Assembly (NCBI GenBank): GCA_009869945.1
Contig: WIXG01000099.1
Coordinates: 162,137-226,136 of the forward strand
Length of the DNA stretch: 64,000 bases
Direction: 5' to 3'
From: Mesaphorura yosii
Lineage: Eukaryota > Arthropoda > Collembola > Poduromorpha > Tullbergiidae
Part shown: positions 1 through 64,000 of the stretch, one piece after another
Numbering within the stretch: the first letter of the stretch is position 1
How the letters are laid out: each line of letters starts with the position of its first letter
Program-made: the position numbers and the translations under genes
Notes under the pieces: generated by a model
Databases searched by the model: none
The model's input: the letters and a program-made list of their open reading frames with translations, nothing else
What the model was told of the DNA's origin: nothing

Positions 1-3000
1 AACGCAAGTTGCCCGCTCCAGAAACTTTCTCTTATCAGCCTTAACAAACATGCATCGCACAAAGTTTCTCGTATATCAAAAGTGGAGCTCGCTTTTATCT
101 GAACCCAAAGTTTCATATTGCGTGCTTTCGCCTCATTGCACTTTTATTATATTACATAACGCAGTGTAGTTCAGTGCCAGGTAAGCACGAAGCTGACATC
201 ATTCCTTTTCATGGCCACGACCATGCCCTTGATACTTTCTCAAAATGCAACTAACAACTGCACTTACTACGTCGCAGCCACCGCTCCTCTCCTGCTTTAT
301 GACAGCACTAAAAACGTGAAAATGAAAATATAAATGAACTTGAACTTGAGCACTTCAAATTCGGATGCGTTTAATGGAAAAGGACGAATTGATGAAACAC
401 TCGCGGCCGACATGTCGAACTGGACGACAGATGGATTCATGAATTCATTTTATTGTCCGCTGGAATGAGAGAAAAGTAACATTTTATGGCTTAGGGCGAT
501 TTTATGTTGATGGCGAAGTTTGGTCCTCTTATCTCACACTACGTCTTCGTCTCTGGAGGTGACGTAAAAATAGCCAGCATGGCATGTATCCCGATTCCAT
601 CTTTGGGACCCCTTATACGAATGAATGAGCGCTTCCTTCATAATATAATCAAAACAGAATGCCTGCCTCGACTGACTGACTCGGTTTGAAAAATTGAGTT
701 TGAAGCGTTTTGAAAGGATTCGGGTAAGTGTACGAGAAAAGACATAAAACACACACATCAAATTTATCTCGCACTTTATATTTAGAATTATAGAAAATTC
801 CGTCCTGGTCGTTTCTCGCGTTCTGGTAAACATAGGCGAAAAGAGTCGAAGCTGGAAGAAGGGGACGCAGATACAAAACAAGATTTTGGCAGGATTCCAA
901 GCACAAGCGAACGACAACGAGCAAAGTGACTGCATAAGTCCCACGTCCTAGAACCAGAATCAATACTTTTCTTCTCCCACAATTCGCTATTCTTTGGCTT
1001 CTCGTGCCGCATCTCTTCTCCTTCGCTCGGGAGAATTCCTGACCTGTGCTACAACGGCCCTGGCATTGAATTACTCTCTCGAGGTTTCTCATGGCAGAAT
1101 CTAAAATCGATATCACCATCTTACTTTCTTCCTTTGCATTCGCCTGTGTTACTCGACAATTATTGCCATTATTGGAATTCCTACCATTAACGTAGGCAAC
1201 CGTCAACCCGGACGGTTTATTATTAAAACTGAAGACTAAACCTTGCCTCTCCGTGACATTCACGGACAGTGAAGGTGATTATGGCATTAATATTGACGGA
1301 TATATTAAAAATGCATACATTTATGAATGACAATTATTTCCCAAGAGAACTGACTCGAAGTCGATCTGATTATCACAAGGCAGAGTTCCTGCTATCTGCC
1401 CATTATAGCATAACATAGTTGCCAGATATTGTGAGAAAATCAAATTTAGATTCTTTCAGTTTTCAAAATCTCCAATCTCAGTGCCTGACCATATTGTACC
1501 CACGTTTAGGTCTAAGCCAATGCAATTTACTAGGAAATTACAGCTTAAGTGGTACTTTTTTGTAGTTGCATGTGGACTGCAATTGTCGAGTTTCGATGAT
1601 CACAGGAGCTACCCAAGATTACTATACGTGTTGGATTGTGCGTGAGCGTATGACAGACTTAATTATATGTTTGTACTTCAAATGTAAATATTATTGCAAT
1701 AGCAAAAAATTACTACCAATACCCCGCAAATAATAGTCCATGCATTCATCTTCCTCTTCTGGCATGCCTCACATCACTGGCCAGCAGTCAGCAGTCGACA
1801 ATTGACAAGACTGAGAAATGACATGAAGTTGATCGGCTCAATCCCAAACTAAAAGTTTTATTACCATTTAATGGGTTTGCGTGCGCATTACCTGAAGTAA
1901 TTATGCATAAGCGGGAATTGAGAAATTTACTTTTCAAAGGGCACTTGCGGCTTCAGTTGTTTCTGTTATAATTGACCAAAATAGTTAACAAGTTGCAAAT
2001 GGTTTCATAAACCGAGATACTAAAGTATGACAATAATGTGGGTGCCAGAGCCACAGCTGAATATTTATGTTCACCTTAAGGCGTGATCAGGCTCAGGCTT
2101 GAGCTCTGTAATAAATCAAGCTCTACTTATGACAGAGTCACAATACTAATTCAAGTCAAGTGTGTTGTTGTTGATGAAAGTAAAATAAATTGTAATATTT
2201 TGGTTGCAAGTGCCACTTGAAAGTTCGTTATACTTTGCGCACTTGACATTCTTGAGGTGACTCGAATGTGAAATGATTGCTGCATAATTTTGCAATCTAA
2301 CGAGATCGGTTTGGATCAATTTGGGAAATTATCACGAACCGCGAATTAAGTCTTGAACCAAGAGTATTGGTTTATTGGGCATTTCGATTGATTACGTAAT
2401 TGTAGCAATAAATGCGATACCTGCACGGTAGAAGGCTGAATCGTCGGCAAAAATAATTACAATCGACTCAGACGGGGAGGCCCAAAGCCAGCACGCAACA
2501 CTAATTTCCATTCTCACAGACTACAATGTGTAATGTGCTGTTTTAGGATTAGTTTTTATGTGGAGAATAATTTTCTCTCGTATGAGCTTCAGATGAGTGA
2601 GAACCATTTTTTCAAGTGTTGATCTTACAAGTGATAAAATGGTAACTTGCAGCCAATCTCATCCCAGTGCATGAAGTTGTGAGCAATGGAATTTCAAGCT
2701 GCATTGCTTGCTTAGCGTTGTGCAATGAGCGGCAAGCCTTGTTTGAGTAATTTTTAACTAACCTTGAAAGGGTCACATTGAGTTTTATGATAGGATGATT
2801 TTGACATTTACTACATACTAATTAGTATTCGTTGCTGGATAAACATTTGCTGGCTACAATGGAGCCACTTGCATTCCATTTGCTGACTGCGGAGGTTGGG
2901 GTTCAGCTGGCTTTATTTTCCAGCCCAAAATCCACTAAAATCTTACTCGAAATTGGAAGCACAACGAGCGTGCGTTTAAAAATGCAAATGAAAACGCGAA

Positions 3001-4556
3001 TGTGAATTAGCATGACACTCTCAATTGCATAATTTGAATTGTTGTCCGTACCCACACTCCCGACGTGCAATGTATGGTGCATTTTCTTGTCGCATTCCTA
3101 CTGGTACAGAAAATGGACGATGGAAGAGTTGATTTTGCAGCGCATTTGTATACACAAGGGGAGAGGAAAGATTGCTAATGGTTTAAGCTCGTATCACCAT
3201 CAGCACAGGACTGAGCTCCATCGCTCGATTTTGAAATCGTAATCGGCGAAAATATTACGACCATTCGCTTGCGCTCTGCCAAACCAAGTCAAACTCAAGT
3301 CAGTCAAATGAATATTATTAACCATAATCCAGGATCTATAAACCAGCGGCAGAGGCAGAGTCGTGCATAAAAGGAGTAAACAGTTTAGCTGCAGCAGCAA
3401 TTTAGCAGCACCCACAACTTTGTAAGAACTCGAATAAATTCAGTGTGCTTGCAGGCGAGTAAAACTCCAGCAGAATAAAATTACAGCACGTCCGCATACA
3501 GCGACCAGCGACTGAGTTCGTGTTCTATTAGTAAACACGATGAAAATGCAATATGAGATTCCATTTGGCTCTGGTTTGTGCCTCGACAGCATGACATGAC
3601 ATGGAAAAGGAAGGAAAGCAAGTTTTTATGCTGACTCCGCCGTAATAGCTTCACCTTACGTTTACACGATGCACATAACAACTTGTCAAGGTGCCCTTGA
3701 CATTCAAAACAACATTTATGTGGATGCTATACATGCGATGTGCGTCCGCTGCGGTACCATTCTCTGCCAAATCGTTTTGTCTCTGTACAGTATTAGTGTT
3801 TGATATCGCATTGCATTGCACGAGGTTCCATTCTTCTCCGAGATTTATTATTCGCACTCCATTGTGAATTGTGAACCAAGAATACTCGGCGTCGCTGATG
3901 CTTATATTAGCAGGACACGAGACATAATGTGTGAGGCAGGCAATGCAAGCCGGGGTCCAGGTACAAAATATGCGCTTAAGCTGGATAAGAATCTGAGCCC
4001 ATATTCCGTATGCCTAACACAACTGCATTATTAACAACATTGGGTGAATTTTTACCTCTCATGTTTAATGTAATTTTGAAATGTGAATGATGAACAAATA
4101 AACTATACTTGTAAATTAAGACATCTCTACAACTGAAATGTGAGCAGCAAGAATTCAACTCCAACAAGCCCTTAAAACACGAAAGTGATAACTTCACTTT
4201 CGATTTCAGCAAGTTTGGCACAGCACGATATACAGCCCGAGATGAAAAAATTTGCTATGCTATTATGCTGCCTAGGGATAATCAAGTGCTATGAGTTCCG
4301 TGGGAGGTACACGCGAGACACCTGGCACACTCCTTCCCAACTACAAAGTTGTCCAATTCATCTGTGTATCCAATCCTTAGTTGAGTTGAGCAGTTTGTAT
4401 TCGCACAGGTTAGATGGAACTCAGTAAAAGAGCTGATTTCTTAAAACTAGGCCAAGCGAAGCTAAATCTGAAACTGAAAAAACTTTGAGCCTTGAGTTGT
4501 GGTTGCAGTCGTGGATGACAATGAATCTCAAATGAATTTCAGCGATATGAATTTTA
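1..4556. other. Intergenic stretch, no gene recognised
   Basis: No exon with recognisable protein similarity or consistent splice phasing was found on either strand. The longest open frame is on the minus strand at 649-1263. It begins at a GTG rather than an ATG, its translation resembles no family I know, and I treat it as chance. The 3' untranslated region of the chitin-binding gene (minus strand) probably occupies the part just left of 4557. Confidence 0.5.
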
Positions 4557-7500
4557 TTACGAGTAATTTGCTTGTATAACAACCTTGTCTTTAACCTTCT
4601 TCTTAATTTTTGGCAGCAGTCCCAGCTGAAGTTGTTCCAGCAGCCAGTCATCAACGTGGGGGCCATGATAGTCTTCAGGAAACGAAAGTTTGGGCGCTTT
4701 AATGTACCTATAAAGTCTTTCATTGAGAACATATAATTGTTGTGACTCTTCACATCTGACATTAAACCACCAGTCGCAGGTGAGAAGAGTTTGCGAGAAG
4801 AGCGTCCCGTTGGGGCACAAAAACGTGGAGTGTCCGTCGATAAAATCACAGTAATGCCATGCCTGGTAAATCCAGAAAAGGTGTCCATCATCTGATTTCA
4901 ACTTAATGTGTGTGTAGAATTTTTCTGAATAACTCACTTGACATTTGGTTTCTACATCTGCAAAGAAACCTTTGTAGCGTTGTTTTTGGCAGTCGAAGCT
5001 GGTTTGTGGAATTTCATCCAGGATAGGATAATCGATTCCAGGCATTCCTACGCGGCGCAAAAGACAAAATACAATATTGTATTAATTGTATCCCTTCGGT
5101 TCGTCGCATTAAAAAGTTCGACTCGACAAACCTGGAATCGAGGTGGAATCCGTGCTGCCAAACTTTCGTGTTACATCTGCAATTAGATTTGATGCGATGG
5201 TCGGTGTCATCATGAGTCCATACATGGGCTCATCTTGCATTTTGGTGGACTCGTCTTGAGCCGTGGCTATAGTCGGTTCACTTCGAGGCATTTCAAATTT
5301 CATTGAATGGGGATTATTGGCCTTATTTATCGCAGTTGACATATTTTCATAAAAGTCTGAAGAATCTTGCATTGTCGTGGGCGTAATCGCCGTACTTGTT
5401 TCATTCACTAATCTTTGCTCGAGTGGAGCCTCTTTGTACGAGTGTCCATCTTCCTCAAAAGGAGACAGCGACGTTTTGATTTGCGCAATCACATCCCTCG
5501 GCTTAGTTTTGACAAAGTACTGATTATGAATTTCTGCCTGGTCGGCCACGTTTTCCAAAAGTTCTTCGTCAGTGTAATCAGGGAAGCTGTGAGAGTACTG
5601 CTGCTGCTGATAATCATCGTCACTATAATGATAGTAATTACTGTAGTCGTCATCTTCGTCGTCGCCGTTGTGTTTGCTGTTACTGGCGCTCGAAGGCTCG
5701 TTCTCAACAATGGCATTTGAATTCTCACTCTTGTAGTTCGAATTCGCCCTGAGCACTGAGTTGGTGGTGTCAAGTAATGAAGATGACGCGGCGGGGTCAT
5801 CCTCAACAGCGTCGTAGGACACTCTCGAACCCAAACGCATTGATTGTAATGAACCTGAAGGCTGTGTCTGTGGCAGTTGATTGTGGTTGTCGCCTGTCGA
5901 CGAATAGTATTGCTCAACGTAGGCAGGGGGAGATTCGAGTGTCGATTGTTGCGGTTCAATCACTTTTTCCGAGTATCTCACCTTATCCTTATCTTTGGAA
6001 TCAATTATGCTGTTTGGCGAAGGCGAAGACGAGGCGCCCACAGTCGTATACACGTAGTAATCATCATCCTTTGCTGGCTGCCTCACAATGCCGTACTCAC
6101 TCGAAATCCTTAAATTCACTTTAGGCCTGAATGGACGCTGTTGGTAGTAATAATGCTGTGATTGTGACACTGTTTGCGTGATTGGCTCATCTGCTGTAGT
6201 TACTTCTAATGCGTTCACGCTTCCATTATGATTAATCTCATTGGCAATACTTGCGCCTGTCAATAATGACGGCAGCAGCGGTGAAGCAGCAGCAGCATGA
6301 GCGCCGGTTGGTGATGCAGCGTTTTGTGAAGAAATGCAGGCGATTGTGAGGAGAAGATTGAGTCCAATCAGAAGGACGGTCGAAACTGCAAATGTAAATA
6401 CAAATGTACAATTTATGCAACGACTCACATGCAATGTGGAATGAAGATGACACGTAAAAATAGAAAGTGATTTTCTTTGGTCTGCTACAATGTATTACTC
6501 TATTCTATATATGATCATCCTGTCATAATAGTTGTCATCTGAAGCATCACAAATCATGTTTCTGGCAATTATAACTCATTAAATCTCTTTAGCATAATTG
6601 TACATCCTCAGGTTTGATATTTTTTGGAGAATCAAAGAAAGCACGGTACAAGAATGGAATAGGACTGTCTATGAATTACGTCAGAGTTGGCTCCGTGCCT
6701 GAAGCACAGGTTTCCTCTCACAATTAAGTCTGGTAAAACGGAACAAGCTCTACCGCCACATTCTTGAAAAGTGAAATCGGACCTGTAACTGAATTACGTG
6801 CGTGGCATGTTACAATTTGAGCATTGAAAACTCATTTAAAGTTGGCCTGCACTGCACTGGCTTTGACTCTAATTTCTTTTTGGCAGAATGCGTAATGCAA
6901 TGTGTTAATAATAACAACAATGTGTGGCGCTGGGTTTCTTTGTGATCTGGTTTCTGATTGTTGTTTCTGTACTTCTTCCTTCCTTCACGATCTCGCCATC
7001 TCTGTCAACAAACTACTCGTACGATGAATAAGCAAACAGCTTAACAACGAATTTACGAGCTTGCGATTTGAGAACAAAGCTCTTTAAGAGCTGCAGTTGC
7101 AATTTGCATTCAAGAATCAAGATTAAAAGCCGCATTTCTTGCATGTGGATGTGATGCACGCTGCACGACGAGGAAGTAAACTGAAACCTTTCATAACTTG
7201 ACGTGCAGCTTCAATTCGTGATGCTGCACGCATTGAAGAAAACGCAATTGACAATTTAATTACTGTGTATGAAAAGATTTACGGCAATGCGTAAAGGCTT
7301 TTAAGGTTGTGGCAGGCAAAGATGACTGGTTTCTGTGCAGTACACTAATTAAATGCCTTTTATATCTGCTGTAATTAATTTAGACTACAAGCTATCTGCG
7401 ACGAGCTTCACGTATCACATTGCTTATTGCTTCGGGTTGTCAGTGCTATTTGCAGAATTTATTCCATGACCTTCCTACTCAGGTTCTGTGTTAAAGTTTC

Positions 7501-9970
7501 TAGATCATTTACTTGTGGTACACTTGTTATACGTTGCGCAGTAACACGAAATTATTGCCAAGTGCCATGAACTCAGACTTTGTTGTAACATGTTCCGACT
7601 CAATTAGTGAGCCAGAAATCGAAAGACACCGACGCCGAATCGTATACGACTTGAGGAACAATTTTTCTCCAGTGTCGTAATCGAGTTTCTCGTGTAAGAT
7701 AATCGGTCCTGATTATTGAGCCTTGTAAGACGATCTGGCGCCACGCCAGGTCGTCTTAAAATAAATCAGATTCATATTTTACCCTGGCATGGCGTTAGCA
7801 GACAGTCAAGCATGACAGGTAGTCTATGTTGCTGCACTCCAAGACAATGCCAATCTTGAATTGATCGAGTTCACGGTCATGTCAGAGTCATGGTGGTTAC
7901 AAGAAAACATTACCTTGACTGAAACATGCAGACAGAGCAAAAAAGGCTAAAAATGGATCACGCAGAACAATTAAAATGAGACAGGACAAAGAAGAAAGAA
8001 GATTCAATTTATTATCGTAGCATATGACGGCCTGCGATTGTGACATTCAGAAAATAATTACTTCACAGTCATTAACTTCACGTCAGGAAATGGTCTCGCG
8101 ATCGCGCACTCTGTGCGTTGGACATTGACGAAGGCAGAGCAAAGCAATGAGAAGAGGACATGATGTAAAAATTGAATCAGAAACATTCTGCGATTCTCCT
8201 TCTGCGAGTCAATTAATTAGATGACAATGACAACAATTCATATTGTTCTCGGTATTTGTCTTTGAGAGAATTGGATCCACCCTTTAGCATGGCGCGTCTT
8301 AATCTGCTCACATCTTCTCACAGCCCATTAACCATCGCATCGCATCGCCAGGCTCTCGATCGTACTTTGTCAATGCCATTGCGCCTGATTCTGGTATGAA
8401 ATTACTCGATTTGTATTACGACGTTACATAACAACACTCTAAGCTCAAGTTTATGTTATTGTTGCCATTTCCATTATTATTTTTTCACTCTGACCTGATT
8501 TTGATTTGTACGCACACAATGTTCTGAACAAAAATGAACGGCCAAGAAACAAGAGCGAGCTCGCATCGCATCGCTCATAAATCAGGGATTATTATAATAA
8601 TGAACATGTTTAGCTCATTGTTACCGTTGTAATGCAATCGCGCTTTACAATGATAATAACGTGGTAATGGCAATCCGCGAGCGATAACAATGGCTCGATA
8701 TTGGTGCATGACATTAACTTTAAAACTTTGCACTGGTTTTGCGTTTGGCATCATGGAATTGGATTTGGAGCAGCGGACTGGTGGACTTGAAGCCGTAGCG
8801 CGAGGCGCTGTTTTGTACTGCATTAATTTAGTAAATCAAAGCAATCTCGTTATCTCTTTCTGTTCCTTGGTCGATTATCTTTTCTCACGCAGTCCAAGCC
8901 TGCCCGTGTGCGCGTAGAGGTCACCAACAATGAAATATCGCTATTGTCCACAATAAACCAGCATTCGAGAGCGAAATTGGATTTCATTTCAATGATGTGA
9001 GAATATTATTATAAATTGCTCACCGCACTTCGTCCACGCTCATGTCCGAGGAGTACGTGAGCGAGCAATGAGCAATTCTGTCATGTTGCATAAATTAATT
9101 CAGCAGCTTTGATATTTTACCAAATTGGTATTGAAATTTATTTTAATTTGTGCACATTTCTACTTAAATTTCATGTTCTCGCGAGACGCGTGCGAGATTG
9201 TGGAATTATGACCGCATGATTAAAGTCGTACGAAGCGTGTTCTTAATCATATGCCCAATTTACTCATATTTCACAACCAAGACCAACAGCTCTTGTGCCC
9301 AGCGCCAGCGCTCAGCAGTGCAGATGACTTTCATTTTGCAAGATAAATTAAGCGACAGTTATAATTATTGCACGATTACTACATAATTCTCGTGTAAAAT
9401 TGAATGACCACAATTTTCTGGCTGACAGCACAGATTATGACAAATACAAATACAAAAATAGATGAGCACGCGAGATAAGAAGAGATTTGCTCGTAGTCGT
9501 CGTTCGTCGTAGTGTACTCGTATTTCAAAGAGCAAATAGGAGAGTGATAATGATCAAGAGTTGCGTCATTGTTATAAGTACGCAAAATCTTCGAGGCAAA
9601 CTGCAATTATCAAAGGAATGTGATTCAATGAGTTGAAAGTGTCCTAGTCAAATCCAGTCACAGCTTAGTGGCGATGGCAATGATGGGATAGCGAATAGCA
9701 ATGATTGATGCGCCTGTAAACACGTGCATGGCTATTCATTATTCACATGTGGTCATGCTAATAATCGATTAAGGTCTTCGCTTGACGCGAACACAAATTA
9801 TTGTCACCTCGTGACTGTATAGTCGTTTTTGCTTTCCTTTGGGTGAATTAATTTAGGCGTCAATTTCAGGGATCTTATTTCGTGAGTTTTGTTTTTATCA
9901 GGCTAATATTTATGCAGGAACTCAAATGAAATCAACAACAAAGGAATCCGGTTGACTTACAGCGTTCCAT
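4557..9970 (-). CDS. Secreted chitin-binding (peritrophin type 2, CBM14) protein, CPAP1-like
   Basis: Four-exon model of 559 aa: 9970-9961, 6385-5132, 5047-4938, 4862-4557. The 10-nt first exon gives Met-Glu-Arg plus one base. It joins in phase to an exon opening with a hydrophobic run (STVLLIGLNLLLTIA), which together make a signal peptide. Residues about 20-420 are a low-complexity, Ser/Pro/Gln/Asp-rich spacer with an acidic Tyr/Asp tract. The carboxyl end (about 436-493) is one CBM14 domain: Cys-Gln at the exon 3/4 join is followed by AWHYCDFIDG, then FLCPNGTLF and CDWWFNVRC. This is the six-cysteine pattern of peritrophin domains. Proteins with a single domain and a long spacer belong to the CPAP1 group, which binds chitin in cuticle or lining matrices; that role here is inferred. 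The 49-residue basic tail after the domain could be mis-modelled. Confidence 0.82.
6386..9960 (-). other. Intron 1 (3.6 kb) of the chitin-binding gene
   Basis: The donor GTAAGT sits right after the 10-nt coding exon and the acceptor TTTGCAG lies at 6390-6386. No second gene was recognised inside. A strong hairpin lies at 7726-7758 and is listed separately. The long first intron contrasts with the 68-75-nt introns at the 3' end of the same gene, so it may hold regulatory sequence; that is inference. Confidence 0.6.
7726..7758. repeat. Near-perfect 15-bp hairpin
   Basis: Two 15-nt arms (7726-7740 and 7744-7758) are reverse complements except for one T/C difference, which would be a G:U pair in RNA. 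They are separated by only CCA. The arms include AAGACGATCTGGCG. The stem is more GC-rich than its surroundings. No transposon ends or target duplications were noticed beside it. Confidence 0.6.
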
Positions 9971-11425
9971 GGCGCGTGGCTGGCTTTCGTCTAGCAATGC
10001 CAATAAATGATTCTTGTCTCCAGCTGAAGGCAAGTCGTTGACGTGGGCCTCTGTTTTTCCTCCATTTCGGCTTGAGCGTGAAAACTAAATTCACCACATG
10101 CAGAACACGAAATGTCAGATATTCACTGAAGAACTTTGGCCTTTTATTGAGTTCCTGTGCGTAAAAGATAGACTCCTGGTGTGTTCTTCATGTGTAAATG
10201 TCGCAAACACTTTTGAAACATTTTCTTAAGTGTATGTTCGCTGACAATTCTGAGAGCACAACCTTTTGTTGACAAACATTATTACACGAGCCACGAACAC
10301 TAACACAAATACCGAAATGTCATGCTTGAAGCCGACGCCTGCGCGCGTTAATGACAAAATGACTCGCCATGTTGGGCTTAAATACAAAACTCAGAGGTGT
10401 TGCGTGCGTATGCGCACGCGGTGTAATCCGTCGTGAATGTGAATGAATTCTGCGTCCTACGCACAAACGACAATTTGATTCCGATTAGGAATCCATTTGC
10501 TTGTGCTCAAGCTACGCTTAGCTTGAGTTTGAATGCACTGCAAATGGTGAATGGCTTGGCTTGAGCTTGAATGGAACTTGTCTGCTTTTCTTTATTCAAA
10601 GCATAAGGAATCGCGCTTACTTGTACCCACCCCAATAAATAAAGTAATAAAGCAATTTAGCATCGCATTCACAACAATGTTATGTCGTATGCGCTTAATT
10701 CGCAAAGTGATCAACTTATCATTGCTAGTGTACATTCTAAACAGATTACTACCTTTGAAGCATGCCGTACAGCAAATGGCTGCATGAACGGCTTTCTGTA
10801 TGAAAAGTATCGTGACGCATATGCGAATTGCGAATTTGAAGAATCTTGCAATGCGTACGTGCACGTGGGTTTGAGAGCCAGGCTATTAATCCGGTTTCTC
10901 AATCAGCAAATTGACGAATATCTTTCTCGTATAAGATTCACTTGAGAATTTCGTTGTTAATTCCTGTTTCATTCTTTCCTCTCGATGTTTTGATTGACCG
11001 ACATTCACAAATAAGACAGGATTGGAATGCAAAGAAATTTGTAAACGGAGAGTCTCACCATTTCGCCACTTTTGGGTGCGGGTAGAAAATCCGCCCAAAC
11101 TGAAAGCCAAGGCCAGTAGTGCAAAATGGTCATTAAGTTGCGATTCCATACCATTATAGCTTTACATCATTACGGCCAAGATACAGTGAAGTTAATTAGA
11201 GCGGCAACTTTTTCGATGAGTAAAATTTTTGTTCTACACAGCACAATTATGAAGCTCAAAGTTCCTTTGGTCCAGGACTTGACTTTGGTAGTCGTAAAAG
11301 AGATTCTAGCCGACAATCAGATGGGCAATTTTAGCTCGTCTGTTACGATACCGTAGGGTTGTGCAATCAGTTTTCGTTGCCTCCACCACGTCGATCACTT
11401 ATCGAGTACATTTCCAACCCACACT
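9971..11425. other. Intergenic, head-to-head between chitin-binding gene and FPPS
   Basis: The minus-strand chitin-binding gene and the plus-strand prenyl synthase diverge from this interval, so it should contain both promoters and the 5' untranslated exon of the former. Short open frames on both strands at 10.5-11.4 kb lack family similarity and consistent splicing. I see no additional gene. Confidence 0.5.
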
Positions 11426-11433
11426 TATAAAAG
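11426..11433 (+). promoter_or_regulatory. TATA box of the FPPS gene (candidate)
   Basis: TATAAAAG lies 101 bp upstream of the chosen ATG at 11534. No other gene start fits it. A possible 3' splice site (TTTCAG) ends at 11510, so a 5' untranslated intron cannot be excluded. Confidence 0.45.
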
Positions 11434-11533
11434 TGCCTGCAAGATTGCACCCGGACCTTAGTCTGCCGATTTCACGTCCACATTCTCGGAACAGCTTTGC
11501 AAAATTTCAGTGTATTTCATTAACGGAGAAAGA

Positions 11534-13038
11534 ATGGTGTTGACCAATGGGAACATTCTTAGCAAACTTTCCAAGAACGACATCATTCAAGAGGATGAGA
11601 CGAGAAAAATAGTTACCGAATTTAATGCAGCGTGGCCAAGATTACTGGCGGAGCTGTCAGAAGACGAGATGCTGAAAGACATTCGTGAGAGTATGGTGTG
11701 GTTGGATCACGTGCTCAGAGAAAACGTTCCGTTTGGAAAACAGAACAGGTAACGCAATCGCAATATACAAAGAAATTAATTGCGAATTAGAAAAATAGAC
11801 CTATGGTATGAGCTTATCGCATTTACTATTATTCATTACCGAATGTCCTTCAGAGCGCTGGTGGGCATCTTGGTCTACTTCCAACTCACGAAAGATCAAG
11901 TCCACGATGATGAGGAGAAGTTCCTGTGCTACGTCAGCGGCTGGTGTGCAGAAATTGTAAGCGCCAAGCATATTATTGCCCTAGATTTCGCATTTCCAAT
12001 GAAATTTACAAAGTGCATACTTTTCCACTTCCACCACGCAGATGCAAACCGCCGCATTGATTGCCGACGACATCATGGATGGTTCGAAGGAGAGACGCGG
12101 AAGACTTTGCTGGTACAAGCATGACAACGTCGGTGTGTCCGCGTTGAACGATGCCTTTCTGCTGGAGAATCTTTGCTACCACATTATGTGGAAATACTAC
12201 AGCGGTCAAGAGTACTTTATCCGGCTACTCAAGACCATCATGGATACAGGATTTCGGACCGTGCTCGGACAGAGCCTCGACACCCGCCTGAGCTTCGAAG
12301 ATGACCTCGAGAAGTATGAAAGAAAATGGCAACCAGTCGGCAAGGCAAGAGTGATCATGCTAAACAGGTTTCGTATGTTTCTTTCAGGTTCACAATGGAC
12401 ACTTACAAAGCCATCGTTAAGTATAAAACATCTTACTATTCGTTTTACACTCCAGTGTCAGCTGCCATGATTCGAGTAAGGTTCGGGCATTAATTATATT
12501 ACACAGAATCCAGTCACGTATGAGTCATGAATGAATCCTGAAATTCTGAGCAGGCTGGTCTCACGGATGTGCAGCTGTTCAACACAATCGAGAACCTGGC
12601 TTTGGAAATGGGCTACCTGTTTCAAGTGCAAGATGACTTTCTAGACTGCTATGGACTGTCTGATGTGACTGGCAAAGTTGGGACCGACATCCGTGACAGA
12701 AAATGCACGTGGCTAATTGTTACAGCACTGAAGGATGCGAGTCCTGAGCAAAAAGAATGCTTGCAAGTTCGTGCCTGAAACTCTATCTGGCTAGAATTGC
12801 TGGATTTCTCTTGTAACGAAGTTGGTTTCTTTTCAAGGACGTGTATGGTTCTAAGGATAGCCAAGACGAGAAGACGGTTCAACTCATTTACGAAGAACTG
12901 AACATCGAGCAGAAGTACCGGCTGCACGAAGACTGCGTGTATAAAGAGATTTGTCAAATGATTAACTGCCTGCCCAACGTAATTCCGAAAGAGCCTCTGA
13001 ATGCTCTGTTGAACAGCATTTATAAACGCAACAAGTAA
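11534..13038 (+). CDS. Farnesyl diphosphate synthase family protein
   Basis: Six exons, 363 aa: 11534-11748, 11854-11956, 12042-12313, 12388-12475, 12554-12766, 12838-13038. Family members condense IPP with DMAPP and GPP to make FPP, the precursor of juvenile hormone/methyl farnesoate, dolichol, ubiquinone and prenyl groups. Seen here: the first Asp-rich motif in LIADDIMDGSKERRGR, the conserved WYKHDN and KYKTSYYSFYTPV segments, the second Asp-rich motif in FQVQDDFLDCYG, and GKVGTDIRDRKCTW. Length is normal for animal FPPS and there is no obvious mitochondrial leader. Oddity: the two residues four and five before the first motif, normally Phe-Phe in animal FPPS, are Ala-Ala, which may change product length. 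The start is the first ATG in the frame. An AATAAA follows the stop by 29 bp. Confidence 0.93.
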
Positions 13039-13066
13039 ACTAGTACCTTCGGTGGATCCGGCATAG

Positions 13067-13072
13067 AATAAA
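13067..13072 (+). terminator. Polyadenylation signal of the FPPS gene
   Basis: AATAAA lies 29 bp past the stop codon. Further AATAAA-like hexamers occur near 13134-13154. On the other strand a reverse-complement signal at 13193-13198 could serve the convergent RING gene. Confidence 0.6.
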
Positions 13073-13299
13073 GCTTGGAATTGCACGCTTAAAGAACTGC
13101 CTCAATCTTTCACCTGACCCAAGAGGTCTATGCAATAAATGACATAAAATAAAGCATGGCCGGCAGCACGCAATCACGGTACGGGATGTAGATTTATTTA
13201 CTGCATTTCCTCATAACTTCTATTCTAGTGCACAGGCGAATACAGGCTTTCGTGATATCGACACGGACGTTTTTCTAAAACCTCATTACTTAAATTAAT

Positions 13300-13590
13300 C
13301 ATGAGGTACAAGATTCCTGCAGGTTGTAAGCACAGTTAAGCTTGTTGATTGCTGCATCACAATTAACGGACTAAAAAATTACTACATATGCTTAAATAGC
13401 ACAGCCTGCTGATTAATTGTTGATGACTTCTCTGTATCACAATCACACTTATCAAACTTATCAAACTAAAAGAAGATTCCTACAGACTTAAAAATTTACA
13501 AGGCAGCTTATCCTACTTGGAATTAATCTATCTCTGTATCACAATTGAAATTGACCACAAGAAGATTCCTGCAGATCTGAACAAACTATA
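13300..13590. repeat. Degenerate local repeat between convergent genes
   Basis: The phrase TCTCTGTATCACAAT occurs at 13429 and 13531. AGAAGATTCCTRCAGA occurs at 13471 and 13560, and a weaker third copy of AAGATTCCTGCAG lies near 13309. The two better copies are about 90-100 bp apart and differ by a roughly 13-bp indel. This is a decayed tandem duplication in the 3' flank of two convergent genes. Confidence 0.45.
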
Positions 13591-13612
13591 AACCAATCAC
13601 CATCTTGACTTC

Positions 13613-15901
13613 TTAATCGTCACAATGGCCGCGTATCTCCAAAGTTCGGCCACATCTTCGTACATATTTTCCTGTAGAGCGGAAAATTTGTAACTTCAGT
13701 ATCGCCTTGTGAGTATAGGCGAACTTGAATGTGGGTGTCCAAGCATCAGGTAGAGCCCTTGACACCAATTCCAAGAATATTTCTTCATCCATGTCTTTGC
13801 CAAATGGATAAACCAAGGCGTGGCATATCTTTCTATACAAACGATTTTTCTGGAAAATGATTCAGAGAGCAAACATGTCAGTTTTGATGTCAATATTTTC
13901 GAATCTGGCAATCACAGCTTACCACAACCGCTTCAAACTGCAGCTTAACCTGAAATTGTGCTGCACAAACTCGCGTTGCTGCAGGAGGTGGCTCGAAAGA
14001 AAAACACCAGGTAAGCTGCTTTTCCTGCAAAAAATAAAATGACGCAAGCTCATAAATCTTCATGGCTTCAGATTCCAAAATATTAATACACACCTCGAAT
14101 CGTACTTGGTGGATTGTAAATTTTCCATCCCCACACTCAGCAATGGTTTGCGTTAAGATGGAAGGCAGCACTGACACTGAAAGAGGAATGTCTCAGCTTA
14201 CGACACAAGCACGTGGTGGGCGTAGTGACCAATGAACATGAAGGGCCTTACTTTTGCATGAAGCTGCCTCTAATGGGAGGCGAAGTTCGCACTGAACCAA
14301 AGGGTCTTGCCTCGGCCATCTAATTAATTCCTTGTTTGATAATTCGGGAAATATACGTAAGAAATGTCCCCTTAAAAGGTGATCCACGTACTTTGTATAG
14401 ATAACCTCTGCATCACAAAACTCGCAAGAGTTCGCACCATGATCCCTAGCACACAAATTAAATTAGTCAAGCCTCAAGCGTTGATGATTTTAAAAAATAG
14501 TAAACACAAGTCAAGTGTGTAACAGAAACTTACTCGCAAACCAAAAAATGTTTGGGCGCGTAATCTTTTAGATTTAAGCAGCTCTGGTGAGCACTGAGCT
14601 GTGATCCACTGACTTTCAATCCACAGTAGCATACATACTGGAGATCTTGTAACAATGCGTCGATCCGCCTCATCTCCACTGGGACGCCGACTTCGTCACA
14701 AATTGGACAACGGAAACGAAATCGTTTATCGGGTCGACACGGTACAACACATTCTCGTTGACATAAGGAGCACATTGAATGTCCTCGGATGCAACCCAAG
14801 ATAGGTGGAGCAAAATTGCGCTTACATTTGCAGCACACTAAAACTTTTGCCACTTCCATTTTTATTTTGTCTGACGCCGTGACTTCAGTTGACGCCAGCA
14901 CTTCACGCATCCTCGACCTCCCATTCATTTTTCCTAAAAGAAAGAATCATTTGAATCATTTTTCCGCACAAGAACTATGTAATGTTTGTAGTGACATGAT
15001 CCAATGTAAGAATCTTCACTAACTTTCCAGATGGAGAGTTAATTTCGACTTTAATGTTCTCGCCTCTTTGCCAAATTGTTCCACCGAAGAAGTTGACGCC
15101 GTAATGTTTACTTCGCTCTTTTTGAAATGTTTGACTATTTCAACTGTTTCTTTTCGAACGATCTGCTCACATTGCGTCGGAGTTGGAGACCCATTGGAGT
15201 TGCGTCTACCTTCAGCAGATTCTGCAACGGTTCCCACTGGAATTGTAACCCTGAAAATGTTCAAAGAAAACTGGAATCTGAAAAGAAAAACGATCTATGT
15301 AATGCCAAAACTGCAATACTGCAATACCTGTTGTCGTCCTGTTGCGCGTCCAACTGACTCAGCAAGCTGCCAGGCTCATAAATTGGATTCGATGGAGTAG
15401 GATCACCACCAAATACAAATTTCGAAAGCATTCGAGGTGGTCTGGACGGAAGATTCAAATGCTGCGCAGGCTGTACTGAATTTTCACCATCCACAAATAA
15501 ATCTGGGTCGAATGGTACTCGACGATTCGGATCCGGAGGTCCTGGACCAGAACGATTTCTTGTTCTACCTAAAAACAGCCTGATAGTGAAATTTCGACTT
15601 CGGGTATACTTTCGAACCTGAACATAAGCAGCCTAATCCATCAGGGCTGGCATGTTATGCTCACTTTGCGTTATGATACGACCCGATGGGTTTGTTTACT
15701 TACGTCCTGTCCTATTGTTGAAAAATCTTCTTTCAATCTTCGCACGCCTTGCGTAATACTCTTCTTCCACTCCCTCATCATTCCCGTCAATATTCATTAA
15801 TCGCACGATTTCACCGTCTCTAGGACTTCGAAAATCAGCAAACGAAGTCGAACACGTGTAGTCGAATGGATTTAGTTCGTTTCTTGCTTCTGCTGACACA
15901 A
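13613..15901 (-). CDS. SIAH/SINA-type RING E3 ubiquitin ligase with long N-terminal extension (5' end uncertain)
   Basis: Eight exons in continuous phase: 15901-15704, 15568-15328, 15250-15024, 14933-14534, 14445-14252, 14176-14094, 14024-13923, 13849-13613. About 559 codons from the opening of the first exon. The RING is in 14933-14534: paired cysteines (CCKCKRNF), PPILGCIRGHSMCSLC and RCPIC. This closely follows the SIAH pattern, in which PPI and GH precede the third metal-ligand pair. A SIAH-type second zinc region follows (VCEDHGANSCEFC ... YVDHLLRGHF), then a C-terminal substrate-binding-like region. SIAH proteins are usually about 280-320 aa; here roughly 220 polar residues precede the RING. 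The true start is unresolved: the first listed exon opens with a 3' splice site (TTGCAG), and its first in-frame ATG is at 15797. An upstream exon probably exists. Targets are unknown. Confidence 0.8.
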
Positions 15902-16701
15902 CTGCAATTAATCAAGGAACAATATGCCAGTTCCAGGTGGTAAATACACTTAAGATATAGGAACAAGAATATAATCAAACACTCCACCGTTGCAAGACTC
16001 CAGTCCAGTCCCAAAGAGGAAGATCCAAATCCAAGTCTCTCGTCAGCAGTCAACACGGCATTGATATCGATCTGTCTAAGGAAGATGGCAAATGTCAAGT
16101 CACACCGACCGAGCCAATGGCAGACTAATAGCTGCGACACCCTACGCTGCGTTATAAAACTTAATGAACTTACGAGATTACGAGGCAACCATCGAGCGAA
16201 GCGAAGCCAGTGCCAGTGCCAAGTGCAGTACACGACCAATCTAACAGGGATGAAGCAACGCGTGTCGCGAGAATGACGATGATAGACGCCAAAGCCAAAG
16301 ACGAGATAACTAGATTTCAGATTTGCATGTAAACGAGACAGTCAGCTTTCAGACTATTGGGCGTTTTCAATTCTTCTACTCAGTTTGAACAACGCAACAT
16401 GACTAAAATGAAAACACAGCAAATTATGAAATAATTTTATGATTCCCTGACGTACATGTTCAGTGACGCCGCTAGTTTCGTCTTGTTTTGATGGAATAGT
16501 GCGGTACAAACATTTGTGTAGAACATGCTTGAAGGCGTAGTGAAAGTAGGAGAAGGGATAAGTGCGTAGTTGGAGATTTGAGAAAGTCGATTTCATATTT
16601 TCGAAATTTTTGTTTATGATTTAAGTTGCTAATTAATTGTGGTTGTGTGAGATTAAGCTAAAATTGCATCTCAAAACAGACGATTCAGAGGAATTACAAT
16701 T
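15902..16701. other. Divergent intergenic region between RING and Tudor genes
   Basis: The two genes point away from each other, so their promoters and the missing 5' exon of the RING gene should lie here. A minus-strand open stretch near 15.9-16.2 kb lacks an ATG in a useful frame and may be untranslated leader. No clear TATA box was found. Confidence 0.4.
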
Positions 16702-19700
16702 ATGGCAAGCAGCGGTAGCAAACACGTAGGCTTTCCGGCGGACCGCGGCGCGTCGCACTCATTTTTCGACCTAGATTGCCTCATGTCCATAATAGATGAA
16801 CACAGTGATTACGACGATGGATTTGAAGAGACTCCACATTTTGGAGTGTGTACGCACGGGACTGGGCCATTGGATTTTTACTTGGTCCGTCTAGAAGATG
16901 TGGATCAGGCGCGGCTGATTAACTACTGGATTTCTGATCATGTTGATGAATTGCAACCCATTCCAGCTCCATCAAATGAATTTCTGGGGAAAGTGGTAAG
17001 ATAATAGTGGTTAAAGCACACTTATTTGGAGTTCTTCGATTGTCTTAAACTACTTCCGTTTAAGGTTGCATGTCGTCGCCCTTTCCGAGCAACTCGCTTA
17101 GAGTCATTATGGCTTCGTGGCTTCATAAAGGAATTTAAAGGGGACGGATCTGTACTGTTGAATACTTTAGAATATGGAGTGGATCTCAGAGTACACCATT
17201 CTATGTAATTCTAATTTCCAGCCAAGCTCTTTGCCATTCCTTTCGTCATGCTTCTGCCATGATGCCATTTCTTCAATGTACAGGATTCGGTTATTGCCCG
17301 AGACATTGGCTAACTACCGGCGCTTAAGCATTCCGTCCCAGCTGGATAACCTCATTCCGGCGATTCATGAACCAAATTTTAATAACACAATTAGGCGTGA
17401 ATTTATTATGATGGTGTCTCGAAATAAGTTGCTCGAAATAGGGTACGAATTCTGGGATAGAGAAACCGGGAAATGGAAGGTTCGCTTACGGTTGGGGGAG
17501 GAAAATATTGCGTCGATGATTGAGGCACGATGGAAATCAAGATTGGACATCCCTAAAGAATTTTCTAGTGACACTTGGAATAGCGAAAAGCTTCCAAACG
17601 TGGTTAGTCACATGAATTGAAAGACAACAGGGAAGAATAATGCTGTGCATATTATTGAGAAATTATTAGTGCACCAAACAAAATATTGACTTTACCAAAC
17701 TTTTTAATTATTCAGCACAATCGTTAATTTCCATAACTATATTGTGGTCGCACTGTCGAACTTCCTGGTATTTCTTCAACAGTACTCGCAGTCTTTTCAT
17801 ACCCGAAGTTAGCGTATACTTCTCTTCGTCTTCCTCCAAACAAGGTGCCAGAATCTCGTCGAAGTTCCTATAGCATTTGGGTTTAATGTCGACCGCTGAC
17901 GTTGATGGTTCGAAGGGCGTGAATGCTTGAGTTCCCCAAAGCTTCCAGTCCACCTCGTTCAGATACGCATTCAGGTCCTCAGTCAGCTGTACTTGGTCTT
18001 TGTTTTCGCATCCCTCAGATGGTGCTGGTCGTGCGACCATAAATGGTGTGCTATGTATCCAGACAAACTGCAAGCAAATCCAGAGACATTAGGGTTGAAG
18101 GTCGAAGCCGCGACGATCAAACTTTATCATTGATATACCAAACCTCTGTGGCCAAACTTTTTTATATTTACAGCATAACATATTTATTTCAATAACCATG
18201 CACAACTCTACCATACTTTATGATGATCGCACCAAATAGAATGACGAATGCTTTGGTCAGTTGTGGTTTCCTACGCTGCCGGTTATCATCAAGATGTTCG
18301 CCTTTTCTATCCATTCTCACGATCACAGGTACGCACAATTATAACACTAGAAATCTAAGGACAATTCGAGAAGTATATTACACAGGTCGTGGCGACATCA
18401 CAATAAATTCCCCATTTTTCGGAGTCAAGTGATTCTGGCAGAGAAAATCGACTAGTTCGAAAGCGTGTAAAACCTCGGAGAAACGACTGGCAGTTCACGT
18501 AAATTTGAATCATCATCTGAAGCCAAAGACTACGTGAAAAGTGAAAGATGCTGGGTGCGCACAACTATTAGCAAGACTTCTGATGGGGACAAAATTTATT
18601 ACGGAAGTCGTCACAACAGCAAATGCCCGTCTGGAGTTTACTTACTGTTCCACTGAGATAATTTAGCAGTCTCTTTGTTTGTGAGCAACGCTGAACACAC
18701 AACTCAGGTTGAGACAGAATTTGGAATCAATGGGGACACAAAAGACGCTATAATCCGACTCGGGCGGAAATTTCGCGTGATATTTATAAGCTCCAACTTG
18801 CCAGAAACGAAGAGAATTTCCTTAAAGCATATGATTTGTAGCTTAAAAAGTGGAAGTCAAGCTCAGAAAAAGGTGTTCGTGATTTTGTGAATTATTTTAA
18901 TCCATCATGGATATCGTACAAGAATGGCTGGTACGAGGGACGGGCTCCTGGATTTTCAAATACGAAAAATGCTTTCGAATCCACTAATAACCTCGTCAAG
19001 AAGAAGCACACATTAAGAGAGAGGCTTCCCATATCGCCGTTCCTGAGTCCAGCCGTTGCCATCATCGAGTCATTGTCAAGAACTCGAAAACCATCTCCCA
19101 ATGTTAAGACATTTGCCAAGTCAGCGACACTTAGCACCAAGCTCTGGACAAAGGCATTTCAATGGGCCTCTGACCGTACTTTGTAGGAACGAGAACTTTT
19201 ACTATGTTGCCAAGTCAGGTGAAACCATTACTGATGCAAAAATTACTCAATACGAGCAATATGCTGCCAAACTACACTGGAAAACATTCGACATGTACGC
19301 AAAATCAAAGTTCTCCTTCCGAAAGATAGAATGTGAACACTTCAGTAAAAATTATATTTGCAAGGATTCACTCAGACTTGCAACTCGACTGAAAATAACG
19401 AATTCACCCTCAATTGCTAAAAAATATTCCAATCGGCCAAAAGAGGAAGCGTGGAAGACCAATAAAGACCACATCTGCGTTAACGAAGGACTGAGTGATA
19501 TATGGCATATGTTATATTATTGTTAAATTATGTGAAATAAATTTAAAGTTATGACCAGTATGTTATGTCCGATCATGTAAGAATGCTTGGTTAAAAAATT
19601 TATGGTAAATAAATACTCAGTTTGGCGAAGGTATTATAATGTTACGGAATATTGAGTTCGGGGAATTAATTGAGAAAGTTTGGTAAAGTCATTAAAAAGC

Positions 19701-21821
19701 AGGGTGCCTTAATTACAAGCCAATATTATTGCCTCATACTGATGTTAAACTATTGATTAGACCTGCCTTTCAAGAAGACGACCTCCACCAGAATTTCACT
19801 GGAGGGATGAGATGCAACTTGAGAATTGCAGGAAAGTAATAGTGACAGATGTCACCAATCCAGGCCATTTTTATGTCAAGTATGTCACTAGTAAAACAAC
19901 CAGCGCTGTGAACAAAAAGTTGCAGAACTATTACAATAACAAAAACAGGGCAGAATTATACAAGCTGGTAAGATTTAACGAATCGGTGAATTTGAATATT
20001 TATCAACTCAAAAACTTCAATTTTCTCTTGCAATTATTTTGCAGAGAGGTGGACAGCCTCTACTGGATCGGTATTACGCCTTCAAACTCCGGTCTTCTGG
20101 TTTATGGGAGGCCTGTCGAGTCACACGTATAAATCTTGAGATAAGAACTTGTACAGTTTACGCGGTTGATCTGGATCTTTACTTGGATCATGTTAACTTT
20201 GACGACCTCCTGGAAATGCGAATTGACTTGGTGACTCGTCCCGCAAGGTCAATCTTATGCTCACTTAGCAATGTGGTGCCGCCCAACAATTTGGCAGAAT
20301 GGGAACTGCATTCCATTGAAGGTAAGATTAATTTCGTGTCTGGAATTAAATTCAAGCTCACTTCGAACTCTCAACCTTAATTTTCATGGTGGTTATCAGC
20401 CTTCAAGAATCTTGTTTTTGGCAAAGTATTCCATTGTATGATCAGCACACGACAGGAAGAGTACATGTCATGTGGGCATCCGAACAACAGCTTGAAATTG
20501 GAAGTGGTTCTTCTCGGGATGAAGTCATCTGAGACCGTCAACATTCAATTGTGTGGATTGGGATTAGCGGAGAGCGTCGGACCTTCGTGAGTACAATAAA
20601 TTTACTCTCCTGGTTTAATACTAGATTTTAACTAATGTTGTGAGTCCTTTGAATAGTGCAACCACAATGAATGCGCGCACATCTGATAGTATACCCAATC
20701 CCAAGAACACTATGGCCCACAGTTCTGTCAAGCGAAAGACCAGAAATTCCAACATTGAAAAGCAGGAAGCTATTTCTACGAAGACGAAAGCCAAAGATGG
20801 CTTGAATAATCCAGCTAACCCTACAGATCGTTATCCACCATTTTATTGCTATTGGCTTAAAACTCGACATTTCATTGACGGTGAGGTGAAAAGTGAAATA
20901 CGGTTTACTTTTTTGCTCGTCTTAACACATTTATGGTTCTCTTTAATCAATCATAGGTTTCAAGTCTAAAGTGCCTCTCGGTGTTCAGGGGCGGTGTAAA
21001 ATTATTCGGCCATCCGCGTGCTCGTCTCCTGGCTGCATTTATGTACAAGACGTGTACAGCCTCCAGAACCTCTACGAGATGACGATGAGACTGACGGTTC
21101 AAGCTGAAAAAAGCCCATACTTTTCGTATCCTTTGTTGACGGACGGTGACTTCGTCGCAGTTCAGGTGCCTGGACAGGACTTCTTCTACCGAGGTTTAGT
21201 GAAGGAAGTGTACTCAATAGAAAAAATCATGGTAACTAACTAGACAAACCCGCGACGGTACCCTTGTATTTTAAACGCGATAGGCGGCTGATACTGAATT
21301 CCTGTTTGATTCGCTTTTAGATTCTTTTGGTAGATTTTGGATGTCTCGTGCAAGCGAATGCATGGCGCCTTCGAGTTCTTCCAACGGAGTATTTAAGAGT
21401 GCCGGCATTTGCATCACGAGTGTACTTGGACGTCATTCCGGAGTCCGACCTATTTGCCTGGCCTTCGACTGCCTGTTCGGCTGCAGTTCGTTTCATCCAG
21501 GAACGAAGTGATGACTATCTTTGGTATTTGTACTTGACTCAAGCGGAAACCTTGGCCTTCGAGGAGTACGAACAGGCGCTGGTTTTCGATCACGAGGAGA
21601 AACGATGGCTGAAAGGCCCACCGCAACAATTGTCGGAAGACCTGCAGATCAATTTTATGAAGGAGCATCCTCTGCTCAAGAAGCTGTACTTGGCAGTTGG
21701 TGGACACATCTTTTGTCAAAGTACAAAACCTGTCATTTCTCTCCATCGTCCTGCATTCCAAATCAAGAAAATGTCCACTGACTTGAAACTTTGTGGATAT
21801 CTGCCGCAGACCTCTCACTGA
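16702..21821 (+). CDS. Multi-Tudor-domain protein (likely germline/piRNA pathway type)
   Basis: Best read as nine exons, 807 aa: 16702-16995, 17065-17204, 17284-17602, 19761-19967, 20045-20321, 20400-20586, 20657-20880, 20957-21231, 21321-21821. All joins keep phase. Three Tudor-like modules are visible: residues about 45-175 (LLNTLEYGVDLRV, then IRLLPE), about 265-400 (HFYVKYV ... CTVYAVDLDLYL), and about 550-690 (QDFFYRGLVKEVY, ILLVDFGCLV, LRVLP). The last is the most canonical, with the usual V-D-F/Y-G strand. Such repeats bind methylated arginine on PIWI-type partners, and most animal members act in germline granules; that role is inferred. The weak point is the 2.2-kb intron 3. If transcription ends near 17620, exons 1-3 would be a separate 256-aa protein and the rest would start at the ATG at 19812 (539 aa). 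I cannot name a specific orthologue. Confidence 0.8.
17708..18040 (-). CDS. Hypothetical antisense ORF inside the Tudor intron
   Basis: A 110-codon frame from an ATG at 18040 to TAA. It is open further upstream to a good 3' splice site (GCTTGCAG, exon from about 18071), so it may be the last exon of a small gene. Composition looks coding: acidic centre (CLEEDEEKYTLTSG) followed by a basic helix-like stretch (MKRLRVLLKKYQEVRQ) and no low-complexity runs. I do not recognise the family. It could be a nested gene, a relic of an insertion, or chance. No upstream exon was identified. Confidence 0.35.
   Translation of the reverse strand: MVARPAPSEGCENKDQVQLTEDLNAYLNEVDWKLWGTQAFTPFEPSTSAVDIKPKCYRNFDEILAPCLEEDEEKYTLTSGMKRLRVLLKKYQEVRQCDHNIVMEINDCAE
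18507..19526 (+). mobile_element. Decayed MULE-type transposase (FLYWCH and SWIM ends, core deleted)
   Basis: Left part: a FLYWCH-like zinc finger (CWVRTTISKTSDGDKIYYG, then KCPSGVYLLFH) followed by SLFVSNAEHT, interrupted by a stop. Right part, from about 18790: NGWYEG ... SNTKNAFESTNNLVKK and HTLRERLPISPFL. This matches the segment after the catalytic domain in arthropod MULE transposases, whose N-A-L-E-S-T-N and R-E-R-L-P phrases are characteristic. A SWIM-like end follows (CEHFSKNYICKDS, with Asp where His is expected). The catalytic DDE centre is missing and there are in-frame stops and at least one frameshift near 19180, so it is inactive. Element termini were not located. Confidence 0.7.
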
Positions 21822-22259
21822 CTTATGAAGCAATCGGAACATGGAACATTTGTACTTCTTGAAATTGTTTAATCGTTCAAAATGAGTTAAGGTATGGGTG
21901 GTATAAGTGTAATAAGTTATGTACGATTTGTAAATATTAACAATGTTGTTTTACCCCAGTTCATAACATGGCAATTAACTATGTCTAAGTTAGCATTTTC
22001 AATCGTCCTAAGGAGTAGAATTAATTTAGTCACATAAATCAAAAACAAGAAAAACAAAACCACCAAAATCTACATTAATTTAAACATTTCACATTGTACA
22101 ATTTCGTACTGTTTAGTGAATCCTTGCTCATATAAAAATAATAATTGAACCAATTAAATCCAGTAATTATCCACAAAGTGCAACTTTCGTAAGTGAAAAT
22201 GCTTTGCACATCAGAATCACCCGAAGAGAGACCAAATCATTGATTATGTACGAGGCGAC
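21822..22259. other. Convergent 3' flanks of Tudor and WTAP genes
   Basis: AT-rich 438-bp spacer holding both 3' untranslated regions. No ORF or RNA structure was noticed. Confidence 0.5.
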
Positions 22260-24456
22260 TCACTCATTGCCATTGAAGCTGCTGCTGCTTGGCACCTCGT
22301 CCGGCTGTAGACATTTGGACTGAGTACTGATAGTCGCAGTAGTTCGATTCAAATCAGGACTCTGGATAGCGTTAGCGTTGTTTTCTTCGTCTAACTGCGA
22401 TTGGAACAGTCTCGCTTTTTTAACGGGCTGCGCATCTGTCTCGTCACCGCCCTCACTCGAGTTCGTGACATCTGTCGCTTGCAAAAGCTGCTTCTTCTTC
22501 GTAATTGCATTTTTATCGCCTTCGCCACTCTCACCCGTTTCCATTGACTCGTCGGGAATAGAACAATTATCCGTACTTAGAACACTTTGGTTATTTTTAG
22601 TACTTAATGAATTGTCTTCCGGATCAGAAGAAACTAATCCATTCACCAAATGCGTCCTTCGATTTTCACCGTCCGTATTAATATCTGTGTTGGGCCGAGT
22701 AGAGGTGCTATCATCAGTTTCCTGATCAATCGTCGTCTCCACACTATCATTCTTGGGGTTTCTGCTGTTAGTTCTTGATTTGATCAATTCATCACTCATC
22801 CTTGTCCTACACTTGGAGCACAGGCCTGATAAACTAACTGAACATCTTGCAGCATCGCTTCCAGATGTTTCATCGGTCGCTAATGGCAAGTCGGTTGCAC
22901 TAGAATCGGGTTCTCCGTCTCTATTGTTGCGGTCGCGTAACTGCTGTTGTAAGTAGAATATTGTACTCTGCATTCCCTCAACATCTTCATCCAACTCATG
23001 CACCAACTCAACCATGTCTAAAATTTGGGATAGAACACAATCACTTGTTTAAATCACGAGACTGGGAAAGGTGCAAAGAAGGAAGTTCTGAACTGACCAG
23101 TTTGAGACTTTCGCAAGTCTTCGGTGAGCGTCTTTTGCAAGGCCAAATCATTCTCAAGTTTTGCAACTCGTCCACCATTTATCATCTTCCCCAGTTCCTC
23201 ATTTTCAACGTACAGCATTTTGCATTTGGCCATCAATCGCTTTCCGGTATTGCTACATAAATGACGCGAAATTACCAACTGAAATACCATTGCCCTTAGG
23301 ATGTAACTGAAAGCAAACTTTCTCACCTGTCCGGTGTGAATTTCCAAGCAACCAAATCGTCCTGAGCATCCTGAAGCTTCTTTTTAGTCTCTTGAAGTTC
23401 TTTCTTCATATTCTGCATAATGAAGTTGACCGATGGATCTATCAGACTTGTTTTTAAAACTCCTACTGTTGGTACGACCGCGGATTTGAGTTCATTAATT
23501 TGAGCCACATATTCTTCCATTTCCTGTTCCTTTGTTCTTAGTTTCATCACTAAAATGTTCTCACGTCGTGAAGCGTCGATTTGTCGGGCATGATACTTTT
23601 CGATTGATGACTTCAGTTGGGATATTTCGTCTGTAAAATAGGATCACATCATGTTTCGTCTTTCCATGAATTGGTGCATGAATGAATGAATTATGAATGT
23701 GAACTTACCCTCGTAGTTATTGCTTCTAATATCTATAAATGCTTGAAGTTGGTTGTGCGCCCGAATAAGTTCCTCTCTTGTGCTGGCATCTAATTGCGAT
23801 GGAGTTAGGAAATTGTGGCTTGGGTTCCGATTATCATCAGCATCACTCTCGAAGGTGTTACTATTGTTTGAATTATTGAAAGCAACTTCACCATCACTTT
23901 TTGTACAATTACTATTAGGACTCCTGGTATACGTGCTATTATTATAGCAAGAAGTACTAGCAGCGTCGGGCTTATTTGATGCTAAAGAACGTTCACCTCC
24001 CTTCCCATCAATTTGCCCTTGATGTCTGGAGTTGCGTGTGGATTCCTCGTTTTGGTGATCAGCATCGTCTTCGATATCTTCGTCCTCTGTCACAAAACTA
24101 CTACTCACGCTACGCCGATTTGTCCGGTTTTTACTTCCAGTGTCGGCTTCATCGAAACAACCGCCCTCATCTTCTCCGCCGGTGTTCGTGTCATCGACGG
24201 AGCCACCGTCACATTCTTTTCTGACTTTGCCATTTGTGTTCTTGGAGACGTCGCTGATTGCATCAACTTGCATTGACGTCGACGTTGAAGGACGCTCTTC
24301 ATCATCGATCAGTAAACTCTTATTGGCGTCTTCAGATGTCCTTGCATCAGTATTTACAACTGACGATTTATGTTGACTTTGAGTTTTAGTGTGGTTGGGG
24401 TTAATTGCCGAAGTAGTCTTATTATTGTCCTGATAAAACATTCGACATGTGGCCAT
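22260..24456 (-). CDS. WTAP: WTAP / fl(2)d homologue, m6A methyltransferase regulatory subunit
   Basis: Four exons in phase, 654 aa: 24456-23709, 23630-23327, 23252-23098, 23017-22260. The diagnostic coiled-coil core spans residues about 250-430: LVAWKFTP at the exon 2/3 join followed by TGKRLMAKCKML, then KLENDLALQKTLTEDLRKSQ, then VHELDEDVEGMQSTIFYLQQ. These are the best conserved segments of WTAP and Drosophila fl(2)d. The protein is a nuclear scaffold that holds the METTL3/METTL14 m6A writer complex and affects splicing. Both ends are unusually long, Ser/Thr/Asn/Asp-rich and presumably disordered: about 249 residues before the core and about 220 after. Fly and human proteins are shorter. 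The start is the first ATG of the first exon found; a further 5' exon is possible. Confidence 0.92.
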
Positions 24457-26429
24457 GAGATGATAACCAGAACAAAAAAATACTTCGGAATGTGTGAAGG
24501 CCTGAAGTTGGTGAAACTTTACACAAAAGATACCATAAAATTAACGATTGATCTAAGGCAGCACAACACTTCCACCGTTACTAAATTCTGAAACTACAAA
24601 TAAGTTGAAATAAGACTATTGACACTTACTGAATGGAACGAATTAATGAATTCGATTTTTAGCGCTGTTAAATTAATTACTATTACTGCTAACTTGATTG
24701 CTATTACTTGCTTGTCGATTTAACAAGCTTGCTAATTCGGATTTTCAAGTTGCCAATATTGTTGATGTGAACCGCGCAAGTTGATGTAAGTACTTTATGG
24801 AGATAAATTAGTATCAGTCGCAATTAATGAAGGAATCTACACAATTTGAAAACTCCCATAAATGCATGCAGCGCTGCGGCAAGGAATCGACTTGAGTTTG
24901 ACACAACAATGTTCAATAATTAAGCTTCTGTTTTTAACAATACGATTGTAAACGCAAGTGAATGAATTCTCTTACGTTGTGTGCACGCACTTATCATTCG
25001 GTTCAGCATTCACTTTGCATTGCTTTTGTAGTACAGCTGGAGTAACCCAAAGGGCGCTGCCATTCGAACACCTTCCACTGGTGAACTGAGTTCAACATCA
25101 ACACACGGTTAACAGGGAACAGTGAGCAAGATCATGTTGTCAAATGCACATTTAGCTGGTTGCTGTTGCTGGTGGAGTACCGAGTTTTTGTTTCCAACTC
25201 GTTTCGGCCTGGAATCATACGGGTTTGATGGGTGCTGCACTGCACTAACTGAGACTGGGATGGAGAGATGATCGTCTCGTTTTGGTATGGAAAAGAGTAC
25301 AAAGATAGCTCTCCGGTATCTCTCCAATTTTTGCGAACTCCAACTGAATCTCGCTGAAGTGGTTGAAGAAATGCCAACCAAACTCCGACTCGCGGATAGT
25401 AATAGCGAAGTTCACTTCACTCAAACTTTGCTGAGCTGGGTCTGTCTCATAATTAGCTTGGAGCAAAACAAAAGTCTGTACAGAAGTCACAGCCTAATTT
25501 TCTCAAATGACAATGCACGAATGACCAATGCTCAACGCAAAGCTTTGGAGAATAATAATAAATTATTCAGTTTTAATACTGAAATCGAGTCGATGTTGAT
25601 TTTTCGCTTTCATGCTTCGCAATTCTCAATACCCGACCCCACAATGCCACGGGAAAAATCATTCTCTTTTGAGACCACGCGCGGTGCCCAACCTTTGACC
25701 CTTGACTGATCATCGACCACCACATTACGGCCGCCATGCACGAATACTTTGTTTATTACAAGCTTGCTTGCTTGTTTCAAGATATGAATAAATTATATCC
25801 AATTGAATTTATTATTAATACGATGTAAATAAAATACTTCCTCCATCGATTGCGTAGTTTCAAGCACGGACGCGTGGCCAACCTCCGATTCCGAGCCATA
25901 CAGCCACATTTCACCCCGGGAGATAATAAGCAAACTTGCCGATTGCTAAGAAACCATCCTGTTGGAATTGTTACGTGGCACTCCGTGACTAGTGTGGTCA
26001 TGGCCGTGAACAAAATACTGGCTAAATTGAAGTAATGTATCGCAAGAGATTGCAAGATGGAAGAAAAGACACACACACAAGCTAAAAAGGCCCATAAATT
26101 GCCTTATTTGTTGAAAATCACAATAAAAGCAAAAATAAGATTCATTCCAAATTACACGGCACGGGCTTCAGCAGGTGTGCCAGCAGCTATTTTTATTCGT
26201 TGGGATCAAATTCAACTAAATATTGGCTAAGATGTTGCTTCAAGCTTCCAGGAGGTTTTGCGGAGGCAATTTTACCAACAATAAATTCTCAGCACACACT
26301 CAGTTCTATTAAAATGTCGAAGATAAAAGAAAACCAAGAAATTTTTGTTAATTTGATTGGAACTACACGGAAATACTGTAAGAAGGAAGTTGTCCCAGGT
26401 GCACTTCCTGCTCGCTCCCACAGAATGCC
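24457..26429. other. Intergenic, no gene recognised
   Basis: Contains the WTAP promoter side and the 3' flank of the small minus-strand gene. Overlapping open frames at 25.1-25.7 kb on both strands have no ATG-anchored, family-like product and are treated as chance. Confidence 0.45.
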
Positions 26430-27119
26430 TTAGTACGGATAATTTTGCAGCTGGAAATCTTGTGACGTCTCGCTTCCGAAACACTGAACATGAACGGTCA
26501 GTTCGAGCGCATCGGATTCGTTCTTCAGTTCAGAGAAATACTTTGATTGGCAGATTTTCCACTTTTGTGGATCATCCTGACTTGTAATCTCGCGAGGGGT
26601 AGAATCCTCCTCTGTACACGAATTCATCGGAAAAATGACACTTTACTCACGAGTCATGAATGATCTCAATTAATTGCGCTAGCCATCAAAATCGCTCACC
26701 GTGCTGAACAGCTTCCACATTTGTGAGCTTGAACTCCATATGATACGGTATGCGGTACTTAATTGGTGATATGAGTTCCGCACGTCCGTAAAAGTAGTCT
26801 TGATCGCTGTCTAGTGAGATTCTCCACGTGTAGTTTCGACCTAGACTCCCACGTACCTCAAATGACAGAGACAGGGAAGGCCACGATTTGTCATCGATGA
26901 TCATTGAAATTTCTGAGATTCTCCAACGAATTGTGGTTTTGCTCTTCAGCGGCTGCAACAAAATGCATGTTGCATGTTACAGTTTACATGAAAATAAACT
27001 TACGATTCTTCCCTGTATGATGAACGGAGAGTGAGGGATTCCAAACTTACCCGTGTTTGATACACATCCGAGCTCACATCATTCGTTGGGGAGCCACTGT
27101 CGGCAGGATCTGGGTCCAT
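26430..27119 (-). CDS. Small protein with a possible MATH/TRAF-like fold
   Basis: Three exons, 167 aa: 27119-27051, 26952-26700, 26611-26430, all joins in phase, starting at an ATG (MDPDPADSGSPTND). The middle resembles a MATH domain layout: TIRWRISEISM, then SLSFEVRGSLGRNYTWRISL (a strand, a turn with Gly, then Trp), YHMEFKLTNVE, and finally WKICQSKYFSEL with LELTVHVQCFG as last strands. No BTB domain follows, so it is not a SPOP-type adaptor unless more exons lie downstream. Family assignment rests on pattern only, not on alignment. Function unknown. Confidence 0.6.
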
Positions 27120-29151
27120 GATTTTTCTGTCGCACCAAAACAAGCAATCCAAGCACATTAATGACAATCACACGCGAAAATTCATGAATGCTTCAAAATA
27201 CTCTTTTATCTTATCACATCATAGCCTAGCTAATCAACTCCCCTGCAGTGCACACAATGCAGAGTCAGACAGTGAATGAACTTTACTTAGGTCGGTTAGT
27301 TGACTCTATCAAGAAACCGATGACTAACGAACTGGATTGTCGTGATTCTAGCCGCACTCATTGAACTATCGAACCCAACTGACTGAATGCAGCGTTCGAC
27401 ATTGGCAGGGACTTGATTGAGTAACTCCTTCACATTATACTAACAGGCAAGTGTTTACATTAAAATAACTTAAGACATTGTAGCAGCATTCACATTTGTA
27501 TTACAGTGTACAGACGCAGCAGAGGCGGCATTGACTGAAAATTAGCGTTGGTTGTATTCTGCGAGGCGGTGGTAATAAAACATGGCCATGGTTGCCTTGA
27601 ATCGTAATTGTTATACATTTTGTCTAGTTATTATTTTGCTCGCATCGTGCGTCTGCGAGCACTGACTAAGCGTCCCTGCATGCGCCATGCCAAGTGTAAA
27701 TGTTTACGTTAGCAGTGAATGTACTTTACATTTTACATTTCTGTCTCAAAATGAAGCGTTTGTTAATCTCAAACACTCACGCAAGTAAGTTCTGGTGTAC
27801 GCGCACAATGCACCAGACGGAGACGCCAGGCTATAAAATTGTAATGAACCCTGCGCCTGTGCTGTTTGTGGTGGCTGGACTGAAGGTTAGCGTCATCGGC
27901 GTCTTGAATTTGTCTTTTCGCTTCCTTTTAAGAATCCATAACGCAAGACTTCACTGCAGCGTAAGCACTAATTCAACACTGGCAACTGTCATTGACGACT
28001 GTCACAGTCGGCAATTTAAAACTACGCACTTCAACCTCCAAACTGGCGACATTAGTCTGCTAATTTAGATTTTAATGTGTTTCGTGCCACTTTTGATGAC
28101 TTACTGTAATTGGAAGCTTGAATTGAATTGTTGAATAACAATGCAGCTAGTGCAGTGATTTCACAATTCACGGACAAGTTTCCGGAATATGCAAACTGCA
28201 ATGCGCGATGGAAAAAGGAATCCAACGTAGTAGCACTGTCAGAAGTCTAATGCAAGTTTTATTATGCGCAGGCACACGTCTGAGATGAAACACAGCAAAC
28301 GCTGAGTGGTTGCGTCTCGAATGAGATGAATGAATGAAATTCCGCCACAACAATGCAGCTATTTATATGTACGCGTGGACTCCTCGCATTATTGAAACAA
28401 AATTAACGCTCACGGTTAAGACGCGTAGCTTCCATCATACTTATTAATAGAGCAAGGAAAAAATGTCACAGCTAATATTCAGTTTTTTTTGCGGCGCTCC
28501 AGATTGCATATTGCTCAAAAGCAGTGCATTAACATGATGACTGTCATTACGTCATCAGGCAATACCGTCATTAGGCTGGCTGGCGTAGAAAGAAATGCCA
28601 CAAATGAGCGACAGGATGAAGGAGTCCATGTATGGAATGCTCCGATTGAATCATGGCTCTATAGATTAGTGACGGCATTTAATTATCATGAATGGTGACT
28701 AATTTCATTCCCAGCCTGAAACCAGCTACGTCTGTTTGTGTGCCTTGAAAAATTCTCAATGATATCTGTTCTGTTCACCAACCTCTCACAGAATGTTTCT
28801 GACTGTAAGTCGTCAATTAACGAATTCGGAGCATGAATTTTGAAACTTTCCCAACGAGAACTAAGTTTACTCGTCCTCTGATTCTTGGACTAATTCCACT
28901 CATAATTCATCGTGGGTTGGGAATTGAGGAGGTAGAACTAAAAGCATATTTTTGCCGACTTAAGAGATTAAAATCTGGAACTTTGCGGAAAGAAGAGGCT
29001 TTTTGTACAACAAACCACAAGAACTCAGTGCACGGAATGTTCGTACCACTGCAATGAGAGTCTGAAGACACCAAATTTGAGACTTGCGTCACGTGTGACC
29101 AGTTTGTCCAGTCCAAAATTTAATATCGGGATTAAGCTTTTTCATTTAAGG

Positions 29152-29172
29152 CGAGATGAAAATTTCATCTCG
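29152..29172. repeat. Perfect 10-bp palindrome with 1-nt centre
   Basis: CGAGATGAAA and TTTCATCTCG face each other around a single A. It is isolated in AT-rich DNA. No terminal duplications were seen. Confidence 0.5.
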
Positions 29173-31369
29173 TCATTAATCAAAAATCTTAAATTATCAT
29201 TTAATGATGATTGCGATTGTAGCTCCCTGGATGTCCTGACCTTGTAACATCATTCGCTCATGAAAGGAGGACCGACATGGTGTCTGACATGACACGCTAC
29301 GTACACGTTCGTAAATATTGACTCGTGCTCATCAACACCAAATAACATTATGATGACTTGATGACCATCTTCTTTCGCACTGCACCGCAATGGAGACCGG
29401 ACACTGTCTCAAGAAGTGAAGCAAATTCATTCTGGAGGATGGGCGAGGATGTCTCCGCAACGGGTTTGTTTCATTTATTTTCGTTGCACGTGTTTACTCT
29501 TGTTAATTTTGTTGACAGAGGTAGTAAAGATTCTTTCTGTCCGTGTCCATGCTTTCGGCTTTCAGGTTCACTTAGAGTGTTGATGACGATAAAAGCGCCG
29601 AATCAACCTTGTGCCCTTCTCAAGGGAATTCGATGTGACGCAACGGACGCCGCATCATTGTTATTGTGACCAGCATTCACTACATTGCAGCTCGAGTTGC
29701 AAATATTTGCTTTGTTCTATTACGGCTTGCTTGCTTTCTTACTCCACACCAGAAAAGTGTTTTCGGAACCAAGAATAGATCTCCGGTCAATCTTCGTAAA
29801 TTAAAAGTTGCCTCAAACTTTAATACTATCGGAGAAGGCATGAGTATCGAATTAAATTCCTACGCTCAACTGCATGCAACAACAAAAGTGCGCCAATGTT
29901 TCGAAGGAGATGCATGAAATGCGATTTCAATCGAAGGTAGGCTATGAACTTCGTGAAATGTGCTAATCTTTGACGATGTTTTCTTCTGGGAGAAACTTCA
30001 TTGCTCGAATTAGAACTTTCAAACAAATGGCCTGAGCAGCCGGAGACTTGACGTAGAATCTTTAACCAGAAACGACGAGACAAAAGATGACACAAAGACA
30101 AATTTTCTCTTTTCTGTTAAACATTCAACCTTTACCGGCTTGCCTCTAATTAGATTGACTTGTCACTGGCTTCAAAGGCTACACAATGTAGCAGCAACAC
30201 GTGATGTTCCGACACAATGGCGCAAAATGTGATTTGGTTAGAATCATAGTCATCGGAATTATGTCCTTACTGTATGTAGTCCATCATGTGGCGGTCACAA
30301 GCGAAATGCGAGCCTGTGAGCATCTCAGGTTCGAATTTCTGCATACATGCCCATTCGCTTAAACTCGTAAACACTGTGCCAGCAGACATTATTGTATTAT
30401 TGTTTAGACACAAGCTCAAGCACAAGCCCGACCCATGAGATTTATGAGTTTAGCTCGACAGAAGTCACGGAATGAGACCATATTACAACGAAGTAAGCGA
30501 ATGCAATATTATTGCGCTTGTCGTGCTTATTTATTCTAGCCGTCGAGATTAAATTTTAGCATGTCATTCCCTTGCTCATTGTTTCATTATTAGCAGTCAG
30601 TCTACTGGTACAATAAAAATCAGGAGACAAATATTTGCGTTGACATCCGAGACCTGCCAGACCGAGCAGAGCTTATGGATGGTTCAGTTCCAAGAACTGG
30701 TCATCCATACAAGCGAAGTCACGAGAATGCAATGGCAGTGGCAATCGCATAGGAGCCATAGACCCATAAACCTTGACAATTCCAGCACCACAACGAGCGA
30801 AGGTTTCATGAGAATGGGGTAAAAGAATCCAATTTTGAATAATTTGTTATTTTATCTTATTCACATTATTGCATTCGTTGCTCGCTCCATATAAAATGAT
30901 ACGTCACGTTCTTCTTACCATTCACGCTAGACGCTACGCTCTCTTTTCATGCGTTGGGACGCTTTGATATTTGAGCCACCGCAGCTCAGCCAGCACAGCT
31001 TGAGCCTGTGTCTGAGCCAGTATTTATGAGAGACAAGTTCAAAATGCATACCAGGAACAGGGCCGGAAATGTGATACGCTTTGGCTGTTTCGTTTGAGGT
31101 TCGGCAGACTGAATTCGATTCGAGTTTCTTCCTTTTCCGGCGAGCGTCTTCCACTTTTGATCATAATCATGACTACAACTGAGCCACAGTTGCGCCTTGC
31201 ACGCTGCTCACTCTCGTTGTTAAAAAGCGGACGAATTTGAATTTTGTGTCGGCTGAACTTCATCATTTTGTGTTTCTCAGTCTTTTAATTTCGTTATGGT
31301 AAGGTTGCTCTGCATTCATGCATATACCTTCCCGGAAATTATCTGGAAATTAACGCCCAATTAAGTTGA

Positions 31370-31389
31370 TCGCCTCAAAACTGAGGCGA
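31370..31389. repeat. 8-bp hairpin
   Basis: TCGCCTCA, loop AAAC, then TGAGGCGA. Perfect but short, and could be chance. Confidence 0.35.
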
Positions 31390-34300
31390 CTGCGACCAGT
31401 GACTGGCAGCCGGGGTTTGCTAAAATAACAGAAATGATTTCCGTTGTTGAACCTGTACGTCCAGATCAGACTTCTCAAAAATGGAAAATATTAAAAGAAA
31501 CATTCGACTATTCACCCGGATAACTAAAAAAAACTGCTGTGCGACAAGAGTCAATTTAACTGGAACTCTCATTAGTCGGCTATACAGGGAATATCTTCAA
31601 ATTGCCTACATGGCTGTACGTACGAACGCGAAGAAAAGACGAAAACTGAATTTGCCGTAGTCATTGCTGACTAATCCCATACATATGTCAATTCATGTGT
31701 TTTCTTTAGGCTGAAAATTTTTCGCGCTAGATGCTATTCTTGCTTCAGTCGTTTTCAGTCCGGCATTACAGCAGGACGCAGATAGTACGCCCGCACGTGA
31801 TGGTGATCACAATGGGGACTCCTCGCCGGCCCGCCCGCATCCGCGATTTGTTTCTTGAACACGTATTGTATTTCATACTTTTTCAGAACAACTCATGCAT
31901 TTCATTAGATCAAAGATTTCCCAGAAGTAAAGCCAAAGGCAAACAACTAAACTACCTCTTTCTGTTTGTATGTTGTAATTCGACTGTTGTGGAGCCTGCT
32001 ACCGTCGAATCTTAAACAGAATCTATTGATCGCACTTTAGCTTCATGGATGCGGGAAACGGAAATAAAACTAATTTGTAGAATTCGTACTCAGCACTGGA
32101 CGATAAGTAATAAGAACAGAACGCTCTATGAAGCTGAAGTGTGACCAGCGTCACTGATCATCACTGCCATTGCCACCCGCTTCTGAGTCTGCTTTCGCAG
32201 AATCAGATTATTATCCTCGGGTTATCTTTGTCAGATCTTCAGGACTGGAGCTCCAAGACGCCTTTTCCTTTGGTCGTTCGTCGGACACGTCTCGTAATGA
32301 GAAAATGTAGCTTTCTGAGAAAATGGAAATAATTAGAAATTGTCTTTGCAGTGCTCTGGCTCACACGGTCTGCCTTTAAGGTTTTACTCGAGAATAAGCG
32401 GAGCAATAAACTGTGACTGTACTCGTTTCTTTGTCCTAATGCACGTCGCGGGTTCCTGCAGGAAGCAGAGAACACATTTTTGGTCAAGATTGTCATTTTT
32501 TCTCAGCGGAGCTCTTCAGGTCATGAGCATTACTTTCTCCCGACTACAATAATCATAATAATGGTAGGATAGATATTAACATTACGGTAATTTTGGAATT
32601 AGCGCATCAAATTAGCCTATTTTTTTTACTCTGAATTGTGTGGCTGGGACGATAGAGTAATGCCCTGTGGCACTTGAAACGTTCCCTCATCTTTTCGATT
32701 TTGTGGCAGTCTCTCGGAAAATATGTTTTGTCTGAGAACTCGGCATTGGCAGAGCGCCACTTTCTCATTTTGTTTCGAATTCTGATACAATCTTCGATAG
32801 TTAATAGACGATTATCGACTCTCGATAGTAGGAAGAGTGAGCCAGGCAGGTCTTTCAGCATTCACTTCCAGTTCCGAGAAACTGTCTTATAACACTGAAA
32901 GCTCGAAGCATGATAAAATACATTCTGAGATGATGCTTCGAGGAGCACTTTGCTCAGTGGGGCTTCGTCGACAGGCCTTGCTATCAAACTTTCTCCTTCC
33001 GTTTATAGCCATACAGGAAACCACATCACGGAAAGTCAATTTTGGAGGCCTGTTCTGAGAAGACCTTGGTATTTTTATAGCAGATATTAGTTGTTAAAAT
33101 ATTGAGATACTCTATTTGAGTTTGTTCTTGCACTGCTGCAGAAAGTTTTTCTCTCTGGCATTCTTCCTCCGAAGCAGGCGAGTAGAAACAGAAAAATAAC
33201 TGTGAAGGTTAGTTCCAAATTGGTTAGACTGTTTAGAAAGGAATTTTAATAAGAATTGAATTTTCCATACTTCGTGTGAGCTCGCTTCGTGCTTGAGTAT
33301 TTGATTCCAGTGAAAGCAGGGAATAAGCATTCAGCATTAAACAGCACGCAGCATAAACAAGGCAAGGCCAATGCGCATATAATTGTACGAACAAACAGTG
33401 CACTGCTTTAGTGGTGTAGAAATGTGATCTTTTGCTCTTGGAAGCAATCAAATCGTGTTGGATTTTACAACACACAATAAAAACCTACACAATAGCAAAC
33501 ACGTAACACGATACCTTTCACGTCCTAGGCGATGCCATGTTAATTCAATGGGTTAACATCCTACCACCACATCCTCTCAATTTTGTGGCCTTCATGAATT
33601 GAAATGCACATTACATACACACGAACGGACGAAAGCGCTGAAATTGGAGAAACCAGAATTAGTCCGTTTCACAACTATCTCTGTCGAGGTGCGATTCCCT
33701 CACGACGGTGTGGGCAAGACAAATTGCTATATTTCAACAAATTTCGAACATTTTCTCACAAAATTCCAAACAGGCTGGCGTTGCCAGAAGGCTGGCGTTG
33801 CACTGGTCGCCAAATTGGTCACCGTCGTGCCCTTTAAGCTGAATGACATTCTGCTTAATTTGAGCTGAAGAAGTTTAAACGCGATTTTGCTTTAGGCTCG
33901 ACCTTTTCGAAATGAACTGCAAATGTAGACGCGAGTGTAGCGAAGTACGAATAACACGGGAGGATCGCGACGATCACTTACAAAGATACAGAAATGTGGG
34001 AATTGTGTCGTACGTGGTCTCCAAAATGCGAGTTGGTAAATGTGTAATGTGCCGTCGTTTCAATTTGCTTTCCGGCTGTTGTTCTCGGAATTAGAACTTG
34101 TATAAAAGCATTTTTCTATTTCACGGTTCATTTCATTTGTTGAACGTAAAAGCGGAGCACAATTTTTCGCATTTAGTCACGTCTCTTGTAATTTAATTTT
34201 CTAAAAAGTGTTTCCGAACGGACGGACGCGAGTCTAGACTTATAGTGTTGGAGAATGATTTTAAAAGCTGGAGCTGTGGTTAGGGGTTCGGTGGACAGCA

Positions 34301-37300
34301 AAAATGAATGTCAGCCAGCTTTGATCAGTCGCCTTAGTTGTGAAATGCCTTTCGAACGTGGTGTCTGCCCTATTGCATTCTGTCTGCTGATTTTAACGCA
34401 AATGGTAAATGGTGAAAGCAATATAAAGCAAATTTTTAGGATTCTGTTTGGTATTCAATGAGCGCTGTTCCGGGAAATCATAAGCAGCAATATCTTACGC
34501 GTTTCCCTTTAGGACTATTACTTCACTTACTGGAATAAGAAACCGAATCGGGTAAAAACATCACAATTGACCGAAACCATGAACCAATGAAATTTCTTTG
34601 TGGGATAAACCGGGGTCATACGCCTTCTCTGTGACAGTGACCGATCTGTGGCAGCGGATGATGCCAGTTTGGCTACGATGTCGGACTTTTTATACCCAAC
34701 TTCATTGTACAGGCTTTGTGTCACTCGTCATTCGTGCATTTGAATTCTAAGAGTAGAACAAACGCCTAAGTGGTGTAAGTCTGTCACGTTAGAATTGGAA
34801 GTGTACTTAATCCTCTGGCTAAAAAGGAATCAAAAAATTTAATTTATTTCCTTCACTATCTCCTATGAAGTGCTCAATTTGATATCCTTCAAAGTTATGT
34901 TCAACTGACTTGTCACACGAAGTTGCATTTGGGTTCATTTTCTGAAGCTGATCAAATACAAATACGGGGACTTCAGTCACCTTGTTTGAACAAGCACGTT
35001 CAATAGAATCTTTGACCTCATCTACCCGAAAGCATGCCATGCATTCGCCTCAAGTCATGACTGCACATGTCTCTGCACTGTCCTCAAAATATTTTTGAGC
35101 CTCCCATGAAAGGAGATTGTACTTTCGCAAACGCTACGCATGCCTTCAAAGGTCAAGCCATACAAGCGAACCGTTCTCAGAAGTTCAACATCCTGGCACA
35201 TCAGATCGTAGTACAATAATTTTAAGCCAATGGAAGCGTATTATCATGCTCTCGTTCCTTCGTCGACATCGTGGGCGTCTCGATTGGGCCTTGGCTTCTG
35301 TCTTCCTTTTCAATCTTGCGAGGTCGTGTGTACCACGGGCTCTGTACCAAGGCGGATTTTTAATCAAACGGTTTTGACTAAAAAGTACTGCTTTCTCCCG
35401 AGTGATCCCTAGAGTGTGCAGAGACGAAGAGATCGATGGAGCGCAGGTTGGCGTGACTCCTGATCCGTATTTATCAATCTTCAGTTAAAGGGTAGCGAAC
35501 GTGCGCTACTTTATTTTAAAGGACAATGCTGTCAATGCTCACACTTTCGGAACTTTGGAACCTGCATCTTGGAAATGGCGACTGACTTCATACTTTGTTC
35601 CTGCTTATAAATCGCGTACGATATTTGATATCACGTTGCGTTTCATATTGCTGGGAAATGGAAACACAAACCATCACATAAATTCGTTCCTTTTAACGAA
35701 TGCTCATACCACAGCAGCAGCAGCTTGGTGTTACGGAAACTAAAGTCCATTCCTGATTCTTATTGCTCAACCACAAACGGGCTTGAAATAAAAGTAAGAA
35801 ATTCGATACTTGAAAGAAAACAAGTGTGATTGGTTTGAAAAATCGAATTTTACAACTCCATATGTCATACGATATTATATTGGGTCCGAGAGATTGCCGA
35901 TGAGGGACGAATTTTATCCCATCAACCAAACGAAATCTTCTTGGCCTTATCGCTTTTCTGGTCTAGCAGACAAGCGCAAAAATTTAGAAACGTGGAGATT
36001 TGTTGCCTCTGTTAATCTCGGCAATGATCAAGTAGATACGTTGATCCACTTCGTTAAGGCTTGACGCTCGAAAACCAACCAATGTCTAATCGAAATTCGA
36101 AATTCAGAATTTGCAAGTCAAATCCTTGACGGACTCAATACTCGATCGCCCAAGTTCTTTTTCTCGACTTGATATTCTCTCTGACTTTGTATAAGAAAAT
36201 GTCCCGGAATCATGAAACCGGAATAAATTTGCCATCGTCATCGCGAGAGGCTTCAAAGGCCAAAGGTAAACACAGGAAGTTTGCACGGAATCATTAGGAC
36301 AATCGCCATCGTTTGGCCATCAGCAGAGAAGAACGTAAAAACAAAAATTCTAGAAAGACAAAGTTCAAAGGATTACTGTCATTGTCAATCAACGTCCAGA
36401 ATCTCAAAGCCCAGCAAATAAGATCTCCAGCTTTCAATTCTCTCCTGTTTCGTATCCTGGACACGACTACGGCAACATCTCAGTCAACAGCGCTCAGTCG
36501 GCACCAAGTCAGGATCTAGGCAAGATCGAACTCATCAAAGCGCAATGGACACAAATTCACAACGCAGTTTGTTATTTTTCCGTGGATCAAATTTCGCTCA
36601 AAGCCAGTACAATGAGCACCTGCAAAAAATGCTAACGAGTTGTTTGACAAGAAGCTGTAGAAGTCATAAGATCAAACAAGAAGGAAGTCATCTAATTGAG
36701 TACTCCTTTCAACCAATTCATGAGGAATTTCAAGGTAATGAAAGGTCTTGAAGTGCACTTCGACACGAGACAGTGTTTTCATTGTCAAATTGATCGTTTG
36801 AACTAAATTAAACATTTTTTTCTGTGAGGCGCTATAATGAAAGTCCCTTTGTTTGGAAAGTGTTTGCTCATATCATTAAAAAGTTAGACGAGCTCGTGTT
36901 TTGATTTTACACAATAAAAGACGTCAAACCGTACCAAAAATTAGGAGGCAGGAAAGCCTTCAGAGACGGGCTACAACAAAAGTTTTAGTTTCTTCCTCAT
37001 CGTGTTCCTTGGTCAATTCTTATTAATTAAAGTCGCAACTTTCTTCCCCTTTCACTTCATTTGCATGTTCAACAACACTTTACTGACACCTCGCCGACTT
37101 TTCATCTTTCTGTTGAGGAATTCAACCACCCAGAAAAAGATTCCTGGATGCTTTTGATTTTATTTAATTCTAGGCTTAGCCGGGGAAAAATTGGGTTCAA
37201 TTTCGTTATGAGCCAACGTCCTCCGTCACTCCTTCCAGACCGGGCAGTATAAAAATGTCACTGAAATTTAATTGCCAATTTACCACTCCAAATGAGATCA

Positions 37301-39996
37301 TGAATATAATGATGCCTTGCAGCTTCATCACCTTCGAACGAACGGTGCTTCGCACGGAGTGAAAACGTGTCGAGTGGTGCGATAAGCCCCAGTGCATCAT
37401 GCCACTGACACCACGGAGAAGTCATGAAATGAGAACTGTGGAGAAGAAAGGCCCAGACCTTTCCTATTACTATTCTTCGGCCCTTCGCTAAGAAAACCAA
37501 GGTTTTCTGCAGGATTTTATCATCTTGTATCGGGACACGTACAAATCATCGAATCACAGGCACTGTCATTTCAAATACCCACAGGAAGCCTGTCAATTTT
37601 CTCTTGACTCTGCCTCAATCTTCAGCCGTGCCGCCGTACACACGCAGGCAGGCAATGAACGTCAGCATGTAAGGATGAAGATGGAAGGGCTTAAAGATCA
37701 AAACGAGGTTCATATATTCATCTCACGTCAACCCAATAAGATACTTTTGAAGAAGTACTCTGATTTCTTTCTCTTGCTTTCATTATACGTGCGCAATTTG
37801 GTACTGTCACTTCGACTGCTGCTGCTTTCGCTAATAAAAGTTAATACATGTCCGTGCCGTATTGCTGTTGCCTGCCAGACTCAGAATATGTGCGCCTCCA
37901 TCTGCCATCATTATTAATAGAAATGTGTCAGTCGTGCTAAAAGCTTGTTCAAAATCTGAAAAAGTATGAATGCTATTCAAGTGACTGCTCAACCACAAGA
38001 CATGAAACCTTTCATAATGGTGGCGGCGGAGCGTAGTGCCTCTCCACTGTGCTCAGTACGCGTACGTCGCGCTGGATACTTCAGAACGTCTCAATCGCAT
38101 GCACTCGTCTGGTGTCCATGAAATAACGCGCGATAAGAGAAAGACAAATACCCGCACAATGCACGGGGAATTTGAAATCTTCTTTTGACATTCCTAGAAA
38201 CTAATTTGGAAGAGACAGCAACAAATGCGCTCATGAAAATCCCATGTCTTGAGATCATTTCTCATTTTTCCTATGTGTTCGTGATTTAGGTCGTCTTGTC
38301 TTCTAGTTCTTATCTGCAGACGGTTGTTTTCGATTTTTTCAAGAAATCATTAATATAATTTGGTTTGGGGAGTTCAGGACGAATGAGACGTGAGAATTGG
38401 ATCAGAACAGAAGGTGTTTCGAAATTCTCCAGAGGCCCTTCCATACGAAACATAAATTTTTATCAGATCAAGGCCACACATAGGGGCTTGATTCCAGACT
38501 CGTGGTCATGGACATGGAGAAAGTTGCCGAATGTTGAAAATGCGTGAAAGTATAACAGCGTGCAGCGCAAATGGCGACATGCACGGCATAATGAAAAGCA
38601 AGATTGATCTTGTTCACGGACTCACGAAGTAACCTTGTGGCTGCACTGCAGAGTACAATGTCGTTGCTAAGAAAATTTGTTCATCTGTCGTGTAAAGATT
38701 GTCGCTGTCACTTAATGAATTCGGCTTGTAGTTAGTTCCAATCATTTCACAGAATCACCTCCATATAATGCTGGACAACTGGGTGCGAATGTAACAAGCC
38801 TTATCGCGCCGGCCTCTCAATTCTTCGCCTTTCCAAGTTCAGTTCCCTAGAAAGCGAAGCCTTCCAAAAGTCATTGTTATTGTAATTTAAGTAATGACCC
38901 GCTTTGTATGCCAAAGGGAGAACTCATTTAAGTTCAACATAAATCCTTACAATTTATTCAATATTCTAAAGATATTAATTGCCTTACATTTGCCTGCTTA
39001 AACTAAACATTTGTAAATATAATCGCAACACAACGCGCATAATACAGAATAGAATATTCATATTCGCAGGTAGAAACACATTTGCAAAATAAATATGCAC
39101 ATCACATCACCAACCGGCCTGAATACTCGGTCAATTAGATTACAACATCAAATCTTGAGAGAAAGACGCTTAATGATCTCAAATTGTGTCTTGTATCAGG
39201 TACAGAAATACACCACGATTCATGCCACAACATCATGCGGAACTAAACTTATTCATTTCATTAATACGGAAAGCCAATTAATAATGCTAAAATCTAGCCT
39301 AACAGCACTAATAATTCTTAATTATAACATTTATCGTTCCTAGACTCTCAATTTCATTTGACTAGACTCTAATTATACCATAGGATTGCGTGGGACTAGC
39401 AAACGATCACAAATTAGTGTCTATATAACTGCATTCTAATGCCTCTAATGAGGGTCGTGAGGGCCATTAACGCTTAGACCAATTGCTTGGAACTCACATA
39501 AACTTAATACTATCGTCGTAAATACGTCATACTGGTTTAATAATGCAGGAATATTTAAAGTCTTAGTACTTACCGGTGGGACAAAGAACAAAGACCTCAC
39601 GAGACTTGGGACAAGTACCATTTGCTGGAACATGCACTCACACAAGGTTCTTTTGACGTCATCACGTCGCAGTCCTACACGGCACGAGCCCAGAGCATTC
39701 GGACGTTAGTTCACTCATGAACAGTTTTTGTCGGAACAAAAATATCGTGATTACTTTCATTGCTTTCACTCTTCTCTTCTAATCTTACAAAAAATAAGAA
39801 TGTACGAATCTCATCAGCACCAGTAGCGTCTCGTTTTTCTGTAAGAAAGGAAAATAATTACTGCGTTTCACACCATTCACATTCCCAGTTGCTTCCTTAA
39901 TAATTTCCTCATTATATAAAGAGAAAAGATGCTCAGGCACCTCATCATGCTCTGACAAACGCTCGTTTTGGGCCTGATCACTTCCAGGAAAATGTC

Positions 39997-42900
39997 TTAC
40001 GCTATTTCCTGCCTGTGAGAGGAGTTCCCGTGTCCAAGCGTTTCTCCCATGCCTGTCTTTTTCGGCGTTACTTTGTCGCTCCTAATCGGATTTGGATTTA
40101 TGAAGCTAGTCATCATGGTGAGATCCTCCAGTGATAATTGTCGAATGTCTTTATCCGACGACGATGTTATCGTGTTTGCGCGTGACTTGAGCGACTTGTT
40201 ACACTGGGTGAGGAGTGGGCTGCTGCAAATCTCAATGGTATCTCTTTCTTTTGGTCTTTCATCCGACCATTTCGGACTCTGCTCACGTTTTGGGAAATGA
40301 TGCCCATTACCATTATGCAAACTCAGCGTAACCATCGCTGTCGAGTCCGGGTCGACAACAGTCGCAGTCGCTGTATTCATGCTGCTCAAGATCGGTCTGG
40401 AATTCATCATGTATGATTGTTGATGCAACTGATTCTGGGATAAGTCCCAAGTCGTGCCTCGCTTTTGAGTGCCAGTGAGCGTGGTTGCACGATACATGCC
40501 TCCGGCTGCACCGCTCCCGCCGCCGTACCCAGCGCGGAATGTTCTGCGGTGTGGATCCGTGCTGGCGCTGCCGGGAGCTCCGCCGTTCATGTGAGCGGAG
40601 TTGCTCATGCTCACACACGCACCGCATGCGAAGAGATTCCGTCCACGATTCGGGTGTCGGTCTTGATTGGATATGCAGCAGAATAGATGCTTGTTGAAAT
40701 GCTGGAATTAAGTAAACTTATAATTAGGACCTACGGCACAGCTTTGGAATGTCTGCAAGGTAAACTGTCAAGGTTAAGAATGTAGGCAGAAATGAATAAA
40801 ACTTTCGTCACACTTTAAGTTGTGCTAAAACTTTAATTATATCAAGCAATCAAGCGGAATAAGCAAAAGAGTTTATCAATGAGGATACTTAAGGTCCAAC
40901 TTTTGCTGCAGGGGTTTTAACGACTTTTAATTCAAAAACTTTTGCGCAAGTTATCAAACGCTAAGATCAACAGTTCTTAATTTTTAAGTTGGCAAGTGTA
41001 AAATTGATTTATGAACTTGTGGTAAGTTTTTAATTGTTGCTTGCATGCAAGCGCTGCACAGCAAATGAAGTACAGGTTTGACATACTTTACGGAATGTGC
41101 CACTCAAACAGTAGAGCGTGATCGGGTTGATGCAAGAGTTGATAAATCCCAGGCAAAAGCCAATAATCCGTAAAAAGTTCCAGAATGCGTTGAAATTTTC
41201 CTCGGAATTCGGATTATAATAAAACCAGAGGAGGAATACGTGTGAGGGGAAGAAACAGATGGCGAATATTACCACGAATGATAAAACCATTTTGGCCACC
41301 TTGAAAGAAATTGGAAAGATGAAAAGAAACGAACAAATTAGTGCATTTGGACGGAAAGCCATAAATCCCGAGCTTTCTTTGCTGAAAATAGAATGCCAGT
41401 TGTGTGTTTCTTAGGAGGATTAAAAGTTGCTATTATGAAAGAGTTCTATAGCACATAATCGCAACGTTGTACACCACAACTAATGTTATCATTGTATCAG
41501 CACGTGCCGGCCGAATTAAGTAGTGCATATGTAATAAAATTTCTTACCTTCTTCCGCGCCTGAATCTGTTTGGTTTGACCATGGATTTCTCCCGGCATAT
41601 CCTTCGTGGACAAAACCAGATGGTGGGCCATAATGATGTAGAATGTGGCAATAAATACCAGCGGAATGGCATAGTAGACGAGAAACTTGAACATGACGAT
41701 TATCTGGGAAGGTTGAATGGGAATACAAAATTGCGAATTGTGCAAAGCAACGCAATTACGCGTTAAACGCGTTGAAGCGGTCCGGCCAATACTCACGCCG
41801 GAGGCTGGAATTCGGTTAGCTTGATTTATCGAGCAATCATCGCATTGTATCAGCCTTTCTTATTACGATTTAAAGACTGGCTGCTGGCGCTGACGGCATT
41901 GTTATGATTGTATGCACGACAAAAGGCCTGATGAATGCATGTGAAGTTTGTCCAAGATAAATCACGCTTTCATGCGGTATCGTTATTCGTTCTTGCAAAA
42001 GCAAAGGCAAAATCAAATGCTTTCTATTTTGCATCGTTCGCGATTGTATGAAGCCATTTCGAAGAGATAATAGGAACTCTCTTTTGCAAAAGAAAACTGA
42101 TGGCCATCATGTCCAGGGTCACGGGGACCAAATTCCTCAATATCTCTCTATCCATAATTGCGCCATTAAATTTAGCACATTATTGTTGCTTACCTTCGGA
42201 TACGTATTTCCAAGTTCAGGTGGGAATGGATAGCAGACTTGGAATGTGTGTGAAGGGTCCTCATCAATGATACGAATGTAGGAGAAAAGTACCGAGGGCA
42301 GCGCTATTAAAATTGACAAGATCCAGATCCCTAAAAACGAAATTCATAGCCGTTAATAAATCTATAGAACGGAGTCTGCAGTGTATGGCCAAGCGAGGAA
42401 GAAGTGTGTCTTTGAAGTGGTTCCTGGGATTTCCTGTTCCCTTTCCTCGTGCTTTGCGAGTACAGGCATTAATTCATACAAACTCATACACACTTGGTAC
42501 TTCATTCCCCGACATATAATGCATTGTTATTGTATTTTAATGGAAGACAATTCTTGGAATAAAGAGAAACAAATATGCTTTCTTTTTTTATTTCTTGACA
42601 ATCTGCCAGGAACTAAAACGCGTGGAGAAAGAGAAGGATCGTTGAGAAGTTTTTACAATCTGGGCCTTGTTTTCTCTGCTGCTCAATGCCTAGACCGCAA
42701 CCGGGTGGCGTCACAACTCCCACACGGTCTCAAACAAGAGGCACACAAAGTGCTGTTTAAGTGTAGGAGCATAGACTCTGCAGGCAATTGGTGAATAATT
42801 TATTAAGTGCGGCCTCTGAGTTGGATTCAATGCAGTTCTTTTGTCCAAGAATTTGTCTCTTGAGTAGATAATCAGGGTAATTGCTATACCGCTCTCGATA

Positions 42901-44270
42901 CTTGTAACTGTGTCAGTTAACAGCCTCACTGGGACTATAAATTTAAATCCGGGGTTTACTTGAAAGTTTCTTGGAATGCAGTGCAGGCTTGTGTGGGCAT
43001 TACGAGAGATAAGGAGGATACTCACCAGTGATTGTAATGCAAGTAACTCGGGTGGCCCGGCATCCAGTTAACTTTCGCATTGGGTCCACGATCGCAAAGT
43101 AGCGGTCTGCTGACAGTGCTGTGAGTGTGAAGACGGACACGCCAATGGACACATCCTTGATGAACTCGGAGAATTTGCACACGAGCAGCCCGTACGGCCA
43201 GGACTCGACGGTGTACACGGTCGAGGTGAATGGAACGCAAAAGAGGATGACCAAAATGTCCCCAACGGCGAGACTGCAAATGTACCTGCCCCCAATGTAT
43301 TTTACAAATTGATTTTTAATTTCAATCAAGCCATCTCATAAATGCTGCAAGAAGCAAAAGAGTCACAAGTCAAGATATTGAAGCGGTGAAAGTGGAACCA
43401 CGCATGCATGCATTTTACATCTAGTACTGCGAACAGATTAGTTACAATAAGCGTGTAAGCGTGCGTTAGAGGATGTTGACGCCAGTAACTTCAAAAGAAC
43501 ACAACATCAACAAATTAATTAGCATGAAAAATCGAATGAAACTACGATCCACGCTTTTCGTTTCGTCTGCTCATGCAAAGATCAATGCAGGCAATGGAAA
43601 AGGAGATTCATGGTTGACTTCACGTAATTCGTATAAATAACATGCACCTGCAGGAAGAAGAAGAATGGACGAGTCATTGAGGCCAGGCCAGACCCCATTC
43701 GAAGTTTACAACATAAATAAATTGGTTAATGAGGCAGCGAGCTACAGATGACTGCATATCTCACTGGAGCAGCGAAAGAAAAACAAGCAAGCACGGCAGA
43801 CGAAGCCGTAACCCGTAGAACAGAGCGCTCAGAAGAACTCACATGTTGGGAACGTTGCGCATTGTCCGATGTCTCAAGAAGATGAGAATGAGGACTCCAT
43901 TTCCAAGCACGCCGATAATAAATATAATGGCGAATAAAACGGGGACGATGTACGTTTCTGGGCGCTCGGTGTACGGCACGTAGCCATGCTCGTCCATATC
44001 ATCACCATCAGCGCCGAACGGGGACTCTGTAGAAGACGACACATTGAACCAATCCGTCGTAGCATTCAGAATTTCATTTGAAATCACTCCGAGCATCTGG
44101 TGCGCATAGAACTGCGGCGTGCTCTCAAGGGCCAGTCTGCTGGGGATGTCATCGTAGCCTTCGGCTGAGGCGGGATAATCAATAGCAGCGCCAGCGTGAC
44201 CTCGCATCGAAATAGAGCCCTGATGGCGGTGATCTTGTCTTTGTTGCGCAGATGCTACAGCTGTTTCCAT
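39997..44270 (-). CDS. CCHamide-receptor-like neuropeptide GPCR (bombesin receptor group)
   Basis: Complete six-exon model, 632 aa: 44270-43843, 43285-43026, 42330-42194, 41703-41548, 41299-41087, 40701-39997. All joins keep phase. The N-terminus has N-glycosylation sites (NATTDW, NVSSST) before TM1 (ERPETYIVPVLFAIIFIIGV, GNG). TM2-TM3 carry SLAVGDILVILFCVPFTSTV and VESWPYGLLVC. The DRY motif is in SADRYFAIVDP. Extracellular loop 2 cysteine: FQVCYPF. TM5: LVYYAIPLVFIATFYIIMAH. TM6: VVIFAICFFPSHVFLLWFYY. TM7 ends NSCINPITLYCLSGTFRK, and the next exon begins with helix 8 (HFNKHLFCC), giving palmitoylation candidates. The VESWPYG, AFWNFLRI and TFRKHFN phrases are typical of insect CCHamide receptors, which signal in feeding and endocrine control. 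The 235-residue tail is long and Ser/Thr-rich. Which subtype (R1 or R2) I cannot say. Confidence 0.9.
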
Positions 44271-44921
44271 TATTCCCAGTTTTGCTCTTGCAAATTTCTC
44301 TTTGGGTCAATTAGAGTTGGTTGTATGCATCAGTAGTTTCGTTTCCAATTTTACGACGCGAGCGCAATACTGAGCCAGCAGCTAGCATCTGCGGTTGTGG
44401 TACTAAACTTTTACGGGCGTAAATTGAAACTGTAACAATTCGTTGACCAACCAATGCGCTGACCTCTCAGTTTCCAGCTGTGCTTCTCACTCTCACTGAG
44501 TCCATTTGTTCAAAGTTTGTATTGACTTCTTCAGATTCTCGGAATCTACAACGTGACCAAATGACACAAAGACCATAAATTAATTAAAAACATTTTCCAG
44601 GAAAATTATTCTGTAAGCAGTGAAATTATTTTTGTAATATTAGAAGTAGCTGTGAAGCACGTTCTGTACTCGTTTTGTGGCTGAATCAAAAGTAGGGACC
44701 GACTGCCAATTAGTCGGATTATGCAAAACACGAATGAGAAAGTTGAACCTTTTACAGAATTGTGGTTTATTATTGCAGTGAAAGTAACATTATGAAGCAT
44801 TTTGTGATAAATATAGAAACTATAGTCTGTAGTGTACAATTCGGGGTATGATGGACTGCCTCTGAGTTCCGTATTGAAAAGAGAAGTTGTAACCTAGTAA
44901 ACCAGCTCCTCGTCTGGCCAC

Positions 44922-45010
44922 GTTGAATCCACAGAATTACTATTACTATATATACTATCTATACTTAGTATAACTATACTTAGTATAGTTATTAATTCTG
45001 TGGTTGAATC
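44922..45010. mobile_element. 73-bp miniature inverted-repeat element with 8-bp target duplication
   Basis: The element 44930-45002 begins CACAGAATTA and ends TAATTCTGTG, a perfect 10-bp terminal inverted repeat. It is flanked on both sides by GTTGAATC (44922-44929 and 45003-45010), an exact 8-bp direct repeat as left by hAT- or P-type integration. The interior is AT-only-like and contains CTATACTTAGTATA twice in tandem. It is far too small to encode anything. Confidence 0.75.
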
Positions 45011-47460
45011 ATTCTTCACTCTGGCTGACTTGCATGCATTCAAATAAAACTTTCTGGACATCACAAAGCGCCCATTTGCCTGATTACTTTATTGTCATCT
45101 CATTTCCTATTCTATATGTCATGTCATTGTGGCCCTTCTCTAGGAAATGACCCATTGACAAGATGACCCATACTTACGAGCAAATGCTAACACATTTATT
45201 TGGACTTTACATATGGATTGATTTAATACCACTCCTCTCAATTCGATGTTACGAAATCGAAATGTGAAGAGCATTATTTTCTTACTGAAACAAGCGTCTC
45301 GAGTATCGCGCTATTTCACTTGCGCGTAATATCAGGTTTACCAAATGCAATGTAGAAAAGTCACGTTACACAATCGGGATATCGGAACTCACATGCAATT
45401 CAATATTGATGCATCTCACTCCAGTTCGACACGACACCGGAACAAGCTTTTGTTGGGGTTATTTCCACGTGTACGTGCAGACATGAAGAAAATTGAGAAT
45501 GACGGCATTTGTGAATTCACTGTGAGGTTGGGTGAACATGAATATTTTTATTCAATTTAGGTGATATGACTGAAGCCGAAGCTTAATATGAATGTGAAGA
45601 AGATACGGAGGAGCGAAGAAGAGCAATTACACTTGAGTGATGAGATGGGGGCGCAAGTTGACAGCCGAGAAAGCAAGGTGAAGTCTAATGAATAAAGTAT
45701 TAGCATCAAATCGTGATTTCATGAATTTCCATCTCATGAGAACTACACCACGTCGACAGTCAACTCAACCTTAGCCGCGACGCGACGCAAAGCAAGACAC
45801 GCAAGGCAACGGGAGTGCGCCTTTAAATTGGTATTTATACTGAAGTGACGTGCCATCAGCATCAGCGCAGTGGCAGCATAGAAGCCGAGATTTGCTGTTT
45901 TCACGTTGTCATTCCTTTCGCAATTGCCATTTTTATTATTACCCATCCCACTGATCCTGCCTCCACAACGCCAAGCACGCATGAATGACAAAATTACGAT
46001 TCAGAGTCGTATTCCCAACATCATTTCTCACTTTACTTTACATTTTGCTCTACAAAGCTATTCTGCTTGAAAAAATAAACACTCGCTTCCGAAACTTCTG
46101 CCATTTCGTGATTTCATGCTTGGTGCGATATGTTAATGCACGAACAGACATTCTTCAGCTTGGCGAGACAGAGCATCGGCATGCGGTTCCGCCATCAAAT
46201 AGCAAATAGCCAACCATTCTTACTTGTGTCTGCCGTTCCATTACACTGCGATGGAATATGGAATTTTGACTGTCGTCTTTTGGCCGTAGTGTGAAAATCG
46301 TTGTGAATAAACCACATAACATTGCAGTAGTTGTTAAGTATAAGGCTTATATTTAAAAACATTACATAGTACAAGAGATAATGGCTTTGGGACATTCTCT
46401 CCTCCGTTTCCATTTGGCCATTTCTTACAACTTGCAAGCTTTCCCATATTTCCCAAAACCGTGCGTGATCGAAACATCAGTCTAACTGAATTTTAAAGTG
46501 CACCAATCGTATATGAACTAAATCCGTCATCGGTGTGGAAGGAAACTAGATGCTAGAAGCCTCAATCTCTTACTCATTGCATAATGGCATTGTTCATTCA
46601 TTATGAATGTCTAAAATGGTTAATGGATGTCTCAGCATCACTGATCCTGGTCCGTAAAATCACTCTATCATGTCATCAGGTGCCTGTGTGCTGAATAATG
46701 AATAACCTTGAGGCAAACCAACGAAAGCGTCCTCTCAATTGACGCGCAGAATATTGTGATTGGTTTATTTTCAAACACGACGCTCTCGGAGGAGACGTTG
46801 CTTTGGTTTGGGATCAGTCAAGCGAAAAATTATAATGTAATTTACGAGCAACTTGTTTTTGCGTCCGCCCTTCGTTTGTTATTTACATTGTAATGCAAAC
46901 CGTTACGCTTTTACTCGGAGGAATCACAAAACAACACAATAGAAAAACTCGGAACTCTAAAATTCAATTACTCCCAATTTAGTCGGTTTTCCGTCATCAG
47001 ACGGATGCTGTCATACTGGTAATAGAAGCAACAACAAAACCAGAATTGAGTTTCTTAACATGAGGCTGGGAAAACTCAGAATCTGGTTATTGAATTACAA
47101 CATGAAAGCAAACCACATCCCGGCCTTAGTCACAACGTCCAAGGCCAACTTGGCGCTGATATCAAGCTGATTTTTAAGAGTTCATTTGGTCAATGTTAAC
47201 GAGTCACGTAGCTTGTTCTTGTGTATAAAGCCATTACCCAGAGAATCTAGGGAAGCATGCGTTAGTGTGATTTCTAATTCTAATTCATTCGATAATCAGA
47301 AATAAATAGCTCAATTCAAGTTAATTTCAAGACCGAATTTTGAGAAATAGCGCTTTTCTTTGTTCGATCTTGAGTGGTACTAATTGAGAGCGAGCCTACG
47401 GGTTCTTGGTATCAAGTGGGTGATTAAGATAATGAATTTAAATCTGACTCCCTACACGAG

Positions 47461-48049
47461 GTGTTTACCAGAGATGGGCTAATCTGTGATTATTTTAATC
47501 AGATTACATAATCTAATCACATCTGGTGTAATCAGTAATCGCGTAATCATGCCTCTGGTTCATCTGCAAGTAATCGGTCATCGGTAATCACAGCCAAGTT
47601 CAGGGCAAATTGTAATCAGTAATCTCGGAGCTCGCTTTAACATTTGTAATTGATTACAAACAGATTACAAAAATACCAAATTTCGACCTATTTTTCGCTT
47701 TAGTGCTTTTGAAATTTGTTACATTTTTGAGAAGCGCTGAATTAAAATTTAGCAGAATGTAGATACGAACTCGTGCATTTTTCACGGTTTCGGTTAGAAA
47801 TCCTTTTTTTTGTCTCAACTAACTCACAAAACGGCCTCAAACACGGGAGACACCTCAAATTTTTTTATTTTGTAATCGATTACTGTAATCTGTAATCACA
47901 AAAATGAAAGTGCCCAGTAATCTGTAATCGGGCATCTTGAGCTGAGATGAGCGAAATTAAACTGTAATCCTATCGAGTGGCTGGAGTACACTTAAATAGT
48001 AATCAAGTAAACAAAGAACAAACTCCAAATTCCCACCTCTGGTGTTTCT
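47461..48049. mobile_element. Non-autonomous hAT-like element with GTAATC/GATTAC repeats
   Basis: The element 47469-48041 (573 bp) starts CAGAGATGGG and ends CCCACCTCTG, so nine of ten terminal bases pair. Flanks GTGTTTAC and GTGTTTCT match at seven of eight positions, an 8-bp target duplication with one later change. CAGAG-RTGGG ends with 8-bp duplications are typical of hAT elements. Inside, the hexamer GTAATC or its complement recurs many times, concentrated near both ends, like subterminal transposase-binding repeats. No transposase remains. Confidence 0.8.
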
Positions 48050-50316
48050 AACATCAACTTAATGTTCCGGGAAGTGAGAAATAGTCGACGTTGTGAAATT
48101 CTAAACTTTTGGGTTGCTTTATTATAGTCAAGCACGGGCGAGGAACATGAAAGCTTGTTGTTCATAAATTAATTTGACTTTGACATAATTGGATTTAGGA
48201 TACTGGGAACGGGCGTGTGCAACCATGGAAACGAAGTACACGGACTACTTGTCCGTGCGTTTAGTTAGATTGTCGGTGCAGTCGACGTCCGCGTAAATTA
48301 AAATGTCACACATATTAATTATCGTACTTTGATGATCTAATGTTGCATTCGAGATGCGAGCCAGGAGCCAAGTATAAGGAGAACAACAGTTTACGTTTTC
48401 ATCAGTGCACACTTTTAATGATCTATTTTTAATGACTGGCACGAGTAGATTGTGGATGAGTCTTCCAGCTCGAGGCAGGATCAATTGTGTGTTGCTGTCG
48501 TGTTTATCTGCCCTGGGCACAATGTGCAGCATTTTATCCTTTCCCGTGATACGTAATCCTACGGCTTTCTACTTTCGTAACTAGTATTCATTAACAGGAC
48601 GTATGTCTATAATTCTCGAGAACATCCATAAAGTGGTTCCCTTGTAACACGAGTGAGTGGAATTTTTACAGTCACATAAATAAATTCTCTCCCTCGCTTT
48701 ACATTGCCACAACGAAAGCGGAATTTTAATAAATACCATACCTGAGGCTGTAATTATGCTTGCCCACAGCCAGTAAGTTGAGACAATTTTGTTTTGATGG
48801 TTTTAAAACGCTTGGACTGACTTGCGAATTCGGGTTCATTCTTCCGCAGGGAGCTGGAAACAACCGGCAATGAGAACAGCGCTTGCAACTACACCGCTCG
48901 TGTTTCTCTTGTCTACTGCACGTCATTTGAGTTAATCCTCAATCACTAATTACGAAAAGGCACGGCGCCTGTGTGGTCTTTTCGCCAGTGTTCTAGTGCT
49001 ATGACGTATTTGAGTTTTCGCTTTTCGGAATCCGCAACTAATGAGTCGCCACGACCAGGACCAGAGACAGGTTGAGAGACCCGAGACCAGGAAGTAGGAG
49101 TCTTGTTGGGAAGGTCAAACCTCAAAGCGCCACTTGGTCTATGGCAGGAGATTGACAATCGTGAACAAAACGTCCAATTTGCGGTTCTGTGTCCATACAA
49201 GTGGCACACATTTCAATAACATAACGCCGACACTTCAAATACGCAAATACGATCTTTTTGACGTTTTGAATGTGTCGTATCATTTCGGCGGAAGCCGGCA
49301 AGGGGCAATTTGTCTCGGAATAAAAGTCATTTGCTTGCAATGCGAAGTATGAATGCCCAGGAAGAAGCTAGTCAAGTTTTGGTCGCATGCGCCTATTCAC
49401 ACGCAAAATCTACGAACGAGGGAGAGTGAAGTCATCAACTTCAAAGCTGACAACGGCACTGGATAATAGCGACAAAACTCCCACGCCTCTTTTCTCATAC
49501 TCCACATGCCATTCTGCTCCGCATTACCCCCAGTATAAGTTCAGGAAACAAAATTCGCGTAATCATAATCTTGTGTACTGCATTTCATTGCTGTGCAATT
49601 CCGAGAAAGACTGTCTTAGAATATGAAAGTGAAGCAAGCAAATTGCAGACGCCAACTGAGAATCCAATTCAACTTCCTGTTGTTGTAATACATGTCTTAA
49701 TTTTTCACAGTGGGCGACTTTGCTCATAATTCTGAGGCTCTCCCAATGCTGAACATTGAGGACATTGTCGTAGTCATGGGCAAAGCAAGGAAAAGCCGAC
49801 GCTCCGTCTGGTTTCTGACCGAAACGAGAGTTTCAGAGACCGGAACGGTTTATGCCTAATCACCGCCTGCCTCAAATTCGCACAGCAAAGCGCAGAAGAA
49901 GCAAGATGAGGATCTTTACGGTTTGCTAATGTAACTATCTTGTCTGACGTTGCCACTTAAATTTTGGAGAATGTTGATGTGTTCAGTATCTCTTTAATAA
50001 TGACAAAATCAATAAGTTATAAATCAAGGCCAGAACTCTTCTGCTCAAGAAGTATTGGCGGATCGGGCGTGTTTATAAGAAGAAGCGAGTACTTTGCAGA
50101 TCTCGCTTGATGCATGGCAAAATAATTTCATTTTTTAGTATAAATATTGAGCTTAAATCTTTTCTAATTTGCTTACATACTTTGCGTATCATAAATTTCT
50201 TTTTCGTTCATGAAGTCTCAACTTGTCTGGGCCTGAGGCTCATAAATATCGCCACAAGAGTGTAAGCAACTAAATATAAATCCACGCGTTGGAATTTACG
50301 CACATCTACTTCTTCA

Positions 50317-50341
50317 CTTTCAAGAGCTTCGCTCTTGAAAG
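50317..50341. repeat. Perfect 11-bp hairpin
   Basis: CTTTCAAGAGC, loop TTC, then GCTCTTGAAAG. No neighbouring gene 3' end is known, and it may be a remnant of a small mobile element. Confidence 0.5.
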
Positions 50342-52642
50342 GTTTTCGTCTTTCTTTACTGCGTTCGATATACTGCATTGCGCATTTGCAACATTTTAAT
50401 TGCGAAACTTTATATTATGTACTTGAGTAAATAAATAAAAGTACGAAAATTAATTTACTGACGGTAAGTTGGAGAACAGCAGCGTTTCTTGAACTCTCAC
50501 AAAGCAAGAAGTTGGAAGATTTTTATCCTTCGTGTTCGTACGCGTGTCATGTTGGATAACTGCTTTGGGAGAAAGTGAGCTTTTTTCAATACAACTTTTC
50601 ATTGAAGTCATTCCAAATCCATGCAATTGCCTTTTCTATTGAAAGCAACAACAGTAAATAGGCGTAAAAGTAGTGAATAATGTATGGAGACATATTTTTT
50701 ACGATCCGCTCAAGATCGCTTATGAAATTTCGTCTTTCATCTCATTTAATGCAATACAAAGAACTTTGGCATTCTACATCATGTCATTCGAAACAGCGGA
50801 GATCAGAAGCCATAACTTCTTCTCATGAACTTATAGCGACCATTTCAAAAGCAAGACAAGCGGAGACAGAGAATACGAAGAAAAGCTGACAGATGAAACC
50901 AACGGAAAAGTGATTTCGGAAAAGTTCTTTACGTTGCAAGATTAATCCCTGATCTTGAGGAGATTTATGATATTTGATGTATGATATTTTGGGAACCGTC
51001 AAACAATGGGAATGAGTGAGGGGACAGGCTAAAGGTCACCAGACAGACAGGTCATAAATTTAGAAATAGTTCTTTCTATAAAATGATGTACGCTATTTAA
51101 AAGTAAAAAGGGACCAAAGAAAATAAGACCCGAAGCCAACCACCAATTAGCGCCTTTACACTACTTTGAACCCTTCCTAATTGGAAAGCCCGCTTGAAGC
51201 ATTGAAGTAGCTTTAGTTTTGTGTGGAGCATCTCTTTTACTGTATCTAATGGCTAAATACGACAAGAACTGGTTGCACTTACCATGAAAGTAATTTTGCG
51301 GGCCGCTCAAGCTTGCTTTCGGGACCAGGCAGAAGCAATCACAAGTGGGGCGTGATTCAGACCCTTATTTTACCTCATTTGGAGTGAAATGTGGATGATT
51401 AAATTTGTTAGAGGAGTAAGCACACTGTGCACTTTGCATTTGTTATTGCTCTATCAGAAACTGAATTCAGAAATCTTAAAAGCATTGAAAATTCAATGCA
51501 GGTTCAAATTGACACGACTGATGTAAATCCACCCAAAGAATGGTGAAACTGAAATTGTAGCTGGTCCAAACTGAGACAGAGTTGAAGATGAAATGAGACA
51601 GGGGCTGGATGAAACGGGCACAAGATAAAGACGGAGACAGAACGCTCCTCCGCTTCAGCCTCGCTTCTGGCGGCTGTACAGAAGGGGAAGCAGAAGCTGT
51701 GTCGTTGTTGCACAAATCTAAAGCTGGACCAAGCCAGTTTGAGTGAGACTCACTTGAGAACCAATGTTCAGTCCAGTTTCGCAACGCAAACAGGTCTAGA
51801 AAAGTGTCTCCTTAGTCGAATACTGAATTTTCAACACAAACAGCATGAGTAGCGAGAATTGGAAATATTTTTACCAGCCTTTCTTCCAGCACAGTGGAAT
51901 ATAAATACATTGTAAAACGAATGCTTATAAGCCAATTTAGAATACCAAAAAAACGCGCAACAAAAGATGCAGTGAGAGCACAATATTTTGTTAACATTCG
52001 ATCTTTGCACATTTTATTTCCACAAAGACAGTCAATATTTGAACCATTTTGCTACTTTTATGTCACATTGCCTTGAATTTAAGATGTGTACATTTCCAAA
52101 ATTCGCACTGCTCAAAGAATGCAGATCTTCCAGGTTCTCATTCATGACGGAGAAATGCGGCCATGCCACGCTGCATCGCATCAAGTAAGCTCAGTTCTTT
52201 CGTTCTCCACGACTAATTACCAATCCTTCCATTTCCGTACGCGAAATAATATCTATTTAACATTAAATGACCGTTACAATTTCCCGCACGGCATGACAGC
52301 GTGCCGGCACTAGTACGCGTCGCAGGCATCTTTATTAAAGACATGCTTGATTAAACGGAGGACATGACTTTCATCTTTTGGATGGCCGAACTTTCTTACG
52401 TCTACCTAAATTACACAGTTCAGTAGACTCTGAAAACTTCAATTCAACTAACCGAAACGCGGTTCCGAATCAGAAAGCGGAAGTTCGCGATGATCCTAAG
52501 GTTAGGAGCAAAATTTACTATTTTCCAACGGGTTCTGTTATTTCGTGTCGTAGGTCCATTTGATCACAGTTATTCATGAGATGACACGACACGGCTCAAT
52601 GATAAATAAACAAGTGTGCATCTTGCATATTGCAGCGTCTTT

Positions 52643-52694
52643 TGAGAAAGGAAAGTGAGAAAGGAAAGTGAGAAAGGAAAGCGAGAAAGGAAAG
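52643..52694. repeat. Four-copy 13-bp tandem repeat
   Basis: TGAGAAAGGAAAG is repeated four times without spacing; the fourth copy begins with C instead of T. It is purine-rich on the plus strand. A simple minisatellite. Confidence 0.85.
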
Positions 52695-55600
52695 CATGCG
52701 AAGCACGCAATAAACTTGCACCATGATTTTAATACCGCATTTCGCCCTGTTCCAAAATCCAACGAACAAGTTGTCTGGAAGGGAAAAATTAGAGGATTTT
52801 ATGTTGGTTCCCAGCCTGTGGCTTGCCCGCATTCGCATAACAGAAAGAATTCCGGCGAAGTTTAAAGTTGTCGCTTTGTACGACATGAGACGGACTTGAA
52901 CGCGGGCATGTTTTCTATTCTATTACAAGCCTGTTAGGCTTGAGAAGAAGGAGTGATGATATAATCTCTTAACGTCTTTAACTTGTTTCTGTATATTAAA
53001 TATTTGCATAACACCGCAAATGTTAATTTGCATGCAAATTTGTTTGTTGCAGTAGTAGAATGATAGTTTTATTATGGAAGGCAGAATCCTTGGTTCTCTG
53101 GAATTTAATTTTCCTCTCACCACTCTCTTTAGCTTCTGCTCTTCCAGCTGAAAATTCTCGGTCGATCGTCACAGCGTGAAATTAAAACCGTCCTTCATTC
53201 ATAATGAATCCAGTTTGTATCCTACATGAATTATTTGCTTTGATGAAACTGGAGCCAGTGCCATAAATAGAATACTTTAATTGGAAAGAACTTAGGTAGC
53301 TAATTTTGGGAAGAAATTCATGCACTCAAAGAATGGAAGAGAGAAACAATTGAACTTATTTCATGTCGGAAGGTGGAAAGCAAGCTTTAAAAAATTTTCT
53401 GCCAGGGAGTAAATAATTTGGATTTAAATATTTTATAAACTTTGGTCTGTACAAGCGCAAACCTCACCTGAAAATAAACAATTTGCTGGCGTATGAAAAA
53501 GGAAGTCAGGTGAAATTCCTCTGGTGATAATTTAAGGCCACTTAAACTTCTTATGTCTTTTCAATGTCAAATGATTATTATGCTTGGGACAGCGAAATAA
53601 AATACCCACAAAGACAAACGAAATATCGGCGGTACACGCACACGTGCAAAAAGATTACCTGTACTGCTTGCTATGAAGATACCAAGTAAAAAGATATTCC
53701 CTGTACTATGCAGCTGGAGGGAAAGTCTCTCGCTGCAAGCCCGAATGAACAAACTTTTAAGGTTCAATGAATAAATTTCCGTTTTCGTTGGACGCGTTTG
53801 ATGACAATTACAGACAGGAAGCTCAGGCAAATTTCAATTTCAGGGTTCTGTACTAACAACATGGGTCGTGCAATCGTATGCCATAATTTTGTTTACATTC
53901 ACTTTGAGATCAGCGCAGTCTTAATCATAGACCATCCAGTGACGTTGTTATAAAGGGTAACGAGGTACGGACTACTTGTAAGGCGCCTAGTCACTTCAAA
54001 AATCTCTTGAGATTGTGAGATCAAAGCAGAGTTATTACACTTCAGAGCTGTCTTTTTGTAGTTGAAGAAGATTTTTCAAAAGAATTCATTCGTGCCTCGC
54101 GAAGAGGAAAGTCGATGAAATATTCAGTTCTTGCACTATCAAAAACTTGTATTATTTCATTTCCAATCTGCCATTACGCGTGTCCTTTCTCAAAAAATTG
54201 AAGTGTTCCATTAGTCCAAGATACGGGTCGGTGTTTGGAAAATTGCTGGACATTTTCTTGCTGCTTGATTGCGGAGAATATTCCTCGAAAAAAGGTAGAC
54301 CAAGAAGATACGGAGTGGTCATTTTCGCTATTCAACATCTGTCACCTTGGGTGATTTTCCCATAATAATGACATCCGACTAATGAATTGGACAGGACCTC
54401 GGGATTTATGGGATATAAGTCCGGTCCTCATCGACAATTATCGTATGGAGAAGAACTCACTTTTATTGGTATTCTCCTGCGATTCCATTTGAATAATGCT
54501 GGTCAGCGTGTCAAGTCCATGTCCTGATAGAAAACGTTCTGACAGCAGCGTGGCTTTCGACGGCGCCATTGTTGAGGACGACTAAGACTACGACAGGTGC
54601 CAGTGCGTTGTGGGGTTGGACATTGAGACATAATTCGCAGAATGCGACCGCGAAGACAAGTATTAATATCAAGCTCACAATGTGTGTTGATGCTGACCGT
54701 CTTATAATGGCGATGGGACAAGGCAACGTCAAAAGAAGAAAAGATTGATTCATTAAGCTGTCAAGTTTTTTTGTACAGAACATTATTTTTGGTTTTTGTG
54801 CTCGCTTTCTCCAAGGCGAAGTTTTCCACTCCTCAATATGTACGTGGAAAGAGAGTGAAGTGAAATATGAGCCTAAATTGAAAAGCTAAGTAGCTCTTCC
54901 GATTGATATGCGAATGACGGGCCATTATGTGCAGAAATGGTTGGGCCAAGTAGGCGAGACACAAGGTTACCACGCGTGGCTTGATTTGCATTAGAGCTTA
55001 GCTTGATCAATGGGTTTCCCTAAACGCATACATAAGGCCGCATAGCGACCATTGCTTTACACTGTCATTTGTTAATGGAAGCAGTCACCACTACCTTTGT
55101 TTTCTCCCAAGCTGCATTCCTGAGCCTGGGAAATTATTTGAATGCAGCATGTGGGTTGATTAGCATCTTCCCAAGTCAATCTGAACGCCAACACCATTGC
55201 TACTCAAACTAAGGGAAAATTTTGGACATTAATCAACACTTTTCTATATTTGAATCTTCACATACATACACTTAATGTTATAAAAGACAAACAAAAACTG
55301 AAACTGACGACACTGGCGAGGCTTGAAATTGTCCAGCTGACAAAAGCTACTTCAGCTTTGAACTCCTTGTTCGAAGTGCGTCATCTAATAATTTCGGGGT
55401 TGTAAAGGCAATCCGAGGCAAGCTCTATCACTCTGTCTCATTTTAGGCTCAACTATCAATTGCTTGCCATCGTTCATGATCTTGTAATTCATGTGCTGTC
55501 GTCAGCAATAATGAATAGCACTGAATGTCTGTACGAACCTCCGTGAGTTCCGACAATTTGGAAGCTTAAGCTACAAAACAGGCTTCCGTCCTGAGTGAAA

Positions 55601-56101
55601 CAAACCATTAGTTAGCCGGCTTGCTTAAATAATAATTGAAGCAGGATATTTTTGCTTGTAATTCAATGTCAATGCAAAATTGCCAATGCCTAGAAAGATT
55701 CAGACTTTTCATCGTGGCCGAAGCATGACACGCGAACCACCTGCCATACGTAGTCATTCGCATTTCACCTCGTCTCATTCATCCCTTCCATGCATTCATT
55801 CATTCAAAATTCAATTAAAACAGAGTTATTGTTCGACGGTGCTTAATTACATAGTCAAAAAAGATTTCACACACGATGATCGGATGTCGCGCAGCAATTA
55901 CCTCGTTCCCTCCTTTTGTTGACCGTTCGACCATTTTATTTCAATGGAACTTTGTTCCAATCCTGAAAGGGAGGACGGGCTAACATGATGTAATTTAATT
56001 TATTTTATTTTTCAGCTCCTCATTATAAACTAGTACCAGTTTTAATTGAGTTATTACTTTAAGACTGGATCGTTTATCAAATTAATTCAGATTTGAAGAG
56101 G

Positions 56102-56109
56102 TATAAAAG
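56102..56109 (+). promoter_or_regulatory. TATA box of the OBP-like gene
   Basis: TATAAAAG lies 107 bp before the ATG at 56209, a normal distance for an intronless leader of about 75 nt. It fits a strongly and tissue-specifically transcribed secreted-protein gene. Confidence 0.6.
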
Positions 56110-56208
56110 TATGAAGCGATCCATGAGCAAACATAGCAAATACTTCTCGCAGTCTTTAGCAAACTTCTAGAAACTGACTGGATCCTAATTCTCAAGGCTA
56201 AGGCAAAG

Positions 56209-57070
56209 ATGAAGCTTTCAGTAATCTCATTTGCCATTCTTGTCGGTGCAATGGCTCTCACACTGTGTCTGTTGGTAAGTTGTGTTCTGCACGATCCTCG
56301 CGACCCGTCTTTTAACTGCGGTTTTACTAACCAAACACGTTTTGCAGGGCACTGACGCTCAAGAAGAAATGCTGTGCCGTGGACAGAAGTTGAATTTGAC
56401 GCAACAACAAATGAATTTTATAGTTGACTGTCTCAAGGAATTTGGCTTCAATTCGGTGTGGGACGTCAGTCCGGATAAAATGGCTGTATGAACTTCAATT
56501 TATGGACGAACATAAGAATGACTGTACACATTTTCCTGACTTTTGCACATTTGAACAGTGTTTCGGTGTCTGCGCCATGGAGAAGAAGGGACTGGTAGGG
56601 GTCAAGTTGAAATTCCACAGAATTAAACTATTTCATTTGACATATCTCATTTCAAATTAATTTTTGCTTATAATATTACTTTAATCACTTAGCTCACAGC
56701 AGACGGCAAGTTAGATCATGATAAAATATACGATTACATCTATCATATGATGAAACCGGACGAAGTTCGTAAACCACTGATGGACGGAACGGAGAAATGC
56801 ATCAAGGACCACGGTAAAGACGCCTAGCGATTAACGCTCATGAACTTGAAAGTCATTTCTAATGTTGTGATTTTTGCAATTACGAACTCGTTGCAGGCAC
56901 TCAAGTGAAATCCCCCAACGATCCAACTTGCTCTCAGTACATGGAAACTGGGCAATGCGTGCATATGTTGTTCCACGACGTAAGTCTTGCCTTGATTTTC
57001 AATCATAAAATGAAAATGAGTCACTTGCAGATACGTTTGTTGTTTTATAATTCAGATTTGCAACAACTGA
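56209..57070 (+). CDS. Secreted odorant-binding-protein-like (PBP/GOBP) protein with ten cysteines
   Basis: Six exons, 159 aa: 56209-56274, 56348-56464, 56517-56594, 56693-56813, 56897-56979, 57056-57070. The first exon is a signal peptide (MKLSVISFAILVGAMALT). The classical OBP spacings are present: two cysteines three residues apart (CFGVC) and, near the end, a pair eight residues apart (CSQYMETGQC), with a further cysteine in EKCIKDHG between them. The mature part has ten cysteines, more than the six of classical OBPs (extra ones in LCRG, NDC, DFC and the terminal ICNN), so additional disulfides are likely. OBP-like proteins bind small hydrophobic ligands in extracellular fluid; ligand and tissue are unknown. 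The last exon is uncertain: an alternative acceptor at 57030 would give a longer, cysteine-free end. Exon 3 uses a plain AAG acceptor. Confidence 0.8.
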
Positions 57071-57214
57071 TCAGCAACTAATAGATTACCTGGACTGTCA
57101 TCGGACTCAAGACTTATGGCTCAACTGCTAAATCGGTACTATCTACCTCACTTCCACCGTTAAGAATTATTCTCATTTCCAATTCGTGTATCGCAGCGCG
57201 CTTGACCTCGAGCA

Positions 57215-57220
57215 AATAAA
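57215..57220 (+). terminator. Polyadenylation signal of the OBP-like gene
   Basis: AATAAA lies 145 bp past the modelled stop codon and well before the next gene. Confidence 0.5.
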
Positions 57221-57678
57221 CAAATCAATCTTTGTGCAAGCATACATATCTCATCTACAGTTTCATTCTCATTCATTGGGAGGAGGTTCATTCAGATTGT
57301 AAGACAACGATGGGCAGAATACTATTTATTTTATTTTAGTAGCCAGTCCGAGAAGGTCATGATCATCTGGATGAAGGATTGCCAAGGGCATTCAGTTCTT
57401 TACACACAAGTGTTCATGGTTGGTACATCACTGGCTTCAGTTAAGTATGCAGCTAAGATTACAAAACACTCGACCTGTAATGTAATGGACAGCTTATGCA
57501 GCGGTCCGGCGCACTGATTGAAATCCCAATCTTTCTACTCTAATCATGTCTAATCCTCAAGGCAGAAACAGATTTACCCAATCCATACTAAACAAATATT
57601 ACAAATAAGCGTGAAAGCTATTTTGAAGGTGACAATCGATAATTTTGTTCAGAATAGTAGTTGAATCTCAAGTGCATC

Positions 57679-59671
57679 ATGTTCAAGAACGCTGTTACTC
57701 GTGCTGCAGTTGCCAAGAATCTGAAGCTAGCGAGACAGTTTTCCACCAAATTAGAAGATGTTGAGCTGACCACTAAACGCTTCAGGAATTCGAATCTCAA
57801 ACGTGGTGCTTTTGGTGTCCTTCAAGAGAATGATCTTAAAATATTTGAGAGAATACTGGACAAACACAGAGTGATAACAGACGAGTCCGAACTTCTTGGT
57901 CATAATGTCGATTGGCTTCGTATGGTCAGAGGTGAACACCACCAGCCAACTTTCAAGTGTCGTATGATGGTTAAGAAAGATTCGAAATATTTCAGGCGGA
58001 GGACGAGTCGTGCTGAAACCCAAGTCAACTGCCGAAGTCGGTGAAATATTGAAGTACTGCCACAAACGGACATTGGCAGTGGTGCCACAAGGAGGCAACA
58101 CAGGAATCGTGGGCGGGGCAGTGCCGGTTTTTGACGAAATCATTGTGTCAACCTCGTTATTGAATTCTATTGTCAAGTTTGACGAAGTTGCAGGTTGGTA
58201 TAAATTCACACACGCGATTGACGCTTTATTCCGTTTTCTCTTTTTGATTTTTGAGTAAAATGGCAATTCGTATACAACAAGTTTCATGTGTTACGCAACC
58301 TCGCAACAGGCATTTTGGTATGCCAAGCTGGTTGTGTTCTGGAAACATTAACCACTCATTTGGAAGAAAACTACGGCTGGACAATGCCGTTAGATCTGGG
58401 AGCGAAAGGAACGTGCCAGATTGGAGGAAACATTTCCACGAACGCAGGTGGTCAACGTGTGGTGCGCTATGGAAGCTTGCACTCGACTGTTCTTGGCGTG
58501 GAAGCTGTAAGATCGGCAACAACTGCACATGAATACATGAGCAATGCGTGCAGTGAATTTCGATTACAAGTTCTCTTAACTGTATTTTAATTGCACGCAG
58601 GTTACAGCTGATGGAACCATATTAGATTGCATGAGCACCATGAAAAAAGACAACACAGGTTACGATTTGAAGCATCTATTTATTGGATCAGAAGGAACGC
58701 TGGGAATCGTCACACAAGTCGCGATACAATGCCCAATTAAGCCCAAGTCAATTAACTGTACAATTTTAGGTTAGAACGTTAGGATTTTGGAATAGAAAGA
58801 GACAAACACTTCTTACGTGTAACATTTTTGAAACCAGGAACCCCGAACTTCAAGAATGTCATCAAAGCATTAAAATTAGCCAGAACGGACTTGAATGAAA
58901 TTATCTCATCGTTTGAGTACATGGACTTGGAGACTATGAAAGCCGTCACGAGCAAGTTAGGACTCAAGTGGGTCTTGCCAGAGTATTCATTCTACATGCT
59001 GGTTGAAGTGGCTGGTTCAAACGCGGATCATGACAAAGAAAAACTGGACAACTATTTACAAAATCTTATGAAGAACGAAATTGTAGCGGATGGAATTGTG
59101 GCATCGAGTGAGCAGGATCGGCAGGTAAAAAGTTAGCTTATTGCAATGTTCGGAGAATATTTTGATGTGCTGCTCTATGCTTCCCCATCAGGCTATTTGG
59201 GAGTTACGTGAACGAGCTGCTGAAGCGCTGAACACTGGCGAATTTTTCTACTCTTACGATGTCTCAATTCCAGTGGACCAATTTGAACAGATCATCATTG
59301 ACCTGAGACAACGAGTTGGTTCGCTTGCGACGCGCTGTTGTGGATTTGGGCATTTGGGTTGGTCGAGTTTCTTCATATTGAACTTGCTATTTATTGTTCT
59401 CATGAACCTTAATTGTACAGGTGACGGAAATATTCATGTCAACGTAACTTCCCCTGAGTTTGACGAGAACGTTCTTAACAAGATCGAACCCTTCCTGTAC
59501 GAATGGGTGGCGAAGTACAAGGGAAGCGTCAGCTCGGAACACGGTCTCGGGTTCAAGAAGAAGCAATTCCTGCCTTACTCCAAGCCTAGTCCTACAATTC
59601 AAGCCATGAAACAGATAAAACAGTTGTTTGACCCAAAAGGAATATTAAACCCGTACAAAGTTTTACCTTAG
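57679..59671 (+). CDS. D2HGDH: D-2-hydroxyglutarate dehydrogenase, mitochondrial
   Basis: Seven exons in phase, 506 aa: 57679-57931, 57996-58193, 58310-58506, 58601-58769, 58838-59124, 59192-59357, 59421-59671. The FAD enzyme oxidises D-2-hydroxyglutarate to 2-oxoglutarate in the matrix and passes electrons toward ETF. Seen: an Arg/Lys-rich leader ending ARQFSTK, a good presequence cleavage context; the FAD-binding loop [46 protein letters not shown]; the metal-site phrase [13 protein letters not shown] formed across the exon 6/7 join; and SSEHGLG near the end. Length matches the family (human about 520). The chosen ATG is the first in frame; the preceding in-frame codons start at a TTG. No defects seen. 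An ATTAAA lies 88 bp past the stop. Confidence 0.95.
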
Positions 59672-59758
59672 GTGACCACGTGCCGTGAATTCGATTTATT
59701 CAAAGCACTTACTGGCTTACAAAGTTTTCACTTAGCATGTGCATTTAGCTGTCCTTAA

Positions 59759-59764
59759 ATTAAA
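59759..59764 (+). terminator. Polyadenylation signal of D2HGDH (candidate)
   Basis: ATTAAA 88 bp past the stop codon, the commonest variant hexamer. Confidence 0.4.
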
Positions 59765-61374
59765 AAGCCTCCCCTACATACGTCGTCTACTCCAAGCACG
59801 TGACCATCTTCACATTGCAGGGGTTTACTGATAGCGATTGAGAACAGTACTCCTTTTTTGCCGTGTTTTGAATTAGTCCGAAAGCGGTGGAAATCGATGA
59901 ATTCAGAGCTTCAGTTTTTAAGGGGTTCGCTGGAACTAATGCGAAATTCGCGAAAGATTATCTGTGATTGGCGTCACTTCGTAAGGGGACGATAGGATTT
60001 TCGACATCGTGACCCATCACAGAAGCTGACCGCACACGAGCTGAGAACCCATACAACAGCACACTTACAATCCATAAGGAAGCGGGCCACATTTACTGAA
60101 GTTGTGGTGATCAGAAGCCTCATAACTCATGAGTGAACGCACTAATTAAACCATTGGAAGTGAGCGGCCAGTTTCTGCACCACCTAAGATTTGAAATAAT
60201 TACTTTCTTACTTATTAATGATACAAGACCCTTCAACCATACAGTTAGCATTATTATGTCATTTATAGTCGACAATTTGCACGGGCAGAAGCGAAGACGC
60301 TAAGACTTTTGAGTCATACGCATGAGTTTCGCAGAAACTCTCATTAAAATAAGGTAGTAGCAATTCGAGGTAGCAAACATTTATGCATGCGTTTTTTGCC
60401 TTATATTGTGTTATCACACAAGTAAAGTTTGTACATCTCATCATCTGACAGTTTTATACACGTTTTTATTCCATATGTCAACACTATTTTTGTAATCTTT
60501 TATAGAAAAGGTTGCCACGAAGCAGGGAAGCCTACAAAAGTTGTCGCCGCATGTAAACAAGTCCTGACTAAAAATAGATGTGGTTATCCAATTTCTAATT
60601 CAAATCTAAAGAAATTATTCACGTCTCAGATCAACGTCCTGGAAATCTTCCGGTCTTGGGTGTGAAGTGATCCTTTCTAATTTTACTCACGTACGACTGC
60701 CATGTGGCATTGGTCGTGACAAACTGACCGGTCAATAGTCAATTTACCATATTTACGCTGAAGTTTTTTTTTTTAATCTCGAGGACCACTTCTCAATACA
60801 TGCTCTGTGCGATACAGTTCCGGCTGTTCAACTGGGATACGCATTGTGGCACTCAGCAATGCTTTCATTGAAATAAAGGCCTGCGGTCAATTTTTGATGG
60901 TAACCAGGGCGGCTGGAGATTGCTGGTCGTCGCCGGAGCCTCGTAAGGATGGCGAAAGTAGCAATTTTTCCCATGGGCAAGTTGGATGATTTATATGGGA
61001 AAGTTTTGTTGATTTCGGTCAGTTACATTTTCAGTAAACATTGTGGGAACTCCACAAAAACACAAATTGATGAAAGTATTGAACACGGTTACCTGAATTT
61101 TAATTGATGCCTGAAGTTGTATTGCACAATTCCTGTCTCGCAAACAACTGAACTTTCGTGCTTTATAACTCGTAGCTGGTTTGCGGTAAAATAATAGGAG
61201 AAGGTGTTATGTTAAAGGTTGTGGCAAGTCTAAGGAAGCTTCCTCAGTTGACCATTGCTTCCTAAGCTGCTCATTGCGAAGTAAATGGGTTCAAGCTGTA
61301 TAAGAACACAATTGCTCAGTGCTGGTCGTGGACTTGTGAAACTATGGAGTCTGCTCGCGTCATTTCACGTTTTC

Positions 61375-61535
61375 TTCGCTAAAATTCCCATAACCTTCGA
61401 ACGATCGGTTGGATTCTCATGAAAATTGCAAACAAATTCATGTGAATGATTCCAATGATATATGACACTTGACCCCACTCATTCCAGATTTAGCTGTAGG
61501 GGGAGACAATCGTTATTGGGCACCCTGTATATTCA
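61375..61535. repeat. Possible dispersed repeat fragment
   Basis: CATAACCTTCGAACGATCGG and the following GATTCTCATGAAAATTGCA, ending in GGGCACCCTGTATATTC, resemble a motif pair seen in many arthropod dispersed repeats (a CATAACTTTTGAACGG-like block near a GGG-ACCCTGTA end). Recognised from general pattern only; borders are unknown. Confidence 0.3.
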
Positions 61536-63004
61536 GGAGTGCAATTCCTCTTTGTGATTCGGTATGGGTGTTTTGTAGAAAAAAAATGATTGCTTGCTGC
61601 CTATTTCTTTGAAGTGCACATCTAGAATTGCACGTATCATTTTAAGAGGCTGATTCAAGGAAAATTTTGATAAAAGACTCCGTGCTGTGATTCTTGGAAA
61701 TGCAGACCTATAGGAGGATCAGGTTCTCCTCCTGGCCTATCATTAAACTTCCGATCTCATCGCCTCCAACAGAGCCTGAGTTTCAAAATAAAAGATCAGG
61801 CCTAGGCCTCATAAATGGTTACCTTGATATTAAAATCCTAAACCTGATCTGCCTATCCCTCGAGTTTCCAATTAGGATTTCAAACATAGTCTTTCTGGGA
61901 ACTGTGAGCTAATTGCTTTCAACTTCGCGATACACTAGAATTATTCGATGATCAGGGGCCCTGAGTATAACCATGGCCTAGAGAATTGGAATGTGAGTGC
62001 ACAAACCGATCGTGATATGCAGAGAAAGAACTAAAAACTTGCAACTTTTTACGAACATGTTCAGCAAGAGAAGATCAAAGATTCGCCATGTGAAATGCAA
62101 CGACATCTCGAGCCCTGAGTTGTAACCGTTGCGCCGTCCATTGTCGACTTTCTCATGCTTTGTACGGTTTGGTACGATTCATAAAATCTGGACTTGGGCC
62201 AATTTATTCGAGAAAGTCAGCGAATAGTTAGCTACCTTGTACTTGGTCAGCTACTGGAAAGATATTATACGGCTATTGCTCAGGCTATGGGGTTAATAAA
62301 TACTTAAACAGGCAGAATGATGCAATTTTTTCTTTATTTCTGCCCGTGATTGGAAACAGTCATGATGTCAGAGTGAGCAATTTCTTATTTTCTGAAACAA
62401 TCCCATTTTTATTCTAAACACGTGTCTCATAATTTTTATATCAATATATGGATGCTCATTAAATTAAGAATTGAACATTGAAAAATAACTGCTTAACAGT
62501 ATTTTTACACTTTGCTCGTTAAGCAGAAAACGAGGGCAAAGTACGAGAACAGTAATTTCATTTAAATATCATTGGACGCATTCGCTTAATCACAGTTATC
62601 ACACCATTTGACTTCATAGCACTACTTGACAGGACGCATTCTTCAAAATTACCGACTTTGTTATCAAATTATTATCTGTTCCTAATCAAGTTTGAACTTG
62701 AACAAGAAGTTTTACATTGATAATCTAGCTAGGAATTTGTTTACTTACAAACGAATGAGTATTCTTTTCAAAATAACAATGATTTGTGACAAATCTTAAT
62801 AAGTCCAGTCCCCATATAATCGTAGTGTCACTACCGTGGGACCGACCGAACCGATAGGCAAATGAGCTTAAGATAATCAAACGAGCCGAGGGTAGGCTCT
62901 ACTCTGCACGGCGCGCTTACCCGACCCTGTGCTTTATCTCACTGCCGTACATCAGCGCGACGTTACCTTGCGCTTTCGTTCTTTCACTCACTGGCTTGGA
63001 TAAT

Positions 63005-63025
63005 GCCAGCCACTAAGTGGCTGGC
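63005..63025. repeat. Perfect 10-bp palindrome with 1-nt centre
   Basis: GCCAGCCACT and AGTGGCTGGC face each other around one A, about 75 bp downstream of the second receptor's stop codon (which is on the minus strand). It could form a stem in that gene's 3' untranslated RNA. Confidence 0.55.
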
Positions 63026-63098
63026 TAAGGAGCTGGTATGAAGTACAACCGTTTGATAGTTTTAACATCGAACTTACTAAAAGAGCCTAAGAATTTTG

Positions 63099-63788
63099 CT
63101 ATAGTTTCTGCAAGTTTTCCACCGAGGAACTCACTTTGCCATCTTCAATGAAGCTGGTCATGCTAAAAGGATGGCGCTCTTCTGACGGCGACAAGCTCCC
63201 AGTTCTTGCGCTATTCGTACGAACCGAATCATCGAGATTATTTAAGGGTATATTTATGTCCTTAGTAATCAATTTAGTACTGGGATTCTCGTACAAGTGA
63301 TAGCTTTCGTCACTCGCACTCTCAATTGGTAGCAAATTGGAACAATGTGAGCCCCCGAACGGCTTTTTCCTGCCGTGGGTACTTCCACCGTTGTGACTAT
63401 GACTAGGCGAAGAAGATGGCATGTTTCTTCGATGATAATTTGGCGATGCGTCATGTGTTGGTGTTGGCGTTGAGGCATTAGAATGACTGCCACCAAGCAG
63501 CCTTGCGGTAGGCGACGCAGACGAACACGCCCTGTTCATGTCCCAAGTAACCTTTGTTCGAAGAGAAGTGGAGGAAGTCAAAGTTGAAGCGCGATACAGA
63601 CCATTGTTGCGTGCATTTACGTTGTTCCCGAAATGGTGCAGCCCTCCACCGTCAGATTTGAAAGAGGTCGAATTCTGGAAACTGTTTCGACGTGAAGGGT
63701 GGCCCAGATTGGGGCAGCACGTGGACTTGATTGTCCTTCGTCCACGCGGTTGCTGAATGCAGCAGCAAAACAAGTATTGATTGAAGTA
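63099..63788 (-). CDS. Last coding exon of a second CCHamide-receptor-like GPCR (partial)
   Basis: A 229-codon exon opening at a 3' splice site (TTTCGCAG) with YFNQYLFCCCIQQ, the helix 8 and palmitoylation segment that follows TM7 in CCHamide-type receptors, and ending at a stop. It corresponds to the last exon of the complete receptor at 40.0-44.3 kb. Both start (Tyr/His)-Phe-Asn at the same splice position, and both share GLYRASTLT or GMYRATTLT followed by a VTWDM or TTWDL phrase, and (S/M)MTSFI near the end. The rest of the tail differs and is Ser/Asn/His-rich. The seven-helix exons must lie past 64000. No defect is seen, so a live paralogue is likely. Confidence 0.8.
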   Translation of the reverse strand, partial: YFNQYLFCCCIQQPRGRRTIKSTCCPNLGHPSRRNSFQNSTSFKSDGGGLHHFGNNVNARNNGLYRASTLTSSTSLRTKVTWDMNRACSSASPTARLLGGSHSNASTPTPTHDASPNYHRRNMPSSSPSHSHNGGSTHGRKKPFGGSHCSNLLPIESASDESYHLYENPSTKLITKDINIPLNNLDDSVRTNSARTGSLSPSEERHPFSMTSFIEDGKVSSSVENLQKL

Positions 63789-64000
63789 CTGCGAAAGATA
63801 AAAATAGGCTTATTATTATTGCTGCACTTTTCTCAAACATATTGCACTAAAAATATATACAAATCAGCACTTGGGTATATTTGCACTTCTTTATTTCAAC
63901 AGCAGCACTTATTATATCAGTACCAACTGCACTTTTTATATCCCTCTTTGTACTTTAAAAATATACATTTTAAAACCGTAGGTACTTGAAGCTAAAAATA

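Follow-up and report, generated by a model that had tools for sequence, protein, structure and literature searches.

The window, by which we mean the whole 64-kb stretch of Mesaphorura yosii DNA analyzed here, contains a complete gene for an FPPS-type protein of the polyprenyl synthetase family, whose stretch QTAALIADDIMD carries Ala-Ala at the site of the Phe-Phe pair of avian and human FPPS. What is new here is that the enzyme does not stand alone: it is one of six FPPS paralogs that lack the aromatic gate, and the genome that carries them is rich in terpene synthases. We consider it somewhat better than an even bet that the encoded protein is an FPPS-family elongase devoid of that gate, which most likely releases GGPP and has been recruited, together with its paralogs, to specialized terpenoid metabolism; its product length, its role in vivo and the feeding of a terpene synthase by the window copy are what we infer.

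The aromatic pair before the first DDxxD motif is the textbook chain-length gate of FPPS. Bulky residues at −4 and −5 relative to that motif set chain length, and avian FPPS with the double substitution F112A/F113S elongates its product up to <C50 (PMC7887238). The same source describes the FPPS-derived Cys-Ala paralogs EuTPT1, 3 and 5 of Eucommia, which make ultralong trans-polyisoprene, a product abolished in EuTPT3 when its gate is changed to Tyr-Phe. With a single substitution, the fungal FPPS mutant Y90A yields FPP and GGPP (PMC11048977) and avian F112A has served as a GGPP source (PMC7003354), so that the sequence-only reading of this gene was right to hold that small gate residues lengthen the product. 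Among 452 DDxxD sequences aromatics predominate at both gate places, the survey section giving no count for doubly small pairs; it also notes that a Zea mays FPPS with FF makes GGPP as well, so the aromatic pair alone does not decide the product (PMC3679732). In the limited collection of literature searched, no earlier description of arthropod FPPS paralogs with small pairs was found.

Results

Gene Structure and Gate Residues

The window gene comprises six exons (Table 1) separated by introns of 105, 85, 74, 78 and 71 nt, all five bounded by GT-AG, and its joined frame of 363 aa has no internal stop. A displaced exon 2/3 boundary could in principle have put other residues at these sites, a possibility raised in the sequence-only reading; a scan of positions 11990-12100, however, finds the AG before 12042 to be the sole acceptor that keeps both the frame and the DDxxD motif. 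Splicing can furthermore be dismissed as the source of small pairs in general, because two paralogs, C116 and C144, carry theirs inside uninterrupted exons.

Table 1. Features of the small-pair FPPS gene, in window coordinates
Feature	Position	Strand	Remarks
Window gene	11534..13038	+	six exons
Candidate TATA box TATAAA	11426..11431	+	string match; 108 bp 5′ of ATG
Exon 1	11534..11748	+	ends in IPP-binding motif GKQNR; R split by intron, phase 2
Exon 2	11854..11956	+	..GWCAEI
Exon 3	12042..12313	+	starts MQTAALIADDIMD; open frame holding exon 3 matches Pfam PF00348, E 3.9e-19
Ala-Ala codons	12051..12056	+	positions −5/−4 before first DDxxD; Phe-Phe in avian and human FPPS
First Asp-rich motif DDIMD (first DDxxD)	12066..12080	+	read from the sequence
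Exon 4	12388..12475	+	FTMDTYKAIVKYKTSYYSF..
Exon 5	12554..12766	+	PF00348 E 3.6e-20 on open frame holding exon 5
Second Asp-rich motif DDFLD (second DDxxD)	12632..12646	+	inside exon 5
Exon 6	12838..13038	+	C-terminal IYKRNK; stop included
Candidate polyadenylation signal AATAAA	13067..13072	+	string match; 29 bp 3′ of stop

In a phmmer search with the window protein, avian FPPS chains rank first (E 1e-84), and the avian and human matches together span 1e-84 to 4e-75. The aligned gate stretch reads MQTAALIADDIMD in the window protein, ELFQAFFLVADDIMD in avian FPPS (1fps) and ELLQAFFLVADDIMD in human FPPS, with FQAFFLVADDIMD and LQAFFLVADDIMD, respectively, as the avian and human residues before the first DDxxD; together with the exon model, this alignment bears out the original observation of Ala-Ala at the chain-length positions −5 and −4. 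The top solved match is itself an engineered gate variant, the mutant avian chain 1ubx, which reads ELFQAASLVADDIMD with Ala-Ser for Phe-Phe. The window protein is 41% identical to avian FPPS; it and the mutant chain share the FPPS family, the catalytic motifs and small residues at both gate positions, and differ in that the avian pair was made by mutagenesis whereas the window gene is natural and one of six paralogs.

The remaining catalytic machinery, which the sequence-only reading had described as intact, is so at every position checked: 19 of 19 residues of the IPP site, both Asp-rich motifs and the allylic site are identical to those of avian and human FPPS, the list of positions, like the human FPPS numbering used throughout (138 and 139 included), being one that we assume. 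The protein thus shows the type I FPPS features of a PF00348 domain, animal FPPS as closest relatives, both DDxxD motifs and the IPP- and allylic-binding residues, and lacks another, aromatics at both −4 and −5. With type III GGPPS, represented by human 2q80 and by the C154 gene of the same genome, it shares non-aromatic −4 and −5 residues and a DDxxD without insertion (TAALIADDIMD); it does not, however, group with GGPPS by sequence, being only 19% identical to C154 as against 41% to avian FPPS. The window gene being FPPS-derived, any GGPPS activity would be convergent. Codon comparison with three paralogs gives pN 0.37-0.39 vs. pS 0.74-0.81, with synonymous sites saturated, and this constraint indicates that the Ala-Ala gene is more than a chance sequence.

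Six Small-Pair Paralogs in One Genome

Searched with PF00348, the genome to which the window belongs (93.0 Mb in 1127 contigs) returned 22 exon-level matches, with C150 and C277 under the curated cut-off. Eight FPPS-type genes were modeled, namely the window gene and seven paralogs, the latter with a custom splice-aware aligner. Two of them, C71 and C284, carry Phe-Phe and are the second type of FPPS gene that the sequence-only reading had proposed to look for; with these in place, FPP supply presumably does not depend on the window gene. The other six have small pairs at −5/−4: AA in the window gene and C116, SC in C144, and SA, GA and SV in C242a, C242b and C242c. All 19 active-site positions are also kept in C71, C284, C116, C144, C242a and C242b.

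Five of the seven paralogs (C71, C284, C242a, C242b and C242c) share the alignment column of the phase-0 exon 2/3 junction with the window gene, and the exon 1 junction column is common to the window gene, C71, C242a, C242b, C116 and C284. C116 and C144 have no intron at the exon 2/3 column, and their gate stretches read QSAALIADDMMD and QASCLIADDIMD, respectively. At least one intron position is thus shared among seven of the eight genes, from which we conclude that the family expanded from a normal FPPS gene of animals; these shared introns, together with the finding that animal FPPS stand nearest to the window protein among solved structures, also rule out a bacterial contaminant or a recent transfer as the source of the FPPS genes. 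Seven bacterial relatives in genome contigs, all reading NFTLVHDD with a single aromatic at −5, are too distant to inform (27-30% identity), and viral contigs gave no relatives.

Rooting the tree on vertebrate FPPS unites the six small-pair genes in a single clade (ultrafast bootstrap 99, SH-aLRT 97). With the distant GGPPS as outgroup the best tree splits them, although a single clade is not rejected (AU p 0.257). On the simplest account, the aromatic pair would have disappeared a single time, following a duplication whose ordinary Phe-Phe copies went on supplying FPP. All seven codon pairs tried, of which two involve C242c, show constraint (pN 0.20-0.39 vs. pS 0.74-0.83, synonymous sites saturated).

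C242c (L010 8290-9599, minus strand) is the exceptional member: alone among the six it lacks seven active-site residues (G56, D103, D107, R113, D174, K200 and D243), and it has extra residues inserted close to each of the Asp-rich motifs. With an open frame that is nevertheless unbroken and codons under constraint (pN 0.25-0.27 vs. pS 0.76-0.82 in two pairs), it is a candidate for a new activity.

Further prenyl synthases are present. C154 is type III-like, with human GGPPS 2q80 as best solved match (E 1.9e-105); C853 is a long-chain enzyme as judged from its motif only; and C241 and C7 are two divergent copies, known from partial models only.

Helix E and the Length of the Product

The mutant and Eucommia precedents for small gate residues make an open pocket with a product of C20 or longer the best reading. 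How far elongation would proceed depends on what else lines the pocket, and here position 138 of helix E draws attention: it is S/C/S/A in four Phe-Phe sequences vs. L/V/I/F/F/V in the six small-pair genes. Position 138 adjoins the layer that closes type III GGPPS (yeast Tyr107/Phe108), and a changed packing of helix E could close the pocket of the window enzyme again in part. It is for the larger residues at 138 that we favor C20, and the step is a weak one. While 138 belongs to a set of nine columns, out of 326 without gaps, where the small-pair residues are all larger than any Phe-Phe residue, as many as 44 of the 326 separate the two groups, so that a column specific to one clade is nothing unusual; four of the six small-pair genes have a smaller residue at position 139, so that the net volume change is modest; and EuTPT3 has His, a large residue, in the 138 column of a hand alignment and still makes ultralong chains, so that bulk at this site need not shut the pocket. 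Position 139 and EuTPT3 both weaken the idea that residue 138 compensates as a strict rule.

These observations bear directly on two other readings of the product. An unlikely one is that elongation in the open pocket runs on to C25-C50 or further and the product is a long all-trans prenyl diphosphate, as in the Eucommia TPTs and the avian double mutant. In its favor, both gate residues are small rather than one, the Ala-Ser avian chain is the closest solved structure and EuTPT3 tolerates bulk on helix E. Like the window gene, EuTPT1, 3 and 5 (7buu) are FPPS-derived paralogs with a non-aromatic pair standing beside normal FPPS genes, the EuTPT3 stretch reading QACALVLDDIMD; they differ in being plant enzymes with six extra residues inserted and a modified dimer (PMC7887238). 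Compared with human FPPS, the window protein has nothing inserted in that region, which on our reading is the helix 3-4 loop; the Ser-Cys paralog C144, however, has an 11-residue insertion where EuTPT3 seems, again on our reading, to have its extra loop. The larger residues at 138 in all six genes also speak against long chains.

Those same residues are the main argument for the converse reading, quite unlikely in our estimate, in which other residues close the pocket, Ala-Ala reflects a repacking of helices D and E, and the enzyme makes FPP only; the frequency of group-separating columns, the smaller residues at 139 and the EuTPT3 His all count against it. GGPP, either by itself or together with FPP and chains of somewhat greater length, would remain the most likely product of a pocket predicted to be open beyond C15. 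For release of both products there is a partial natural parallel in the apicomplexan bifunctional FPPS/GGPPS, which is likewise of FPPS type, lacks an aromatic at one gate position and yields both FPP and GGPP; in Plasmodium and Toxoplasma, however, only −5 is small (Ser or Cys) and −4 is aromatic, the Toxoplasma facts being second-hand (PMC3679732).

Terpene Synthase Genes and Their Linkage to Small-Pair Loci

A profile search of the genome with PF19086 (Terpene synthase family 2), which we take to cover terpene synthases of bacterial and fungal type, gave at least nine matches, and a second search with one terpene synthase protein as query gave at least 16 exon-level matches, the query included. 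By our count their union covers at least 19 places, a lower bound that includes C970 with its internal stops. Five terpene-synthase-like proteins compared with NCBIfam terpene cyclases gave weak matches far below the curated cut-offs, so that no product can be named.

Linkage to terpene synthases is seen at two of the four small-pair loci, C242 and C116, and not at that of the window. Three terpene-synthase-like genes lie within 5 kb of these two: in the C242 array, a terpene synthase in a 425-aa open frame sits between two FPPS copies (L010 4656-5930), and the C116 copy is flanked upstream by a terpene synthase (PF19086 E 3.2e-6) and downstream by a weaker match (E 9.5e-5; 22.7 bits vs. a Pfam cut-off of 23.7), in which the first Asp-rich motif is not evident and which aligns at 37.5% to the C349 terpene synthase over 357 columns. 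The chance expectation is about 0.01 such genes within 5 kb of the four loci for 18 scattered genes, vs. three seen, although this estimate, run with 18 and 40 genes, assumes scattering and, the terpene synthase genes being partly tandem, overstates the significance. A profile of twelve such proteins finds no convincing terpene synthase in the 64-kb window, its best match (E 0.059) being the FPPS exon itself, and none lies on contigs C99, C144, C71 or C284 among the matches listed in either genome search.

Long single open frames at L016 539-2563 (C241, 675 aa), L031 2750-4480 (C1022, 577 aa) and L035 2231-4243 (C581, 671 aa), and partly L017 (C7), seem to join a degenerate N-terminal prenyl synthase to a C-terminal terpene synthase domain, an order that we take to be the reverse of that in fungal terpene synthase-prenyltransferase chimeras. 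The second motif of their prenyl synthase domains reads QAENDF, QAEGEF and QAELDF in C241, C1022 and C581. C241 scores with PF00348 only, C1022 and C581 with PF19086 only; C581 nevertheless aligns to both, across some 500 columns, and the alignment of C1022 with C241 covers 243.

Two further contigs carry terpene-synthase-like frames. On the 11.7-kb contig C1048 (L029 2682-8826), a 391-aa terpene synthase lies beside an SDR-like frame and P450 frames, one of which scored with NCBIfam P450 models, the others being judged by eye; this is a candidate terpenoid cluster, whether of the animal or of a contaminant. C556 (L036 1-7000) has four terpene-synthase-like frames in DNA of 52% GC vs. 41% in the window, with at least two further matches along the contig.

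Other oxygenases and possible consumers of prenyl diphosphates were also seen. There are 12 DIOX_N matches in the genome, which may be acquired genes or contaminant contigs; the best of these genes scores 469 bits to another 2OG oxygenase vs. 95 bits to isopenicillin N synthase. A single-frame 2-oxoglutarate oxygenase at L041 874-1962 (minus strand) has 9ovh, an ethylene/succinate-forming enzyme, as its nearest solved chain (E 7.6e-140). Carotenoid or sterol use of GGPP or FPP found no backing: the sole SQS_PSY gene, with three exon matches, looks like NDUFAF6, and the genome search found no squalene-hopene cyclase domain.

Discussion

In light of these comparisons, we propose that the window gene would encode an FPPS-family trans-prenyltransferase that has kept its catalytic motifs and lost the two aromatics that stop elongation at C15, and that the six-paralog set was probably recruited to specialized terpenoid metabolism, as the class I terpene synthase genes at two of the four loci suggest. 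The initial interpretation of a possible C20-or-longer enzyme is thereby upheld in part: the Ala-Ala pair is real, the checked residues are intact and lengthening has precedents, and the case has widened from one gene to six small-pair paralogs. Several findings count against our proposal. The room left by the aromatics may be filled again by the larger residue that each of the six genes has at 138; a dedicated GGPPS already exists in the genome; the Zea mays FF enzyme, the GGPPS-rooted tree, the window without a terpene synthase and the sub-cut-off gene downstream of C116 weigh in the same direction.

Altered IPP-binding or Asp-rich motifs mark the IDS-derived terpene synthases of insects, and chrysanthemyl diphosphate synthase is an FPPS-derived irregular coupling enzyme. 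We think it very unlikely that the window enzyme is itself a terpene synthase, an irregular coupling enzyme or a partner subunit: although IDS-derived terpene synthases arose repeatedly in insects (PMC13143122) and the related C242c has lost seven active-site residues under continued codon constraint, neither of the Asp-rich motifs nor the Lys and Arg that bind IPP are altered in the window protein, and C242c is the sole exception among the six.

Expanded terpenoid gene families are known from other arthropods. The termite expansion resembles the present one as such but is GGPPS-like and derived from GGPPS, and termite FPPS-like proteins have disrupted FARM/SARM motifs (PMC13143122). Trombidid mites likewise have expanded terpenoid genes, with laterally acquired terpene synthases akin to microbial ones, though neither "farnesyl" nor "geranylgeranyl" occurs in the main text of that paper (PMC6275457). 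The arginine kinase of the present genome leans toward a pancrustacean rather than a mite: with the two-domain chains 4rf6 (526 bits) and 4wo8 (446), whose scores are sums, set aside, decapod chains score highest (464 to 449 bits), followed by 7re6 (444), Limulus (about 425), Daphnia 6ky2 (417) and the spider 5u8e (417). COX1 gave no match. In springtails, [7]-[9]-terpenes were found in the cuticles of 16 of the 23 species analyzed, and the authors assign them to the ubiquinone pathway (PMC11321324); that the small-pair enzymes are an alternative source of these long chains is offered here as a hypothesis only.

Natural FPPS-bodied enzymes without either gate aromatic have been described from plant polyisoprene synthesis (PMC7887238). 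A broader and still doubtful proposition is that an arthropod lineage removed the gate from duplicated FPPS genes and clustered them with terpene synthases, so that the C20-and-longer prenyl diphosphates of its specialized terpenes come from FPPS paralogs. The natural six-member series (AA, AA, SC, SA, GA, SV), with two Phe-Phe controls in one animal, is a ready system that would test the coevolution of gate, helix E and product length. The occurrence of small-pair paralogs near terpene synthases suggests an animal pathway making longer terpene chains, and the linkage would, if true, mean an animal terpenoid gene cluster and hint at the way in which some arthropods make higher terpenes.
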